Below, piece by piece: positions 1-63,278 of a stretch of 63,278 bases of DNA. Position numbers and translations under genes: made by a program. The stretch comes from Natrinema versiforme JCM 10478 (GTDB lineage Archaea; Halobacteriota; Halobacteria; Halobacteriales; Natrialbaceae). Numbering within the stretch: the stretch's first letter is position 1; every line of letters begins with the position of its first letter. The notes below the pieces were generated by a model. It was not told the DNA's origin and made no database searches. It saw only the letters and a program-made list of their open reading frames with translations. The stretch spans positions 71,085 through 134,362 of the forward strand of contig NZ_AOID01000063.1 in assembly GCF_000337195.1 (NCBI RefSeq), given 5' to 3'.

Positions 1-2
1 CC

Positions 3-116
<114 letters not shown>

Positions 117-140
117 CTCAAACAGACAACTATTGAACAC

Positions 141-590
141 GTGACTATGGTCGGAGTGCTTTCGAACGAGTCGAACGAGACGTGGCAGTACGCCCTCCTC
201 GGGGGTCTCGTTTCGATCCCGTTTACCGCCGCCAGTTACTTGCAGACGGGGTCGGAACTGTCGCTCGCACCAGTGTTCTTCGGCGCCCTTCTCGCCGGCT
301 TCCTGGCCGAGCGCGCGGCCGGATCGAATAGCGGTGTCGGCGTCCGTGCCGGCCTCATCGGCGGACTGCCGGCAGTCTTGCTCCTCGTCGACCTCCTCGC
401 CGCCTCGAGCGGCTTGGGCGGTCCCGCGTGGTTCGTCGCGCTCGGACTCGCCCTCTTGCTCGGGTTCGCGGCTGTCGTCGGCATACTCGCGTTCGGACTC
501 GCCGCGCTCGTCGGTATCGCTGGTGCACGAGTGGGTGGCTGGCTCGCCGACCGCGGTAGTCGCCGTCGCCCGCCCGCGACCGGCGGTTGA
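141..590 (+). CDS. DUF5518-like small membrane protein
   Basis: The 149-residue protein (147 from the ATG at 147) is almost entirely hydrophobic, with about four membrane segments near residues 18-35, 44-57, 68-88 and 97-125, and a basic C-terminal tail ending at residue 149. Glycine-rich helices with the stretch VRAGLIGGLP match my memory of the haloarchaeal DUF5518 family, whose function is unknown. It begins about 20 bases after the end of the IS605-type element, so part of its promoter may have been replaced by the insertion. The GTG at 141 and the ATG at 147 are both usable starts. Confidence 0.6.
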   Translation: MTMVGVLSNESNETWQYALLGGLVSIPFTAASYLQTGSELSLAPVFFGALLAGFLAERAAGSNSGVGVRAGLIGGLPAVLLLVDLLAASSGLGGPAWFVALGLALLLGFAAVVGILAFGLAALVGIAGARVGGWLADRGSRRRPPATGG

Positions 591-650
591 GATAGCGGCC
601 GGCCACCGCGCTATGTGTAGCGGAAGGACAACGTTCCAGACAGTCATAGC

Positions 651-659
651 TATTATATT
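651..659 (+). promoter_or_regulatory. TATA element of the HD-domain gene
   Basis: TATTATATT lies about 30 bases before the ATG at 689, the spacing expected when transcription starts at or very near the start codon, as is common in haloarchaea. Confidence 0.45.
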
Positions 660-688
660 GTCCGAGAAATGATTCGATACACCCTCCG

Positions 689-1354
689 ATGACGCTCGCG
701 TTCGATACCCTCGCTCGAGAGTTGTCCGTCCCGTACTACGAAGATGCCCTCCCGGCACACGATCGATTCCACGCCAAGCGGGTCCGTGATCTGGCGATTC
801 GGTTAGCGGACGAGTGCGAGGAAGACGTGGCTCGGGACGTGCTGTCGGCAGCGGCCTGGTTACATGACATCGGCCGGCCGCGGGAACGAACCGGAGAGAT
901 CGAAAACCACGGGCAGTGGGCCGCAACTGAAGCGACGGAACTGCTTGCGGCCGAATCAGTCCCGGCCGACAAGATCGAGGCGATCGAACACTGCCTGCGA
1001 TCGCACAGCATTCGAGCCACCTCCCCGGAGCCGGAGACGCTCGAGGCGAAGCTACTCTTCGACGCGGACAAATTAGACGCGATCGGAGCGCGCGGCCTCG
1101 TTCGGCTGGCCTGTATCGTCGGAGAGCGGTCGGGTCGCGTGGGCGGGCCATACGCCGTCATCGACGATCCGTCGCGACTCGGCATGGAGCCCGCGGACGG
1201 ACCCGATATTTCGCTCCTCCGAGAGTGGGCCAAAGAGCGACTCGAGGCCCTGTACACGGAACCCGGACGCCGACTTGGAGCGTCCCGCTGGGAGTTCGTG
1301 ACGGAGTTTTTCACACGGTTTAACGCGGAGAGCGGTGTCGACGGGGAGCGATAA
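689..1354 (+). CDS. HD-domain metal-dependent phosphohydrolase
   Basis: The 221-residue protein has the HD superfamily pattern: histidines at 24 and 28, the diagnostic WLHDIGR at 58-63 with His59-Asp60, a further His at 74, and a downstream DADKLDAIGA segment that supplies the last Asp of the metal site. Such enzymes hydrolyse phosphomonoesters or phosphodiesters of nucleotides, but the substrate cannot be deduced. No neighbour points to a pathway. It is probably cytoplasmic and monocistronic. The length and order of motifs fit the YedJ-like/uncharacterised HD group. Confidence 0.8.
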   Translation: MTLAFDTLARELSVPYYEDALPAHDRFHAKRVRDLAIRLADECEEDVARDVLSAAAWLHDIGRPRERTGEIENHGQWAATEATELLAAESVPADKIEAIEHCLRSHSIRATSPEPETLEAKLLFDADKLDAIGARGLVRLACIVGERSGRVGGPYAVIDDPSRLGMEPADGPDISLLREWAKERLEALYTEPGRRLGASRWEFVTEFFTRFNAESGVDGER

Positions 1355-1561
1355 TCCAAGGGGTCAAGGAGTTTCATCGAGAGCACGCCGTTGTATACGC
1401 CAGCCAAGCCGTTAGCGAAGGCAACGAAAGGAAAGAGGAGACGCCGAGATCGGGGTTTTGGTCGGTCGCGTTGGCGTCTCGCTGGCGACGCGACGACGCA
1501 CGACTCAAAGACGGGGAAAGAACGGTGACGGCTGGTTGGTAGCGGCGGTCGATTTCAGTCG

Positions 1562-2236
1562 TTACCGTCCAGTCTCATCCGCAGGCCCGATCGGAAAGAC
1601 CTCTTCGATGGCTGCATTCGAGGACGTTTCGTCGCCGGTACTGATTTCGATAGAGAACGTTCCCTCTTCGACGGACTCCATCGAACTCTCGCTGAGCGAG
1701 AGTTCGGTCACCTGTTCGCCGGTGTGTTGGGTTGCGTTCTCGTCACCGTTCGCATCATCGTGGTCCAAATCGGACTCGTGGCCGTCGGCCGACACGATGT
1801 CGTAGTCAGTGTCATCGATCGAGGTCGTGTTCATGTCCGAGGCGTCGATCGTCACCGCTTCGTCAACGGACGTGACCGTCCCCTGGTCGATATCGACATC
1901 GGCGACGACGAGAGAGCCTTTTGTCGGGTCTTGGGGCGACACCTCGACGTGGACGATATCGTCCTCGGACTCCGAGGCTGAAACCTCGAAGCTGACTTCG
2001 TCGCCGTCATCGAGGGCGCTCCGGACGGCGTCGTTCGCCCACGCAGTCGCGATGGCGCGGTCGACCTCGGCATCGCTCACCGCGTCGGGGGTGACGACAT
2101 CAACGGTGTAGTTAGCTGGCAGTTCGGCTGCCGACGCCGTGTCGGCATTCGGGGAGTCCATACTCGCGGCGGCGACACCGCTTGCACTAAGGGCAAGCAC
2201 TGCCACGATTGCGAGCGTGAGTACGGTAGTTCGCAT
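1562..2236 (-). CDS. Exported acidic protein, related to the protein at 4280-5002
   Basis: The ATG at 2236 is preferred over the upstream ATG at 2341 because it opens a clean Sec-type signal (RTTVLTLAIVAVLALSASGVAAA). The mature part is very acidic. A segment from about residue 50 (D-AVSDAEVDRAIATAW, then SFEVSA and VDIDQGTVTSVDEA) parallels the protein encoded at 4280-5002 (SERERARTIAM, YELSVEP, VDIDVANGTVTDI). The two are paralogues with a PepSY-like feel, though I cannot assign a family. Their genes also share an upstream motif (see 2386-2406). Role unknown; probably a surface or periplasm-equivalent protein. Confidence 0.6.
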   Translation of the reverse strand: MRTTVLTLAIVAVLALSASGVAAASMDSPNADTASAAELPANYTVDVVTPDAVSDAEVDRAIATAWANDAVRSALDDGDEVSFEVSASESEDDIVHVEVSPQDPTKGSLVVADVDIDQGTVTSVDEAVTIDASDMNTTSIDDTDYDIVSADGHESDLDHDDANGDENATQHTGEQVTELSLSESSMESVEEGTFSIEISTGDETSSNAAIEEVFPIGPADETGR

Positions 2237-2385
2237 GGGTTCGATTTGAATTTGGTGGCGAACCGAGACGGGAGAGCCGATATCCGCGTGTCGGTCAGCG
2301 GGGACCACGGCCGTGTCGTCCGATTCGCCTCGCTCACACATCGTCTGAAAGACCTCATAGTCCTTGATTGAAAGGCGTATGAAAG

Positions 2386-2406
2386 GCGTTCAAAACCAGT
2401 TTGAAA
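2386..2406 (-). promoter_or_regulatory. Motif shared with the promoter region of the paralogous gene at 4280
   Basis: Read in the direction of transcription, this 21-base stretch matches 4215-4235 at 19 of 21 positions (core TTCNAACTGGTTTNGAACG). Both lie upstream of the two related exported-protein genes and in the same orientation to them. It is a candidate operator, possibly for the winged-helix membrane protein encoded at 3553-4134. Confidence 0.45.
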
Positions 2407-2502
2407 GCCGTTTTGCGAGCAGACGAGGCTGTTGAGTGAGAGTAACCGCTGGAAAGCAAAACATACCGATCGCAACGCCATCCAGCGGCGATCAGTACTA
2501 TC

Positions 2503-2769
2503 TCAGGGGAGTATTACATGGCTCCCAAACGCCATGAAGAGAGCAACAACCGCGACAAAGATGCCCATGAGACGCATCATGAGAAGACGCATCCGACTCG
2601 GTTCGATTTGTGTAGTACTGTCGGGGCCATGCATCTGCCATCGGGTCAGCCGACGAGGAAACACAGCCATCGCAAGCGCGAAGACTGCGATAAAGAGGGC
2701 GATTACAGAGAAGATCAACTGGAACAGTCGGAAGCCTGTCGGGACCATACCGATGGATACTCTATTCAA
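2503..2769 (-). CDS. Small two-helix membrane protein, DUF6199-like
   Basis: The 88-residue protein has two membrane helices at about residues 13-37 and 64-86, joined by a polar loop PRRLTRWQMHGPD with a conserved-looking PRR/W/W pattern followed by EPS. That arrangement resembles the DUF6199 family found in haloarchaea and actinobacteria, for which no function is known. It is isolated, with its own intergenic spaces on both sides. Codon use is ordinary. Confidence 0.5.
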   Translation of the reverse strand: MNRVSIGMVPTGFRLFQLIFSVIALFIAVFALAMAVFPRRLTRWQMHGPDSTTQIEPSRMRLLMMRLMGIFVAVVALFMAFGSHVILP

Positions 2770-2897
2770 ATCAACAAAATTTTTTGATATACTTCATCGT
2801 CCCTCTCCTTTCACTTCATCTGTTCACACATCGAGAACTGCTGTTTCTCCGCGCCCTAAGGACCATCTTTTGTGAAATCCGTCTCGGTTAGGCTGCT

Positions 2898-3377
2898 TTA
2901 TTGTGTCTCTGCTGGTGTTTGAGTACCGGTGACATCATGAATCTCGATGTATTCGTCTTCTTTCGAGTATGAGGCTTCCACACGGTCGTAGACTTGTGCC
3001 TGATTAAAATTATTACGATCTGTGAAGTCGTTACGACATCCCGTGGAATCACCGGTGTCCCATTGGTCACTACAGACGCCGATTACGTACCAGAGCTGGT
3101 CGTACGTCTGACGTAATTCGTCGTGAAACGTCTCCGAGACTGTCGGTCGATCGGGGTCATCGACGTACTCGGTCCAGGGCTCGTAAACGTGGCCGGCCAC
3201 GCTTTCTTCGCGATCGCTATATGCGATATCCAGTACGGTCTCGTTGCTGCCGTCCAGCCGCCAGCCCTCAATACTTTTGAGTTGGACGTAGCCGCTCACG
3301 GTATCGGATGCCAAACAGCCCGACACTCCGGTAGCTCCCGCTACGATGCCTGCAAGAACGTCTCGTCTGGAGGGCAT
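2898..3377 (-). CDS. Tat-type lipoprotein of unknown function
   Basis: The 159-residue protein starts with an Arg-Arg pair, a hydrophobic stretch and a lipobox VSGC (Cys about residue 20), so it should be exported and lipid-anchored. The mature domain contains WRLDGSNETVLDIAYSDRE and two cysteines (in GVCSDQWDTGDSTGC) that could form a disulphide. No family is recognised. The divergent region upstream contains TATA-like sequence around 3410-3420. It probably forms its own transcript. Confidence 0.6.
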   Translation of the reverse strand: MPSRRDVLAGIVAGATGVSGCLASDTVSGYVQLKSIEGWRLDGSNETVLDIAYSDREESVAGHVYEPWTEYVDDPDRPTVSETFHDELRQTYDQLWYVIGVCSDQWDTGDSTGCRNDFTDRNNFNQAQVYDRVEASYSKEDEYIEIHDVTGTQTPAETQ

Positions 3378-3552
3378 ACACGGGGAGGTCTATCCGAAAT
3401 GTAAAGTATGTTGTTATATTGTGAGAAGGCGGTAAGAGACAGTGTAGTTGGATGGCTGGACACGGCGTCAGTAACGAAGGGAACAGGCTGTCAGTTCCGC
3501 TTAGCTGGGGTTTCAGCAGAGCCGTTGTAATCGATTTAGAAAGGAGAATCAA

Positions 3553-4134
3553 TCACTGCAGACGGATCGTATTCCCCATGCCGTTCCGCTGTCGCTCCAC
3601 GAGTTCCCGGTACTCGAGTTTGTCGAGGGTACGGCTGACGGTCGCCTTTGAAAGGTCGGTTTCCTCGACGAGGTCCTGCTGTGCCAGTTCCCCGCCAGCT
3701 TCAACCAGCGCCGCGTAGATGGTTTCTTGATTGTTCGAGAGTTTCTCGAGCGTCTCTTCCCACCGTTTTTCGTCCGGGACCGGTTGCTCGCCTGGACTCT
3801 GTGGTCGCTCCGATAGCGTTGTGCCACCGTTCGTCTCGAGACGCGGCTGTGTCCGTGCTCCCGTCGGCGTTCGATCCGGTGAGGCGAGTACGTGTGTCTG
3901 ATCGTGAACGACGAGGTACGTACCACTGGCCCCGCAGACGAAGGCCGCGACTACGACGACGGCCACCTCGCGGTAGGTGAAATATTCGCCGACGCTCGTC
4001 GCCTGTGCGCCGTTTTCACCGGATGAGACCATCACTGGGGAGGGAGTAATCAACTGGACGGCCAAAACGAGGACAGCAGCGAGAAAGACGACAGCCGCCA
4101 GCAAATGTGTCTGTTGGAGGGACCGGAAATCCAT
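3553..4134 (-). CDS. Membrane-anchored winged-helix transcriptional regulator
   Basis: The 193-residue protein has two N-terminal membrane helices (about 11-31 and 53-77), a disordered Pro/Thr-rich linker, and a C-terminal winged helix-turn-helix domain from about residue 125 to 193 (KLSNNQETIYAALVEAGG, then DLVEETDLSKATVSRTLDKLE as the recognition region). This architecture is common among haloarchaeal regulators that sense the membrane or extracellular state. It is divergent from the exported-protein gene at 4280, with a 145-base shared promoter region holding the 4215-4235 motif, so that gene and the related one at 1562-2236 are its likely targets. Confidence 0.7.
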   Translation of the reverse strand: MDFRSLQQTHLLAAVVFLAAVLVLAVQLITPSPVMVSSGENGAQATSVGEYFTYREVAVVVVAAFVCGASGTYLVVHDQTHVLASPDRTPTGARTQPRLETNGGTTLSERPQSPGEQPVPDEKRWEETLEKLSNNQETIYAALVEAGGELAQQDLVEETDLSKATVSRTLDKLEYRELVERQRNGMGNTIRLQ

Positions 4135-4214
4135 GGCGGAACGATTCGATACCGGAACTTTATGTCTACCGATTTATATGGACTCGAGCAGCCGTGAAAC
4201 GGGTATGAAACACG

Positions 4215-4235
4215 TTTCCAACTGGTTTCGAACGC
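4215..4235 (+). promoter_or_regulatory. Candidate operator in the divergent promoter region
   Basis: It matches 2386-2406 at 19 of 21 positions, in the same orientation relative to the downstream gene. GAAAC-type direct repeats flank it (GAAACGGGTATGAAACACG just before it; GAAAGGCGTATGAAAGGCG next to the other copy). It lies between the divergently transcribed regulator (3553-4134) and the exported protein (4280-5002). Confidence 0.45.
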
Positions 4236-4279
4236 GTGTATCCCAGCGTTGATGAGGGCTTTCACCCAAAGACGAGAGT

Positions 4280-5002
4280 ATGAACGAAGTCGTTCGCTCG
4301 CGCCTGCTGGTTCTCGTCGGGTTGGCCGTGATCGGCGTCGGATTAGCCGGAGTGGGGACTGCCTTGGGCGTGGCCGAACCGCTCGCAACTACGGGAACGT
4401 CGGCCGAATTCGTCGTCGCCGAGGACAACGTCACGTTCGCGACGGGTGACGAATCGGAAACCGTAGTGGACGATCTCTCCAATGTGAGCGAGATAACGAT
4501 CGAAGAGACCGATACCGGCGAGTTCACGGTCCAAACAACCGAAGAGCGACCGCTGACCGACAGTGAACGCGAACGGGCGCGGACGATTGCGATGACGAAC
4601 GAAACGGTGAAAACCGAACTCGGCGAGATGGACACGTACGAGCTCTCGGTCGAACCGATCCGGAAGCTGAGCGTGGATGCCTTCAGTCAGGAATCGTACG
4701 ATGTCGCCGGTGGGCTCAACGAGACGAACAACGGGACGGTCATCATCGGCACCACTGACGACGGCGGAGACGGGTCAATAACCGTCGAGCGCGACCCCAG
4801 CTACGTCCAAGACCGCGCGAACGTGCGTATCCGACAGCCCAACGCCAGCGATCGCCACGAGCTACAATATACGGTCGACATCGATGTAGCGAACGGAACG
4901 GTCACGGATATCACCGATTGGGACGATATTCGACAGGAGTCGCCGACGGTCACGATGACCGGCGAACTGAATTCGTCTGAAACGGTCGATATCGAGAACT
5001 GA
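4280..5002 (+). CDS. Exported or membrane-anchored acidic protein, paralogue of 1562-2236
   Basis: The 240-residue protein has one hydrophobic N-terminal segment (about residues 9-32, signal or anchor) and an acidic extracellular part with several N-x-S/T sites. The middle carries SERERARTIAMTNETVKTEL and YELSVEP, and the C-terminal part carries YTVDIDVANGTVTDI; the same order occurs in the protein at 1562-2236. The repeat-like beta units recall PepSY domains, but this is a resemblance only. It is divergent from a membrane-bound winged-helix regulator and probably controlled by it. Confidence 0.6.
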   Translation: MNEVVRSRLLVLVGLAVIGVGLAGVGTALGVAEPLATTGTSAEFVVAEDNVTFATGDESETVVDDLSNVSEITIEETDTGEFTVQTTEERPLTDSERERARTIAMTNETVKTELGEMDTYELSVEPIRKLSVDAFSQESYDVAGGLNETNNGTVIIGTTDDGGDGSITVERDPSYVQDRANVRIRQPNASDRHELQYTVDIDVANGTVTDITDWDDIRQESPTVTMTGELNSSETVDIEN

Positions 5003-5338
5003 TAACCCCGTTCGAAACCGTCCGGGTTTCGCTTTGCCTCGAGCGACGCGTTATCGGTCACGAACGATGGAATGGGCTGTATTTCGATAGCGGACAAACC
5101 GCAAGGTCCCGAACCAGTGACTGACGATCTCGGAGGAGAAACCCGACTAGATCGTGGGGGTACGAGAGCCACCCAATCGGACTCCGTATCCCCTTAGTAG
5201 GGAGACGCAGATACAATCTCTCTTTGAGCGAGGAACGAGACTAAACGGAAGACAGCGTTACGTCTCAATATATCAGACAGTACATCTACTGAACGAATGA
5301 CTGAGTGGGACTCAACAACACCGTAATGGAAGGAAACC

Positions 5339-6274
5339 GTGGTTCGCGTCCGTCGAACGTACGACTGCTACTGGTTTGGTGTCGTCGCGAGTGCGACACT
5401 ATTGGCCGGTTGCGTGACGACCAGCGACTATTCAGTGTCGGTCGATGAACCGACAAACTGGACAATCATTCAGAACCTCTCTGTCACCGATATCAACGAA
5501 CTCGATGGGGCACAGCACGAACTAGAATACAACCGCAACAGCAGTTTGACATCCCCCTCCGCGTAAACGCGGAGGAATCCCGAGCAGTGGAGTTTCAGGT
5601 TCGCAATCCAGTCACCGGACTACCAGACCTTTCGGGCACGGGTAGTCCCATGGTATCGGACTGGTGGACTGCTGGCCATGCCAAGTGGCCGTTACCCCTA
5701 TCCTCTACCGTGTACGGCGTCCATGTGTTGTTTTTGCCATGGGGACGCCAGCAGGCGTCAGCAGAGTCGGGGGTATCGTGTCGCGTGCTTTGAGCAGTCG
5801 GCACGTCGGCACACCCTTCGAGGATGTGGCGTTCACCGACTATCCTTTCGGATACTGCCTCGTTTCGTGGGCGGACAGGCCGCCTCCGAAGGACGGTTCA
5901 GAATCCGCTCCGTTCAGACTGATTCCTACCCGTAGATATGGTTGCCTTAACTTAAACACCGGTATTCTGAAACTCAGAGTGCTGTCGAACGTGGAACCTC
6001 TCGCAAGTGACGGCGCGTATCCACGGCGTGAATGCCGTGGTATTGCGCCTGTTCAGCGTATAACGGGAACTATACGCTCAAAACGTACGGGCAGACGAAC
6101 GGTTCGAGCGAATTCGTGTCAACGGCTGGCTTGACGGGACACGAGCCGACACACAAGAACGATCTCCCGCCGCCCTGGGACCCCGGTGAAAAACGGACGT
6201 ATCGGATCGATATCATCCGAGGAGAGACAGTAATTGACTCGATCACGGTCGAACTGAAACGAACCGAAGACTGA
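5339..6274 (+). pseudogene. Lipoprotein gene split by an IS605-like insertion
   Basis: The first half (5339-5549) encodes a signal with a lipobox LLAGC and about 70 residues up to a tract near NRNSS. The second half (about 6058-6274) resumes in the same frame with YNGNYTLKTYG and runs to a normal stop. Between them lies a roughly 0.5-kb element with hairpins at both ends. The two halves together would give a lipoprotein of about 140 residues with beta-rich character, like many small haloarchaeal lipoproteins of unknown function. In the present form translation enters the element and stops at 5566. The start at 5339 is GTG. Confidence 0.65.
5550..6057. mobile_element. IS200/IS605-type non-autonomous element (MITE-like)
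   Basis: It follows a TTTGAC target. A perfect hairpin (arms 5556-5564 and 5567-5575) sits just inside the left end, and another (arms 6021-6027 and 6034-6040) sits about 17 bases before the right end, after which the interrupted gene continues. There are no terminal inverted repeats and no obvious target duplication, as expected for this single-strand-transposing family. No intact tnpA or tnpB frame is visible inside, so it must move in trans if at all. The exact end is uncertain by a few bases. Confidence 0.6.
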
Positions 6275-6552
6275 CAATCGGACTGTCCATTCCGAGTCCG
6301 CTATCGGAGACGGTAGACCCGACACGGTTTCACTGCTGTGAGGGGAATCTCGTGTGTTCCGACCTCGAGTGGACAGAGAATCCCCCTGTTCGTGCGTCCG
6401 ATAGTTGTGGCAATACGGGAGCGCTCGGGGCTCGAGAAGGGAACGAAGCGGGTTCGTCAGAATTACAAAAGCGCCCGGCAGGTCAGGGGTAGCAACCGTC
6501 GCCGGGCGAGATGTGGACAATGCCAGGTGGGATGATGGTTGGATCGGCCGTG

Positions 6553-6829
6553 TCACGCGGTGAGCGCGACGGTGAATATGTTCGGCGATGAGACTATCAA
6601 CTTCTCCCCGATTCCGAGTAACTTGGAATCGTCCCTGCGTATCACGGCACCAATTATGTTGTGTTGGTCGGACAGTCACTGGAATCAACAGCGTGATCCA
6701 CTCCCAGCGGAACACGTACACGTCGATCGATTCCAGATCGGTCAGTTCTCGAGCGAGGTGAGACAGCGTCTCGCCGTTCTCGCCGTGTCCGTTTGCGAAT
6801 ACGACCGCCACCATCAGCTGCTCCTGCAA
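6553..6829 (-). pseudogene. Frameshifted remnant of an unrecognised gene
   Basis: On the minus strand an ATG at 6829 opens a sensible frame (VAVVFANGHGENGETLSHLARE); near 6665 the plausible reading moves to another frame that continues NIIGAVIRRDDSKLLGIGEK and ends at a stop near 6553. One frameshift would join them into about 92 residues. I cannot name the family. A longer antisense-looking frame over the same bases is a composite and should not be annotated as a gene. Confidence 0.3.
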
Positions 6830-7367
6830 CCGAAGAGAGTCCAGACACTCAGATCCCGGATCGATGCCGATGGTCCTTATTCAGCAAGACTACGCCGAAC
6901 GGGATCGGATCACTGATCTCTCGCTTTTGAATACAGTTCGAGGACTCGAGTATTTGGTATCGAACGCTCATCGAACACCGTTCGTGGGCAGAGGCGAGCG
7001 TACTCGAGTCCTTGTTTCCGGTGTGACACCAAATATAGTGTACTCGAGGAGATAGTAGTTCGGATCTAGTAGTATCGACTATCGGAACTATCGATCAGAA
7101 AACGCACAACTGCATTGCGGTCACACACGCAAACAACGTCGTCGTTTGGAGGATTCATACGTAAGATGATGAGGAGTAGAAAATCTCGAAGGCAATCTGT
7201 GTCGTCGATAGAGTGGCGATCTCTGGTTAGGGAATCGGTGATTCGGGCACCCGTTTCGGGATGAAAATAGAGCCGGTCCGGATATTAGGAAATATCTAAT
7301 AGAGAACAGAAAGACGCATACCTTATCTTCATATCATTTCAACGCTACGAGACGGCTAACTACCGGT

Positions 7368-7570
7368 TCATACTCGTGAACGCACTGGCGACGATTCGTT
7401 GCGTCTGGGCGAGAGGGTCTCGAGTTCGGTGATGAGCGGGTCCTGGGACTCGAGTTCGCCCGAGCGGTACTCGATGGCGGCCCGCCGAAATGATTCGACG
7501 GTCTCGAACACTCTGCGAGACGTTTGCTCTTCGAGGAGGTTCTCGAGTAACGCGCCGAGACGTGGACATC
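7368..7570 (-). pseudogene. Fragment of an unrecognised acidic protein gene
   Basis: One frame on the minus strand gives about 66 residues (LGALLENLLEEQTSRRVFE, then ESFRRAAIEYRSGELES) with the composition of a haloarchaeal helical protein, but there is no start codon and the upstream part is missing. The other frames look non-coding. It is likely the tail of a lost gene. Confidence 0.3.
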
Positions 7571-7802
7571 TTAACTGATTCTTCTGTTATACAGTCCCAT
7601 ATCCACAGAATAGGAGCTAGGGCTTAAAATCTCCCGCAGCTGAATGATAAGTTATCGATACTGTTCAGACGGAATACCCCGATTTCTGCTTCCGGTTACA
7701 GAATGTCGATACAGGGGCGACTGGGTTCGGCGTAGTGCAGTCGTCGAGCGCCCGCGGACCGAAAACGAAGTCTTCTTGCATTCAGCCTGGGTGGACAGGA
7801 GT

Positions 7803-8675
7803 GTGAACATCGGAATCGGATTCGCCGGCCTCGGTGCGCTGCTGTACGGAACGTCGTTGTTCGCGATGAAGCGGTGGTTCGCCGACTACTCGTCGCCGGT
7901 TTTCCTGTCGGTTACGTACGCGCTCTCGGTGGTCCTCTATCTTCCGGTGGTTATCGCCAGCGATGCGCCCTTCCTTCCGGCGTCGAATCGGGTCAATGCC
8001 CTCGGATCGATTTTCGCAGTGACCGCGTTGACGGCGCTCGCGATGGGACTCCTGTTCCGCGCGATTCGGATCGGCGAGGTGTCGTACGTCTCGCCGATCA
8101 GTAAAATAATCCCGGTGTTCGTCCTGCCCCTCGAAGTGGGGCTACTCAGACAGCATCTCTCCGCGCTCCAGATCGGGGGCGTGGTCGTCGCAACCGTTGC
8201 GATCTACGTCGCCAACTGGCAGGGAACGACGTTCTTCGCCCCGCTCAAACAAGCCGCTCGGTCGCGACCGGCCCAATTGGCGCTGCTATCGGCGGCGACG
8301 TTTGCGGTCGTCGACGTCGGCAAGCGCGTGCTGATGCAAGAGCTAGCGATCGCCCCGACGACGTACGTTCCATTGATGTTCATCGGGATCATCGCGTTGA
8401 TGGGACCACTGGCGACCCGATCTCGCTGGCCGAACGACTGGTGGCGCGATCTGCCCTTCTTCCTCGTCACGGCGCTGATCATCACGTCGGGGAACCACAT
8501 CGTCTTGCTCGCCTTCCAGCGACTGCCGGCGAGTATCGTCTCTCCCGTCGTCAACGGGCAAGCGATCGTCGCCGTGATTTTGGGGGCGATTTTCCTCGAG
8601 GAGTCACACCTCCAGGCCCGGCTCGTCGCGACCGGCTTGGCCATCGTCGGCATTACGATGATTTCGGTCGGGTGA
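7803..8675 (+). CDS. DMT/EamA-type membrane permease
   Basis: From the GTG at 7803 the protein is 290 residues, the usual size of drug/metabolite transporter permeases, with ten predicted membrane helices in two EamA-like halves. The second half ends with SIVSPVVNGQAIVAVILGAIFLEE, the typical last-but-one helix containing the conserved Glu-Glu after it. I chose 7803 over the ATG at 7644 because the first 53 residues of the long version are polar and unlike the family, and GGAG precedes the GTG closely. The substrate is unknown (metabolite or cation exporter). Confidence 0.75.
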   Translation: MNIGIGFAGLGALLYGTSLFAMKRWFADYSSPVFLSVTYALSVVLYLPVVIASDAPFLPASNRVNALGSIFAVTALTALAMGLLFRAIRIGEVSYVSPISKIIPVFVLPLEVGLLRQHLSALQIGGVVVATVAIYVANWQGTTFFAPLKQAARSRPAQLALLSAATFAVVDVGKRVLMQELAIAPTTYVPLMFIGIIALMGPLATRSRWPNDWWRDLPFFLVTALIITSGNHIVLLAFQRLPASIVSPVVNGQAIVAVILGAIFLEESHLQARLVATGLAIVGITMISVG

Positions 8676-9788
8676 CCCGGCGAGTCGTCTGCACGCGCTC
8701 TCCGACCGGACTGATTCACGTCGGCAAGACGGCAACACACCCATCTCGAGAACGGAACGTCGAAGCTCGACCGGGAACTGATTTGCGTCTCTCAAACGGT
8801 CGGGTCGGACTAGCAGTGATCGATACTCGACCGCGCGGCAAAAGCACCCTACCATTACAATACTATGATCGTGAACTACCTTCGAACAGTGATAGTCTAC
8901 TTCGAACGGATCGACGGCATCGATCGCCGGCTGCGCTGTGAGGTCCCCGAGTGGATGAGTGGGAGTGATCGATCCAGTAGCGGTATCGCCGTAAAACGGC
9001 GACCTCGGTCGATTTCATTTTCGTAGCGACCCAGTCGGTCCATCTTCCCAACGCGTCGCGAGTAGAGCCGCTGCTAGCGGGGCTTCTCGGTCGGCTTCGA
9101 AAAAGCGAGTTAGAAAGGCGGTTACTGAATATCCGCCGCAACCGTGGCCAACACGGCAGCTCGGGTCGTTCGCCTACCCACAGAGTGGGTTAGCCGCCGC
9201 GTTCGCTTCGATCCCATCCCCGTGATGGATCACTACTGGCGGTAGTATATTACAGGAACACGGGTGTAATCCCATGCTGCGCATATTGCTTTGGACCACG
9301 GCCCCGTCATACCTATTCAGACACATATCATGTTCTTCCCGCAGATGTATTGTATCTACCCCACAAGTACATACGTCGCAATTTGATCTCGCGATTTGAT
9401 CGGGTTTCGATTCGGTAACCGAATAGCCCGCCAATACTGCTCGATTGGGTAGTTCTCCATCGGATTCTACCGAGGGGAAACCCGTATTCAGAACGGGTCC
9501 TATTTAAAAAATAGGTACGGTGGAGTATGATTTGATTTGCGTTTCGATATCTCGCCGGCTACGCTACCGAGAATCATCGATGGCCCAGATGTTGTTCAAT
9601 ACACACAACATTATAGGACTATATAGTTACTATTATTCTGACTTTTTATAGCCGTAGATCAAACAGCAAGCACCCGATCGGTCGTTTCCGTCCGTTCTCA
9701 GTTGTAGTCCAGTCTGGATGAAAAGGGAGACACAACGGTTCGGAACGACCGCTGATTTAGGCGGTGCGAAAAATTGTTTGATACTTGA
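8676..9788. other. Intergenic region with no supported gene
   Basis: About 1.1 kb. Short frames exist, such as an 86-residue minus-strand frame at 9174-9434 with a CDVCTCG motif and a 54-residue plus-strand frame from 8864, but neither has a recognisable family or convincing context. The stretch 9480-9660 is AT-rich. Confidence 0.4.
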
Positions 9789-9799
9789 AAAGTTATAAG
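9789..9799 (+). promoter_or_regulatory. TATA element of dpsA
   Basis: The sequence AAGTTATAAGA lies about 28-38 bases before the ATG at 9827 and is the only good TATA-like sequence before the gene, pointing to a very short leader. A half-site TTTAGGC at 9756-9762 has no matching second half. Confidence 0.45.
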
Positions 9800-9826
9800 A
9801 GGGTGAGGGTACAATAGTGAAACGTG

Positions 9827-10372
9827 ATGAACACGCAAAAGAGCATCCGACAGGAAGCGGATACCGTCGAAGAGAACGCGCTGCGACTCGAGCCCGCAAA
9901 GGCCGAACAGATCATCGACGCGCTCAATACCGACCTCGCGGACGCCTACGTCCTCTACCACCAGCTGCACAAGCACCACTGGAACGTCGAAGGCGCGGAG
10001 TTCCTCGATGTCCACGTCTTCCTCCAAGAGGTCTACGAGGACGTCGAAGACGCGGCCGACGAACTGGCCGAGCGACTCCAAGCGCTCGGCGGCGTCCCGA
10101 ACGCGAGCATGACGACGCTCGCAGAGACCGCGACGGTCGAGCCCGAAGACGAGGATGTCTACGACATCCGAACCTCGCTCGCCAACGACCTCGAGATGAT
10201 GGGCGATATCATCGAGAGCTACCGCCAGCACATCGAACTCGCGGAGCAACTCGGCGACTACGCGACGGGAGAGATCCTCCGCGAGCAACTCGAGACCATC
10301 GAAGAACACACCCACCACATCGAACACTACCTCGAAGACGACACCCTCGTCCTCGAGTCCGCGACGAACTAA
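9827..10372 (+). CDS. dpsA: DpsA, ferritin-like DNA-protecting iron-storage protein
   Basis: The 181-residue protein is the haloarchaeal DpsA type. Helix A carries the cluster YHQLHKHHWN (His51-Trp52) and the short BC region carries His63 with Glu68 and Asp72, which together form the inter-subunit ferroxidase site. DpsA assembles as a dodecamer in the cytoplasm, oxidises Fe(II) with peroxide and stores it, limiting Fenton damage. I chose the ATG at 9827 over the GTG three bases before it. Its position beside the iron-uptake operon on the opposite strand fits an iron-homeostasis region. Confidence 0.93.
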   Translation: MNTQKSIRQEADTVEENALRLEPAKAEQIIDALNTDLADAYVLYHQLHKHHWNVEGAEFLDVHVFLQEVYEDVEDAADELAERLQALGGVPNASMTTLAETATVEPEDEDVYDIRTSLANDLEMMGDIIESYRQHIELAEQLGDYATGEILREQLETIEEHTHHIEHYLEDDTLVLESATN

Positions 10373-10480
10373 CGACGGGTCGTTCAACGGTTCCGAATCG
10401 AATCGCTTTCCAGTCGGTTCAAACAGGCCGACGGCTGAGCAAGCCGACGAGAGGCCGAGACTGGATCGGTACTCGAGAGA

Positions 10481-10648
10481 CTACCGGCTCACATCGACGA
10501 CGAGGTCGCTCGAAATCCATCCGTCGGTGTTCCCGGATTCGATGAAGACGGATTTCGTCGGGCTGCTTTCACAGACTGCTATCTCGGGTCCATGGTTCGC
10601 AGCCGGTTCAAGGTCGGACGGTGCAGACGACTTGGTCCCGGTAGCCAT
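10481..10648 (-). CDS. DUF7331-like 55-residue protein under an iron box
   Basis: This small frame starts at the ATG at 10648 and ends with a stop at 10481. Its C-terminal part, with KSVFIESGNTDGWISSD followed by VDVSR, matches my memory of a haloarchaeal small-protein family (DUF7331) of unknown role. A palindromic TTTAGG-N4-CCTAAA box lies 8 bases upstream of the ATG, with a TATA-like TTTTTATTTT directly behind it, the same layout as at the binding-protein operon. That makes it a probable member of the iron regulon and, given its size, perhaps an adaptor. Confidence 0.7.
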   Translation of the reverse strand: MATGTKSSAPSDLEPAANHGPEIAVCESSPTKSVFIESGNTDGWISSDLVVDVSR

Positions 10649-10656
10649 TAGCGCTA

Positions 10657-10672
10657 TTTAGGTAGACCTAAA
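10657..10672 (-). promoter_or_regulatory. DtxR-type iron box 1
   Basis: TTTAGGTAGACCTAAA is a perfect palindrome apart from its centre. It is one of five such boxes in this region and sits between a TATA-like tract (10670-10680) and the ATG at 10648, where a bound repressor would block RNA polymerase. Confidence 0.65.
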
Positions 10673-10770
10673 ATAAAAAGCTCGCGGTTCGTCTCAGTCG
10701 ACGCGTCGGCGGAGGATCAGAGAGCAACGCCTCGTCTCGATTCGATCGCGACAGCCGTCCCGAACGCGTC

Positions 10771-11127
10771 TCACTCGGCGAGCAGGGCCGACTCGAGTCG
10801 CTCGACGACGACCGGGCTGATCGTTCCCGCCAGTTCCATCGCCTCGCGCTCGTACGCGTCGAGCTCGAGTACCTCGTGAAAGAACGTCGAGAGGGTGGTG
10901 TAGGCTTCGTAGAGTTCTTCGGCGGCATCCCGTCCCGCGGCGGTAAGCGTCGCTCCCTCGTAGGGTTCGTACGTCACCAGCCCTCTTGACTCGAGTCGCT
11001 GGAGCATCTCCGTCGTCGCCGCGGGCGAGCGATCGACCACATCGGCGACGTGGCCGGGGGACACCGGCGGCGAGTCGCGCCGTTCGGCGAGGTATAGAAC
11101 GAGCAGGTATTGGGGAGCACCGGTCAT
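10771..11127 (-). CDS. DtxR/SirR-family regulator with an altered metal site
   Basis: The 118-residue protein starts with the winged-helix domain typical of DtxR/MntR regulators (YLLVLYLAERRDSPPVSPGHVADVVDRSPAATTEMLQRL in pieces, recognition helix about residues 33-48) and continues into the dimerisation helices, ending at ERLESALLAE. In the family the dimerisation helix normally reads C-x-x-E-H-x-I-S and supplies metal ligands; here the aligned piece is AMELAGTIS, so the Glu and His are Ala and Gly. It is the obvious candidate to bind the five TTAGG boxes around the cluster. Its ATG abuts the stop codon of the small frame upstream. Confidence 0.8.
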   Translation of the reverse strand: MTGAPQYLLVLYLAERRDSPPVSPGHVADVVDRSPAATTEMLQRLESRGLVTYEPYEGATLTAAGRDAAEELYEAYTTLSTFFHEVLELDAYEREAMELAGTISPVVVERLESALLAE

Positions 11128-11331
11128 TTATGACTGAATCGATACCCGGTCTCGAGCCGTGGTGACGGGACCACCCGAACGAATCCCCGTCAGCAGGACC
11201 GATGCGGTGCTCGGAAACGCCCGCCATTTTGCGAGACGCTCGAGCGATTCCTGCTCGTTCTCACTCACCGCCACGACGGTCAGACGCGGCACACGGTCGG
11301 GAGCTGGGGGTGTGTCTACAGGGAGCGCCAT
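11128..11331 (-). CDS. Small unrecognised protein between oxidoreductase and regulator
   Basis: A 67-residue frame fills the gap between the FAD oxidoreductase and the DtxR-type gene on the same strand; its stop is immediately followed by the ATG of the regulator. Codon use is compatible with a real gene. There is no domain, signal or membrane segment that I recognise; residues 20-35 (VAVSENEQESLERLAK) could form a helix. It may be a real small protein or simply a spacer. Confidence 0.4.
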   Translation of the reverse strand: MALPVDTPPAPDRVPRLTVVAVSENEQESLERLAKWRAFPSTASVLLTGIRSGGPVTTARDRVSIQS

Positions 11332-11345
11332 TGGTCACTCGCAAC

Positions 11346-12257
11346 TCACTCCTCGGCCTCGATTTCGCGCGCCGCCTCGAGGATCAGGTCATCGTCGACG
11401 TGTTCGAGGAGCCGCTTGTGGCCGCGCTCGACGCGAGCGTCGATCTCGTCGTCGGAAAGGTACGTCGCGAGTCGGCGATCGATCTCCCGTTCGCGGAGCT
11501 CGCGGCGTCCCTCGTCCTCGAGGTCGTGGTCGTCGGGCAGTCGGTCGTCAAAATACTCCCGCCATCGGTCCCGGTCGCTCCACTCCTCGTCGAGTTCCGC
11601 CTCCGGGCGCATCCAGTCGTAGTAATTCGCGACGGGTTCGGGATAGCCCCGTTCCCGCCGAACTGCCTCGACGACGGTGATCGCGACCCGCGTCCCGCGC
11701 CCGGCGGCCATACTCGCCTGGTAGCCGGTAGCTCCGTACGGCGATGCGATGAACAGATCCTCGACCGGTGTCGTTCCGTCGCCCTCGGCGTACCCCTTGT
11801 CGAAGTGTTCGTGTTCCTCGCCGTCGTGTTCGTGCGTCTCGAACATCACCGTCTCGTCGTCGAGCCCGCGCATGTACTCGCCGTCGTAGCGCGTGGCCGC
11901 GATCACGCGACGAGCGGTGACCGGCTCACCCTCCTGAACGCCGACGACGAACCCGTCGCCGCCGTCGGCACGCTCGAGCGACTCGACGAAGTCCGGAACG
12001 ATTTCACAGCCGGCCTCCTCCGCGTGGTCGTGGATCAGCCCGTACAGCGTCTCGATGTCGATCCCGGCAGGGAAGCCGAGGTAATTCTCGAGGACGGCAC
12101 ACCGCTGGATCGAGGACCGTCCGCGATCGAAAATGACCGTATCTAGCCCGTACCGGCCGGTGAAGACGCCCGCGGCACAGCCCGCGGGGCCGCCGCCGAC
12201 GATGACGACGTCGTGATCGAACGCTGCGTCCGTGTCGGTCGTGTCGCTAGCACTCAT
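11346..12257 (-). CDS. FAD-dependent oxidoreductase of the thioredoxin-reductase fold, no clear NADPH domain
   Basis: The 303-residue protein opens with the FAD motif VVIVGGGPAGCAAG (about 17-30) and has the second FAD segment VEDLFIASPYGATGYQASMAAGRG near residue 165-190. The central NADPH-binding Rossmann domain with its GxGxxA motif and the CxxC redox pair of thioredoxin reductases are not visible; the gap between the FAD segments is only about 130 residues. A long acidic, charged C-terminal extension follows. It overlaps the last binding-protein gene by ATGA, so a role in reducing or releasing iron from an imported chelate is a reasonable inference, not shown. Confidence 0.75.
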   Translation of the reverse strand: MSASDTTDTDAAFDHDVVIVGGGPAGCAAGVFTGRYGLDTVIFDRGRSSIQRCAVLENYLGFPAGIDIETLYGLIHDHAEEAGCEIVPDFVESLERADGGDGFVVGVQEGEPVTARRVIAATRYDGEYMRGLDDETVMFETHEHDGEEHEHFDKGYAEGDGTTPVEDLFIASPYGATGYQASMAAGRGTRVAITVVEAVRRERGYPEPVANYYDWMRPEAELDEEWSDRDRWREYFDDRLPDDHDLEDEGRRELREREIDRRLATYLSDDEIDARVERGHKRLLEHVDDDLILEAAREIEAEE

Positions 12258-13387
12258 TGCTGAAATTCCCCGGTGACGATGTCCGCAACGCGCTGGCGAT
12301 CGAATAACTGTTCGCCTCCGAACTCGTCGGGATACAGGCCACGAGCCGCCCGCTCGAGCTGGAACAGGTGGATAATCGGCCCTTGGTAGGTCAGGCCACC
12401 GTAGATGACGCGGTCGTTTTGAACCGCCTGAAGCTCGCTCGCGACGCTGTGGTCCTCGAGATGGGAGATGATTTCGGCATCGAAATACTCCTGTGTAATC
12501 TCGCCTTGCAACCTGATCGCGAGGGCGTCCGGATCGATCTCCAACAGCGTTTCGTAGTCGATGGTCCCCCCGCCGGCTTGCGTATCCACGACGCCGTTCT
12601 CGGCGAGACTATCCCCAACGTTCAGATCGTTCCAGTGTTTGGACTGTGTCCCGGAGCCGATCAGGTACGGGTAGAACGATTCCGGCGGGACTCCATCCGG
12701 ATAGAGAACCGCAATGGTCGGGGGTTCGCTCGGAAGGCGCGCTCGGATGTCCGCGAGCACCTCGTCGTGATACGCCGCGAACGCCTCGTAGCGATCCTGG
12801 GCTTGGAACACCTGGGCGATCTTCTCGAAGGATTCGTACAGCGTGTAGTCGGCGTAGTCGTGCCAGTCGTAGACACGCGAGAAGATCGTGTTCCCCACGA
12901 ACGGCGCGACGGCGTCTCGGATCTCGTCGACATCGGCCCGATCCCACTGGAGACGATTCTCCATGAAGTTCGGATCGATGAGGTGAACGTCGGCATCGAG
13001 TTCGTAAAAGATCTCTTTGCCGGTGCCGTCCTGATAGAGCTCGGTGAGTTCGCTTCCGTCGACGGAGACGCCGGGGAGTTCATCGTACAGGTGTGAGGCG
13101 AACCGGGCGCGGATGCCGATGGCCGAAAGTCCGTCACCCTGGCCGAGCGCGACGCCCATGTCCGCGTAATCGCCCGTGTACGGGAACCACGTTTCGGGGA
13201 CCTCGTCGAACTCGACGGTGCCGACGGGCTCCATCGTGACCGAGTACGATCCGTCCGTTTCGCTCGTTTCGTCCTCCGGGCTAGCCACACAGCCGGCGAG
13301 CAATCCGCCGCCGATCACAGCGCCACCGTACGTCAGCGTGTCTCTGCGTGTCGGTTCATCGGTCGTGCTATCGGTATTGTCAGTCAT
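12254..13387 (-). CDS. Iron-chelate-type ABC binding lipoprotein, copy 1 (last in the array)
   Basis: The 377-residue protein has a Tat-lipoprotein signal: Arg14-Arg15, hydrophobic stretch, lipobox LLAGC with Cys33. The mature part follows the plan common to all eight copies: SVTMEPVGTVEFDEVPE, YADMGVALGQGDG, a VAPFVGNTIFS segment, WHDY, LYESFEK-AQVFQ, LLEIDPD, and a C-terminal QGPIIHLFQLERAARGLYPDEFG then LFDRQRVADIV. These are features of class III (FhuD/BtuF-like) periplasmic-binding folds. It ends by overlapping the FAD oxidoreductase by ATGA. It is the most divergent copy and lacks the SEL tail after the lipid Cys. Confidence 0.85.
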   Translation of the reverse strand: MTDNTDSTTDEPTRRDTLTYGGAVIGGGLLAGCVASPEDETSETDGSYSVTMEPVGTVEFDEVPETWFPYTGDYADMGVALGQGDGLSAIGIRARFASHLYDELPGVSVDGSELTELYQDGTGKEIFYELDADVHLIDPNFMENRLQWDRADVDEIRDAVAPFVGNTIFSRVYDWHDYADYTLYESFEKIAQVFQAQDRYEAFAAYHDEVLADIRARLPSEPPTIAVLYPDGVPPESFYPYLIGSGTQSKHWNDLNVGDSLAENGVVDTQAGGGTIDYETLLEIDPDALAIRLQGEITQEYFDAEIISHLEDHSVASELQAVQNDRVIYGGLTYQGPIIHLFQLERAARGLYPDEFGGEQLFDRQRVADIVTGEFQQ

Positions 13388-13396
13388 AGGTTATCG

Positions 13397-13570
13397 TTAG
13401 CGTCTCACTGTCACTGGGTGGTCAGCGGCGATGAACGGTTCGTCGTCCCCGTCGGCGAAGGACAGCCCGCCGCACTCGCTGTGGCGGACGCGCCACGACG
13501 GCAGGTCGGGGATATCGTAATCCACCGGATCGCGAAAGGCACCGGCGATCGCCCACTCTCGAGCGCGCAT
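13397..13570 (-). CDS. Unrecognised 57-residue protein coupled to copy 2
   Basis: Its ATG at 13570 directly follows the TGA of the copy-2 gene (13571-13573), so translation is probably coupled; it stops at 13397, ten bases before the next gene. The peptide contains RDPVDYDIPDLPSW, a single Cys in HSECGG and a DGDDEP stretch, with no signal or membrane helix. Third positions are GC-rich as in neighbours, supporting real coding. The function is unknown; it is the only non-receptor gene inside the array. Confidence 0.55.
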   Translation of the reverse strand: MRAREWAIAGAFRDPVDYDIPDLPSWRVRHSECGGLSFADGDDEPFIAADHPVTVRR

Positions 13571-14737
13571 TCACCGATCACCCGTGATGATCTCCGCGAC
13601 CTCCTGCCGGTCGAATAGGTCGTGATCACTGGTTACGTCACCGAACGTTTCCGGATAGAGTTGTTTCGCCCCGCGCTCGGTCAGGAAGAGGTTGTGAATC
13701 GGGCCCTGACGGAGATAGCCGCCACGATACACTCGGCCGTTCCGGACCGACGTCAGTTCGCTCCCGAGGGGATGATCTCGCATGTACTCGAGTACCGTAT
13801 CGCGGAACTCGGCTGCGGATTTTTGTTCGTGTCCCCGAACGAGGAGAACGTCGGGATCGACTTCGAGGAGGGTCTCGTAGTCGAGTTCGCTACGGTTCTC
13901 GGTGCTGAGGTTCTCGATGTCGGTCCCCGCGAGCGCGTCTTCGACGCCGAGGTCGTTCCACTGCTTTTTGCTCGTCCCCTCGTCGGTGAGTCGGTACGGC
14001 GAGAACGTCTCGGGTTCGTTCGTTCCCTCGTAGGTCAAGAGGGCGTTCGGACGATCCCCTACGGCCGGCATTCGCGACCGAATATCGGCGATAAACTCGT
14101 CGTGGAACTGCGTGAGAGCCTCGAACCGCTCCCGTTCTTGGAACAGTTCCGCCATCTTCTCGAACGCTTGATACAGCGTATAGAACCGGTAGTCGTGCCA
14201 GCTATCGGACCGCCGAAAGATCATGTTGCCGACGAACGGACCGACGTGTTCACTGATTTCATCGATGTCCGACTGGGTCCAATCGAACCAGTTACGGAGC
14301 ATGCCAGGGTCGATGACGTGGATGTCGTTGTCCATTTCGTAGAACAGTTCTTTGTCCATCTCCGCCTCGACTAGGTCGTTCGTCGCGATCCGGTCTCGAT
14401 CGACGCTCACGCCCGGTAACTCGTCGTAGATGTCGGTATAGTACTCGCCGGCCTGCCCGATTCCGGTCATCCCGTCTACCTGCCCCAGCGCAACGCCCAT
14501 ATCGGCGTAATCCCCACCGTACGGAACCCACGTTTCCGGGACGGACTCGAAGGTCACCTCCCCCGTCGGTTCCATCGAGACCGAGTACGAGCCGGTCTCC
14601 GACGTCTCGGTCGGGTCGCTCTGGCCGACGAGGTCCGAACAGCCCGAAAGGGAGACGACGGCCGCGAGCGCGCCACCGTATCTCAGTGCGTCTCTTCGGG
14701 TCGATCGCTCGAGCGTGCTATCAGTATGATCACTCAT
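13571..14737 (-). CDS. Iron-chelate-type ABC binding lipoprotein, copy 2
   Basis: 388 residues; Tat-lipoprotein signal with Arg14-Arg15 and lipobox SLSGC (Cys33). Much of it is near-identical in order and wording to copy 6: EPETFSPYRL, GTSKKQWNDLGV, LSTENRSELDYE, LLVRGHEQKSAAEFRDT, then GRVYRGGYLRQGPIHNLF. This is the clearest duplicate pair of the array, suggesting similar ligands. It overlaps copy 3 by ATGA and is followed without a gap by the 57-residue gene. Confidence 0.88.
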   Translation of the reverse strand: MSDHTDSTLERSTRRDALRYGGALAAVVSLSGCSDLVGQSDPTETSETGSYSVSMEPTGEVTFESVPETWVPYGGDYADMGVALGQVDGMTGIGQAGEYYTDIYDELPGVSVDRDRIATNDLVEAEMDKELFYEMDNDIHVIDPGMLRNWFDWTQSDIDEISEHVGPFVGNMIFRRSDSWHDYRFYTLYQAFEKMAELFQERERFEALTQFHDEFIADIRSRMPAVGDRPNALLTYEGTNEPETFSPYRLTDEGTSKKQWNDLGVEDALAGTDIENLSTENRSELDYETLLEVDPDVLLVRGHEQKSAAEFRDTVLEYMRDHPLGSELTSVRNGRVYRGGYLRQGPIHNLFLTERGAKQLYPETFGDVTSDHDLFDRQEVAEIITGDR

Positions 14738-15921
14738 TCGAAATCACCGTCGATTACGTCTGCGACGGCCTGCCGATCGAATAACTGCTCGCCTTCCGGA
14801 ATCTCCGGATACGGCCCCTCGGTGTAGGTCGGCCACTCGCCGAAGACATCGGGATAGAGTTGTTTCGCGGTCATCTCCAATTGGAACAGGTTCAGGATCG
14901 GTCCCTGATAGCGGGCCCCCTGCGGGTAGACGCGGTCGTTTTGGACCGCCGAGAGCCTGCTGCTGGCGGAGTGGTTCCGCAGCGATGATCGAATCCCGGC
15001 CAGATCCGTTTCGGGGTGCATCCCGCCAAGCGAGAAGAGCACGTCCGGATCCGCCTCGAGCAGCACTTCCATGTCGATCACGTCGCCCGAAGAGGTGTCA
15101 TCGCCCAGCGCGCCGATCGGGTCGAGCGGGCGCACATGGGCCGTCAGGAATCCGGGCGTGTCCAGCGTGTAGGCGTACATGCTCTCGATGTCGCTCATCC
15201 CCGCCATGACAACGGTCGGGCGCTCCTGTTTCGGAGGCAGGTTCGTCTCGATCGTGTCCAACAGGGACGTGTGGATCTCCGCGAGCGCCTCGTACCGCTC
15301 TTCCTCCTGGAAGACGGCCGCGACCTTCTCGAACAGCTCCCAGAGGCCGTAGTACTCGTAGCGATCGGCCCAGTTTGATGGCGGCTGTTCGTGTCTGTCG
15401 CTGAACGTGTTTCCGAACCACGGGGACACGGTCTCTCCGATCTCCTCGACATCCGCCGGGTTCCAGCTATCGAGGGCGTTGACGCTCGCCGGATCGGCGA
15501 GGTGAACGTCGCTGTCGAGGTCGTAGAGCTTCTCCTTGCTCGGCTCCCACGAGGAGTACAACCCGGTCCAGTCGAGCGTAACGCCGGGCAGTCGCGGCGT
15601 GAACTGATTCCACAGTTTGTCATAGTATTCGGGTGCGTGCATCGCGTTGACGTCGTTCCCGCGACCGAGAGCGAAGGCCATCCCGGCGTGGTGGGTCAGC
15701 CGCGTGAAGATGCTCTCGGGCGGCGAGTCGAACGATACCTCGCCCATCGGTGCCATCGTCACCGAATAGGTGCCGTCGCCGGATCCCGCGTCCTCGTTCT
15801 CGCTCTGTCCGACGAGTTCCGAACAGCCCGCGAGGGCGGTTCCAACTGCGATCGTGCCGGCGTATTTCAGCGTCTCTCTGCGCGTTGGTCCGTCGGTCGT
15901 GCTGTCGTTAGTACCGTTCAT
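14734..15921 (-). CDS. Iron-chelate-type ABC binding lipoprotein, copy 3
   Basis: 395 residues; Arg14-Arg15 and lipobox ALAGC (Cys33). It belongs with copy 4: both have APEYYD/NPEYND after the ALG-like region, a SPWFGNTFS or APWFGNTFS segment followed by EPP/QPP and WAD-YEYY-LWE, the phrase HVRPL or HTRPL, and the C-terminal insertion TYTEGPYPEIP before EQLFDR. The ATGA overlaps on both sides show tight translational coupling. The ligand is unknown; the fold and context point to an iron chelate. Confidence 0.88.
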   Translation of the reverse strand: MNGTNDSTTDGPTRRETLKYAGTIAVGTALAGCSELVGQSENEDAGSGDGTYSVTMAPMGEVSFDSPPESIFTRLTHHAGMAFALGRGNDVNAMHAPEYYDKLWNQFTPRLPGVTLDWTGLYSSWEPSKEKLYDLDSDVHLADPASVNALDSWNPADVEEIGETVSPWFGNTFSDRHEQPPSNWADRYEYYGLWELFEKVAAVFQEEERYEALAEIHTSLLDTIETNLPPKQERPTVVMAGMSDIESMYAYTLDTPGFLTAHVRPLDPIGALGDDTSSGDVIDMEVLLEADPDVLFSLGGMHPETDLAGIRSSLRNHSASSRLSAVQNDRVYPQGARYQGPILNLFQLEMTAKQLYPDVFGEWPTYTEGPYPEIPEGEQLFDRQAVADVIDGDFE

Positions 15922-17111
15922 GCGTCGAAGTCACCGTTGATAATGTCTGCAACCTGATCGCGGTCGAACAACTGCTCGTCGGCCGGAATTTCGGGGTATG
16001 GCCCCTCAGTATAGGTCGGCCACTCGCCGAAGATATCGGGATAGAGTTGCTTCGCGGCCATCTCGGTCTGGAACAGGTTCATGATCGGTCCCTGATTCCG
16101 CCCGCCCTGCGTGTAGATCCGGCCGTTTTCGACGGCCGACACCGACGCCGTCGTCGGATCGTCCGCGAGTCGCTCTCGCGTCTTCGACACGTGCCTGAAT
16201 TCGGACATCCCCGCGAGACAGAGGATGACATCGGGGTCGGCCTCGATGAGCGCCTCGAAGTCGACCGTCGACTCGGTCGCCACGTCGGCGAAGACGTCCG
16301 TCGCACCGAGGGGACGGGTGTGGGCCGTCAGGAAACCGGGACCGTTCAGCGCGTAGACGTACATGCTGTCCTCGGACTGGTTGAGAATGATCATCGCCGC
16401 GCTCGGTCGCTCGTCTTCGGACGGGAGGTCCGCTTCGATGGTCGCGAGCATCTCAGCGTGAACGTCGGCGAGCGCCTGGTACCGCGCCTCCGCTTGGAAG
16501 ACCTGTGCAACCTTCGCGAAGATTTCCCAGAGCGTGTAGTACTCGTAGCCGTCGGCCCACTCGGCCGGCGGCTCCTTGTTCGCGTTACTGAACGTGTTCC
16601 CGAACCACGGGGCGACGGTCTCGCCGATCTCCTCGATGTCGTCGGTACTCCAGGCACCCATCGTCGTCATGTAGGCTGGATCAGCCAAGTGGAGGTCACT
16701 CTCGAGTTCGTAGAGGAACTCCTTGTCCGGATCCCACGTACCGGGGAGGTCGGCCCACTCCGCGGAGACACCGTCGAGGCGCTCGAGGAATTTATTCCAG
16801 ATCGTGTCGTTGTACTCGGGGTTGTACAGCATCGACGAGACGGCATCGCCGTGGCCGGCTGCAAGCGCCATATCCGCGTGATGCGGGAGGACTGTGAGGA
16901 CGTTCTCCGGCGGCTGCTCGAGCGTGATCTCGCCGGCGGGTGACATCGTCACCGAGTAGGACCCGTCCGACTCGCCGGACGAACCCGGTTCGCTCTGGCC
17001 GGCGAGTTCCGAACAGCCCGCCAGCAGCCCGCCGCCGACGACCGTTCCGCCGTACTTCAGGGTGTCTCGTCGCGTCACCGCCTCATGTCGAACCGCGTCG
17101 TCATCCGTCAT
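15918..17111 (-). CDS. Iron-chelate-type ABC binding lipoprotein, copy 4
   Basis: 397 residues; Arg14-Arg15 and lipobox LLAGC (Cys33). It is the closest relative of copy 3 (shared TYTEGPYPEIP insertion and PWFGNTFS) with differences concentrated in the middle (ILNQSEDSMYVYALNGPG; ETDV-type loop replaced by EFRHVSKTRE). In class III binding proteins the cleft-lining residues come from such loops, so ligand preference may differ from copy 3. It is coupled to copies 3 and 5 by ATGA overlaps. Confidence 0.88.
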   Translation of the reverse strand: MTDDDAVRHEAVTRRDTLKYGGTVVGGGLLAGCSELAGQSEPGSSGESDGSYSVTMSPAGEITLEQPPENVLTVLPHHADMALAAGHGDAVSSMLYNPEYNDTIWNKFLERLDGVSAEWADLPGTWDPDKEFLYELESDLHLADPAYMTTMGAWSTDDIEEIGETVAPWFGNTFSNANKEPPAEWADGYEYYTLWEIFAKVAQVFQAEARYQALADVHAEMLATIEADLPSEDERPSAAMIILNQSEDSMYVYALNGPGFLTAHTRPLGATDVFADVATESTVDFEALIEADPDVILCLAGMSEFRHVSKTRERLADDPTTASVSAVENGRIYTQGGRNQGPIMNLFQTEMAAKQLYPDIFGEWPTYTEGPYPEIPADEQLFDRDQVADIINGDFDA

Positions 17112-18286
17112 CGTTCGAATTCTCCGTTGATGATGTCCGCAACGCGATCGTAGTCGAAGAGGCGCTCATCGCCGTTCGACAGCGTTTCGAGACCGTTCCA
17201 CTCTCCGAACGTCTCGGGGTAGAACTGCTTTGCGGCAGCTTCGGTCTGGAACAGGTTGATAATCGGTCCCTGATAGGAGGTTCCACCGCGATAGAGCCGA
17301 TCGTTCTGGACAGCGGTAAGCCGTTTACCGACTGGGTCTTCGCGCATGGCATCCATTCGCTGCTCGAACTGTTCGGTCGAGACGTGAGAAAACCCGTACT
17401 GGAACAGCAGCGCGTCCGGATCGATCTCGAGGAGCCGTTCGTAGTCCCACTCCGCGTAGCTCCCATCGATCTCGTCGTCGAACGCGCCTCGCATCTCGAG
17501 GTCCCGGTACTGCTTGTGTCCGTTCCCGTCGTGAACCGGATAGGCATAGAACGCACCCTTCTCGAAGTTCGAGTTGATCGATAGCAGTCCGACGGTCGGT
17601 CGTTCCTCGTTCGGCGGTAGTTCGGACTGAATCTTCGAGAGGAGGCGTTCGTGAATCTCGTTGAGCGCCTCGTATCGCTCTCGCTGTTGGAAGACATCGG
17701 CGATTACGTCGAAGGCCTCGTACAGCGAGTAGTACGGATAGTCGTGCCAATCGTCGCCGCGACGACGAATCGAGTTGCCGACGATTGGGCCGATGCCGGT
17801 GGAGACTTCATCGAAATCCGCCGATTCCCAGCTGTCATCAAGGACGCTGATGAAGTTCGGATCGAACAGGTGGACGTCGCTCTGGAGGTCGTAGAACGTT
17901 TCCTTATCAATTCCGCCCTCACTCATGAGCTGCGGAACGTCGTCGAACGAGACATCGACGCCCGGAAGCGCGTCGTAGAACGCGCTCGGCCAGTTCTCCG
18001 TGTAAATGAGTCCCTGCAGACCGTCGAGTTGGCCGAGCGCGATAGCCATGTCAGCATAGGTGCTGAAGTACGCCATCCACGTCTCGGGCACGGCGTCGAA
18101 GGTGACCTCGCCCATCGGTGGCATCGACACCGTGTACGACTCGCTTCCGTCCGTCTCGACTCCGTCGCTCTGCCCGGCCAGCTCCGAACAGCCCGCGAGG
18201 GCAACGCCGGCCGCGAGTGAACTGCCGTATTTCAACGCGTCTCTGCGCGTCGGGTCTCTGGTCGTGCTGTCGGTATTGTCACTCAT
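17108..18286 (-). CDS. Iron-chelate-type ABC binding lipoprotein, copy 5
   Basis: 392 residues; Arg14-Arg15 and lipobox ALAGC (Cys33). It shares with copy 7 the pieces VPETWMA, KETFYDLQSD/KELFYELDPD, DDSWESAD/DDSWDESD and KQYRDL, forming a third subgroup. The C-terminal segment is SYQGPIINLFQTEAAAKQFYPETFGEW. Coupled to copies 4 and 6 by ATGA overlaps. Confidence 0.87.
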   Translation of the reverse strand: MSDNTDSTTRDPTRRDALKYGSSLAAGVALAGCSELAGQSDGVETDGSESYTVSMPPMGEVTFDAVPETWMAYFSTYADMAIALGQLDGLQGLIYTENWPSAFYDALPGVDVSFDDVPQLMSEGGIDKETFYDLQSDVHLFDPNFISVLDDSWESADFDEVSTGIGPIVGNSIRRRGDDWHDYPYYSLYEAFDVIADVFQQRERYEALNEIHERLLSKIQSELPPNEERPTVGLLSINSNFEKGAFYAYPVHDGNGHKQYRDLEMRGAFDDEIDGSYAEWDYERLLEIDPDALLFQYGFSHVSTEQFEQRMDAMREDPVGKRLTAVQNDRLYRGGTSYQGPIINLFQTEAAAKQFYPETFGEWNGLETLSNGDERLFDYDRVADIINGEFER

Positions 18287-19452
18287 CGTTCGAACTCTCC
18301 GGTGATGATGTCTGCGACCGCCTGTCGGTCGAAGAGTTGGTCGTCGCCGGTCACCTCCCCGAACTCGTCGGGGAACAGTTGCTTCGCCGCTCGCTCGGTC
18401 AGGAAGAGGTTGTGAATCGGCCCCTGATTGAGGTAGCCGCCGCGGTAGACGCGCCCGTTCTGGACGGCGGAAAGCTCGCTCCCGACGGGATGGCTCTGCA
18501 TGTAGTCGAGAACGACGTCCCGGAACTCCGCGGCGGACTTTCGTTCGTGCCCGCGGACGAGAATTACCTCGGGATCGACCTCAAGTAAGTTCTCGTAGTC
18601 GAGTTCACCGCGGTTCGTGGTGCTGAGATTGTCGATATCGGTCCCCGTCAGTGCGTCGTGAACGCCGAGATCGCGCCACTGTTTCTTGCTCGTCCCAGCG
18701 TCGTCGAGTCGATACGGCGAGAACGTCTCCGGCTCGTCGGTCCCCTCGAACGTGAGGAAGACGTCCGGTCGGTCGTCGCTCGGCGGGAGTCGCTCTTGGA
18801 TCGACGCGATGAACTCGTCGTGAAGGTCGCTGAAGGCCTCGTAGCGTGCCTGCTGTTGGAACACTTCGGCAACCTTCTCGAACGCTTCGTATAGCGTGTA
18901 GTAGCGGTAGTCGTGCCACCCGTCGGAGCGCCGAAAGATCAGGTTCCCGACGAACGGCGCGACGGTCGTCGCGATCTCGTCGACGTCTTCCTCACCCCAG
19001 TCGAACCAGTTGATGAGCATCTGGGGGTCATACAGGTGGACGTCGCTCTCGAGTTCGTAGAACTCCTCTTTGGTCCTGACCTCCGGATACTGCTCAAGGA
19101 CGGCTTGATCGACCGAGACGCCGGGAAGTTCGTCGTAGACGTAAGTGTAGTACCGGTCCGCGCCACCGACGCCGGCCAACCCATCGGCCTGGCCCAGTGC
19201 GACGGCCATATCGGTGTAGCCGCCGTCGTATGCGATCCATCGCTCGGGGACCTCGTCGAACGAGACCGTCCCCATCGGTTCCATCGATACCGAGTACGAG
19301 CCGTCCTCAGTCGTCTGGGTCCCTTGGGAACCCTCCTGTCCGACCAGGTCCGAACAGCCCGCGAGGGCGGTCCCGGTCGCAAGCGCCGCGCCGTACTTGA
19401 TCGTGTCTCTGCGTGTCGGTGCCGCTGTCGTGTTTGTATTCTCGGGATTCAT
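18283..19452 (-). CDS. Iron-chelate-type ABC binding lipoprotein, copy 6
   Basis: 389 residues; Arg14-Arg15 and lipobox ALAGC (Cys33). Long stretches agree with copy 2 (TSKKQWRDLGVHDALTGT, LVRGHERKSAAEFRD, RVYRGGYLNQGPIHNLFL), although three other copies lie between them, so the array did not grow only by copying the neighbour. It overlaps copy 5 by ATGA, whereas its ATG follows the stop of copy 7 without overlap (TAA then ATG). Confidence 0.88.
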   Translation of the reverse strand: MNPENTNTTAAPTRRDTIKYGAALATGTALAGCSDLVGQEGSQGTQTTEDGSYSVSMEPMGTVSFDEVPERWIAYDGGYTDMAVALGQADGLAGVGGADRYYTYVYDELPGVSVDQAVLEQYPEVRTKEEFYELESDVHLYDPQMLINWFDWGEEDVDEIATTVAPFVGNLIFRRSDGWHDYRYYTLYEAFEKVAEVFQQQARYEAFSDLHDEFIASIQERLPPSDDRPDVFLTFEGTDEPETFSPYRLDDAGTSKKQWRDLGVHDALTGTDIDNLSTTNRGELDYENLLEVDPEVILVRGHERKSAAEFRDVVLDYMQSHPVGSELSAVQNGRVYRGGYLNQGPIHNLFLTERAAKQLFPDEFGEVTGDDQLFDRQAVADIITGEFER

Positions 19453-20640
19453 TTAGATCTCACCGTCGATGATTTCTGCAACGCGCTGGCGATCGAACAG
19501 CTGTTCGTCCTCGGGAACGTCCGGGAACCGCTCAGGGTCGAACGCGCCGAACGTTTCGGGGTAGAGCAGGCGTGCGACGAGTTCGGTCTGGAACAGGCTC
19601 ACGATCGGCCCCTGTTGGAAGTACGGGCCCGGATAGACGGCGTCGTTCTGGACAGCAGTGAGTTGACGGCCGACGGGATGGTCCGAAAGCGGCGCGACGA
19701 ACTGGTCGTGAAACGCGCTCGCGGAGAACTCGCCGGTTTCGTCCGTGAGGCGAACGCCGCCGTGGACGACGATGATTTCGGGGTCGATATCCGCCAGCGC
19801 CTCGTAGTCGAGCATTCCGTCGGTGTGTTCCTCGCTGAACGCTGAGTCGATGCCGAGGTCGCGATACTGCTTCATCTCGAGGCCTTCGGAATCAGTCGTC
19901 ATCGCCGCGAAATCGCCGCTTTCGAGGTCGGATCCGAAGTTGATGAGTCCGATTTCGGGACGATCGCGGTCGGCCGATAATTCCGAGTCGATCTCAGCCC
20001 AGAGGTCGTCGTGGACGTCGGCGAACGCCTCGTACCGCTCGCGCTCGTCGAAGACGTCGGCCAACCGGTCGAACGCCTCGTACAGCGAGTACAGTTCGTA
20101 GTCGTGAAACTCGCGTCGGCGAACGATATTGTTCCCGAAGAAGGGAGCGACGGTCTCTCCGATCTCCTCGGTGTCGGACTCGTCCCACGAGTCGTCGAAG
20201 CCGGTTCCGTGGAGATAGTTCGGGTCACAGAGGATGATATCCGGATCGAGTTCGTAGAACAACTCCTTGTCCCAACCGCCCCCGGCCAGCGGGTTCGGAA
20301 CGTCCGTCGGCATCGACACGCCGACGCGGTCATAGAAGTACGACTCTGGATACCATCCGGCGGGCCGAAACCCATCGCGTTGGCCGAGTGCAACGGCCAT
20401 ATCCGCCCACGGACCCGTAAGCGCCATCCACGTCTCCGGAACCTCCTCGAGGGAGAGACAGTCGACGGGCTCGATACAGGCTTCGTACGAACCTTGGCTG
20501 TCAGTCCCTGCAGTGCCGTCGTCCTGCCCGGCCAACTCCGAACAGCCCGCGAGGGCGGTCCCAGCCGCAAGTGCGCCGCCGTATTTCAGCGTCTCCCTAC
20601 GCGTCGGTCCATCGGTCGTGCCGTCGCCATCGCCATTCAT
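19453..20640 (-). CDS. Iron-chelate-type ABC binding lipoprotein, copy 7
   Basis: 395 residues; Arg14-Arg15 and lipobox ALAGC (Cys33). It differs from the others in a short cysteine-bearing start of the mature domain (SYEACIEPVDCLSLEEVPE) giving two extra cysteines, and in an AFSEEHTDGMLDYEALADIDPE segment. It groups with copy 5. The paired cysteines could form a disulphide outside the cell, a feature not seen in the other copies. Overlaps copy 8 by ATGA. Confidence 0.87.
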   Translation of the reverse strand: MNGDGDGTTDGPTRRETLKYGGALAAGTALAGCSELAGQDDGTAGTDSQGSYEACIEPVDCLSLEEVPETWMALTGPWADMAVALGQRDGFRPAGWYPESYFYDRVGVSMPTDVPNPLAGGGWDKELFYELDPDIILCDPNYLHGTGFDDSWDESDTEEIGETVAPFFGNNIVRRREFHDYELYSLYEAFDRLADVFDERERYEAFADVHDDLWAEIDSELSADRDRPEIGLINFGSDLESGDFAAMTTDSEGLEMKQYRDLGIDSAFSEEHTDGMLDYEALADIDPEIIVVHGGVRLTDETGEFSASAFHDQFVAPLSDHPVGRQLTAVQNDAVYPGPYFQQGPIVSLFQTELVARLLYPETFGAFDPERFPDVPEDEQLFDRQRVAEIIDGEI

Positions 20641-21833
20641 GCATCGAAGTCTCCATTGATGATGTCCGCGACGCGCGTTCGCGAGAACAACTGCTCCGAT
20701 TCCGGGATGTCGTACGTCCCATCGTCGTTGTAGGTTGGGAACTCGCCAAACTGCTCGGGGTAGATTTGCTTCGCAGCCATCTCTATCTGGAACAGATTAT
20801 AAATCGGGCCCTGCATCGAATCGCCGCCACCGTACAGCCGATCGTTCTGTACCGCGCTCAACTTCGAGCCAACCGGATCGTCTTCAAGTTCGAGCATCGA
20901 CTGATATCGTTCGTCAAAGCCGCCCGTGCCGAAGTTGTGAATGAGAACGTCCGGATCGATTTCGAGCATCAATTCGAGGTCGTAGGTTCCTGCGTCCGAT
21001 TCGTACGTCCGATCGCTCTCGGCGAATACGTCCCGCACGCCGAGCGGCCGGTAGTGTGAGACGCCGTATCCCTCGTTGTCTATCTTATACGGCGAGAACA
21101 CACCCCAGTCGTTCATCGCAACCAGTGCCACCGTCGGGCGTTCGTCCGCAGGCGGGAGGTTGGATTCGACGAGTGAGACGAGATCGTCACGAACGCGTTT
21201 TAACGCCTGATACCTCTCGGTCTCGCGGAATACCTGTGCGACCTTGTTGTATAACTCCCAGGCGGTGTAGAATTCGTAATTCTCGACGCTTTGATCGACT
21301 CGCTCGTTGTGCGCCCGCGAGAACCGATTTCCGAAGTAGGAAGCCACGTTCCGTTCGATTTCCTCAACATCGTTCTCATCGAAGTCGTAGTACTCGCCGT
21401 AAACGGAGTACCACGTCGGATCGAGCAAGATGAGGTCGGGATCGACATCGTAGATAAGTTCCTTGTTGTCGTAACTGCTCGTCATCCGTGTAGAGGGGTC
21501 AAACCCGATATCGGGTAACTGGTCGTAATAGCCAGTATAAAAGCGCTCCGTCGGCATCGCCTTGATCGCTTCACCGTGGCCGAAAGCCACCGCCATGTCG
21601 ACGTAATTTATACTATAGGTGAGGATCCGATCGGGGACCGCCTCAAATTCGATGGTTCCAACCGGTGATATCGTCACCGAGTAGGAGCCCCCGCCTGCTT
21701 CCGCCGTCGATCCCGAGTCGGTCTGGCCTACGAACTCCGAACACCCCGCCAGCAGTCCGCTTCCGACGGCCGTGCCGCTGCACGTCACGAAATCCCGCCG
21801 TGTCGGGCCGTTGCCTCTCATTTTGTCTCCCAT
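20637..21833 (-). CDS. Iron-chelate-type ABC binding lipoprotein, copy 8 (first in the array)
   Basis: 398 residues; Arg12-Arg13 and lipobox LLAGC (Cys31). It is the promoter-proximal member: an iron box begins 5 bases before its ATG, with a TATA-like TTTATTAT at about 21856-21864. The ATG at 21821 is an alternative start. It is loosely related to copies 3 and 4 (SHYRPLGVRDVFAESD, YEFYTAWELYNKVAQVF, and PTYNDDGTYDIPESEQLFSR at the end). Its stop overlaps the start of copy 7. Confidence 0.88.
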   Translation of the reverse strand: MGDKMRGNGPTRRDFVTCSGTAVGSGLLAGCSEFVGQTDSGSTAEAGGGSYSVTISPVGTIEFEAVPDRILTYSINYVDMAVAFGHGEAIKAMPTERFYTGYYDQLPDIGFDPSTRMTSSYDNKELIYDVDPDLILLDPTWYSVYGEYYDFDENDVEEIERNVASYFGNRFSRAHNERVDQSVENYEFYTAWELYNKVAQVFRETERYQALKRVRDDLVSLVESNLPPADERPTVALVAMNDWGVFSPYKIDNEGYGVSHYRPLGVRDVFAESDRTYESDAGTYDLELMLEIDPDVLIHNFGTGGFDERYQSMLELEDDPVGSKLSAVQNDRLYGGGDSMQGPIYNLFQIEMAAKQIYPEQFGEFPTYNDDGTYDIPESEQLFSRTRVADIINGDFDA

Positions 21834-21837
21834 CGTC

Positions 21838-21855
21838 TTTTAGGCTTGCCTAAAA
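21838..21855 (-). promoter_or_regulatory. DtxR-type iron box 2, at the start of the receptor array
   Basis: TTTTAGGCTTGCCTAAAA is an 18-base near-perfect palindrome just upstream of the ATG at 21833 and downstream of a TATA-like tract. A repressor here would block initiation of the eight-receptor transcript directly. Confidence 0.75.
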
Positions 21856-21875
21856 CATAATAAACGCTCCGATTA

Positions 21876-21889
21876 TTAGGCGGGCCTAA
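21876..21889 (-). promoter_or_regulatory. DtxR-type iron box 3
   Basis: TTAGGCGGGCCTAA, a second palindrome 20 bases upstream of box 2, directly after the stop of the small ATPase-fragment gene at 21891. Paired boxes would allow cooperative binding. Confidence 0.7.
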
Positions 21890-21890
21890 A

Positions 21891-22184
21891 TCAAGAGCGG
21901 TCGCCGACTACCTCTTGAGCGGTGGCCTCGAGAAACGATTCGGGGGCGGCATCAATTTCACCGGCTTGGACGCCCCAGAGCGTCGCGTACAGCTCGTCCG
22001 CTGCGAGCAAGTCGTCGTGAGTGCCGTGCTCGACGATCCGCCCGTCCTCGAGGACGAGGATCGTGTCCGCATCCTTGATCGTCGAGAGTCGGTGGGCGAT
22101 GGCCACCGTCGTCCGCTCGGTGGTCAGTTCCTCGAGCGAGCGCGAGGCATCGAGTTCCGTCTCGAGCCCCTTCTGCTCGGTCAT
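21891..22184 (-). pseudogene. C-terminal fragment of an ABC exporter ATPase, still coupled in the operon
   Basis: 97 residues. The part from about residue 22 reads as the end of an exporter-type nucleotide-binding domain: [20 protein letters not shown] (the H-loop with its His), [15 protein letters not shown], and the usual tail. The Walker A, Q-loop, signature and Walker B parts are missing; the N-terminal [11 protein letters not shown] corresponds to the region just after the D-loop. It cannot hydrolyse ATP. Its ATG overlaps the stop of the FecE-type gene by ATGA. It could be a leftover of a siderophore exporter/importer (YbtPQ-like) or a retained small protein. Confidence 0.65.
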
Positions 22185-23101
22185 TCTGTAGCCTCCGTGC
22201 CATCGTGTCGCCGGCTCTCCGCGTCATCGCGATCCGGTTCATTACCGTCGTTGCGGGCGCGGAGCGGATCGATCCGCGGTCCGCGCTCGGTCAGTTCGAC
22301 ATCGGCGTCGATCCGGAACACCGCCTCGAGCAGCGATTCGGTAACAACCTCCGAAGGTGCCCCTCGAGCCCGTATTTCGCCGTCCTCGAGGACGATCATG
22401 TGATCGGCGAGCCGCGCCGCCTGTTCGATGTCGTGGAGCACGACGACGACCGTAATGTCGCTTTCCTCGCGCAGCCGTTTGATGATCTCGATGACCGTGA
22501 GCTGATGGTGGAGATCGAGGAACGTCGTCGGTTCGTCGAGCAAGAGCACGTCGGTTTCCTGGGCCAGCACCATCGCGATCCACGCGAGTTGTTTCTGGCC
22601 ACCGCTGAGGCTGCCGACCTCGCGCCCGCGGAGGTGCCCACAGCCCGCAAGGGAGATCGCACGCTCGACCGCCTCGCGATCCGCGTCGGAGATCGACTCG
22701 AAAAAGCCACGGTAGGGATAGCGGCCGTGATAGACGAGATCCTCCACGGTGATACTGCTCGGCGACGTGCTCTCTTGGGAGAGCAGGCCGAGCTTCCGGG
22801 CGAGGGCCTTCGTCCCCATCGACTGGACGTCGTCGCCACCGAGCAGTACCGACCCGCCCTCGGGCGCGAGCTGGTTGGCAAGTCCCTTCAACAGCGTGCT
22901 CTTCCCCGATCCGTTCGGGCCGACGAGCGCGGTGACCGCACCCGGTTCGGCCGCGATGGATTCGCCGCCGATTATCGGGTCGTCCGAACTCGAGTACTGC
23001 AACACGAGTTCCGAACCGGAGAGCGTACTCGCTGCCGCGTCGGTGACGGCTGTGTCTTCCGGTTCGGTCGACCGATCCGGGTCCGTGACAGGGGCACCCA
23101 T
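22181..23101 (-). CDS. FecE-type ABC ATPase for iron-chelate import
   Basis: 306 residues. Complete nucleotide-binding domain: Walker [10 protein letters not shown] at 61-69, Q-loop Gln109, signature LSGGQ at 165-169, Walker B VLLLDE at 185-190, and H-loop His in [10 protein letters not shown]. The sequence around HGRYPY after the Q-loop is typical for the Fe3+-siderophore/cobalamin (FecE/FhuC/BtuD) subfamily. A low-complexity acidic N-terminal extension of about 30 residues is haloarchaeal in style. Its start directly follows the permease stop (TGA-ATG), so the two are coupled. It is the only complete ATPase seen for the eight receptors. Confidence 0.92.
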
Positions 23102-24232
23102 TCAGATCTCACCCATATTCTCCTGTTTTCGCATGAGATAGAGGAAGTACGGCCCACCGAGGAGGCCGGTAACGATGCCGACGGGGATCTGTGTGGGGCT
23201 CAACGCGAGTCGCGCCCCTACGTCGGCACCGACCATCAACGCCGGCCCGACGAAGAGACAGCCGATGATCAGCTTCTTCGAGTCGCTCCCGACGAGGTTT
23301 CGCACCATGTGCGGGACGATGAGCCCGACGAAGCCGACGATACCCGCGACGGCGATGCTCGCCGCCGCCGCGAGGACCGCGACCCCAGAGAGTGCAAAAC
23401 GAACCTTCTCGATCGACATGCCCAGCGACTTCGCCGTCTGCTCGCCCAACAGCATGACGTTCATCTGCCTCGAGCCGGCGACGGAGAGCAACACGACCAC
23501 GAACGACCACGGAAGCACGAGACGGACCTGCTCCCAGTCGGTCCCGGTAAGTGACCCGGTCGTCCACGCGATCGCCGACTGGACGACGCCGATGTCGTCC
23601 GCGAAGAAAAACAGCGCCGTCTGCAGCGAGCCGAAGACCGTGCCGACGATGACGCCGGCGAGTACCAGTCGAACCGGTGACGTTCCGTTCTTCCACGCGA
23701 TGACGTAGACGATGAGAAAGGCGCCGGCACCCCCGAGGGCGGCGATCAGCGGGAGGAAAGCGGTCAGACTCCCGAATACGACGAGCGTCAGCAAAATCAT
23801 CAACCCTGCGCCGGAGGAGACGCCGAGAATGAACGGGCTCGCGAGTTCGTTCCGCGTCACCGCCTGGAAAATCGCCCCCGAGACGCCGAGGTTCATCCCG
23901 ACGAGGGCCGCGACGAACACCCGGGGGAGACGAATGTTCCAGACGATGAGGCTCTCGGTGCTCATCTCCGGCATCGTTTCTCCTAGGAGGAACGCGTCCC
24001 ATGCCTGCGGATTGAACACGACGTTGGGATTGAACACCGCGGCCCACGCCTGAGCGAACGTCATCGAATACGCCCCGTAACTCACCTGGATGAGCCCGCC
24101 GGCGAACACGATCGCGAGGCTGCCGAGGACAACCGTGATGAGATTCGGATCGAAGAGCCACCCGAATCGTGACTCCTTTGCCGACGACGGAGCCGTCGGA
24201 TCCGGCCCGACGGTCGACTTTCGCTTACTCAT
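23102..24232 (-). CDS. FecD-type permease for iron-chelate import
   Basis: From the ATG at 24232 the protein has 376 residues with about nine to ten membrane helices and the FecCD family signatures (SLIVWNIRLPRVFVAALVG in the early cytoplasmic loop; GVSSGAGLMI; and GFVGLIVPHMVRNLVGSD, the coupling region contacting the ATPase). In this family two permease subunits form the channel; only one gene is present, so a homodimer is expected. Longer versions starting at 24349 or 24481 would add a polar region unlike the family. It is preceded by two iron boxes. Confidence 0.9.
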   Translation of the reverse strand: MSKRKSTVGPDPTAPSSAKESRFGWLFDPNLITVVLGSLAIVFAGGLIQVSYGAYSMTFAQAWAAVFNPNVVFNPQAWDAFLLGETMPEMSTESLIVWNIRLPRVFVAALVGMNLGVSGAIFQAVTRNELASPFILGVSSGAGLMILLTLVVFGSLTAFLPLIAALGGAGAFLIVYVIAWKNGTSPVRLVLAGVIVGTVFGSLQTALFFFADDIGVVQSAIAWTTGSLTGTDWEQVRLVLPWSFVVVLLSVAGSRQMNVMLLGEQTAKSLGMSIEKVRFALSGVAVLAAAASIAVAGIVGFVGLIVPHMVRNLVGSDSKKLIIGCLFVGPALMVGADVGARLALSPTQIPVGIVTGLLGGPYFLYLMRKQENMGEI

Positions 24233-24422
24233 GACGGACCACGCCGATAGGTTCGATCCAATCGCGGTCTCTCGTCCCGCTGACCGGTCCGGTAGATCGC
24301 TTGGTCTCGTTTCCGAGTAGGCCCCCGCGCCGTGTCCGCGACACGCCATCGATGACAGCGTCACTATCCGACCGACATTCACGGTTTCCGATAGATTCGA
24401 TCGCCCCGGTTTCGCCTCGCAT
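24225..24422 (-). CDS. Possible 65-residue leader peptide before the permease gene
   Basis: An ATG at 24422 sits 5 bases from iron box 4, the same distance as the receptor operon start from its box, and the TATA-like tract behind it fits initiation here. The frame ends at 24225, overlapping the permease ATG at 24232 by eight bases, which would couple translation. The peptide is arginine-rich with no recognisable domain. Alternatively this stretch is only the 5' untranslated leader. Confidence 0.3.
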   Translation of the reverse strand: MRGETGAIESIGNRECRSDSDAVIDGVSRTRRGGLLGNETKRSTGPVSGTRDRDWIEPIGVVRHE

Positions 24423-24427
24423 ACTGG

Positions 24428-24444
24428 TTTAGGGCCACCTAAAA
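24428..24444 (-). promoter_or_regulatory. DtxR-type iron box 4
   Basis: TTTAGGGCCACCTAAAA, imperfect in the centre, lies directly downstream of a TATA-like AT tract (24443-24451, read on the minus strand) and upstream of the permease/ATPase transcript. Confidence 0.65.
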
Positions 24445-24460
24445 TACAAAACCGTTCCGA

Positions 24461-24476
24461 TTTAGGCCCACCTAAT
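24461..24476 (-). promoter_or_regulatory. DtxR-type iron box 5
   Basis: TTTAGGCCCACCTAAT, about 20 bases behind box 4. The same double-box spacing is seen at the receptor operon (boxes 2 and 3), suggesting a common promoter design. Confidence 0.6.
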
Positions 24477-24521
24477 CCCACTGGTGGTCAGGACGAGTCA
24501 CCACACCGACGTGTCGCTGGC

Positions 24522-25517
24522 TCAGTACGGAACGCCACATCGCGGACACATCGGAACGCTCGCTTCGGGGAGCACGAGTCCGCAGTTCGGACACTCGTCG
24601 CCGTCCGGCGCGGTTATTTCCGCGACGAGCTCATCGGTTCGGTCGCGGATGGCCGGAATCGATCCGACCGTCTCAGGAACGTTATCTGCGGGGTCGTCCC
24701 GACCGGTCGCAAAGCGAACTCGAGCGGTGAGGAACTGCTCGGGATCGTCGTCGACGGCCGCGGTCACGTCCGGAATCGACACGTCCGCATCCGCTCGCTC
24801 TAGCACACCGAGCGCCTCAACTGCCCGTCCGCGCACGTAAGGGTTCTCGTCGTCCAGTCGATCACGCAGTGTACCGACGCTCTCGGATAGCGCATCGGGG
24901 TGCGTACAGCCGATCACGACGAGCGCGGTACAGAGGTGATAGCGGACGAGTTCGTTGGGATCGTCGAGCGACTCGGTCAGGGTTCCGACGTGGTGGCGGA
25001 GCCGATTTTGATCGCCCAGCGCCACGAACTCGAGCGCTTTCGCGAGCTTCTCTCTGACCTCGGGCTCATCGAACGACAAACCGATTCGCAGGTCGGCCAG
25101 CACCTCGGGCGTGGCGGCCGTCTCCGGGTGCTCCAACGCGACGTAGCCCAGCGCCTCCGCCGATCGAGCGCGCACGAAATAGAACTCGTCGTCGTCAGCC
25201 AACCGGGCCGCGAGCGAGGGAACGACCGACGAGACGCCGTCCGGATCGGCTGCCGCGATTTCGACGAACAGTTTCGCGGTCGTCAGACGGACCGATCGTT
25301 CCTCGTCGGTCAGAAACGACGTTACCGTCTCGAGGATCGGCTCGAGCGTGCTCGGCTGTGTTTCGGCGATCTTCGTTACCGTTTGAAGCGCCGCTTTCCG
25401 CGTCTCCATATCGTGGGTTTCGACTCGCTCGAGGTGCGTGACAGCCTCCTCGAAGGCGGCGCTGTCGAGGGCGGCCTCGAGCCGGTCGACGGATGACGGC
25501 TGTGGTGAATCGTCCAT
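24522..25517 (-). CDS. HEAT-repeat protein with a C-terminal zinc ribbon
   Basis: 331 residues from the ATG at 25517 (an upstream ATG at 25586 would add unrelated sequence). The body is a series of about seven 35-40 residue alpha-helical repeats with the spacing D-x-V-R (for example DEERSVRLTTAKLFVEIA, DEFYFVRARSAEALG, DDPNELVRYHLC, DENPYVRGRAVEALG). The end has a treble-clef-like pair CPNCG and CPRCG separated by 11 residues, a zinc ribbon. Such proteins act as scaffolds; the partner is unknown. It converges with the iron operon but is read towards it, so it is not part of it. Confidence 0.75.
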   Translation of the reverse strand: MDDSPQPSSVDRLEAALDSAAFEEAVTHLERVETHDMETRKAALQTVTKIAETQPSTLEPILETVTSFLTDEERSVRLTTAKLFVEIAAADPDGVSSVVPSLAARLADDDEFYFVRARSAEALGYVALEHPETAATPEVLADLRIGLSFDEPEVREKLAKALEFVALGDQNRLRHHVGTLTESLDDPNELVRYHLCTALVVIGCTHPDALSESVGTLRDRLDDENPYVRGRAVEALGVLERADADVSIPDVTAAVDDDPEQFLTARVRFATGRDDPADNVPETVGSIPAIRDRTDELVAEITAPDGDECPNCGLVLPEASVPMCPRCGVPY

Positions 25518-25722
25518 AGTCGTCGGCGCGTATCGGGAGAGTGGACCCCGGCGAACAATAAAATCCACTGGATGTCCGGACGGCACGGGAGGGAGTGTGA
25601 CGGCTCCAACGAGCGGATCGGTTCGGTTCCGCCGAATGCGGATCGCCAGACGTGACTCGTCGTCTCACTGTCCCCGACATCGGTTCGACGCGATTCGAGA
25701 AGGCGTAGATCGCCGATCCGGG

Positions 25723-26460
25723 CACCCCTCTATCGAAGTGTACGTGAGAGTTGATCACTCGCACCTCGAGGAAGGGAGCAGGGACGGATTCGGTGCGCAT
25801 CACTCGCGTTCGATGTCCCCGTTCCCGAGCGGACACCCCTCTATCGATGTGTCTCGGCATCCCTGCACGCTCGAGGAATGATCGATCTTCGACAGTTCGA
25901 ACGTCGGACAGCGCGAGTAGCCCACAACACAGACACCCCTCTATCGATGTGTTTGTCCCGTCAAACAGGAGGGGGTATTGCTGATCGGGAAAACGCGAGA
26001 AGAGTGAGAACTCGAGGGATTACGGGAGGAAATCTATCGAGGGGCCAGTTACAAGGATCACACGGACTGGTTTCTTCTTTCTTCTTCTAGCTTTCTAGAC
26101 GACACACTCACACACCCCTCTATCGATGTGTTCGATGTGTTTCGACCCGGACGGGGTTCGTTGGTTTGAGGTCGTCGTATCCGCCGGCATACGTGGAGCG
26201 GTAGTACAGCTATAGATCTCCTTTTCAGTACTTCTCTGTGCTGAATCCGTCTCGTTTCGATCGAACGCCGATTCACACGTCCCGAGACGCTCTCACTCGA
26301 GTGAGAGGAAACACATCGATAGAGGGGTGTCTGTCCCGGTGATCCGACTCTCGAACACATCGTCGGCCGTCAACACCTCCTCGACGGTATTCTCCCTCCG
26401 CCGAGTCGGAATAGTGCATTCGGTCCGCTCAATCGAACAAATACACATCGATAGAGGTGG
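25723..26460. repeat. Origin recognition repeats upstream of orc gene A
   Basis: Six copies of ACACCCCTCTATCGATGTGT or close variants: plus orientation at 25723-25741, 25833-25852, 25933-25952, 26112-26131, and minus orientation at 26311-26330 and 26443-26460. Opposed orientations around an initiator gene are the hallmark of archaeal ORB elements bound by Orc1/Cdc6. Apart from the repeats the 0.95 kb between the HEAT gene and the orc gene shows no coding sequence. Confidence 0.85.
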
Positions 26461-26484
26461 GTAACACTTTTCTATCTTCCCCGT

Positions 26485-27924
26485 ATGGGTCACCGCATGG
26501 ATGACTTCGAGGACCCTCGAGACGAGGCGGGGACATCGAAGGATGACACGACGGAGCAGGCTGACTCCTCGTCTGATTCTCCGATCCCCGAGCCGACCTC
26601 CTCATCGACCGATTCGGCAACAGCGGGCGAGTCGCAGTCGATCGAGGACATGCTCCTCGAGTTCGACCAACAGGAGGGACTCATTCGCGATCGATCGCTT
26701 CTCGACCCGAATCACATCGTCTCCGAGGACCGGATCGTCGGTCGGGACGAACAGTTACAAGAAGTAACCAAGATGCTCCGCGTCGCTCTGGGAGACAACC
26801 GACCGCCCAACCTCTTTCTCTACGGTCCGTCCGGAACCGGAAAATCGCTGATCACGAAAGCCGTCTGCAAGAATATCAGCAAAATCTGTGAGACGCGAGA
26901 CATTCGGTTCGGGACGATCGAGGTCAACTGCCAAGATCTCGATACCCTCGGCGTCGCCGTCTACGAACTCGCGAGTCGCGCGGCGGACGAAGCGGCCGTC
27001 GAGGTACAGGTCCCGAAACACGGCGTCGCGACCAAAGAGAAGTGGGACGAACTCTATCGCATCGTCAACGAAAACTTCGATTCCGCGGTGTTCGTCCTCG
27101 ACGAACTCGATATGCTCGTCGGCCGACGGGACAAACAGGAGCCCGCGTTCTCCCGACTGCTCTACCAGCTCTCTCGAGCCGGCGCGAACAACGACCTCAC
27201 TGCTCACGTCTCCGTCGTCGCGATTTCGAACGACACGAAAATGATGGAGTCCGTGGGGAGCCGCGCCCTGAGTTCCTTTACCCCCGAAGACGTCCACTTC
27301 GATGACTACAACGCGAACCAGCTCCAGTCGATCCTCCGTCGCCGGCGAGACGCCTTCTATGATGATGTTCTCGACGAGGACGTTATCCCGCTGGCGGCGG
27401 CCTTCGCGGCGCAGACCCACGGTGACGCTCGGAAGGCAATCGATCTCGTCCGAGTCGCCGGTGAGCTCGCGGAACGAGAGGGCGACGAACGCGTTCGCGA
27501 GGAACACGTTCGCGAAGCACAGGACAAAGTCGAGAAGAACCGAGTCCTCGAGGTCGTCCGCGGTATCAGCACGCAGAAGAAGCTCTGTCTCTACGCGACG
27601 GCGGCCGTCGCGTCGGAGGCCGACAACGAATCCGCTCGCAGCACGACCGGCTACCGCGTGTACCAATTTCTCACGGACGCGATCGACGCCGAGCAGTATC
27701 ACCAAGAGACCTACGTCAACAAGATGAAAGAGATGACGACGTACTCGCTCGTCGACTTCGAACGGCGGAGCCACGGCCCGAGTTCGGGGATGTTCCTCGA
27801 GTTCCAGTTCGGTGAACGCCCCGAAACGATCCTCGAAACGCTGCGCGAGGACTCGCGTCTCGAGATGGTCTCGGAAAACGAAGTCTCGAGCGTCGTTAAC
27901 GCGCAGGTTCGAAACGAAACCTGA
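26485..27924 (+). CDS. Orc1/Cdc6 replication initiator A
   Basis: 479 residues, AAA+ ATPase with Walker A GPSGTGKS at 114-121 and Walker B VFVLDELD at 202-209, sensor 1 in VVAISND, followed by a winged-helix region (about 385-470) that contacts ORB DNA. A Ser/Thr/Asp-rich N-terminal extension of about 50 residues precedes the core. It binds origin repeats and loads MCM helicase. It is flanked on both sides by its own repeat family (six upstream, three downstream), the standard arrangement for haloarchaeal cdc6-linked origins. The ATG at 26497 is an alternative start. Confidence 0.92.
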   Translation: MGHRMDDFEDPRDEAGTSKDDTTEQADSSSDSPIPEPTSSSTDSATAGESQSIEDMLLEFDQQEGLIRDRSLLDPNHIVSEDRIVGRDEQLQEVTKMLRVALGDNRPPNLFLYGPSGTGKSLITKAVCKNISKICETRDIRFGTIEVNCQDLDTLGVAVYELASRAADEAAVEVQVPKHGVATKEKWDELYRIVNENFDSAVFVLDELDMLVGRRDKQEPAFSRLLYQLSRAGANNDLTAHVSVVAISNDTKMMESVGSRALSSFTPEDVHFDDYNANQLQSILRRRRDAFYDDVLDEDVIPLAAAFAAQTHGDARKAIDLVRVAGELAEREGDERVREEHVREAQDKVEKNRVLEVVRGISTQKKLCLYATAAVASEADNESARSTTGYRVYQFLTDAIDAEQYHQETYVNKMKEMTTYSLVDFERRSHGPSSGMFLEFQFGERPETILETLREDSRLEMVSENEVSSVVNAQVRNET

Positions 27925-27940
27925 CGTTCCGACGCGACGG

Positions 27941-28200
27941 ACCCCGTTATCGATGTGTTTTTCCGTGTTTGTCGTTGATTTCGACTAACTCGGCGAGAGC
28001 AATCGCGATTCCCGGACCTCCGCCACACACCGTTATCGATGTGTGATCTGCGTTTAGATGGCCCATATACCACGAAATCTGCATTCTGATTTTGTCCTCA
28101 GTTTTGTGATTACACCTCAGCCACCAACGATTCGTGGAATCTTCCGTGGCTTCCCGACTTTTCAATAACTGAGAAACCAGACACACCTCTATCGAAGTGT
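27941..28200 (+). repeat. Origin recognition repeats downstream of orc gene A
   Basis: Three further repeats, all in plus orientation: 27941-27958 (ACCCCGTTATCGATGTGT), 28025-28044 (ACACACCGTTATCGATGTGT) and 28181-28200 (ACACACCTCTATCGAAGTGT). Two carry CGTT in place of CTCT, so they form a downstream subclass. The stretch 28060-28180 between them is relatively AT-rich. Confidence 0.75.
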
Positions 28201-28552
28201 TTCGTACTCCAGCCACAGCCCGGAATTGTTACGAGAAAAATGAAAGAAGAACGGCGGACGAAGTGGTGTTATTCCCGAACGCATCCACAGTCACACAGCT
28301 AGTATCCGTACTGTGGTGAGTTATTTCAGAAGCGTCTATCGACTTGTAGTCAGACAGACAAAATCGGAAGTCGAAAGGAGGCGAGCAGAGAAACGATGTC
28401 GGTTCGCTACTGGTAGTGATTTCCAGTAGACCTGGCAAAATAACGGTTAGAACCAACCCAAATCCGGTTTTACTCCGGACATGCTGGTGTGGGAACAGCG
28501 GTTTTGACCTGTGTAACCGGTCCTCATGATGTGCACTGAATTCCATCTGCGT
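28201..28552. other. Gap between origin A and the HAD gene
   Basis: I see no gene, repeat or palindrome that can be supported in this roughly 350-base stretch. Confidence 0.5.
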
Positions 28553-29203
28553 TTAGAGTAGATCGTGGAGTTGCCAGAGCGAGGATACCTCGTACGTCGG
28601 CGCAATGTCGGCCCCGTTCTCGACCCGGCGTTCGCGTCGTAGCAGTGCGGAGTCGATGCCGGCATTGTCGGCCGCTTTGACGTCGATCTTCCGGTCCCCG
28701 ACATACAACGCGCTCTCGGAACCGAGCGTCTCCATTGCGGCCTCGACGTTGTGGGGGTTGGGCTTCCGGCGCTTGAGGTCCGACGGCGTAAACCGACAGC
28801 CCTGCACCGTCTCGAAACAGTTGCTCAGGTCGAACCGTCGCAGGAGAAACGAGAGCACGTGCGGGTGGTTATCGCTGACGACGCCCATCGGGTAGTTCAG
28901 GTTCTGAACGGCGACGACATCGTCATACGTTGAGCGGAGCCCCGACCGGATTTCGGCTACTTGTGCCCGGACTCCCTCGCGAGCGGCCTCGGTACAGAAG
29001 GTCTCGCGCTCGATTCCGGCCGACCGGCAGCGCTCAGTGATGGATGAGAGGTTGCCCCGGAAGAAGTCCTCGACCACCTGTTCGGGCGGGGCGGACAGTC
29101 CGAGCCGTTGCTGCACGCGGCGCATCGCCTCCGTCATGGCCACCTTGTCGGGCAGTTCCACGATGACACCGTCACAGTCGAACAGTACCGCGTCGTAGCT
29201 CAT
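28553..29203 (-). CDS. HAD-family phosphatase
   Basis: 216 residues from the ATG at 29203; the longer frame from 29314 would prepend unrelated basic sequence. Motif I FDCDGV gives the nucleophile Asp9 and general acid Asp11; motif II is VVSDN, motif III Lys lies in LKRRKPNP, and motif IV is YVGDRKIDVKAADNAG. A helical cap sits between motif I and II (residues 15-90), as in phosphoglycolate phosphatase-like enzymes of subfamily I. Substrate unknown. It is divergent from the neighbouring regulator gene. Confidence 0.85.
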   Translation of the reverse strand: MSYDAVLFDCDGVIVELPDKVAMTEAMRRVQQRLGLSAPPEQVVEDFFRGNLSSITERCRSAGIERETFCTEAAREGVRAQVAEIRSGLRSTYDDVVAVQNLNYPMGVVSDNHPHVLSFLLRRFDLSNCFETVQGCRFTPSDLKRRKPNPHNVEAAMETLGSESALYVGDRKIDVKAADNAGIDSALLRRERRVENGADIAPTYEVSSLWQLHDLL

Positions 29204-29332
29204 TGTGAACGGAGAATATTTCGTCAGGTGGATAACGCTATTCCGTGGGAGACGCTCGAGGGGTGAGCGCCGTTCACGGGGTGAACGCGGCGTATCGAAA
29301 CGCCGAAGTGTCACACCGATTTCATCTGAGTT

Positions 29333-30115
29333 ATGGATAGTCCTGGCGAGGCCACCCTGGAGCGACTCGAGTTCCTGATCGCGTCGCCGAATCGGTACCG
29401 ACTACTGCGGTCGCTCTCGGAGAGAGCAGCGTCGCCGGACGCGCTCGGCGAGGAGCTCGACCTGCCTCGGTCGACGCTCCGACGAAATCTCACCGCCCTC
29501 GAGAAGCAGGGGTACATCTCCCACGTCGTCACGGAGAATCGATACGAGATCACCGTCGCGGGCGAAATCGCGTTCGAAGCGGTCAGAGACGCGCTCTCGG
29601 CAGTCGAACTCGGGGCATCACTCGGCCCCTTCTTCGAGCGGTTCCCGGCTGAGCTCCCCATTAGCTCGGATGCACTGACGTCGTGTGACATAACCGTATC
29701 GACGACGGATACTCCGTTTGAGCCACTCTACCACGTTCGCCGGAGTGTGGTAGACGCGACCCGTGTCAGCGGATTCGTACCGACCATCAACCCGCTCTAC
29801 ATCGAGACGCTTCACGAGTGCATCACCGAGGACCTGACGCTCGATGTCGTCGCACCGCCAACCGGGTACGAATCCGCGAGTCCTGACTACGACGAGACGC
29901 TCGCCGCGATTGACGCGTCCGAAAACGTAACGCTCTACGAATCGAGTGCGGTGCCGGAGTACGCGCTCGGTATCGTCGACGAGACGGTCCTTATCGGGGC
30001 GTTCGACGAACGAATGCGTACCCATTCAGTGCTCGCAGCGCCGTCGCAATCGGAGCTCCTGCAGTGGGCAACGGAGACGTACGACGAGATCAAGGACACC
30101 GCCACACTGCGCTAA
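29333..30115 (+). CDS. Winged-helix regulator, FilR1-like
   Basis: 260 residues. N-terminal ArsR/GlpR-type winged helix at about 10-70 (RYRLLRSLSE, then EELDLPRSTLRRNLTALEKQGYI). The remaining 190 residues resemble the sensor part of the haloarchaeal/methanogen FilR1 family (CDITVSTTDTPFEPLYHVRR; ALGIVDETVLIGAFDE). Effector and targets are unknown; it is divergent from the HAD phosphatase and may regulate it. Ends 19 bases before the convergent orc gene B. Confidence 0.75.
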   Translation: MDSPGEATLERLEFLIASPNRYRLLRSLSERAASPDALGEELDLPRSTLRRNLTALEKQGYISHVVTENRYEITVAGEIAFEAVRDALSAVELGASLGPFFERFPAELPISSDALTSCDITVSTTDTPFEPLYHVRRSVVDATRVSGFVPTINPLYIETLHECITEDLTLDVVAPPTGYESASPDYDETLAAIDASENVTLYESSAVPEYALGIVDETVLIGAFDERMRTHSVLAAPSQSELLQWATETYDEIKDTATLR

Positions 30116-30134
30116 GGGTCCCAACGGAGCCGAA

Positions 30135-31427
30135 TTACTGAAATTGAGCGAGTGACGTGTTCTCGTCGGTCACGTCCTCGTCGAGGAGATGCTCCTGAAT
30201 GGAGTCGTGAATACCGACGTCGTCGAGGACCTCGTCGAGTGCCGAAAGGATGAGTTCGATGTCCATATCGAGGGTATACTCGCGATACGTTCCCCCACGC
30301 CGACCCTCGTTTCGTTCGGTGACCGAGACGAGTCCGAGCATGGCCAGTTCCGCCAGATGATCGCGCATCCGGCGCGGAACAAGCGGGTCCCGCCCGGCTC
30401 GCTGTGCGAAGTTGGTGTACCGGGGCCGGACGTCTCGTGAGCGGACCGGGGTCTCGTCCTGGAGATGCAGCGTGAGCAGGGAGTACAACACGAGATGACC
30501 GTGCTGGGTAAGCCCGCTGATGCCCTCCTCGATCCGACCGCGTTCCAGGTCGTGACGACCCGCCTCGACGTGGGTTTCGGCGACGGTGGTCGTCTCGGCT
30601 TCTTCTCGAGCGAGATCGCCGGCTTTCATCAGGAGGTCGATCGACTGGCGGGCATCGCCGGCGTCTTTCGCCCCGTAGGCGGCACACAGCGGAATCACTG
30701 CATCGTCGAGGACGTCGTCGTGAAACGCGACCGCCGCCCGCTGCTCGAGGATTTTCTGTAGATCGCTCGCGTCGTACGCGGGGAAATGGATCTCCTGTTC
30801 ACAGAGCGAACTCTTTACCTTCGGGGAGAGGTCGTCGCGAAACGAGAAATCGTTCGAGATACCGATAATCCCGATTTTCGCGTCGGAGAGGTTGTTGTTC
30901 GCACGCGCTCGCGGAAGCTGATAGAGGATCGAGTCGTCTTCGACGTGGTCGACTTCGTCCAGGACGATGAGATTGGTCCCGCCGAGATCGTCGAGATCGT
31001 CCCAGAGCATCTCGTAGACCGTCGCTCGCGGGTAGCCAGTCGTACTGATCTGATTCGTTTCGTCCCGGAGTTCGTTGACCAGACGCGTCGCGATTTGGTA
31101 CGAGGACGTGAGGCCGTCGCAGTTGAGGAACGTGAGCCGGAGATCAATATCGTCGTACTCGCTGGCGTCTTCCTCGAGGTGGGAAAGCAGATATCTGGTT
31201 GCAGCGGTCTTTCCGACGCCGGTCTTGCCGTAGAGAAAGACGTTGTTCGGCTGTTCGCCGTTGATCACGGGCTGGAGCGCGGCCTGATACATCTGGATTT
31301 CTTCGTCACGACCGACGAGTTGTGCCGGTTGATAATCCTCCCGCAGCGCGTCGCGATTTCTGTAGATTTCGGTGTCTCGTTCGAACAGGCTCATTCGGAC
31401 TGTCTCTGGCAGTGTGTCTCTCGGCAT
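30135..31427 (-). CDS. Orc1/Cdc6 replication initiator B
   Basis: 430 residues (or 419 from the ATG at 31394, which gives the common MSLFERDTE start). Walker A GKTGVGKT at 67-74, Walker B LIVLDEVD at 153-160, sensor 1 in IIGISND. C-terminal winged helix from about 320. The sequence up to FRNRDALREDYQP-type N-terminus is classical for haloarchaeal Orc proteins. Its upstream 0.7 kb holds a repeat family different from that of orc A, so it probably serves its own origin. Confidence 0.92.
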   Translation of the reverse strand: MPRDTLPETVRMSLFERDTEIYRNRDALREDYQPAQLVGRDEEIQMYQAALQPVINGEQPNNVFLYGKTGVGKTAATRYLLSHLEEDASEYDDIDLRLTFLNCDGLTSSYQIATRLVNELRDETNQISTTGYPRATVYEMLWDDLDDLGGTNLIVLDEVDHVEDDSILYQLPRARANNNLSDAKIGIIGISNDFSFRDDLSPKVKSSLCEQEIHFPAYDASDLQKILEQRAAVAFHDDVLDDAVIPLCAAYGAKDAGDARQSIDLLMKAGDLAREEAETTTVAETHVEAGRHDLERGRIEEGISGLTQHGHLVLYSLLTLHLQDETPVRSRDVRPRYTNFAQRAGRDPLVPRRMRDHLAELAMLGLVSVTERNEGRRGGTYREYTLDMDIELILSALDEVLDDVGIHDSIQEHLLDEDVTDENTSLAQFQ

Positions 31428-31440
31428 GGTTTATAAAACC

Positions 31441-32099
31441 ACACTGTCCGGAGTGTCCGCAGTTCTTTGCACTTATATCAAACCGCGGGACACACCCACC
31501 CCACTATGTCCGCAGTAATTGTGCTCCGAGGGTGGGGATGGTCTCAGATGGCTATCTAGACTACAGAAGTTTTAATACAATCCACTGAGAGCTAGTCCAA
31601 ATGGCAACTGTAGTTGATATTTCAGATTAGTAAATATCTGAAATATACGCTCCCAGATCAGGCACCCCCCGTTCGTTCGGCAGAACAGCGGACACGGTGG
31701 GGTGGGTGTGTCGACTCTCGTACTCGAGTTAGCAGTGTGACCGCAACTCTCGTCTCTCACCATTGTTTTCTCCCTATACTACCCGATTGACTGGTCTTCT
31801 CGAACTGCGTATTCCGATACCATCGGTGCCGACTGCGTTCTTCCACACCATGCTGTCCGCTGCTCTCGGTTCGGTTCCATCTCTTCGGGATCGCGGATAC
31901 CGCCGCTCCTTCCCGCCGAGTTTCTCCTCTCTACAGCCCTGAGATCGCCCAGTCTTCCACACGGAACAGCGGACATTGTGGTGTCCGTGCTTTGGTCCGG
32001 CCTCTCTCGAGTTCCGTTCTCCCAGTCCAACCACACACCACCATGTCCGCAGTTCTCGACCGAACTATCAGTATAACAACGGACATGGTGGTGTGGTGT
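31441..32099. repeat. Second family of origin repeats, upstream of orc gene B
   Basis: Seven copies of a motif with consensus CACACCACCATGTCCGCAGT: 31441-31464, 31492-31520, 31684-31711 (minus), 31843-31864, 31963-31989 (minus), 32033-32056 and 32078-32099 (minus). They occur as facing pairs in both orientations and differ from the orc A repeats except for a shared CACACC edge. No gene lies in this 0.9-kb region. Confidence 0.8.
31617..31646. repeat. AT-rich 11-bp inverted repeat inside origin B
   Basis: Arms ATATTTCAGAT (31617-31627) and ATCTGAAATAT (31636-31646) flank an 8-base loop. The surrounding 31540-31660 is the most AT-rich part of the origin, so this is a candidate DNA-unwinding element. 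Confidence 0.5.
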
Positions 32100-32196
32100 C
32101 GACAGAATCGATATTCGTAGCCCTTCTGAACTGCTCATCAATTGCCGCCACTCGCATTCGTAGTCCTCAAATTCGAGCCATCGTGCTGGTTTTACG

Positions 32197-32222
32197 AGTT
32201 AGGCTAACTAGTTAGCCTACCT
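32197..32222. repeat. Isolated copy of the partition-type motif
   Basis: GAGTTAGGCTAACTAGTTAG followed by CCTACC contains the palindrome GGCTAACTAGTTAGCC. The same TTAGGCTAAC element is repeated upstream of ParA at 56.3-57.2 kb, so this may be an outlying partition or regulatory site next to origin B. Confidence 0.5.
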
Positions 32223-32330
32223 GGATAGACTATTACCATTCTTGGTCGCCTCGGACGGTGTTCCCACCCCAATTTAGCAATCGGACGAAAGTGGCGACTG
32301 AAAGAAAACCGGGCTATTAGTCCTCGCAGC

Positions 32331-34025
32331 TCAAAACTCCACACTCGAGTCGTACTCGGCAACGGTGGCGGCCGTCGGCTCGTCCGGATCGACGCGAACG
32401 TCGATCAGCTCCGGCCCGTCGGCTCGTGCCAGTGCAGCATCGACTGCGCTCTCGAGTTCCGCGAGCGTTCGTACCGTCTCGCCCCGACAGCCAAAGCCTT
32501 CCGCGATGGCGGCGAACTCGGGAGACGACCAGTCGAACCGGTGTCCTTCCGCATACTGATCGATTTCTGGCGACTTACTGATGATTCCGTAGTCCTGATT
32601 GTTGAAGAGGATCGTGACCACGTCTAGGTCGTACGCCGCCGCCGTGTGCAGTTCCTGCAAGCACATCATCGCCCCGCCGTCGCCGGTCAACGCGACGACC
32701 GGCCGATCCGGCGCGGCGAGTTTCGCGCCGATCGCAGCCGGCAGTCCGACGCCCATTCCCGCCCACGATCCGGCAGTAACGTACGTCTGGGGTTCGTACG
32801 TCTCGAAGGTCTGCTTTGCCCAGAGCCGGAAGCCGCCGATATCGGTCGTCACAACGGTCTCCCGCGGCAAGACATCGCGAAGCGTCCGGAGCGCGCCGGC
32901 CGTCGCGATCGGCGTCTCGTCCTCGAGCAAACCGCGGGCATGGAGTTGATCATCGTACTCCGCACGAACGCGGTCGCCGATGGACGCCCCGTCCCATGCG
33001 GTGTCGGGACGCGACGCGGAACGGAGTCCCGCCCGGAGCCGATCGACCGCGCTGGCGACGTCCGCGACGATCGCGATATCGGCGTCGTAGGCGATATCGA
33101 TGCGACTCGTCTCGAGGGTCACGTGGACGAGTTTCTCGCCCATCGGCAGCGACCAGTCGGCGGTCGTCACGCCGTCGAACCGGGTCCCGAGCGCGAGCAC
33201 GACGTCCGCGGTCTCGAGGGTCTTCGTCGCCCCCGACGGGAGGTGACTGCCCGTGACACCGAGCCAGCGCGGATCGTCCTCGGGGAAGACCCCTTTTCCT
33301 TTGTAGGACGCGACGACCGGCGCGTTCAGCGTCTCGACGAGGGCCCGAATCGAGTCCGGATCTCCCGATCGGCGGGCACCGACGCCGAGGTAGACGACCG
33401 GTCGCTCCGCGTCGGCGAGCAGTTGCTTTGCGTCTTCGTACTCGGCGTCGCCGTCGAAGCGACTCGTCTGTGGATCGATCGTTACGGCTGGCGAGCGGAA
33501 CTCCGCCTCGAGGAGGGACTTCGGAACGCCGAGGCGGACCGGTCCGCGCGGAGGCGTGAGCGCGGTTTCGATCCCCGATTGGATCGCCTGCTGGAATTCG
33601 ACCGGCCGCTCGATCGAGATGTTCTCCTTGACGACGGTGTCGTACGTCTCGGGTTCGATTTCGTGGATCGGCCCCTTCCCGCGGTCGGCCGGATCGGCGT
33701 CGGCGGCGACGTGGATCAGCGGGACGCGGTCGTCGAGCGCGTTCTTCAGCCCGTGCATCGCGTTCGTGTCGCCGGGGCCGGGGACGGTAAGCGTCGCGGC
33801 GACAGTGCCGCTGGTCTCGTAGTGTCCCCACGCGATGTGCGGGATCGCAGTCTCGTGGCGGGCCATCACGTATCTGATGTCGCTCCGCTGCTCGACGGTA
33901 CGATCTAACGGGAGCGTCTGCGTTCCGGGGAGCCCGACGAGGAGGTCGACCCCGGCGTCGACGAGGGCGTCGTACAACTGTTCACTGCCGGGTTGGGCCG
34001 TCGAACCGCCATTTGTTGTAGGCAT
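32331..34025 (-). CDS. Thiamine-diphosphate enzyme of the acetolactate-synthase family
   Basis: 564 residues from the ATG at 34025 (the longer frame upstream is non-coding in character). Order: N-terminal pyrimidine-binding domain with the catalytic Glu58 in ARHETA, central domain, and C-terminal pyrophosphate-binding domain with the GDG...NN motif at about 445-471 (GDGGAMM to FNNQ). This is the POX family (acetolactate synthase, benzoylformate decarboxylase, glyoxylate carboligase); I cannot choose the member. The neighbourhood of sugar-acid catabolism suggests a 2-oxoacid substrate such as glyoxylate, pyruvate or an aldonate-derived ketoacid. Confidence 0.8.
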   Translation of the reverse strand: MPTTNGGSTAQPGSEQLYDALVDAGVDLLVGLPGTQTLPLDRTVEQRSDIRYVMARHETAIPHIAWGHYETSGTVAATLTVPGPGDTNAMHGLKNALDDRVPLIHVAADADPADRGKGPIHEIEPETYDTVVKENISIERPVEFQQAIQSGIETALTPPRGPVRLGVPKSLLEAEFRSPAVTIDPQTSRFDGDAEYEDAKQLLADAERPVVYLGVGARRSGDPDSIRALVETLNAPVVASYKGKGVFPEDDPRWLGVTGSHLPSGATKTLETADVVLALGTRFDGVTTADWSLPMGEKLVHVTLETSRIDIAYDADIAIVADVASAVDRLRAGLRSASRPDTAWDGASIGDRVRAEYDDQLHARGLLEDETPIATAGALRTLRDVLPRETVVTTDIGGFRLWAKQTFETYEPQTYVTAGSWAGMGVGLPAAIGAKLAAPDRPVVALTGDGGAMMCLQELHTAAAYDLDVVTILFNNQDYGIISKSPEIDQYAEGHRFDWSSPEFAAIAEGFGCRGETVRTLAELESAVDAALARADGPELIDVRVDPDEPTAATVAEYDSSVEF

Positions 34026-35102
34026 CGCTCTTGGGTTCGACCAACGCGACACAAACCAATAAATACCACCGGTCACTCTCGTTTCACCGCTTGGATTTTC
34101 ACGACCGACTCCGATAGACGCCGCTAATCGTATTGACTGGTTCTGACTGGTTTCGCCGCATTTCCGACTGCTGCCATCCAGTTTGTCACGGAGTTCACCG
34201 ACGAGCGACGAACTCTTGGAACTAACGCGTTTGCCTATCGGGAACGAGAAGAAACAACTTTCCGAGTCAAATACCGCATCGGTCGATTCCGACATCGACC
34301 GCCTCGAGACAATCTCATCGTCTGATTGGAAATCAGTTGGTGCCGCCACCGGCCGTCAGCGATATCTCGAACCGGCTGTCAGCGACTGCCGAGAGATACT
34401 GGAATACTTGTCCAACGGCTTTCCCCAGTCAATCAGTAGCATTCACCTGGTGCTTGTTTTCTAATGCGGGCCCACTCCTCGATTCTCGCTATGCGAACGT
34501 TTACAGGCATATGGTTGTAATCTACATTCGCGAATTCGATCACTCGAGAGTAGATTTCCAGGCAGATAGTACCTGTATTATACCGGTCAAAATAGATGCA
34601 CACCAGTACCGCCATCTTCTGCCGCCAATGGCCACTCTAACGGAATATTCCCGACAGGGGAACTGACTACAGTTCGCTATCGTCTTCGATCGTTCGATCG
34701 GCGGTACCGTTGGCGAACTCGCTAGTCGGTTCCGCCACTGAGTACTATCTCGGTAGGCGTTCATTGCGCGGTATCGCCCGTTCTCCGTCGCTGTTCCTCT
34801 GAGAGCCGTGTTTTCAGACAACGTACTCCGTCGACTCGAGTCGCTTCCGTACTCGGTGTCTCCGATTCTGTTCCCCACAGACAAACTCATTCGGTGGACC
34901 AGCCCAGTGGCCGCTGATCACGTGTTCTGTCCGAGTTCGTGATTTCGGGACACTGCCCCGTACTCGATCGGACCAGAACCCCCTTCGAAAAACGTTCTCG
35001 CGGAAGTGCTATCCGCGCAACCGACCCGTTATCCGCACGATTGCAACTCTTCCAGTGCAGCTAGATCACTAGCCGTACTGCTGTTCGGACCGTGTCTCCG
35101 TG
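34026..35102. other. Intergenic region without supported features
   Basis: About 1.1 kb between two minus-strand genes. Codon structure and family similarity are absent in all frames. It presumably holds the promoter of the ThDP gene near 34050-34080, where AATAAATACC resembles a TATA element. Confidence 0.45.
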
Positions 35103-36041
35103 CTATTCGATGAGCGATTCGATGTCGTCCTCGAGTTGGCTGTAGAGTTCCTCGGCTTTTCGCTCTTCTTCGGGCGCGAGCGGCCGGATCGGTTCCCGGA
35201 CGTTGCCGCCGTTCAATCCGGCGAGCTCGAGTCCCTTTTTGACCGCCGAGACGCTGATCGCGCCCTGAATCTCGTTTTCCTGGCCTGTTTCGTCTCGGAA
35301 GTCCTGATAGGGAAGGCAGATGTTCCGCAGTTCGCGGGCGCGTTCCCAGTCGCCGTCGGAGAGCGCATCGAACAGCTCGAGCCCGATTTCGGGGCGGAAG
35401 TTACTCACGCCCGCCGAAAACCCTTCTGCGCCTTCGGCCCAGAAGGAGACGGCGAACGGTTCTGCCAGCCCGTCGACCCAGACGACGTCGTCGGCACCCG
35501 CAGCCACGCCCGCACCGAGCTTGACCGGGTCCTTGAGCGCGTACTTGATTCCGACGACGCCTTCCACGCGGGTGAGACTGGCGAGGTAGTCGATTGACGG
35601 ATCGAATCCGCGGACGTAGGGAACGAGCGGTGTCTCCGTAACCGAGGCGAGGCTTCGATAATACTCCAGTAGCCCCTGTTCATGGAGATAGGTGTGGTCG
35701 GGCGGCATGATCATCATCGCATCGACGCCGATGCGATCGTAGGCGCGAATCAACTCCTGTGCGTCCGCCGTACTTCCGCCGACGCCGGCGAGCACGCAGG
35801 CGTCGTCCGGGAGCGCGTCGACGCTCGTCTCGGCCACGTCGACGCGCTCGCTCTGGGAGAGGGAGTGATACTCGCTGATGTTCGCGGTCGCTAGAAACGT
35901 CCGAATCCCCTCGTCGTATAGGTCTCGAGCGTTCTCCGCGATCTTTTCGTGTTCGATCTCGAGTTCGTCGTCGAATGGCGTCAACAGACCGACAGCAACG
36001 CCACGGAGGTGACTCCGTACCTGCTCGGCTGACGATGACAT
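35103..36041 (-). CDS. Dihydrodipicolinate-synthase-family lyase or dehydratase
   Basis: 312 residues from the ATG at 36041. A (beta/alpha)8 class I aldolase with the Schiff-base Lys166 in GIKYA and the conserved Tyr142 in PYVRG. Members in sugar-acid pathways include 2-keto-3-deoxygluconate aldolase and 5-keto-4-deoxyglucarate or 2-keto-3-deoxyarabinonate/xylonate dehydratase; the last two yield 2,5-dioxopentanoate. The aldehyde dehydrogenase gene 210 bases upstream on the same strand looks like a ketoglutarate-semialdehyde dehydrogenase and would take that product on to 2-oxoglutarate, favouring a dehydratase. The reaction is inferred from context only. Confidence 0.75.
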   Translation of the reverse strand: MSSSAEQVRSHLRGVAVGLLTPFDDELEIEHEKIAENARDLYDEGIRTFLATANISEYHSLSQSERVDVAETSVDALPDDACVLAGVGGSTADAQELIRAYDRIGVDAMMIMPPDHTYLHEQGLLEYYRSLASVTETPLVPYVRGFDPSIDYLASLTRVEGVVGIKYALKDPVKLGAGVAAGADDVVWVDGLAEPFAVSFWAEGAEGFSAGVSNFRPEIGLELFDALSDGDWERARELRNICLPYQDFRDETGQENEIQGAISVSAVKKGLELAGLNGGNVREPIRPLAPEEERKAEELYSQLEDDIESLIE

Positions 36042-36254
36042 AGTAACTGGATGTATTTGGTACGATATAAACCCATCGTCTAAAACGAATTCTGTGCGGC
36101 AGGTAAATCTCGAAATCAGTGCATCCCGGCGTTGTTTGACCGGCAACACTGTCGATTGCCTGGTTTACGTTATGATACAGAGCCAGCGATGAACGAGGTC
36201 TTCAGGTCTTCGGAGAAAAATCGAAATTGAACCGCACGCTATGAGAGAGACGAG

Positions 36255-37706
36255 TCAGTAGTTCATGTAGACCGTCTTCGTCGACGTGAAGAAGTCCAGC
36301 CCCGCGTCGCCCTGTTCACGGTAGGTGTCCGTCGAGGAGTTCTTGTAGCCGCCGAAGGGGACGTGCAGTTCGAGCCCGGTCGTCTTCTCGTTGACCTTCG
36401 CGACGCCCGACTCGATGTTCTCTGCGAACTGGTTGGCCTCGGAGAGATCCTGCGTGACGATACTCGCCGAGAGCCCGTAGTCGATATCGTTGGCGACCGC
36501 AAGCCCCTCCTCGAAGCTGCTGACCTTCAATACTGCCAGTACCGGTCCGAAGACCTCTTCTTGGGCGATTCGCATGTCGTTTTCCACGTCGGCAAAGACG
36601 GTCGGCTCGACGTAGTAGCCGTCGGCGTACTCGCCCTCGGTGAGCGCGTCGCCGCCGGCGACCAGGTTCGCACCCTCGCTTTCGGCGATGTCGATGTACT
36701 CGAGGCTCCCCTCGAGTTCGCTTTCGGTCACGTGGGGACCCATGTCCGGATCATCCGTACCCGGGCCGACCTCGATGGTCTCGGCGTAGTCGGCGATAGC
36801 GTCGACGAACTCGTCGTAGACGTCCTCGTGGACGATGGCGCGGGAGGCCGCGGTACAGGACTGACCGGTCGTCCCGAACGCACCGACGCCGACGATGTCG
36901 ACCGCCTCGTCGACATCGGCGCTGGGCATGACGACCGTCGGGTTCTTCCCGCCCATCTCACACTGGACGCGTTTGAGGTCGTCCGCGGCGGCCTGTGCGA
37001 CGGCAGTTCCGACCTGCGTACTCCCGGTAAAGGAGACGCCGTCGATGTCCTCGTGGTCGGTCAGCACGCCGCCGACCTCGCTGCCGGAGCCGGTGACGTA
37101 GTTCGCGACGCCGTCGGGCAGTCCCGCTTCGTCGAGCGCCTCGAGCAGCTTCAGGGAAACGGTCGGGGCGGCCGAAGCGGGCTTGAGGACGGCCGTGTTG
37201 CCGGCCGCCAGTGCGGGAGCGAGCTTCCAGGCCGGGATCGCGATGGGGTAGTTCCACGGCGTGATCAGCCCGACGGTTCCGAGCGGCTCTTTCTTCGTGT
37301 AGAGGTTCTTGTTCTCGCCGCTGGGCGACTTGACGGTACCGCCGAGGTCGCTGGCCTTCTGTGCGTAGTAATAGAAGATGTCGATCGCGCGCTGGACCTC
37401 GCCGCCGGCTTCACTGAGCGTCTTCCCCTCCTCCCGTGTCAGTGTCTCGGTCACCACCTCTTTCTGGTCCTCGAGGATCTGTGCCGTTTCCTTGAGGATA
37501 GCTCCTCGCGCCGGACCGGGCGTCGACGCCCATTCGTCCTCGGTGGCGACTGCGGCTTCGACTGCTTCCTCGGCGTCAGCGGCCGTCGAAGACTGGAACT
37601 TCCCGACGACCTCGGTCGTCTTTGCAGGATTCAGTACTTCGAAGGTCTCTCCAGAACGTGATTCAACCCACTCTCCATCGACGTAGTTGCGATGCACTGT
37701 CGACAT
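36255..37706 (-). CDS. Aldehyde dehydrogenase, probably 2-oxoglutarate-semialdehyde type
   Basis: 483 residues, full ALDH superfamily enzyme: Asn152 in PWNYP, Lys175 region, Glu250 in CEMGGKNP and catalytic Cys284 in GQSCTAASR. The overall look (NYVDGEWVES start; KKEPLGTVGLITPWNYP; VNEKTTGLELHVPFGGYKNSS) resembles haloarchaeal XacF-type alpha-ketoglutarate-semialdehyde dehydrogenases of pentose/sugar-acid oxidation. With the DHDPS-family gene downstream it would complete conversion of a dehydrated sugar acid to 2-oxoglutarate using NAD(P). The substrate is not proven by sequence. Confidence 0.85.
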   Translation of the reverse strand: MSTVHRNYVDGEWVESRSGETFEVLNPAKTTEVVGKFQSSTAADAEEAVEAAVATEDEWASTPGPARGAILKETAQILEDQKEVVTETLTREEGKTLSEAGGEVQRAIDIFYYYAQKASDLGGTVKSPSGENKNLYTKKEPLGTVGLITPWNYPIAIPAWKLAPALAAGNTAVLKPASAAPTVSLKLLEALDEAGLPDGVANYVTGSGSEVGGVLTDHEDIDGVSFTGSTQVGTAVAQAAADDLKRVQCEMGGKNPTVVMPSADVDEAVDIVGVGAFGTTGQSCTAASRAIVHEDVYDEFVDAIADYAETIEVGPGTDDPDMGPHVTESELEGSLEYIDIAESEGANLVAGGDALTEGEYADGYYVEPTVFADVENDMRIAQEEVFGPVLAVLKVSSFEEGLAVANDIDYGLSASIVTQDLSEANQFAENIESGVAKVNEKTTGLELHVPFGGYKNSSTDTYREQGDAGLDFFTSTKTVYMNY

Positions 37707-38826
37707 TCGAATTGGTCGTTTCGTCGTTCTCTTTACGAACCTTCGTTTCTCGGCAATACTACCAGCATCGGTGACAGCGATCTTGCTGACATAGATCCAC
37801 CATGACGAATACGTCTAAGTAATACAGAAGAAGAAACCAATGCGGTACCGGTCCCTTCGTCGTTGGAGATTGAGAACTCGCATCGTCAGATCGTCGATTT
37901 CCTTCCGAGAAGGTTGTCGACGGAACGGCTCGCTGATTGATTATCGACCGAGACGGCAGCAAGTAGCATTGTCACAGTGCTCCTGTGAGAACAACTGGCT
38001 TGGCTAGCATGATCCCGCCAGCGACGACCTCATGCAGCAGGTTATCCACTCCGTCAACTCATATCTGGCTTGCAGCATCGAATATGCACTACTCGTGATC
38101 GTGCTGATGGTCGCTGATGGAGTGCAAGGAGGTTGAAATTGTCTCTCTGAACTGAGAAGGGTATGCGTAGTAGAACCGAGGCTACAACCGGTGTCCGCGG
38201 CAGGCACAAGCACATCAAACCGAGTCAGCACTGCTGATCCGTCCAACTCGGAATATCCGTCCTCGAGGACGAGGGAGTCAATCCCGCACTCTCGAAACCG
38301 CCCTGCGAAGCGAAACTCGAGGGATGGGGCTGGCATTCCCGTGCAACCTGTGCGGTCGTGACCCGACGCCAGCGTTCGAGATATCCGCAACGCCCTCAAA
38401 CCGTCCTCGTCTCCTACACCTTGGTTACTCTCAATCGTCCGGCCTATCAGAATACACGTAACAGGATGGGCCGTCTGGTGGATTTCTTCAATGGGCAGTC
38501 GCGAGAGGGGCAGGATGCTGATGTCACGTTCCCCGTGAAGCGTCGCACGGCCCCGTTTCAGTACTGCGAAACCGCGATCAGTTCGAGGAGATTGGACGCA
38601 TCAATCGAGACGTTCGCGTTTGAGTTGCTGACTGATTGCGGACGAGTAGACCTCAGTATATCGCGTGCACACGTTGAACCATTATATACGCGAATGCTGA
38701 TGTCCTTGAGACCTCTGTCGCTGTCGTGGTCGCGAAGACAGCGTCGTTGTTGTAACTCCAATCGAAGACGTGTGTTCACCGACTAGACAGGTGGGAAAGA
38801 TCGGATGCCTCTTAATAATGATTAGA
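37707..38826. other. Intergenic region between divergent catabolic operons
   Basis: About 1.1 kb. A minus-strand frame at 38004-38399 has a sensible first half (RFRECGIDSLVLEDG-like) that dissolves later and could be a gene remnant. Otherwise only regulatory sequence is expected; no palindromic IclR operator was found with confidence. Confidence 0.4.
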
Positions 38827-38833
38827 TTTATAC
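38827..38833 (+). promoter_or_regulatory. TATA element of the TRAP operon
   Basis: TTTATAC, 24 bases before the ATG at 38857, indicates a leaderless transcript for dctPQM. Confidence 0.55.
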
Positions 38834-38856
38834 CCCTCCATTGCAATGGCTTGAGT

Positions 38857-39894
38857 ATGTCTGGCAAACAGACTGCTAGGGAAGAGAGTCGACTAGGCAA
38901 TGTGACGCGCCGTCAAGCCGTTAAGATGGGAATTGGCGCATCCGGACTCGCGTCTCTCGCTGGGTGTATGGGTGGTGACAGCGGTGGAACGACCATCACC
39001 ATGGCCAGCGTAATGGAGGAGGGAACGTCTCTGGTCTACGCCGGTCAACAATTCAAAGAGCGCATCGAAGAGGAATCGGATGGCGACATCAGCGTCGAGT
39101 TCTCCTACGGTGGTTCGTACGGATCGGAGACCGAGACGTTCGACCTGATGAATCAGGGTGCAGTTGACATGTACACTGGTGGGTCAGACGCGTACGACAT
39201 GCACGCACCCGAGTACTACTTCTTCAACTCGCCGTACGTCCTCGAGAGTTTCGAACACCAGCAGAATATCATGGAGTCGGACGAGTTCCAGGAAGAAGTG
39301 TACCCGGCCCTTGAAGAAGCAGGGATTCAGGTCGCTGGTCCTCGGGTCTACAGAGGGATGCGACATTACACGTCCAATGAACCAGTTCGTGCCCCTGAGG
39401 ACGTTGACGGGATGGACCTACGGCTTCCGAGTCACGATTCGTGGGTAAAAGCATGGGAAGCTGTTGGCGCGAGTCCATCGCCCGTCTCGCTCGACGAACT
39501 CTATTCGGGTCTTCAGCAGGGAGTTGTTGAAGCGTCCGAAGGCCCGCCAGCCCAGATCGCCTCGCTCAGCCTTTGGGAAGTGCAGGACTACTACAGCCTC
39601 ACTAGTCATCTCCCACAGAGCGGGCAGATGTACCTGAGTACCAGTTTCTATGAGGGACTGGACGAGTCGCAGCAGGATATGATCGACGAGATCGTCAATG
39701 AAGTCGCCGAAGAAGCAACGCAGTGGGCCCGAGACTCGGAAGAGGAACTGATCACGGAGGCCGAAGAAAACGGCATGGAAATCATCGAAGACGTTGATAC
39801 GGACGCGTTCTACGAGGCAGCAGCCCCTGCTGTCGAACAGCTATTCGAAGAGACGTACGCTGGTTCGTGGGAGAAGTGGCGCGACATGGCGTAA
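38857..39894 (+). CDS. dctP: TRAP transporter solute-binding lipoprotein (DctP)
   Basis: 345 residues from the ATG at 38857. Tat-type lipoprotein signal (TRRQAVKMG, hydrophobic stretch, LAGC), then a DctP fold: MRHYTSNEPVRAPEDVDG followed by DLRLP with the conserved carboxylate-binding Arg, and SLDELYSGLQQGVVEA, the typical second half. It captures organic or sugar acids outside the membrane and hands them to the DctQM permease encoded next. The neighbouring mannonate dehydratase and DHDPS-family genes suggest a hexuronate or aldonate ligand. Confidence 0.9.
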   Translation: MSGKQTAREESRLGNVTRRQAVKMGIGASGLASLAGCMGGDSGGTTITMASVMEEGTSLVYAGQQFKERIEEESDGDISVEFSYGGSYGSETETFDLMNQGAVDMYTGGSDAYDMHAPEYYFFNSPYVLESFEHQQNIMESDEFQEEVYPALEEAGIQVAGPRVYRGMRHYTSNEPVRAPEDVDGMDLRLPSHDSWVKAWEAVGASPSPVSLDELYSGLQQGVVEASEGPPAQIASLSLWEVQDYYSLTSHLPQSGQMYLSTSFYEGLDESQQDMIDEIVNEVAEEATQWARDSEEELITEAEENGMEIIEDVDTDAFYEAAAPAVEQLFEETYAGSWEKWRDMA

Positions 39895-39974
39895 CATCCG
39901 AGCGGCATACTATCGGAGTGGTACAGCCACACTGAACCGGTGCTATTATACTATCGCAACCATTATTATTCAGC

Positions 39975-40535
39975 ATGGATATCGATCAGTCGCTAGGATT
40001 AAAAAGAGATACATGGTACGATTGGATCGTGCTAAATGTAGCAACATTCATATTTATATTAATGTTGCTTCTGACAATATTTCAGATAACCGTCCGTGTA
40101 TTCGATCTCCCAATCAGCGGGGGTGCATGGTGGACGGAACCGCTCGCACGGTATCTGCTCATCGTCGGGACATACGGTGGGGCTGCAGTTGCCTCCAGAA
40201 ACGGGGAACACATCAAGATGACAATCGTTTCCACTCAGCTCGAAAAGCGAGCTCCGCTGATCGGATCGATCGTCGATATCCTTGCACAGGTCTTGACGGT
40301 CGTCTTTCTGATCATGTTGGGGTATGCCGGATTACGTGCGTCACTCCAGAACTGGGATACACCGATGATGGCCGTCGGAGCGGTGCAACAGGGATGGGTC
40401 TACGGATCAATAACGGTATTCATCGGGATGATGGTGTTCTACGAACTGATCAACCTTCGCTCTCTACTAACGACAACCAACTTCAGTCAACAACTCATGA
40501 ACAAGGAAAACCGCGCGAACAAGGAGGGAGAATAG
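39975..40535 (+). CDS. dctQ: TRAP transporter small permease (DctQ)
   Basis: 186 residues with four membrane helices (about 20-40, 56-74, 98-118, 140-160). The WTEPLARYLLIVGTYGGAAVASRNGEHIKM segment (in pieces) is the DctQ family signature. It lies 80 bases after dctP and one base before dctM, in the invariable P-Q-M order. It bridges the binding protein and the large permease. Confidence 0.9.
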   Translation: MDIDQSLGLKRDTWYDWIVLNVATFIFILMLLLTIFQITVRVFDLPISGGAWWTEPLARYLLIVGTYGGAAVASRNGEHIKMTIVSTQLEKRAPLIGSIVDILAQVLTVVFLIMLGYAGLRASLQNWDTPMMAVGAVQQGWVYGSITVFIGMMVFYELINLRSLLTTTNFSQQLMNKENRANKEGE

Positions 40536-40536
40536 G

Positions 40537-41832
40537 ATGGAGCTATTACTGATCGGACTCATCTTCCTCGGCGGATTGTTGTTCCTCTACGCGCTTGGCA
40601 TGCCCGTCGCGGTCGCGATCGGATCAGCATGTGTCCTCATCATGCTCTCCCCGTTCGGCCCCGCTCTCAACTATGGCTTGATGTCGAACCAGTTGATGCA
40701 CGGCCTGAACTCGTTTACGTTACTCGCAGTTCCGTTCTATCTCATGTTAGGCCGGTTGATGAACAGGACGGACATGACTTCGGAGGTTTTCGACTTCGCA
40801 AACGCGATATTCGGCCGAATTAGAGGTGGGATTGCCCAGGTTAATATCGGCGCAAGCGTCATCTTCTCCGGGATGTCCGGACTGGCGGTCGCTGACGCTG
40901 CGGGGCTCGGCCGGGTTGAGTACAATGCGATGCGCGATCAGGGATACGATAAAAAGACGGCAATCGGTGTCACTGGCGCGTCGTCGATCATTGGACCGAT
41001 CATTCCGCCGAGTGTGCCGATCATTCTATACGGCGTGTTAGCCGAAGAGTCTATCGGGGCTTTGTTCCTCGCCGGAATTGTCCCTGGACTGCTACTCGCG
41101 GGAGTCCTCTCCGTATTCACGTATCTCGTCGTCCGATGGAAGGGATATGGGAAAGGCGAGGCCGTCGGACTCCGGACGATCGGTCACGAGTTCGTCAACG
41201 CTCTCCCCGCGTTGATTATCCCCGTATTCATCGTCGGCGGTATTCTCTCGGGGATGTTCACCGCGACGGAGGCCGGCGCGGTTGCAGTCGTCTACGCGAT
41301 CGGGCTTGGCTTCTATCAGGGCTCTCTCACTGGAGGGGTACTGCTCGAGGAGTTCCGAGACGGAATGGTCGAGACGTTCTCTATTCTGTTCATCATCTCT
41401 CTTGCTATGCTCTACGGTCTCGTCGCGCTGCAGCTCCGGATACCGATTCTGTTAGCTGACGCAATTACAGGCTTTACCACGGATCCGACAGTGGCAATTC
41501 TGATCTTCGTCCCACTGTTCATGCTCATCGGGACGTTCATGAGTATCACTGCAACGATTATGATCATGGTTCCGATCCTCATGCCAATCATCGAGACGCT
41601 CGGAATCGATCCGATCCACTTCGGGATCGTCATGATCCTCTCGCTCATGACGGGCGTCGTGACGCCGCCACTAGGGTCCGTCCTCTTCGTCCTAGAGAAG
41701 GTGACCGATGCCTCGCTCGAGACCGTCATGCGCGCGATGGTCTTGTTCTACATTCCGTTGCTAATTGTCATCTTGATTGTGGCCCTCGTACCGGAAGTCT
41801 CGGTCTACGTCCCGAACAACTATTTCTTCTAG
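40537..41832 (+). CDS. dctM: TRAP transporter large permease (DctM)
   Basis: 431 residues, about 12 membrane segments, DctM family. Characteristic parts are PFYLMLGRLMNRTDM, SGLAVADAAGLG, SIIGPIIPPSVPIILYG and TPPLGSVLFVL. It carries the Na+-driven translocation. The start ATG follows the dctQ stop by a single base. Na+ coupling fits a halophile. Confidence 0.93.
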   Translation: MELLLIGLIFLGGLLFLYALGMPVAVAIGSACVLIMLSPFGPALNYGLMSNQLMHGLNSFTLLAVPFYLMLGRLMNRTDMTSEVFDFANAIFGRIRGGIAQVNIGASVIFSGMSGLAVADAAGLGRVEYNAMRDQGYDKKTAIGVTGASSIIGPIIPPSVPIILYGVLAEESIGALFLAGIVPGLLLAGVLSVFTYLVVRWKGYGKGEAVGLRTIGHEFVNALPALIIPVFIVGGILSGMFTATEAGAVAVVYAIGLGFYQGSLTGGVLLEEFRDGMVETFSILFIISLAMLYGLVALQLRIPILLADAITGFTTDPTVAILIFVPLFMLIGTFMSITATIMIMVPILMPIIETLGIDPIHFGIVMILSLMTGVVTPPLGSVLFVLEKVTDASLETVMRAMVLFYIPLLIVILIVALVPEVSVYVPNNYFF

Positions 41833-41954
41833 CCCGATTTCCCCGTTTTCGCGCGTTCACCCTCGCTGAGAGTGATCGGAACCTGCCGATTTAATAATCT
41901 GATCAGTGTCATCGCAGGCTGGGTTTTATATGTCCTCACGGAAATACAGAGAGT

Positions 41955-42398
41955 ATGGATACCGTGCTTGTCGTTCAGACAGCGGATGAACCGGATCAAC
42001 AACTGCTACGTACAGCAACGCGACACGCCACTGGAGTGGAAGCCGAGATCATATTATGTAGAATTGTTGATGAAAAGAAGCTACAGAATAATCTTCAACG
42101 ACAGGCAAACTCGGGGCGAAAGATCGAGAGTATCGACGAGATGGAGGAGATTGCAGAGACCGAAGCGAAAGATATCGCGAGCGATGCGTTCGGTGGCGAT
42201 ATCTCCTACAGAGCAATGGGCCTCGTCGGGACGATCCCTGACGACATCATCCGGGTGGCCGAGGAAGAAAATTGTGAACACATCTTCATTAGCGGAAAGG
42301 AACGTTCCCCGGCCGGAAAAGCGGTTTTCGGGGATGTGGCCCAATCGGTCATTCTCCAGTTCGATGGGCCGGTAACGGTAACGACGATGTCGAGCTAA
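41955..42398 (+). CDS. Universal stress protein (UspA family)
   Basis: 147 residues, one UspA domain. N-terminal VLVVQTADEP and the C-terminal ATP-binding-like region HIFISGKERSPAGKAVFGDVAQSVI fit G-2x-G-9x-G(S/T) only in part (GKERSPAGKAVFGDVAQS), so nucleotide binding is uncertain. A TATA-like TTTTATAT at 41922-41930 indicates its own promoter. UspA genes frequently accompany TRAP transporters, where they may adjust transport. Confidence 0.88.
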   Translation: MDTVLVVQTADEPDQQLLRTATRHATGVEAEIILCRIVDEKKLQNNLQRQANSGRKIESIDEMEEIAETEAKDIASDAFGGDISYRAMGLVGTIPDDIIRVAEEENCEHIFISGKERSPAGKAVFGDVAQSVILQFDGPVTVTTMSS

Positions 42399-42844
42399 CG
42401 GAGCGAGATCGGCCAACCGTCACGAGCTGATATCTAGTAGCTGTCGATATAGATCTCTTTGACGGACAGTCCGATCGTGATGGGTTCCACTCGAATAGGA
42501 GATAGCAGCGTTTATCCCACTGTGCAGTGACCCAACACATGGCGCAATCCAGTACGGTGAGTACCAGACTGCAAGTCGGCCACCGCTTCGGACCGCTCCG
42601 AGGGAACGTTGCGCCACCTGTCGTAGCTCATCGAAACTGCTAGTCCCGTGTTGCTGTCCCATAGCAAGCGGGTATACCTAGCTTTCTGGTACCCATATTC
42701 GTCCGCGTTCGATGATCCATGCTTCCTCATGTTTCTCATAATCGATACACGGGATCCGGAGTCGATGTCGATTATCACACCCATCCGAGTCGCGGTCGCT
42801 ATCGCCTTCGTAACAGTTTAGTCGCCTCGAAATGAGTACAGAGT
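42399..42844. other. Gap without a supported gene
   Basis: About 450 bases. Minus-strand frames with Cys/Arg-rich translation look like noise; I recognise no family, repeat or RNA. It probably contains the promoter of the mannonate-dehydratase-like gene. Confidence 0.45.
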
Positions 42845-43921
42845 ATGAGTCAGGATAGTAACGCTGACGTCCGTGTTGGCGTTCGAACACGGTCCCTTTC
42901 GGAACCTCGGCTACGGTACATTCGTCAACTGGGCGCAACGGATATTTTCGTTGATCATGCCGATACAGAGGAGGAACCCGACGAGTTCAACGACCGCGAT
43001 GGAACCGACACGATCGCAGTCGGTCCAAATCAGATTCCGTCCGTTTCGGAACTCACGGCCGCTCGAGAACGGGTCGAGGATGCGGGACTTTCCTTTACGG
43101 GTATCCAATCGCTCCCGTACTCGATGTACGGAGACATCATGTTCGACCGTGAGGGTGCGGACGAAGCGCTCGATCAGATCACGACCCTGATTCGAAATCT
43201 CGGAGAGGCCGGCATCCCCATATTGGGATATCAGTGGAATCCCCGCAGCGTCGTTCCGATGCGCACGTCTCCTGTCGAAGACCGAGGCGGCGCTGAATCT
43301 ACTGCTTTCGATTATGATGAACTCGACGAGCCGGACGAGTTGGCGCCTGGTATTGATCGTCCGTACACCGAAGCGGAGTTCTGGGAGAACTACCAGTACT
43401 TCCTCGAAACCGTTCTTCCGGTAGCCGAGGAGGCAGGTGTCGACCTAGCGCTTCACCCGGTTGATCCGCCGAGTCTCGAGTCGCTCGGTGGGATTCCGCG
43501 TCTGTTCCGCAACGTGGAGAACTTCGAGAAGGGGATGGAGCTAGTCCCGAGCGATAATCACGGATTGAAGCTCTGTCTGGGCTGTTTCTCACAGATGGGT
43601 GAGGACGTTACCGATGTCATCCGCCGATTCGGCGAGCGCGACCAGATTACCTTTATCCACTTCCGTGACGTCGTCGGCACGATGCCGAAGTTCCACGAGA
43701 CGTTCGTCGATAAAGGCAACTTCGATACCGCTGACGTGGTGCGAACGCTCCACGAAATCGGTTTCGAGGGACCGGTCATTCCCGACCACGTCCCGAAGAT
43801 GGAGGGTGACGACGACTGGCGTCACCGAGGACGTGGATTTACTGTCGGATACCTCCGTGGTGTCATCGATACGGTCTGTTCGGAAACAACTCGGACAACG
43901 CCGACAGCCGAGGCCGAGTAG
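42845..43921 (+). CDS. uxuA: Mannonate dehydratase (UxuA-like)
   Basis: 358 residues. A TIM-barrel metal enzyme of the xylose-isomerase-like superfamily with the UxuA signatures LALHPVDPP, HGLKLCLGCFSQMG, FIHFRDVVGT-MPKFHETFVD and IPDHVPKMEGDDDWRHRGRGFTVGYLRG; the His, Cys, His and Asp in these form the Fe/Mn site. It dehydrates D-mannonate to 2-keto-3-deoxygluconate in hexuronate catabolism. Together with dctPQM, the DHDPS-family lyase and IclR gene it indicates uronate use. Confidence 0.88.
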   Translation: MSQDSNADVRVGVRTRSLSEPRLRYIRQLGATDIFVDHADTEEEPDEFNDRDGTDTIAVGPNQIPSVSELTAARERVEDAGLSFTGIQSLPYSMYGDIMFDREGADEALDQITTLIRNLGEAGIPILGYQWNPRSVVPMRTSPVEDRGGAESTAFDYDELDEPDELAPGIDRPYTEAEFWENYQYFLETVLPVAEEAGVDLALHPVDPPSLESLGGIPRLFRNVENFEKGMELVPSDNHGLKLCLGCFSQMGEDVTDVIRRFGERDQITFIHFRDVVGTMPKFHETFVDKGNFDTADVVRTLHEIGFEGPVIPDHVPKMEGDDDWRHRGRGFTVGYLRGVIDTVCSETTRTTPTAEAE

Positions 43922-44624
43922 ATTGAGACGTCTCCATTTCGTTCGTTGACGCGACCGGTACGAATCCTCCTGTCGTTGACTAAAGCCGTATACGAATCAG
44001 AGAACGTTCAGTAACGGGCTTGATGACGAGAGAACAAACCCGTAGTGCCCACAGAGGCGAGAAGCGACGAATACATCATCCGGTTGTTGATAGTGACAAT
44101 GCAGATGTAATGATAATACTCTCTGTCCTCATTCACTGTCTCGGTGACTATCTGGAGTGGATCTCTCTACTCACCGATGGCCACTTCCAACTCGTTTCGG
44201 AACAACTTCAGTTCCCCTCTGGCGAACTTTACAACTATGTGTATGTGAGCAAAAGGCCAGCATACATCACATACATATGGTTGTAAATGAAGGGGGTATT
44301 TCGATCGATATACAGTACGCAAAATTTCCGGTTCCGTCTATTACGCCCTAAGACAATGATATCTGGGTTCTCAGGAATATTTTCGCATGGGGAACACCAA
44401 ATCCGGTCTCGAGGAATCAACCATACTGTTCGGAAGATTTTCCAGAGGGCAGCCGCGACTGGTGAGTAACTAATAGAGAGCGATATGCCCAGCTGACTCA
44501 TAAATTGTTGAGACATATAATTTCTAAACGAATAATGTCACCATACGAAACATAGAAGACCAACCCTGGTAGAGTTCGCCTCTGGGGAACAAGCTTATGA
44601 GGCTGAAACACACTACCCCTCTGT
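43922..44624. other. AT-rich intergenic region
   Basis: About 700 bases, clearly richer in A+T than the surroundings (44200-44560 in particular). No frame has a recognisable product and I find no repeat family or RNA gene. It may hold foreign DNA. Confidence 0.4.
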
Positions 44625-45398
44625 ATGGCAAACGCCCCTAACGAACGCACCGGACGTCGGATTCAATCAGTCGAGATTGCCTTTACCGTTCTCGACGCCG
44701 TTCGGAAGAACGACCGGCCCAGCGTGACCGAACTCGCCGACGAACTCGGCCACTCGAAGAGCACGATCCATAGCCACCTCCAGACGCTCGAGAGCGAGGA
44801 GATCATCGTACGGGAGGAGGACGGCTACCGGTTGAGTCTCCAGGTACTCGACATGGCCAATGATGTCCGCGATCAGATCGCCAACTACGACGTGATCGTT
44901 GACGCGGTCGACGAACTGGCGAACGAAACGGGGGAGATCGCGCAGTTCGGGATCGAAGAACACGGGCACGTGTCGTATCTCTACAAGGCGAGGGGGAATC
45001 AGGCCGTCGAAACGGCCTCGCGCGCTGGCGGGAAGCAGCCGATGTACTCGACCTCGCTCGGAAAGGCTCTCCTCGCGTTTCTCCCCTCCGACAGACAGGA
45101 GGAAATCGTCAGCAAGGCGGCGTTCGAACAACGGGGCCCGAAAACGATCACGGATCGGGCGGGTCTCTACGAGGAACTCGAGGCGACCGCTGAACGGGGG
45201 TACGCAATCGATGACGAGGAGAACATCGAAGGACTTCGCTGCGTGGCCGCACCCGTCCGGAACGGGACGTCGGTCGTCGGCGCTGTCAGTGTCACTGGAC
45301 CAGCCAGTCGAATAGCGGACGACGACTTCCACGGTGAACTCGCTGAGAGCGTCCAGCGAGCGGCGAACGTTATCGAACTTAACACCAAGTTCTCGTAG
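44625..45398 (+). CDS. IclR-family transcriptional regulator
   Basis: 257 residues: N-terminal winged helix (about 13-75; SVTELADELGHSKSTIHSHLQTLE) and the IclR effector domain (80-250) with the family strings YSTSLGKALLAFLP, GYAIDDEENIEGLRCVAAPV and GAVSVTGP. IclR regulators of haloarchaea often control sugar and sugar-acid operons; the adjacent uronate genes are the natural targets. Confidence 0.92.
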   Translation: MANAPNERTGRRIQSVEIAFTVLDAVRKNDRPSVTELADELGHSKSTIHSHLQTLESEEIIVREEDGYRLSLQVLDMANDVRDQIANYDVIVDAVDELANETGEIAQFGIEEHGHVSYLYKARGNQAVETASRAGGKQPMYSTSLGKALLAFLPSDRQEEIVSKAAFEQRGPKTITDRAGLYEELEATAERGYAIDDEENIEGLRCVAAPVRNGTSVVGAVSVTGPASRIADDDFHGELAESVQRAANVIELNTKFS

Positions 45399-46317
45399 GA
45401 CCGAATCGGTCGAGGGATTCACCGTCGCCTTCCTGCGAGAAACCGGTGTGCTGGAGAGAACGGCAGTGACGGACACTCTGTCGCAAGTTTCCGCGGCTCG
45501 TGATTCGTCGCTGGCCCCGGGCCGAGACAGGAACGGAAAAAGAGCATAGTATTTATTCTCCTTCGTGCCCGGTGGTTCCACCTCGAGAACGCGCCGGTTG
45601 AGGGGGCGACCGATGACGGCTCTCCGAAGCGGACTGAACTGTTCACCGGCCTCATAACCGAAATTCTGGACTCAACGGGACCTCGAAGGCGTAGCCGGCA
45701 CGAACCGCCGACGCGAACAACTACGACGGCGAGAAACGGTCGTTCAAGCGTCCCGGAACGGGTGCATGGGGTCGGAGTACACCGATCTCTCCGTTTTCAA
45801 GGACCAGTCGACCTTCGGCGGCTACGGTTCCGACTACCGCTTGGCGAGCCGCGAGCTCCGTGGCGACACACGGAGTTCGAGAAGCCATCGAACTGGCCGA
45901 CCCGGACAACGATGTATGGCTCTCTGGGAGCTATAGCGAACACTGTTCTCGAAGCGATGCTTCTCTCAACCTCGGGGGCACAAGCCTGATAACGAACGTC
46001 TATCGCCGCACCGGCGACGACCGATAGCGAGAGCGGACAACGGAGTCCCTCGAGGCCTGGTGCGAGTGCATCGTCAAAACGGCGCGATCACCCCCGACAA
46101 CGTCGGCCTGTCGGAAGAGATCGGGGTGTACCGAACGGGAAATGGTATGGTTCTACAGACAAAGCAGGCCGAGTGTCTCGAGGCTTGACTCCGAGCGGTT
46201 CACGGCTGGTCATGGAGCCGTTGGCACTCCGTCGGAATTGATCCCGCTGTCGCTGCGGAGAACGCCGTTCTGCTTGAGGGCGACCGGAGAATACCGCCGG
46301 AATTCCGGACCGGCCGG
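45399..46317. other. Region with probable decayed coding sequence
   Basis: Several short frames in plus (for example around 45766 with MGSEYTDLSVFKDQSTFGGYG, and 45870-46020 with REAIELADPDNDVWLSGSYSE) read like protein but break by stops and frame changes. I cannot name the family. No other feature is seen. Confidence 0.4.
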
Positions 46318-48573
46318 TCAGGACTCGTCGTCCTGTGCGTCGACGGTCGCGACGGCCGCGAGGTTCACGATGTCTTTGACCTCGTCGCCCCGCTGGAGGA
46401 CGTGGACCGGCTCGTCCATCCCGACGAGCATCGGGCCGATCGCGTCCGCCCCGCCCAGCCGCTGGAGCAGCTTATAGCCGATGTTGCCCGCCTCGAGGTT
46501 CGGGAAGACCAGCACGTTCGCCGGCTTCTCGAGGTCGGTAAAGTCGTAGGTACCGGTCAGCATCTCTTCGACGACGGCCGTGTCGGCCTGCATCTCGCCG
46601 TCGACGGGGAAGTCGACAGCGGGATCGTCGCGGAGACGACGGGCCGCTTCTCGGGGCTTTCGGGTCCCTTCGTTGTCGACGCTGCCGAAGTCCGAATAGG
46701 AGAGCAACGCGGCACGTGGTTCGACGTCGAACCGGCGGGCGAGTTCGGCGGTGTGTCGGGTGACCTCCTCGAGGACGTCCTCGTCGGGGGCCTGATTGAC
46801 CGTCGCGTCGGCGACGAAGATCACGCGGTTCTTGAACGTGAGCATGTAGACGCCCGCTGCGTAGTCGGCGTCATCCGCCGTGCCGACCACCTGCAGCGGC
46901 GGCCGCAGCGCGGACGGGTAGTGGTTCGTTAGTCCGGTGAGCAACGCGTCGGCGTCGCCGCGATCGACCATCACGCTGCCGAAGTAGTTGGTGTCGTCGC
47001 GGATCATCGACGCGGCCTCGCGGCGGGTGACGCCGTTGCGCTTCCGGCGCTCGTAGAGGTGGTCGGCGTACCCCTCGTAATCGCCGCTCTCGGGGTCGAC
47101 CACGTCCGGTTCGAACTCGAGGCCGAGGTTCGCGATCGTACTGCGAATGTCGTCCTCGTCGCCGATCAGGACCGGTTCGGCGATCCCGCGCTCGACGATC
47201 TGAGACGCCGCTCGGACGATCGTCTCGTCGGTCCCCTCGGCCAGCGCGATCCGCTTTGGATCCGACTTGGCCTTGTTGAGGACGACGCGCATCATCTCGC
47301 GGGATTTCCCGAGGCGGGCCTCGAGTCGCTCGACGTACTCGTCGATATCGATGTCGACGCGGGCCGCGCCCGAATCGATCGCGGCCTGTGCGACCGCGGG
47401 GGCGACTTCGAAGAGGACGCGGGCGTCGAGTGGCTTCGGAATGATGTAGTCAGGACCGAACTGCAGCGGTTGGTCGCCGTAGGCTTTGACCACCGAATCG
47501 GGAACGTCCTGTTTGGCCAGATCGGCCAGCGCCGACGCCGCCGCGACCTTCATCTCTTCGTTGATCTCGGTGGCGCGGACATCGAGTGCACCCCGGAAGA
47601 TAAACGGGAAGCCGAGGACGTTGTTGACCTGATTCGGGTAGTCCGAGCGACCGGTGGCCATGATAACCGTATCGTCGCGGGCCGCTTTGGCCGACTCGTA
47701 GTCGATTTCGGGGTCCGGATTCGCCATCGCGAAGATGATCGGGTCCGCGGCCATCGAGCGGACCATCTCCTGACTGACGATGTCGCCGGCGGAGAGGCCG
47801 ACGAACACGTCCGCACCCTCCATCGCGTCCGCGAGGTCCCCCTCGGGGAGGTCTCGAGCGAACTCCCGGTTGTACTCGTTGAGGTCGCCGGATTCCGCCC
47901 GTTGGGTCGTCAAGACACCGTCGATATCGCACATCGTGATGTTCTCGCGTTTGACGCCCAGAGAGACGTAGAATCGGGCCGTCGCGAGCGCTGCCGCGCC
48001 TGCACCGGCGAAGGTCACCTCGAGCTCTTCGAGATTCTTCCCGGAGATTTCGACGGCGTTGAGCAGGGCTGCGCCCGAGATAATCGCGGTGCCATGTTGG
48101 TCATCGTGGAACACCGGAATCGACAGCCGCTCGCGGAGTTGCTCCTCGATAGTGAAACAGTCCGGTGCCGCGATGTCTTCCAGATTGATCCCGCCGAAGG
48201 TCGGTTCCATCGCGGCGACCGAGTTGACGAACGCGTCCGGATCGTCGAGATCGAGTTCGATATCGAAGACATCGATGTCAGCGAACCGCTTGAAGAGGAC
48301 GCCTTTCCCTTCCATGACCGGTTTCGAGGCCTGTGCGCCGATATCGCCGAGGCCGAGTACGGCCGACCCGTTCGAGACGACGCCGACGAGGTTCCCCTTC
48401 GTCGTGTACTGGTAGGCCTCGCCCGCGTCCGCGTCGATCTCCCGACACGGTGCGGCGACACCCGGCGAATACGCCAGTGAGAGGTCCCGTTGCGTGTTCG
48501 TCGGTTTCGTCGTCGATATCTCTATCTTCCCCGGCGGGGCGGTCCGGTGATACTCGAGCGCGTCTTCGTCCAT
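46318..48573 (-). CDS. maeB: NADP-type malic enzyme with C-terminal phosphotransacetylase-like domain (MaeB type)
   Basis: 751 residues. The N-terminal half (to about 420) is a malic enzyme: [12 protein letters not shown], the nucleotide-binding [14 protein letters not shown] and [13 protein letters not shown]. The C-terminal half (about 430-745) is homologous to phosphate acetyltransferase ([28 protein letters not shown]) and usually acts as a regulatory acetyl-CoA sensor. It decarboxylates malate to pyruvate with NAD(P)+ reduction, linking the TCA cycle to gluconeogenesis. Length and domain order match MaeB proteins. Confidence 0.94.
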
Positions 48574-49020
48574 TATCGTCTCGAGTGTCTCTGGCCGACC
48601 GATAAAAGTGTGCGGTTGCGATCAATTGTTCCCATCTATGTGAAATAATCGGTTAGAAATGACCGCAAACGTTGCGACAGCCACCAGAGAAACGGTTCGA
48701 CTATCGTCCGAAACCGAGTCGGCCCTATTTGGTATCGCTGCTGAAATGCAGTCACCTCATTGCTCTCGTAGCGCCCCTCGAGTCTCTGTTGTGACTCTCG
48801 AGGCGAGACCATGGAGCGGACTCATTCGAGAGGGGGAGATGGATGTCGATCACATCGAACGGATCGCTGACGGAGTCCTCACTCGTTGAATCAATCTTCC
48901 AGACGCCGTGTTGGACTGCCACAAGCAAGAGACAGCCGATGAGAACAGCATGATGACTCGAGATAGATACCGGACGTAACGCTGACTGATTATATTGAAC
49001 TGGAGCCTATCTCGTCGTAG
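48574..49020. other. Gap upstream of origin C
   Basis: A 76-residue plus-strand frame (48659-48889) has mild coding character but no family. Otherwise only the malic-enzyme promoter is expected; nothing else is supported. Confidence 0.35.
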
Positions 49021-49023
49021 CAG

Positions 49024-49576
49024 ACACACCCCTCGTTGCCGCTGTATAGCTGCTTGAAATCCCTTCTACCGACTAAAATTCTGAGATGTACTTATACGGC
49101 TGATCTAGCTGTCCGTTTGTGGGGACGGAGTGTCGAGTTATCATTACAACTAAGTACTATTGCTTCGGAACGACCACTAAGTGTATTGAACGGAGATTCC
49201 TGCTCGAGACGAACTGTACCGCAACGTTCTCGGTCTCATTTCTGCTGTCACGCTGTCTTTCATTGGGTCCTGCGGTCACCGGACTATTTCAACTTGCGCC
49301 GGCCATCAAATTGTTACAGCGGCAACGAGGGGTGTGTGTCTCCGAATACAGCGGCACTCCGCACTCACCATTCTTCGAGTGAGCGTATCTCTTCCCGATA
49401 TCCGAATCTATACAGCGGAAACGCAGTGCATCTTCTCATTTCTCGATCCTGTTTTGATCAGTACCACTGGGAACTCAGCGTTGGACTCGTATACAGCGGC
49501 ATTCCGGAGTATCGATGATTTATACAGCGGAATCTCGGGGTGACGTTGATCCCAATACAGCGGCACTCCGGGATGT
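49024..49576. repeat. Third family of origin repeats, upstream of orc gene C
   Basis: Seven copies of a motif with core ATACAGCGGCACTCCGGGAT: 49024-49048 (minus), 49314-49339, 49345-49365, 49409-49430, 49491-49512, 49521-49543 and 49554-49576. Two copies (first and second) have GGCAACGAGGGGTGTGTG after the core and face each other. The last ends 28 bases before the orc start. The family is distinct from the other two. Confidence 0.8.
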
Positions 49577-49604
49577 AATTCGCGACCAATAGCGTCTCAA
49601 AAAG

Positions 49605-50747
49605 TTGTTGCAAGTTTCTCATCTTCCGGACGGTGATCGAATCATCGGTCGCGAAGACGAACTCACAAATTTGGCGAACGCGATTAAGCCTGCGACGCGT
49701 GGGAATACGCCGAACAATGTGCTCGTCTACGGAAAAACGGGGACTGGAAAATCCCTCTGTTCGAAGTTCATCACGAATCAGGCTGTGAATCAGGCCGCAA
49801 GCAATGATATCTCGATCGGTGTCGCCTATATCGATTGTTTGCAGGAATCAACGGAAACGCAGGCCGTCCAGTCTATCGGTTACCAACTGAACGAGCCGAC
49901 GAAAACTGACGTATCAATCCCTCACTCCGGTCTTAGCACGTCGGAATATTATCGCCGCCTCTGGCGAATTGTTGACGACCGGTACGATGTTGCCCTGATA
50001 ATCCTCGATGAAGTCGACAAGATCGAGGACGACGATATTCTTATGCAACTCTCTCGAGCGGTTGAGTCGGGGAAACTCACCGAAAGCACAATTGGCGTGA
50101 TCGGAATTTCGAATAAGGTTCGGTACAAGGAGTCCCTTGACGAACGAATCAAGTCGAGTCTCTGTGAACGCGAATATGTTTTCTCACCATATGATGCGAA
50201 TCAGATCCGAGAGATACTACATTCGCGATCTGATGCCTTTCATGAAGGTGTCCTCGATGAAGCCGTTATTCCTCGAGTAGCTGCGCTCGCTGCTCGCGAG
50301 CATGGTGACGCACGAAAGGCGATCGACATTTTCAGATTTGCTGGAGAGATTGCCGAGGAAAATGATCACGATGCCGTCGCTGAGGAATGCGTTGAACAGG
50401 CCCATGAACGTGAGGAAACCAGCCGTCTCGCTGAACTGATCTCGAAGAGTCCGAGCCATGCGAAACTGGTGCTTGAAGCAATGGCCTTCTTGTCTCAACA
50501 GAACGGTGGCAATGATGTCCCAATCACGACCAACGAAGTGTTTGATCTCTATAAGACCCTCTGCGACCGTGATGGCTCTGACCATCTCAAACTGCGCCGT
50601 GTTCGCGATATTCTGTCTGAACTCGAGTTCCTGTCGATAATTAATCAAGAGCGTAAATGGGCGGGGAAGGGCAAAGGGAACTACATGGAGAACAGATTGA
50701 TTGACGATCCACAGGTCATTATTGCTGCTTGTAACGAATCTGAGTGA
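49605..50747 (+). CDS. Orc1/Cdc6 replication initiator C, short N-terminus
   Basis: 380 residues with Walker A GKTGTGKS at 43-50, Walker B ALIILDEVD at 130-138, sensor IGVIGISNK and a C-terminal winged-helix region. It begins with a TTG (49605; another TTG at 49602) right after an in-frame stop, and reads LQVSHLPDGDRIIGRED: the 15-25 residues that normally precede this (RNEDAL-type segment) are missing. Codon use is more AT-rich than that of orc A and B, hinting at separate origin. Whether the shortened form is active is uncertain. Confidence 0.85.
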   Translation: MLQVSHLPDGDRIIGREDELTNLANAIKPATRGNTPNNVLVYGKTGTGKSLCSKFITNQAVNQAASNDISIGVAYIDCLQESTETQAVQSIGYQLNEPTKTDVSIPHSGLSTSEYYRRLWRIVDDRYDVALIILDEVDKIEDDDILMQLSRAVESGKLTESTIGVIGISNKVRYKESLDERIKSSLCEREYVFSPYDANQIREILHSRSDAFHEGVLDEAVIPRVAALAAREHGDARKAIDIFRFAGEIAEENDHDAVAEECVEQAHEREETSRLAELISKSPSHAKLVLEAMAFLSQQNGGNDVPITTNEVFDLYKTLCDRDGSDHLKLRRVRDILSELEFLSIINQERKWAGKGKGNYMENRLIDDPQVIIAACNESE

Positions 50748-51036
50748 CAGCACTTTTCGGAATGATCGATCCGTGTGGCTGTATTGACAGACGGCCGCAA
50801 ACGACAGGTACATCGGCTAGCTGACAGCGCGTTGGACCCGTCGACGCCTAGGAGGGTTTCGCTCTTGTGCGCCTCTTGGATCGCTTTGCGCTCCAATGGT
50901 TGGTGAATCGAAAATTTGTCTCGACAGCAGAACGCAAAGTGTTCTGTGGACGGTGTCTCCGTCGCGGGCCACTATCAATAAGATAGATTATATCTTTAGT
51001 AGTGGATAATATTGGTACTACTATACAATAAAGCTA
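50748..51036. other. Gap between orc gene C and a transposase remnant
   Basis: No gene supported. The part 50970-51040 is AT-rich. Possible downstream origin repeats were looked for and not found. Confidence 0.4.
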
Positions 51037-51350
51037 GAAACATGGCCAATTCTCGATGTCATAGTGTTCGGACGGCAAGACCCCGACCCAGACGTTGCGT
51101 TCCTGTGTCGTTTGATCGAGAAACACGGTCTCGACGGCACGGTGTTTTTGATCAATGGCTACGGATATCTAACTGTACTCTCCTGGTATGATTGAGAGGC
51201 CAAATCAACTATATCAAGAGATATCTGATCGAAAAGTGATTTAACACCCTCAAAATTTGGGTTAAATATTCCCATAACTTGTGGAGAAATTGGGCAAGTA
51301 TCAGCGGACTAATTTAGAAGCTCGCACACTACTACAATAATAGCGACTAG
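51037..51350 (+). pseudogene. Decayed DDE transposase of IS6/IS240 type
   Basis: Translation gives DVAFLCRLIEKHGLDGTVFL and INGYGYLTVLSWYD, then after a frame shift RGQINYIKRYLIEK, NTLKIWVKYSHNLWRNW and KLAHYYNNSD. These are the DDE-domain and C-terminal pieces of haloarchaeal IS6/IS240-like transposases, broken by three stops and at least one frameshift. No intact ends were found. It is an old insertion. Confidence 0.6.
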
Positions 51351-51585
51351 ATAAGTCACTTACTAGAGTGGCTTTACCGGAGGTACTAAACTAGACTGTG
51401 CCACGTCTCTCAAATTTTGGAACCCGTTTGGGAACGCGAATCTGACAGTCGACGAAATCCACCACCAGTGATATTTATACTGTCAGAAACTCCTCCTTTG
51501 AACGATGTCGACATCACGGCGTGGCGCATTGTCGAACGCTTTATCGTCGTGAACTGTATGACGACTCATTCGAAGGGTTAGCTGA

Positions 51586-54500
51586 ATGACTGCGAGATCT
51601 AACACCGTATTCGACGCAGGGGGCGAGACCGAGGCCGAAATCGACGATCGGCGGGCCACGTACGATTTCGTCTCGGCGGACGTAGATCGACCCGCACTGG
51701 TCGACGAGATCCGCGACCGTGTCGAGGGTGACGTCCGGTTCGACACCTACACGCGGCAACTGTACGCGACCGACGCGAGCGCGTACGAACTGACGCCGAT
51801 CGGCGTCGTCTACCCGAAGACGACTGCCGATGTCGCCGCGACCGTCTCGTACTGTGCGGACCGCGAGATCCCAGTCCTTCCGCGCGGCGGTGGGACGAGC
51901 CTCGCGGGCCAGGCGGTCAACGAGGCCGTCGTCCTCGATTTCACGCGCCACATGGATGACGTCGTCTCGATCGACCCCGATCAACACCGAGCCCACGTTG
52001 AGGCAGGGACAGTCCTCGGCGAACTCAACGACGCGCTCGCCCCCCACGGCCTGAAGTTCGCGCCCGATCCGGCGGCCGGGGACCGCAGCGCAATCGGCGG
52101 TGCGATCGGGAACAACTCGACGGGCGCACACTCGCTGGTCTACGGCAAGACAGACGCCTATATCGAGCAATGCGAGGCCGTCCTCGCCGACGGGTCAGTC
52201 GCCACGCTCGGCGAGATCACCGTCGCTGAGCTCCGTGACTCCGCCGATCCTGACGGCTCGCTCCTCGAGCGGATCCACGCCGAAGTCGTCCGAATCATCG
52301 ACGAGGAAGGTGATGAGGTCCGGGACCGATTCCCCGACCTGAAGCGCAACGTTTCGGGCTACAATTTCGATGTCCTCATCGAAGAGGCCGAGACTGGGAC
52401 CATTAACCTCGCGCGCCTGCTCGCGGGCAGCGAAGGAACCCTCGCTGTCGTCACCGAAGCCGAGGTGTCCCTCGAGCCCGTCCCGGAGACCAAGTCGGTC
52501 TCTCTGTTATTCTACGAGAGCGTACTCGATGCCGTGACCGATGTCCAGCACGTGCTCGAGCACGGGCCGGCCGCGGTCGAGCTCATCGATAACGTGCTCC
52601 TCGGGTTGGCTCGAGAGACGACCGAATTCGAGGCGGCGGCGTCGCTCGTCCCCGACGAGGCCGAGGCGGGGCTGCTGGTCGAATTCTATGCCGAGGACGA
52701 CGACCACGGCCGCGAGCAGACCGCCGGCCTCCTCGCGGACCGGGTTCCGGGGACCGAGACCGAGGGGACGCCGGCCGAGGATCGATCGGCGATCGACGAG
52801 ACGATCGCGTTCGCCGGGCTCGAGGCACATGACGAGGCCGAACGCGAGACTTTCTGGACGCTCCGGAAGGCCGGCTTGCCGATCTTGCTCTCGCGGACGT
52901 CCGACGAGAAGCACATCAGCTTCATCGAAGACTGTGCGATCCCGCCCGAACACCTCCCCGAGTTCGTCGAGCGATTCCGGTCGCTGCTGGCCGAGAAGGG
53001 CCGCGACGACGACGCGGCGTTCTACGCGCACGCCGGGCCGGGCGTCCTTCACGTCCGTCCGCTGGTCGATACGAAGGCCGACCGGGACCGCGAAGACATG
53101 GTCGCCATCGCCGACGAAGTGACGGACATGGTCGTCGAGTTCGGCGGCAGCGTTTCCGGCGAGCACGGCGACGGCCGGGCCCGCACCCAGTGGAACCACA
53201 AACTCTACGGCGACGACCTCTGGCAGGCCTTTCGCGATCTGAAGACCGCGTTTGACCCCGACTGGCTGCTCAATCCGGGCAACGTCTGCGGCGACCACGA
53301 CATGAGCGAGCACCTCCGGTACGACGCCGACTACGAGTACGATGCCGGGCTCGAGCCGTCGTTGAACTGGGACAACGACAACGGCATGCAGGGGATGGTC
53401 GAACTCTGTCACGGCTGTGGCGGCTGTCGCGGCGAACAGGAGACTACCGGCGGCGTAATGTGTCCGACCTACCGCGCTGCCGACGAGGAGATCACGGCGA
53501 CTCGCGGCCGTGCGAACCTCCTCCGACAGTCGATGAGCGGCGACCTGCCGGACGATCCCACCGACGACGAGTTCGCCGAGGAGGTACTGGACCTCTGTAT
53601 CGGCTGTAAGGGCTGCAAGCGAGACTGTCCGAGCGGCGTCGACATGGCGAAGCTCAAGACCGAGGTCATGCACGAGCGCCATCAGGAACACGGCGCGAGT
53701 CTTCGGGACAGGCTCTTCGCCAACTTCGATACCCTGGCCGCCGTCGGCAGCGCGTTAGCGCCGGTCTCGAACCTCGCCCAATCGCTCCCCGGATCGGACT
53801 TCCTCGCCGAGAAGACGGTCGGCATCGCGAGCGAGCGGTCGCTGCCCGAATTCAGCCGCGAGACGCTCCAGGAGTGGTTCACGAAGCGCGGCGGCTCACG
53901 CATTCCCGAAGCCGAGGCCGAGCGCAAAGCCGTCCTCTTCGCCGATACCTACACGAACTACAGCCATCCCGAGGTCGGCAAGGCGGCGGTGCGCGTCTTG
54001 GAGGCCGCGAACGTTCACGTCGACGTGGCCGACCGGACCGACAGCGGCCGGCCGGCGCTCTCGAAAGGGTTTGTCGACGCCGCCCGCGATGCCGTCGCAA
54101 CGAACGTGGCTGCACTCGAGCCGCGGATCCGCGAGGGCTGGGATATCGTCGTGGCGGAACCGTCCGACGCCGTGATGTTCCAGTCCGACGCCCTCGACTT
54201 GCGGTCGGGGACGGCTGTCGAGCGGTTCGCCGCGAACGCCTACGGCCTCTGTGAGTATCTGGACACGTTCCGGCTCGACGAGGCCGTCGAGTGGGCGGCA
54301 CCCGCCGACTCTGTCGTCTACCACGGCCACTGTCACCAGAAGGCGGAGAAGAAAGACCACCACGCCGTCGGCGTGCTCCGGCGGGCCGGCTACGCCGTCG
54401 ATCCGCTCGACTCGGGCTGTTGTGGCATGGCCGGCACGTTCGGCTACGAGGCCGAACACTACTCGCTGAGTCAGTCCATCGGCGACATCCTCGTCGATCA

Positions 54501-54684
54501 GATCGAGGACAGCGGTGCCGAGGTCGTCGCCGCACCGGGAACGTCCTGTCGGACCCAACTCGGCGACAGTCGAATCGAACCGGTTCCCGCCGACAGTTCG
54601 CTCGCTGGGACCTCGCTCGACGGCGAGTCGCCACCGACGCCGATCGAGTTGCTCGCACACGCACTCCCCAATAAACCGTTCTAA
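51586..54684 (+). CDS. FAD and Fe-S D-2-hydroxyacid dehydrogenase (D-lactate dehydrogenase-like fusion)
   Basis: 1032 residues. N-terminal FAD-binding PCMH domain (about 40-270; VLPRGGGTSLAGQAV; GAIGNNSTGAHSLVYGKT), FAD-linked oxidase C-terminal domain (270-570; GSVSGEHGDGRAR), then an iron-sulphur module with Cys608-x2-Cys611-x2-Cys614 and Cys671-x2-Cys674-x2-Cys677-x3-Cys681, and a C-terminal CCG domain (GHCHQKA; SGCCGMAGTFGYE). This is the Dld-GlpC type fusion widespread in haloarchaea, oxidising a D-2-hydroxyacid (lactate, glycolate or 2-hydroxyglutarate) to the ketoacid with electrons to the membrane quinone pool. An SLC13-type carrier gene follows 64 bases later. Confidence 0.9.
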   Translation: MTARSNTVFDAGGETEAEIDDRRATYDFVSADVDRPALVDEIRDRVEGDVRFDTYTRQLYATDASAYELTPIGVVYPKTTADVAATVSYCADREIPVLPRGGGTSLAGQAVNEAVVLDFTRHMDDVVSIDPDQHRAHVEAGTVLGELNDALAPHGLKFAPDPAAGDRSAIGGAIGNNSTGAHSLVYGKTDAYIEQCEAVLADGSVATLGEITVAELRDSADPDGSLLERIHAEVVRIIDEEGDEVRDRFPDLKRNVSGYNFDVLIEEAETGTINLARLLAGSEGTLAVVTEAEVSLEPVPETKSVSLLFYESVLDAVTDVQHVLEHGPAAVELIDNVLLGLARETTEFEAAASLVPDEAEAGLLVEFYAEDDDHGREQTAGLLADRVPGTETEGTPAEDRSAIDETIAFAGLEAHDEAERETFWTLRKAGLPILLSRTSDEKHISFIEDCAIPPEHLPEFVERFRSLLAEKGRDDDAAFYAHAGPGVLHVRPLVDTKADRDREDMVAIADEVTDMVVEFGGSVSGEHGDGRARTQWNHKLYGDDLWQAFRDLKTAFDPDWLLNPGNVCGDHDMSEHLRYDADYEYDAGLEPSLNWDNDNGMQGMVELCHGCGGCRGEQETTGGVMCPTYRAADEEITATRGRANLLRQSMSGDLPDDPTDDEFAEEVLDLCIGCKGCKRDCPSGVDMAKLKTEVMHERHQEHGASLRDRLFANFDTLAAVGSALAPVSNLAQSLPGSDFLAEKTVGIASERSLPEFSRETLQEWFTKRGGSRIPEAEAERKAVLFADTYTNYSHPEVGKAAVRVLEAANVHVDVADRTDSGRPALSKGFVDAARDAVATNVAALEPRIREGWDIVVAEPSDAVMFQSDALDLRSGTAVERFAANAYGLCEYLDTFRLDEAVEWAAPADSVVYHGHCHQKAEKKDHHAVGVLRRAGYAVDPLDSGCCGMAGTFGYEAEHYSLSQSIGDILVDQIEDSGAEVVAAPGTSCRTQLGDSRIEPVPADSSLAGTSLDGESPPTPIELLAHALPNKPF

Positions 54685-54748
54685 TTGGTTCTGTCGGCAC
54701 GTTCACGAATCACGACAATTTTATCGTTGTGTTGCCGAGCATCGGTTA

Positions 54749-56137
54749 ATGACGCGATCGGAAGCGATCGAGGCGGTTCGATCACCGATATTCGCGTTTC
54801 CCCTCGCTATCGCCGTCGCCGTCGCAACGTGGCTGCTCGCTTCGGGGACGGCGGCGACGATGCTCGCCATCACGCTCTTCTGTATCGTTCTCTGGGTTCT
54901 GACGCCGGTTCCGCCCTCGCACACGGGACTGATCGGTCTCGGACTGATCGCCGTGACCTTCTCGACGGACTTAGCGCTCATCGGCTTCCAGAAACCGGCG
55001 ACGTGGCTCATCGGATTCGGATTACTGATGGGCGAAGCGACACGCCAGAGCGGCCTCGCGAGCGGAGTCGGACGGTGGATCGCGACCAGAAGCATCGGCG
55101 ACCCGACCGAGGCCGATTCGGTCCGAACCTACCGCCGACTGCTGTTCGCGCTCTCGATCGGTGCCCACGCGCTGGCCTTTCTCGTCCCCTCGGCGCTCGT
55201 CCGCATTCTCGCGCTCGCACCGATCCTCCGGGAACTCGGCTCGCTTTTCGACTCCCGAGCGGCTCGAGTCGGCCTCTATCTCGGCCCGTTGTTCGCGACG
55301 TTTTACGGCTCCGCGGGGATTCTGACCGCGGACCTGCCGAATATCATCATCTCGGGATTTAGTCAGTCGATCGCCGGACACACCATCTCGTGGTCCGAGT
55401 GGTGGCTCCACATGTACCCCGTCATGGGCCTCGCTCGCGTGTTACTGGTCATCGGGATCGTCTATGCCTTCTTTCGACCGTCGGCCGACTCGAGTTTCAC
55501 GCTCCCCGAGGATGGGCCGGCGGACGGTGGCACCCAACGACGGATGCTGGCGTTCCTGCTCGTCGGCGCGTCGATCTGGGCGACGGATTTCGTCCACGGG
55601 TTCCATCCGGTGATCGGTGCGGTCGTCGTCGTCATCCTCGCGTTCCTGCCGACCGTCGGCGTCGCCGACTTCGACACTGCCGGTCGCGATGTCGACTTCT
55701 CGATTCTGTTCTTTATCGCCGCGGTGTTCGCCATCGGTGACGGACTGACCGAGACCGGATTCACCGATCGCTCGGCGACGTACTTGCTCGAGTTGATCCC
55801 GACGGACGGCTCGCTCGCAGTGATACTCGCCTCCGTCTTTTTCATCACGTTCGCACTCACCTTCCTGATGGAGGGGTTGGCGGTCGCGAGTGTCCTCACT
55901 CCGATTCTGATTCCCTACATCGATGCAGCGGGACTTCCGTTCACGCCCGTGTTGTTGGCCGAGGTGCTGGCGCTGAGTTCGTACTTCTTTCCCTATCAAT
56001 CGGCGGTTCTCATCGTCATTCTGAACGAGGGCGATCTCGAGACCCGGGAACTGATCGTCACGACGGTCGCGTGTTCGGTCGCGACGATCGTGCTCTTGCT
56101 TCCGATCCAGTTCGGTCTGTTTAGTCTCTTCTACTGA
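54749..56137 (+). CDS. SLC13/DASS-type anion transporter
   Basis: 462 residues from the ATG at 54749 (upstream in-frame codons overlap the preceding gene and are not family-like). About 11-12 membrane helices; TFYGSAGILTADLPNIIISG and TFLMEGLAVASVLTPILIPY are reminiscent of the two SNT-like substrate loops of divalent-anion:Na+ symporters. A TATA-like TTTTATC lies at 54719-54726. The upstream gene makes a hydroxyacid dehydrogenase, so the carrier probably imports its substrate. Confidence 0.8.
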   Translation: MTRSEAIEAVRSPIFAFPLAIAVAVATWLLASGTAATMLAITLFCIVLWVLTPVPPSHTGLIGLGLIAVTFSTDLALIGFQKPATWLIGFGLLMGEATRQSGLASGVGRWIATRSIGDPTEADSVRTYRRLLFALSIGAHALAFLVPSALVRILALAPILRELGSLFDSRAARVGLYLGPLFATFYGSAGILTADLPNIIISGFSQSIAGHTISWSEWWLHMYPVMGLARVLLVIGIVYAFFRPSADSSFTLPEDGPADGGTQRRMLAFLLVGASIWATDFVHGFHPVIGAVVVVILAFLPTVGVADFDTAGRDVDFSILFFIAAVFAIGDGLTETGFTDRSATYLLELIPTDGSLAVILASVFFITFALTFLMEGLAVASVLTPILIPYIDAAGLPFTPVLLAEVLALSSYFFPYQSAVLIVILNEGDLETRELIVTTVACSVATIVLLLPIQFGLFSLFY

Positions 56138-56277
56138 GCGGGTGCTGATCCTCGAGGCGGTTCACTGAACGGGTACTGGTCCTCGAACTGGATCGCGTTC
56201 GATCACCGTGAGTGAGGATTCGATTCACCGCCGAAAAATATATCCTCCTGCGTGGCTATTCCGATATCCTATCTAGA

Positions 56278-57164
56278 TGGGCTAACTGATTAGTCTAACT
56301 AATAGGACTATCTTAGAGGGTCGGATTCTCTCCAAACTGGCTGCGACCTGAGCTATCAACCAACTTTCTGAGTGCACAGTCTCCAAGATCTCGAGCAGTC
56401 GAGTCGTCCGAACGAGTGGCCGCTTTGTTCCGATCGGGTCCACGACTAATCGAATGGGCCGATCCAGATCTCGAGCACCAGCAACCATCCACATCTTCCG
56501 ATCACTCAGTCAGCTGGTTCCACTCGTTCGGGTCGGTATGTTCGATGCAACTTCCGGTCAACTGTACACCACTGCTGGGCGATGATGATTAGTCTATTTC
56601 ATTAGGCTAACTAGCTATGTTCTCGAATAGGACTGGCCAGCAATCCGCTATCGAGAATGTACCGATCCAGTTCGTCCAACGCGGTTTCCTCGTTCGGATG
56701 GCCTATTGGCAAGTTTAGGCGGCTGTGTCGGTTAGACCATAACGTTAGTCTTACTGGTTAGGCCATCTAATGATCTTTTCTAGATCGTCTACTTTCCGAT
56801 TAGGCTTGCTGAATAGGCGGTTCGAATAGGTTCTCGGGTTCAAAGCTGAGTGAAGGACATCTCCATAGGCTGCTTCGTTAGTTGTCCTATTTGGTCTAAC
56901 TGAATGGACCAACCAAATAGGCTAGCTAAATAGGCCAACTAGTTTTCCTTGCTTCTCAAGTAGCTGTCTCGAAATCGCCACTCGGAGCAGTTCTCTGCGT
57001 CGGCCGATCGATTCACTCTGGTATTGTTTCTCCCGCTCGCTCCGGTTCGGCTGGAGGAGAACACTTGTTAAAGCGACTTTTTAGTTAGGCTAACTGACTG
57101 GCCTAACCAAACGGACTATCGAGTACGTATGGCGAAGTATTATATTCGAGAAGACTAACTAACT
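56278..57164. repeat. Partition/iteron-like array upstream of parA
   Basis: At least seven clusters built on TTAGGCTAAC or degenerate forms (TTAGTCTAAC, TTAGACCATAAC, TTAGGCCAAC) occur at 56278-56311, 56589-56615, 56731-56771, 56799-56817, 56884-56942, 57081-57120 and 57152-57164. Most contain two half-sites facing each other, for example GGCTAACTGACTGGCCTAAC at 57087-57106. The array fills the 1-kb non-coding gap and its last member lies between the TATA and ATG of parA. It is a candidate centromere and autoregulatory operator. Confidence 0.65.
57138..57146 (+). promoter_or_regulatory. TATA element of parA
   Basis: TATTATATT, 22-30 bases before the ATG at 57168. The last repeat of the array (57152-57164) is between it and the start codon, so a bound partner would shut the promoter. 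Confidence 0.5.
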
Positions 57165-57167
57165 CGT

Positions 57168-58010
57168 ATGCTCACATATACGACCTACTCGGAGGCCGGC
57201 GGCGTCGGGAAGTCGACGATCGGTGCGGCGCTGCTCGAGGCCCACGCCAATCACGGGCTCGACGTGCTCGCGATCGATATGGATCAGCAAAACGGCTCGC
57301 TCACCTACCTCCTCGACGTCGACGCTCCTCGCGACGACAGTCAGGCGGACAACATCGTTCGGCACCTGATCGACCGACCGAAGGGCCCCCTCGAGGATCT
57401 CATTTACGAAACCGAGTCCGGCTTCGATCTCCTCCCGAGTCACAACATGCTCGAGAACCTCGAGGACCTCCTCAATCGCGCACAGCAGATGGCCGACGAT
57501 CTCGGCGAGGGCGATGACTTCGATCCCTACGACCGGCTTCGACAGGTGCTCCTCGCGTCCAGTATCCCACAGGAGTACGACGTGATCGTCGTCGATCCGC
57601 CGGCGACTGCGGGCCCCCACCTCTACAACGCCGTGTCGGCGACGCGGAGCTTAGTGATTCCCGTCGAGCCCACCGGCAAGGGAATGCAAAGCGTCCTCGG
57701 ACTAGAAGAGCTCGTCGACGGTCTCGAGGATCGACTCGAAGCCGAGATCGGCGTCCTCGCGGCCGTTCCCAACGGCGTCGGTCGGACGTCCGCCCAGGAG
57801 CGGTACCTCACGGAGATCCGCGATCGCGGGTATCCCGCCCCGGTCGCGATCCGCGAGCGCTCGTCGCTTTTCGAAGGCTGCTGGGACCAACAGTGTACGC
57901 CGCGACACTACGTCGAGGAACACCGCGACCGGCAACGCGACCACGAGATGGAGACACTCGAGAAGATCGATCAGCTGGCGACGGAGATCGAGGAGGTTGA
58001 CGACCGATGA
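57168..58010 (+). CDS. parA: ParA-type partition ATPase with a deviant Walker A
   Basis: 280 residues. The P-loop is SEAGGVGKST at residues 8-17: the second Lys of ParA/MinD proteins, which normally comes two positions before the GG, is replaced by Ala. Walker A' DMDQQNGSL and Walker B VIVVDPP follow in the usual order. It probably polymerises or cycles on nucleoid DNA to segregate the replicon. It overlaps the next gene by ATGA and is preceded by a repeat array, the normal par locus layout. Confidence 0.85.
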   Translation: MLTYTTYSEAGGVGKSTIGAALLEAHANHGLDVLAIDMDQQNGSLTYLLDVDAPRDDSQADNIVRHLIDRPKGPLEDLIYETESGFDLLPSHNMLENLEDLLNRAQQMADDLGEGDDFDPYDRLRQVLLASSIPQEYDVIVVDPPATAGPHLYNAVSATRSLVIPVEPTGKGMQSVLGLEELVDGLEDRLEAEIGVLAAVPNGVGRTSAQERYLTEIRDRGYPAPVAIRERSSLFEGCWDQQCTPRHYVEEHRDRQRDHEMETLEKIDQLATEIEEVDDR

Positions 58011-58501
58011 AGAAGGGATCCGGGAGCGATCCGTTTGCGGAGGTCCAAGAGGAAGCGGAGAGTGCTGACGCGGAATCGGAGACGACCGAAGAGACGCCCG
58101 CCACCGACGAGTCTGAATCCGACCCCGAGCCAGAGCAGCCGGTCACCGAAGACGCTGACTCTCGAGTCGAGTCCGAGACGGACACGGATCGGGACGATGA
58201 GAGCACCGCTGACTCGAGTGCGGAGATCATCGACGAGCCACCCCAAAACGGCGCTGACGATGGCGGCGTTCCCTGGGTTTACGTTCGGGATACGGTCAAG
58301 CAGGACCGCGAGATGGTCCAGTTCTATCTCCGAGATTACGTCGTCGACGCCGAGGACGAGTTTGTCGATGCGGTCAGCGACGAACTCGGGACCGACGTTT
58401 CGAAGACCGACGTTCGGGAAGCGGCCTACGAGGCGGCGATGCACAACGTCGACGAAGTCGTTGACCGACTCGAGGCGTGGGGCTTCGAATCGGAGGACTA
58501 A
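58007..58501 (+). CDS. Acidic ParA-partner protein, probable centromere-binding function
   Basis: 164 residues. The first 90 are extremely acidic (Glu/Asp/Ser/Thr) and probably disordered; the last 75 form a small domain (PWVYVRDTVKQDREMVQFYLRD; a long helical region ending in DRLEAWGFE). There is no ParB or helix-turn-helix signature. Its start overlaps parA by ATGA and the position is that of the centromere-binding partner in two-gene partition systems, so it is inferred to bind the array at 56.3-57.2 kb. Confidence 0.6.
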   Translation: MKKGSGSDPFAEVQEEAESADAESETTEETPATDESESDPEPEQPVTEDADSRVESETDTDRDDESTADSSAEIIDEPPQNGADDGGVPWVYVRDTVKQDREMVQFYLRDYVVDAEDEFVDAVSDELGTDVSKTDVREAAYEAAMHNVDEVVDRLEAWGFESED

Positions 58502-58715
58502 CACCGTCCCTGTAGCAGTAGTTGTGCTCTGATTTCTTCTTCAGGACTTTTGCTGATCGTAGATTATTCGGCACTTTAACGGCTGTAACGAATAGGTTGG
58601 TCTGTGTGTCGTGTAGCAGGAACTGGCACCGCGACGGTTACTGAGCGTAGTTCTCGACCTGTCTTACTGAGTTATCGTTTCCAAATATAATTCGAGAAAC
58701 CGAGAGGTTTAGTGT
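58502..58715. other. Short gap after the partition operon
   Basis: Nothing recognised in this stretch. Confidence 0.4.
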
Positions 58716-59040
58716 TGAGTGATTGCGAAAGATCGTTCACGACTGGGTACAGAAAGACGACCAACAGTCAGCGACTACACAAATCCGAATCCTGTGGCAT
58801 TTGACGAAACTGTGATTCGAACGTGAGCAACAGTATTGGCTGTCTGCTGCAGTCGATCTGAAGCCGAACAGAATGCTCTATATACGCTGTTTTCAATGAC
58901 TACGACCGCAACTCGGATTTTCCGTGAGAAATAACCGAAAAATCGGGACGCTGCCAAACGAATGTTCCAATTGATAAAACATATGGCCGCTATTGTATGA
59001 TTTATCACCTCTGCCGGCATCTATCCATTATGTGACTAAT
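58716..59040 (+). pseudogene. Decayed IS6-family transposase
   Basis: Pieces in three frames give LRKIVHDWVQKDDQQSATTQ, NPVAFDETVIRT, QQYWLSAAVDLKPNRMLYIR, TTTATRIFREK and DAAKRMFQLIK, in the order found in haloarchaeal IS6-type transposases (the segment DETVI containing the first catalytic Asp, then the WLYAAVD core). Stops, frameshifts and an internal deletion show it is inactive. It sits between the partition operon and the BCCT gene. No terminal repeats were recognised. Confidence 0.65.
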
Positions 59041-59338
59041 GTGAACTCGGATTTGGTCTCGTTCTCATCGAGTTCGTCGCCGAAGTCGTCGTGCCTGGTC
59101 CCGGTGTTAGGGATCGCCGAGTGTCTCTCGCTGTCGAAGTCGGTCCACTCGAGAGGGGTTGCGTCGTTGGATCGCGCATTGTCGGTGTGGGAGCACCGCG
59201 AATACTACGTTTGCTCCCGTCCGAGCGTTCGGATCGGAAGCGGGATAGAATATCGAGCGACTCCGTCCGGCCGGTGTCGGTCAGCGGTCTCGAGGGCGTG
59301 AGTCGCTTTCGCCTTCTCCGTCGAACTGAACCGACATG
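59041..59338. other. Gap before the BCCT gene end
   Basis: Roughly 300 bases; a plus-strand frame exists but has no family likeness. Nothing supported. Confidence 0.35.
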
Positions 59339-60940
59339 CTAGTCATCGTCGTCCTGTCCCTGTTGGAGCGAAGAATCGGTGTTCGTGGACGTGATTAACG
59401 TCCCCTCGTTCGTTAACGTAGCCTCTCCCCGATAGTATTCGCGAGCGGTGACGTAACTCGCGTAGGCGATCGCGAGGAGGAAGAGCGTGAACGGGAGCGC
59501 GAGCACCGTGGGGAATGCTTGCATCGCATCGAACACCGGGAGCTCGAGCGTCATCACGCCGAGGAAAGAGAGCAGGACGCCCCACCACGCGCGGTTTCGA
59601 GCGTTCGGCTCCTCCGTGCCGAGCGTTATCGAGGAGAGGATGTACACGGCCGAGTCCAAGGACGTCACGACGTAGCCGGCGATCACCAATATGAGCAACA
59701 CGCCCAGCAGGGGTGCGAGCGGCGTGAGAGTGACTGCAGTCGCGATCGAGGCGGGGATACCGCCGCTGGCAAACGCGTCGCTGACCGGCCCGATGTATCC
59801 CGGTGCGAGCACCCAGCCGCCGACGATAGAGTGCTGTACCCAGAGCAACACGCCGGGAATAATGACCAGGCAAACGAACGTCTCGCGGATGGTTCGGCCT
59901 TTCGACACGCGGGCGACGAAACTGCCGACGAACAGCCCCCAAGCGGCCCACCACGCCCACCAGAAACTCGTCCATTGTTGGGGCCAATTGCCCGCGGCCG
60001 TCGGGGCGGAGTACAGCGAGAGGCGGAACATGTTATTCAGCCAGACGCCGCCGGCGTCGAGTCCGAGGTTAAGTGTAAAGAGCGTCGGTCCGACCACGAG
60101 GAGCAACGCGAACGTGATCAACATGAGGATGACGGTGATTCGAGCGGCGTTACGAATTCCGCTTCGCAGTCCCAACCAGACGTCCCCAAGGAAGACCAGT
60201 CCGAGAACGCCGAACAGCCCGTACGTGAACAGCGTCGGGGGAACGCCAAACACCGTATCCAACAGGGCGGCGAACACTTGCGCGGAGAATCCGATAGCCG
60301 CCGCGACGCCGCCGATAATGGCGATCAACGCCGCCAAGTCGACGGTCCAGTAGAGAAGCTTGTACCGATCGTCGTCGAGGAAGACCTTCAGCATCGAACT
60401 GAACTTGTACGAGTCCGTACCGCGCGTGTAGATGATCAGTCCGAACGCCAACGCGAAGGGGGGATACCACATTGCGAGTCCCGGGAACACCTCGTGGATG
60501 AACATGAACGCGAGCGCAAGCGATTCGATCGGGGCCCCCCCGACCGGAAGCGGCTCCGGTGGCGGACTGTTCACGATCGAGATGGGTTCGCCGACCCCCC
60601 AAATGATGATCGACCCGCTGTAGCCGACCGTGAACACCATGGCGAGCCACGAGAACAAATCGAACTCCGGCTCGGCGTCCTGCCCGCCGATCCGAATGTG
60701 GCCGTATCGTGAGAAGACCATGTACGTCGAGAAGACGAGCAATACCATTCCGAGTAACATAAACCACCAACCGAAGTACGTCAGCACCCATCCGAAGGCC
60801 TCGTTAAACGTATCGTTCAGGACCTGTGGGCTTCGAATACCGACCGCTGCCAACGCCAGCAACGCCCCTCCCGTGATGAAAAACAGGAGTTTCTCACCGG
60901 CGTCTGCGCTTTCCAGACCGAATATGTGCCAGAATTTCAT
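59339..60940 (-). CDS. BCCT-family transporter (betaine/choline/carnitine type)
   Basis: 533 residues, 12 membrane helices. The aromatic box and signature WTSFWWAWWAAWGLFVGSFVARVSKGRTIRE (read in pieces) is the BCCT hallmark, and the Trp-rich helix 4 SIIIWGVGEP is present. These carriers import quaternary ammonium compounds with Na+ or H+, mainly as osmoprotectants. The C-terminal tail is polar and Asp-rich. Downstream lie a betaine-aldehyde-like dehydrogenase gene and an alcohol dehydrogenase, so choline uptake and oxidation to glycine betaine is a plausible joint function. Confidence 0.92.
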   Translation of the reverse strand: MKFWHIFGLESADAGEKLLFFITGGALLALAAVGIRSPQVLNDTFNEAFGWVLTYFGWWFMLLGMVLLVFSTYMVFSRYGHIRIGGQDAEPEFDLFSWLAMVFTVGYSGSIIIWGVGEPISIVNSPPPEPLPVGGAPIESLALAFMFIHEVFPGLAMWYPPFALAFGLIIYTRGTDSYKFSSMLKVFLDDDRYKLLYWTVDLAALIAIIGGVAAAIGFSAQVFAALLDTVFGVPPTLFTYGLFGVLGLVFLGDVWLGLRSGIRNAARITVILMLITFALLLVVGPTLFTLNLGLDAGGVWLNNMFRLSLYSAPTAAGNWPQQWTSFWWAWWAAWGLFVGSFVARVSKGRTIRETFVCLVIIPGVLLWVQHSIVGGWVLAPGYIGPVSDAFASGGIPASIATAVTLTPLAPLLGVLLILVIAGYVVTSLDSAVYILSSITLGTEEPNARNRAWWGVLLSFLGVMTLELPVFDAMQAFPTVLALPFTLFLLAIAYASYVTAREYYRGEATLTNEGTLITSTNTDSSLQQGQDDDD

Positions 60941-61296
60941 TATGTTTCGGTGTTGGAACTACACGTTTCCGTAATCGATCCCCAGTCCGATGCGTGACTC
61001 ATGTTGTGTATTACCAGTGCATCTGCAATCCCAACCGAGAGACACTTATACGTTTCGACCATACCGACGGTTCAGTCGAACAATCCGGCCGGGGACATCA
61101 AAACGAGAATCCTCGAACGCAATCTCGAGCGCGAACCGAGCGCCGGCGGATGCGGTGTCGTACTCCGGCTGCCGCTTCGGTATCTCTCTTGCGTGTCTCC
61201 GTCGCTTCGGTCAGCGGTGACGAAGGCGGTCTTCTCGACTATGTTGTGATATCATCATCTCGTCAGTCACGCCGACACCGTCTTTTTGCGCCCCCG
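60941..61296. other. Gap between the transporter and dehydrogenase genes
   Basis: About 350 bases with the BCCT promoter (AT-rich patch close to 60960-60980). No gene or repeat supported. Confidence 0.4.
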
Positions 61297-62817
61297 TCAG
61301 AGTTCTGGTTCATCGAGATTGACGTAGACCGATTTCGTCTGCTGGTAGTGGTCGAGCACCTCCGTTCCCAGATCTTTTCCGATACCCGACTCCTTGAAGC
61401 CGCCGTAGGGAGCCTGTGGCAGGATCGGACCGTACTCGTTGACGTACACGAGCCCCGCTTCGATGTCCGCCGCCGCGTTGTGGACGACGGACGTCCGCTC
61501 GGTCGCGATGCCCGCTGCGAGTCCGAATTCGGTGTCGTTCGCGAGTTCGATCGCTTCATCGTAGCTGGAGAACGTGTTGATCGTCTGTACGGGCCCGAAG
61601 ATCTCCTCTCGAGCGATGCGCATATCGTTCTCTACGTCGTCGAACACAGTCGGCTCGACGAACCAGCCGTCCCGGAGACCGGAATCGTCCGGCGGACCGC
61701 CGCCCGTGAGCAGGGTCGCACCGTCGCTCTCACCGGCGGCGATGTATTCCGTGACCGTCTCGTACTGAGATTCGGTCGTGAGCGGCCCCATCGTCGTCTC
61801 CTCGTCGAGCGGGTCGCCGAGCGTGTAGGACTCGGCCTTCTCGACGAACCGGTCGACGAACTCCTCGTGAACGCTTTCGTGAACGAGCGCTCGAGAGAAC
61901 GCGTCACAGATCTCTCCCGTGCTGTAAAAGATGCCGTCAGCGACAGCGGAAACGGCCTTCTCGAGGTCCGCGTCGGGAAACACGATAAACGGCGACTTCC
62001 CGCCGAGCTCCAACGTAACCGGGGCGACGTGTTCGGCGGCCGCCTTCATCACTCGCTGTCCGACGCCGACGCTGCCGGTAAACGAGAGTTTGCGGACGCC
62101 ATCGTGCTCGGTCAGTGCGCCGCCGACCTCCGAGCCGGTCCCGGTGACGACGTTGAGCACGCCGTCCGGGAAGATGCCCTCGGAGAGTTCGGCGATACGG
62201 ATCGTCGTCAGCGGGGCCTCGGCCGACGGCTTGAGAACGGTCGCGTTCCCCGTCCCGAGTGCGGGCCCGAGCTTCCACGCGGCCGCCCAGATCGGGAAGT
62301 TCCACGGCGTGATCTGTCCGACCACGCCGTAGGGCTCTTTCCGGGTGTAGAGGTGCAGATCCTCGGACGTCGATACCTGTCTCCCGTCCTGACTCTGGCC
62401 CTGACAGATCGACGCATAGTATTCCAGCGTTCCGATCGCTCCTTCGACTTCGCCTCGAGCTTGCGACATCGGCTTTCCGGTGTCTACGCACTCTAGGAAC
62501 GCCAGTTCGTCGACGTGATCTCGGAGCACGTCGATCCACTCGAACATGCGCCGGGATCGCTCGGCAGGGGTCGTCTCCGACCACTCCTCGTCGAACGCGC
62601 GCCACGCGGCGTCGACCGCCGTATCGACGTCCGTCGGTCCGCAGCGCGGAATCGTGGTGATCGGTTCATCGACGACGGGATCGACGGTCTCGACGACCTC
62701 GTCCGTCTCGTATCGAGACCCGTCTATCCACGACTCGAACGCGCCGATATCCTCGACTCGATCTCTCACTTCCGCGTGATTCTCCCGTAACTGGCCGCTA
62801 ACAGTCTCTGATACCAT
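61297..62817 (-). CDS. Aldehyde dehydrogenase, betaine-aldehyde type
   Basis: 506 residues with a complete ALDH catalytic set: Asn173 in PWNFP, Glu270 in LELGGKSP and catalytic Cys304 in GEICDAFSRA. General layout and the genomic neighbourhood (BCCT transporter downstream, iron-type alcohol dehydrogenase upstream) suggest a betaine-aldehyde or similar amine-derived aldehyde as substrate, making glycine betaine for osmoprotection. Sequence alone does not exclude another aldehyde. It is not close to the aldehyde dehydrogenase at 36-37 kb. Confidence 0.85.
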   Translation of the reverse strand: MVSETVSGQLRENHAEVRDRVEDIGAFESWIDGSRYETDEVVETVDPVVDEPITTIPRCGPTDVDTAVDAAWRAFDEEWSETTPAERSRRMFEWIDVLRDHVDELAFLECVDTGKPMSQARGEVEGAIGTLEYYASICQGQSQDGRQVSTSEDLHLYTRKEPYGVVGQITPWNFPIWAAAWKLGPALGTGNATVLKPSAEAPLTTIRIAELSEGIFPDGVLNVVTGTGSEVGGALTEHDGVRKLSFTGSVGVGQRVMKAAAEHVAPVTLELGGKSPFIVFPDADLEKAVSAVADGIFYSTGEICDAFSRALVHESVHEEFVDRFVEKAESYTLGDPLDEETTMGPLTTESQYETVTEYIAAGESDGATLLTGGGPPDDSGLRDGWFVEPTVFDDVENDMRIAREEIFGPVQTINTFSSYDEAIELANDTEFGLAAGIATERTSVVHNAAADIEAGLVYVNEYGPILPQAPYGGFKESGIGKDLGTEVLDHYQQTKSVYVNLDEPEL

Positions 62818-63198
62818 TTACAGGAGGTGATTTGTTACCATCCTTCATATAGTTTAGCATGGCCCTATCGAGGCTAGACTACGAGTCGAAAATTCGTTCC
62901 TCTCGGTCTCGTACTCCCGTTCCGTCTCACCTGATGCTACCGGCGACGAGCTACGTCCGTGAGGATGCGGGAGCCGGCGCGAGCCTGTCCGGAATCGATC
63001 GTCTCTTTCGTCGAAATCGACGCGCCACCGGTCGGGTCGTCGCTCCGTTCGAGACTCCGGGTCCGCGCGTTCACTGTCCGCCAGAAGCGGGAGAACACGG
63101 GCTCCCTCTCGCGGTATCGGAAACGGATGTGCTCGGCTGCGTCGACGGGTGACCGGGGCCAACTCTCTCGATCGGTTGCGTTTCGCGATCCGCGACGA
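62818..63198. other. Gap between dehydrogenase genes
   Basis: About 380 bases; frames on both strands lack family likeness. TTCATATAGTTTAG near 62842-62855 reads as a possible TATA for the aldehyde dehydrogenase gene on the minus strand. Confidence 0.4.
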
Positions 63199-63259
63199 TC
63201 AGTACGCGTCCCGGGCGACTTCCAAGAGGTCGTCGGCGTCCGCAGCTCGAGGATTGTCG
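63199..63259 (-). CDS. C-terminal tail of an iron-dependent alcohol dehydrogenase (partial)
   Basis: One minus-strand frame gives NPRAADADDLLEVARDAY followed by a stop at 63199. The NPR-x-A-x-x-DD-LL pattern is the typical last helix of type III (iron-activated) alcohol dehydrogenases. The rest lies beyond the contig end. With the betaine-aldehyde-type dehydrogenase and BCCT carrier downstream, a choline dehydrogenase of GbsB type is a possible identity; only the tail is seen. Confidence 0.55.
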
Positions 63260-63278
63260 CTGTCTCTTATACACATCT
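63260..63278 (+). other. Tn5 mosaic-end sequencing adapter (artefact)
   Basis: The last 19 bases are exactly CTGTCTCTTATACACATCT, the transposase mosaic-end sequence used for tagmentation libraries. It is not genomic. It generates a false reading frame starting MYKRQ on the minus strand (63071-63274). Confidence 0.95.

Follow-up and report, generated by a model that had tools for sequence, protein, structure and literature searches.

A 63,278-nucleotide stretch of the Natrinema versiforme JCM 10478 genome, here called the window, carries an operon of two genes (57168-58501, forward strand) that encode a ParA-family ATPase and a small partner protein. The start of the partner gene overlaps the end of parA by 4 bp (ATGA), and an array of near-palindromic units with a strict 13-bp pitch lies upstream. 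The best reading of these elements is a type Ib-like plasmid partition system of haloarchaea, in which the partner would act both as centromere-binding protein and as autorepressor. We put at roughly 85% the probability that a secondary replicon of Natrinema, probably a megaplasmid, is home to an active partition locus here. A partition locus of haloarchaeal type is well supported by the conserved operon, the conserved 13-bp array, the restriction of sites to one replicon, and the plasmid location.

The operon, the array, its pitch, their class-wide conservation, the association of sites with cognate genes, and an exchange of the signature lysine in ParA all come from sequence comparison. Together they outline what appears to be an undescribed three-part sorting system on many large haloarchaeal plasmids, in which a motor enzyme works with a small partner that would bind DNA and with a docking site of 13-base units. 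Haloarchaea are polyploid and maintain several megaplasmids per cell. No earlier account of a haloarchaeal ParA-partner-array system was found in the open-access literature that we searched. A 2016 review counts what archaeal centromeres are, and how they are arranged, among the open questions (PMC5120986). A preliminary description of this DNA had outlined a partition locus; the sequence features that it noted are confirmed, and its interpretation is supported in part. It did not recognize the predicted RHH-like domain of the partner, the regular 13-bp spacing, or the satellites described below.

The 13-bp array and its satellite sites

A position weight matrix (PWM) built iteratively from the DNA upstream of 12 close loci gave the near-palindromic unit RRWTAGNCTAWYY. 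Scanning the window with this PWM revealed some 20 units within 56262-57160, arranged at a strict 13-bp pitch in seven clusters. Seven clusters had also been counted in the preliminary description, but as facing half-sites; the real order is one of near-palindromic units at 13-bp intervals. Among the 12 close loci, successive units are separated by exactly 13 bp, center to center, in 155 cases; the distance distribution also peaks at 39 and 52 bp and, less strongly, at 26 bp.

Cluster 1 (56262-56313), delimited by unit and trimer scans, has four units centered at 56268, 56281, 56294, and 56307, each 13 bp from the next. Clusters 2 (56587-56612; centers 56593 and 56606) and 3 (56743-56768; centers 56749 and 56762) have two units each, and cluster 4 (56798-56836) has three, of which the one at 56804 is accompanied by weak units at 56817 and 56830. 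In cluster 5 (56880-56940), centers at 56895, 56908, 56921, and 56934 keep the 13-bp pitch, and an overlapping match is present at 56886. Cluster 6 (57083-57121) lies just 5' of the promoter, with centers at 57089, 57102, and 57115 that correspond to -79, -66, and -53 relative to the parA ATG. The seventh element is a single unit (57148-57160) centered at 57154, or -14.

The putative parA promoter contains a TATA-like element that we read from the sequence at about 57137-57146 (forward strand), ~27 bp before the ATG. The unit at 57154 falls between this element and the start codon, and the three units of cluster 6 lie just upstream, which agrees with the earlier claim that one cluster sits inside the promoter. 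Units at -66 and -14 are conserved in all 12 close loci, and those at -79 and -53 in most of them. Because array units flank the TATA-like element, they suggest that parA is autoregulated.

A trimer model with 13-bp pitch matches the window in just two places, the array and 32190-32242. Scores reach 36.1 in the array and 39.2, the window maximum, at the second location; 20 Markov simulations of the window gave scores of at most 11.8. This satellite trimer (32197-32235; centers 32203, 32216, and 32229, at 13-bp pitch) is the same type of site as the array and falls outside the region that was first described. It is intergenic, includes the perfect 20-bp palindrome TAGGCTAACTAGTTAGCCTA, and is 0.8 kb from a cdc6/orc1 gene (30270-31367, reverse strand). 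Two other cdc6/orc1 genes (26680-27810 and 49599-50699) bring the number to three within 25 kb in the window, and the genome has at least 10 above the family cut-off. Upstream of the gene at 30270-31367, the region 31970-32095 holds the inverted repeats CACACCACCATGTCCG (32034-32049) and CGGACATGGTGGTGTG (32080-32095), with the related CGGACATTGTGGTGTCCG nearby; it is a probable replication origin, ~100 bp from the satellite.

The genome is a draft of 72 contigs, in which the window spans 71085-134362 of contig C63, and genome-wide scans were made by pattern. A dimer pattern allowing up to three mismatches occurs in 13 places, which are distributed over the array, the 32.2-kb satellite, and a single site on contig C62, whereas a reversed control pattern has no match in the whole genome. 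C62 is not the contig of the locus and may belong to another replicon. Among 22 congeners, the motif is found in all 14 that have a close or clade-2 orthologue of the locus (6 to 17 matches each) and in none of the eight that do not; the reversed pattern yields 0 to 4 matches in these genomes.

Across the congeners, the motif is nearly always on the replicon that encodes the ParA-partner pair. In the near-complete assemblies listed, matches with at most two mismatches are on the locus-bearing contig, despite other ParA-partner copies in several of the genomes, and contigs with such further copies have motif matches no higher than control level. Satellites in these assemblies share the contig of the locus, the closest only a few kb from it and the farthest several hundred. 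Eighteen of the 19 satellite stretches examined overlap no ORF of at least 150 aa. Single matches with three mismatches on other contigs (G016:C2, G022:C1, and G024:C1) were rejected as sites; they do not exceed what the reversed pattern gives as a control, and one that was re-examined (L093) has no cluster. Regular proximity of satellites to cdc6/orc1 genes was likewise rejected as only partial, with some satellites and arrays within 5 kb of such a gene and others not.

Among plasmid records, the nearest is NZ_CP040332 of Natrinema versiforme (413,865 bp), in which the pair is annotated as "ParA family protein" and "hypothetical protein." One close homologue (L042; G010:C1, at 1.27 Mb of 4.19 Mb) resides together with a satellite on a 4.19-Mb contig. 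Thus, the system is not strictly plasmid-borne, and in this genome the main chromosome may have captured the locus or received it by integration.

ParA and its partner protein

The parA gene (57168-58010, forward strand) encodes a 280-residue ATPase with the P-loop SEAGGVGKST, in which Ala10 replaces the signature lysine and Lys15 is the P-loop lysine; an invariant Lys171 is found in EPTGKG. This reading bears out the preliminary description, which had pointed to AGGVGKST and the missing lysine. The protein is a small ParA without an N-terminal HTH, its P-loop starting at residue 8 of 280. Pfam matches above cut-off are AAA_31 (63.7 bits) and CbiA (40.2 bits), and the AF2 model (pLDDT 92.5) matches Soj with an E value of about 2e-12. 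The ParA/CbiA-type P-loop NTPase fold is therefore present.

The signature lysine of KGGxxK[S/T] is absent from the whole family: the 122 distinct ParAs compared have Ala (116) or Ser (6) at this position. The contig scan described below was seeded with YSEAGGVGK, which biases its P-loop survey, but partner-seeded and ParA-seeded genome searches lead to the same outcome. Among 152 ParA loci, 146 combine Ala or Ser at this position with a partner gene (146 of the 147 with Ala or Ser), and the four with Lys all have no partner. Lys171 is present in every one of the 122 distinct proteins, and another residue takes its place in three KGG-type ParAs that were aligned.

A profile of the C-terminal half of ParA finds cyanobacterial McdA as the best solved structures, with "IPAEASTKGVNSL" aligned to "IPVEPSGKGMQSV" and Lys171 opposite an McdA lysine. 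In 6noo, this lysine is chain residue 171 and belongs to the McdA sequence "EASTKG." In the McdA structure of Schumacher 2019, the signature role is reportedly given to Lys151. As a lead, we take residue 171 of 6noo to be native Lys151, if a 20-residue tag is subtracted. Judged by these alignments, the whole family has exchanged the signature lysine for the invariant Lys171, with McdA as precedent, and the absence of the former is not a loss peculiar to the gene in the window. An exchange known from McdA is thereby suggested in DNA partition too.

The partner (58007-58501, forward strand) is a proposed centromere-binding protein of 164 aa. Its head, MKKGSGSDPFAE (58007-58042), contains a K/R-x-G that is close to the N terminus in all 82 partner homologues, and is the part that we propose contacts ParA. 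An acidic low-complexity linker follows (58043-58264); residues 1-86 include 32 D/E versus 4 K/R. The protein had been described as having a 90-residue acidic tail. The acidic stretch is real, but it is N-terminal, and there is in addition a folded C-terminal domain (residues 87-164; 58265-58501).

This C-terminal domain, which has residues that are invariant across 42 diverse homologues, is predicted to be RHH-like from its AF2 model and a CopG/RHH alignment. The monomer model (pLDDT 86.5, pTM 0.74) has an unpaired extended segment, MVQFYLRD, and then three helices. It aligns with CopG (1ea4) over 42 of 42 residues at 1.5 Å, albeit with a low Z of 4.4, and further alignments were obtained with TraM (4qpo; 51 residues, 2.6 Å, Z 4.3), DinJ, VapB, ParD, and NikA; the best ones are mostly RHH proteins. 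Because a Foldseek search with the partner model gave no significant fold match (E above 4), we regard the RHH-like fold as a supported prediction.

By sequence, the partner matches no known RHH family, and no Pfam family covers the C-terminal domain in the 42 members searched. A partner profile had no confident match among PDB chains, which leaves no solved structure related by sequence. ParB-type Pfam domains (CTPase or HTH) were detected neither in the full partner nor in the C-terminal domains of the 42 members, as expected from the earlier statement that the partner has no ParB domain. Matches to Pfam HBM and XH and to NCBIfam SdrC fall below cut-off and were rejected, as they look like chance or low complexity. 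One partner gene (NZ_CP084883.1, 344345-344812) is labeled "MSCRAMM family adhesin SdrC," a name that it evidently received in error through low-complexity sequence.

Distribution in Halobacteria

A ParA-seeded scan yielded 80 haloarchaeal loci and 3 IMG/VR contigs. ParA served as the seed for scanning contigs because a partner alignment has no sufficiently conserved stretch. Upstream regions were grouped by similarity into 52 independent clusters, and p values were obtained from Markov shuffles. A lag of 13 is significant (p<=0.01) upstream of parA in 42 of these 52 independent loci across Halobacteria, and 13, 26, or 39 is the top lag in 44 of them. Summed upstream lag counts are 1153 at 13, 829 at 26, 523 at 39, and 490 at 52, compared with ~70 at most other lags. 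Downstream of the operon there is no comparable periodicity (92 at lag 13). The pitch is conserved but the motif is not: unit sequences vary by clade, with cores such as TTAGnCTAA, YAGTMTAACT, TCTTAGA, and GTTnCAAAC, all near-palindromic. A paralogue in the same genome, on contig C36 (ParA 38% identical), also has an upstream 13-bp pitch without the RRWTAGNCTAWYY motif.

The partner-domain profile matches 121 of 194 sampled genomes of the class and 49 of 65 genera. In a sample of the phylum, 19 genomes are positive and every one is from the haloarchaeal order, with none outside it among the matches listed. PLSDB holds 93 plasmid records with partner homologues, and all of the genera listed are haloarchaeal. 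The system thus looks like a new variant that is class-wide in Halobacteria. We think it fairly probable, at lower confidence than for the partition locus itself, that it constitutes a class-wide archaeal plasmid partition family that joins an McdA-like, relocated-lysine ParA to an RHH-like adaptor. The 13-bp pitch would be universal and the near-palindromic sequence specific to each clade, such that each replicon in a multi-replicon cell has its own centromere code.

Three IMG/VR viral contigs (L174-L176, 47-54 kb) carry the ParA-partner pair, and two have a clear upstream 13-bp pitch. The Natrinema genome also encodes a ParA whose P-loop is the normal KGGVGKTT and whose small partner is of another kind (L056, 9541-10895), upstream of which 13 is the top lag (17 versus a median of 1); an exact repeat family was not found there. 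An HNH-endonuclease-like ORF at L056 (10952-11404) has a C-terminal part (KPIYIREEAW...EATLLVAAEHPELI) that resembles the partner C-terminal domain by eye.

Alternative explanations, mechanism, and known systems

The array could instead be an iteron-type replication origin, or a copy-control element, that is read by a Cdc6/Orc1 initiator and has the parA-partner pair as a mere neighbor. Arrays or satellites are indeed a few kb from cdc6/orc1 genes in the window and at L040, L043, L077, L079, L081, L083, L087, and L089. However, among the congeners the array follows the parA-partner pair rather than cdc6 (14/14 versus 0/8), close relatives of the cdc6 genes of the window are missing from the 20 kb fetched at several loci, and the motif shifts with partner clade while the pitch stays constant. 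We therefore consider this explanation very improbable. About as small a chance is left for a partner that is solely a transcriptional autoregulator, with the array as its operator and ParA independent of it. An array of ~0.9 kb with satellites at least 10 kb away is far more than an operator needs, even though a unit lies between the TATA-like element and the start codon in 12 of 12 close loci, and the invariant head and strict linkage to A/S-type ParA point to ParA contact.

Least probable of all is that the locus positions cargo on the nucleoid, as McdAB does, or serves some other cargo and does not partition DNA. It would fit the loss of the Walker-A lysine and the lysine aligned with McdA, but not the sequence-periodic DNA array that is the evident cargo tag, the plasmid distribution, or the DNA-binding type of fold predicted for the partner.

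For the partition system that we favor, the most likely mechanism would be a diffusion ratchet. The array would be the centromere, and its promoter units would double as an operator. The partner would dimerize through its RHH-like C-terminal domain, bind each near-palindromic unit, and assemble into multi-dimer complexes at the array and the satellites of the same replicon, the latter serving as extra anchoring or bridging points. Units are ~1.24 helical turns apart, so successive RHH-like dimers would spiral around the DNA. The flexible N-terminal arm, with its conserved K/R-x-G...DPF head, would contact ParA and stimulate its ATPase. An ATP sandwich dimer of ParA that employs the relocated Lys171, as in McdA, and not a Walker-A signature lysine would bind the nucleoid and separate plasmid copies. 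We expect autoregulation as well as partition. Sequence comparison shows the parts and their co-conservation; DNA binding, ATPase stimulation, autorepression, and segregation are inferred. Archaeal plasmid "centromeres" become directly testable through such a system, and the candidate centromeres, the candidate centromere-binding family, and the replicon-specific code can now be tested in Haloferax or Natrinema.

Type Ib systems (ParF-ParG of TP228 and delta-omega of pSM19035) combine a small ParA without an N-terminal HTH, a flexible-arm RHH adaptor, and an upstream repeat centromere that overlaps the promoter. The haloarchaeal locus likewise has a small ParA without this HTH and repeats upstream that extend over the promoter, and its adaptor is small as well, with an N-terminal arm that is flexible and a C-terminal domain predicted to be RHH-like. 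It differs in its 13-bp near-palindromic pitch, long acidic linker, lack of a Walker-A signature lysine, and distant satellites, and no sequence relation was found between the adaptors.

SegAB of Sulfolobales and other archaea pairs a ParA-like ATPase with an RHH adaptor encoded by overlapping genes, with sites near the locus and scattered farther away (PMC12284271). The likeness is at the level of layout: adjacent genes that overlap (by 4 bp here), a ParA-like ATPase with a (predicted) RHH adaptor, and sites both near and far. However, SegAB is chromosomal, and SegB sites are mostly intragenic narrow peaks (PMC12284271), whereas the haloarchaeal sites are periodic arrays and mostly intergenic satellites, largely on plasmids; the partner profile detected no SegB homology among PDB chains.

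McdA, which positions carboxysomes (type 1), also has no signature lysine, its Walker A being SGGQGKT, and is nevertheless a strong ATPase (PMC9178275, PMC6328274). Its "STKG" lysine aligns with haloarchaeal Lys171. The haloarchaeal ParA is closer to Soj in overall sequence, and the McdA cargo is carboxysomes, reached through McdB, a protein without direct DNA binding (PMC6328274). The haloarchaeal ParA also departs from the ParA/MinD group in that the defining deviant Walker-A lysine is absent. With ParABS of type Ia and the chromosomal ParB-CTPase systems, the locus shares a ParA-family ATPase and a cis site, but its partner has no ParB, HTH, or CTPase domain. The earlier proposal of a haloarchaeal partition type that differs in mechanism from bacterial ParABS gains comparative support from this difference and must be qualified by the layout, in which a small ParA, a small adaptor, and an upstream repeat array as candidate centromere resemble bacterial type Ib.
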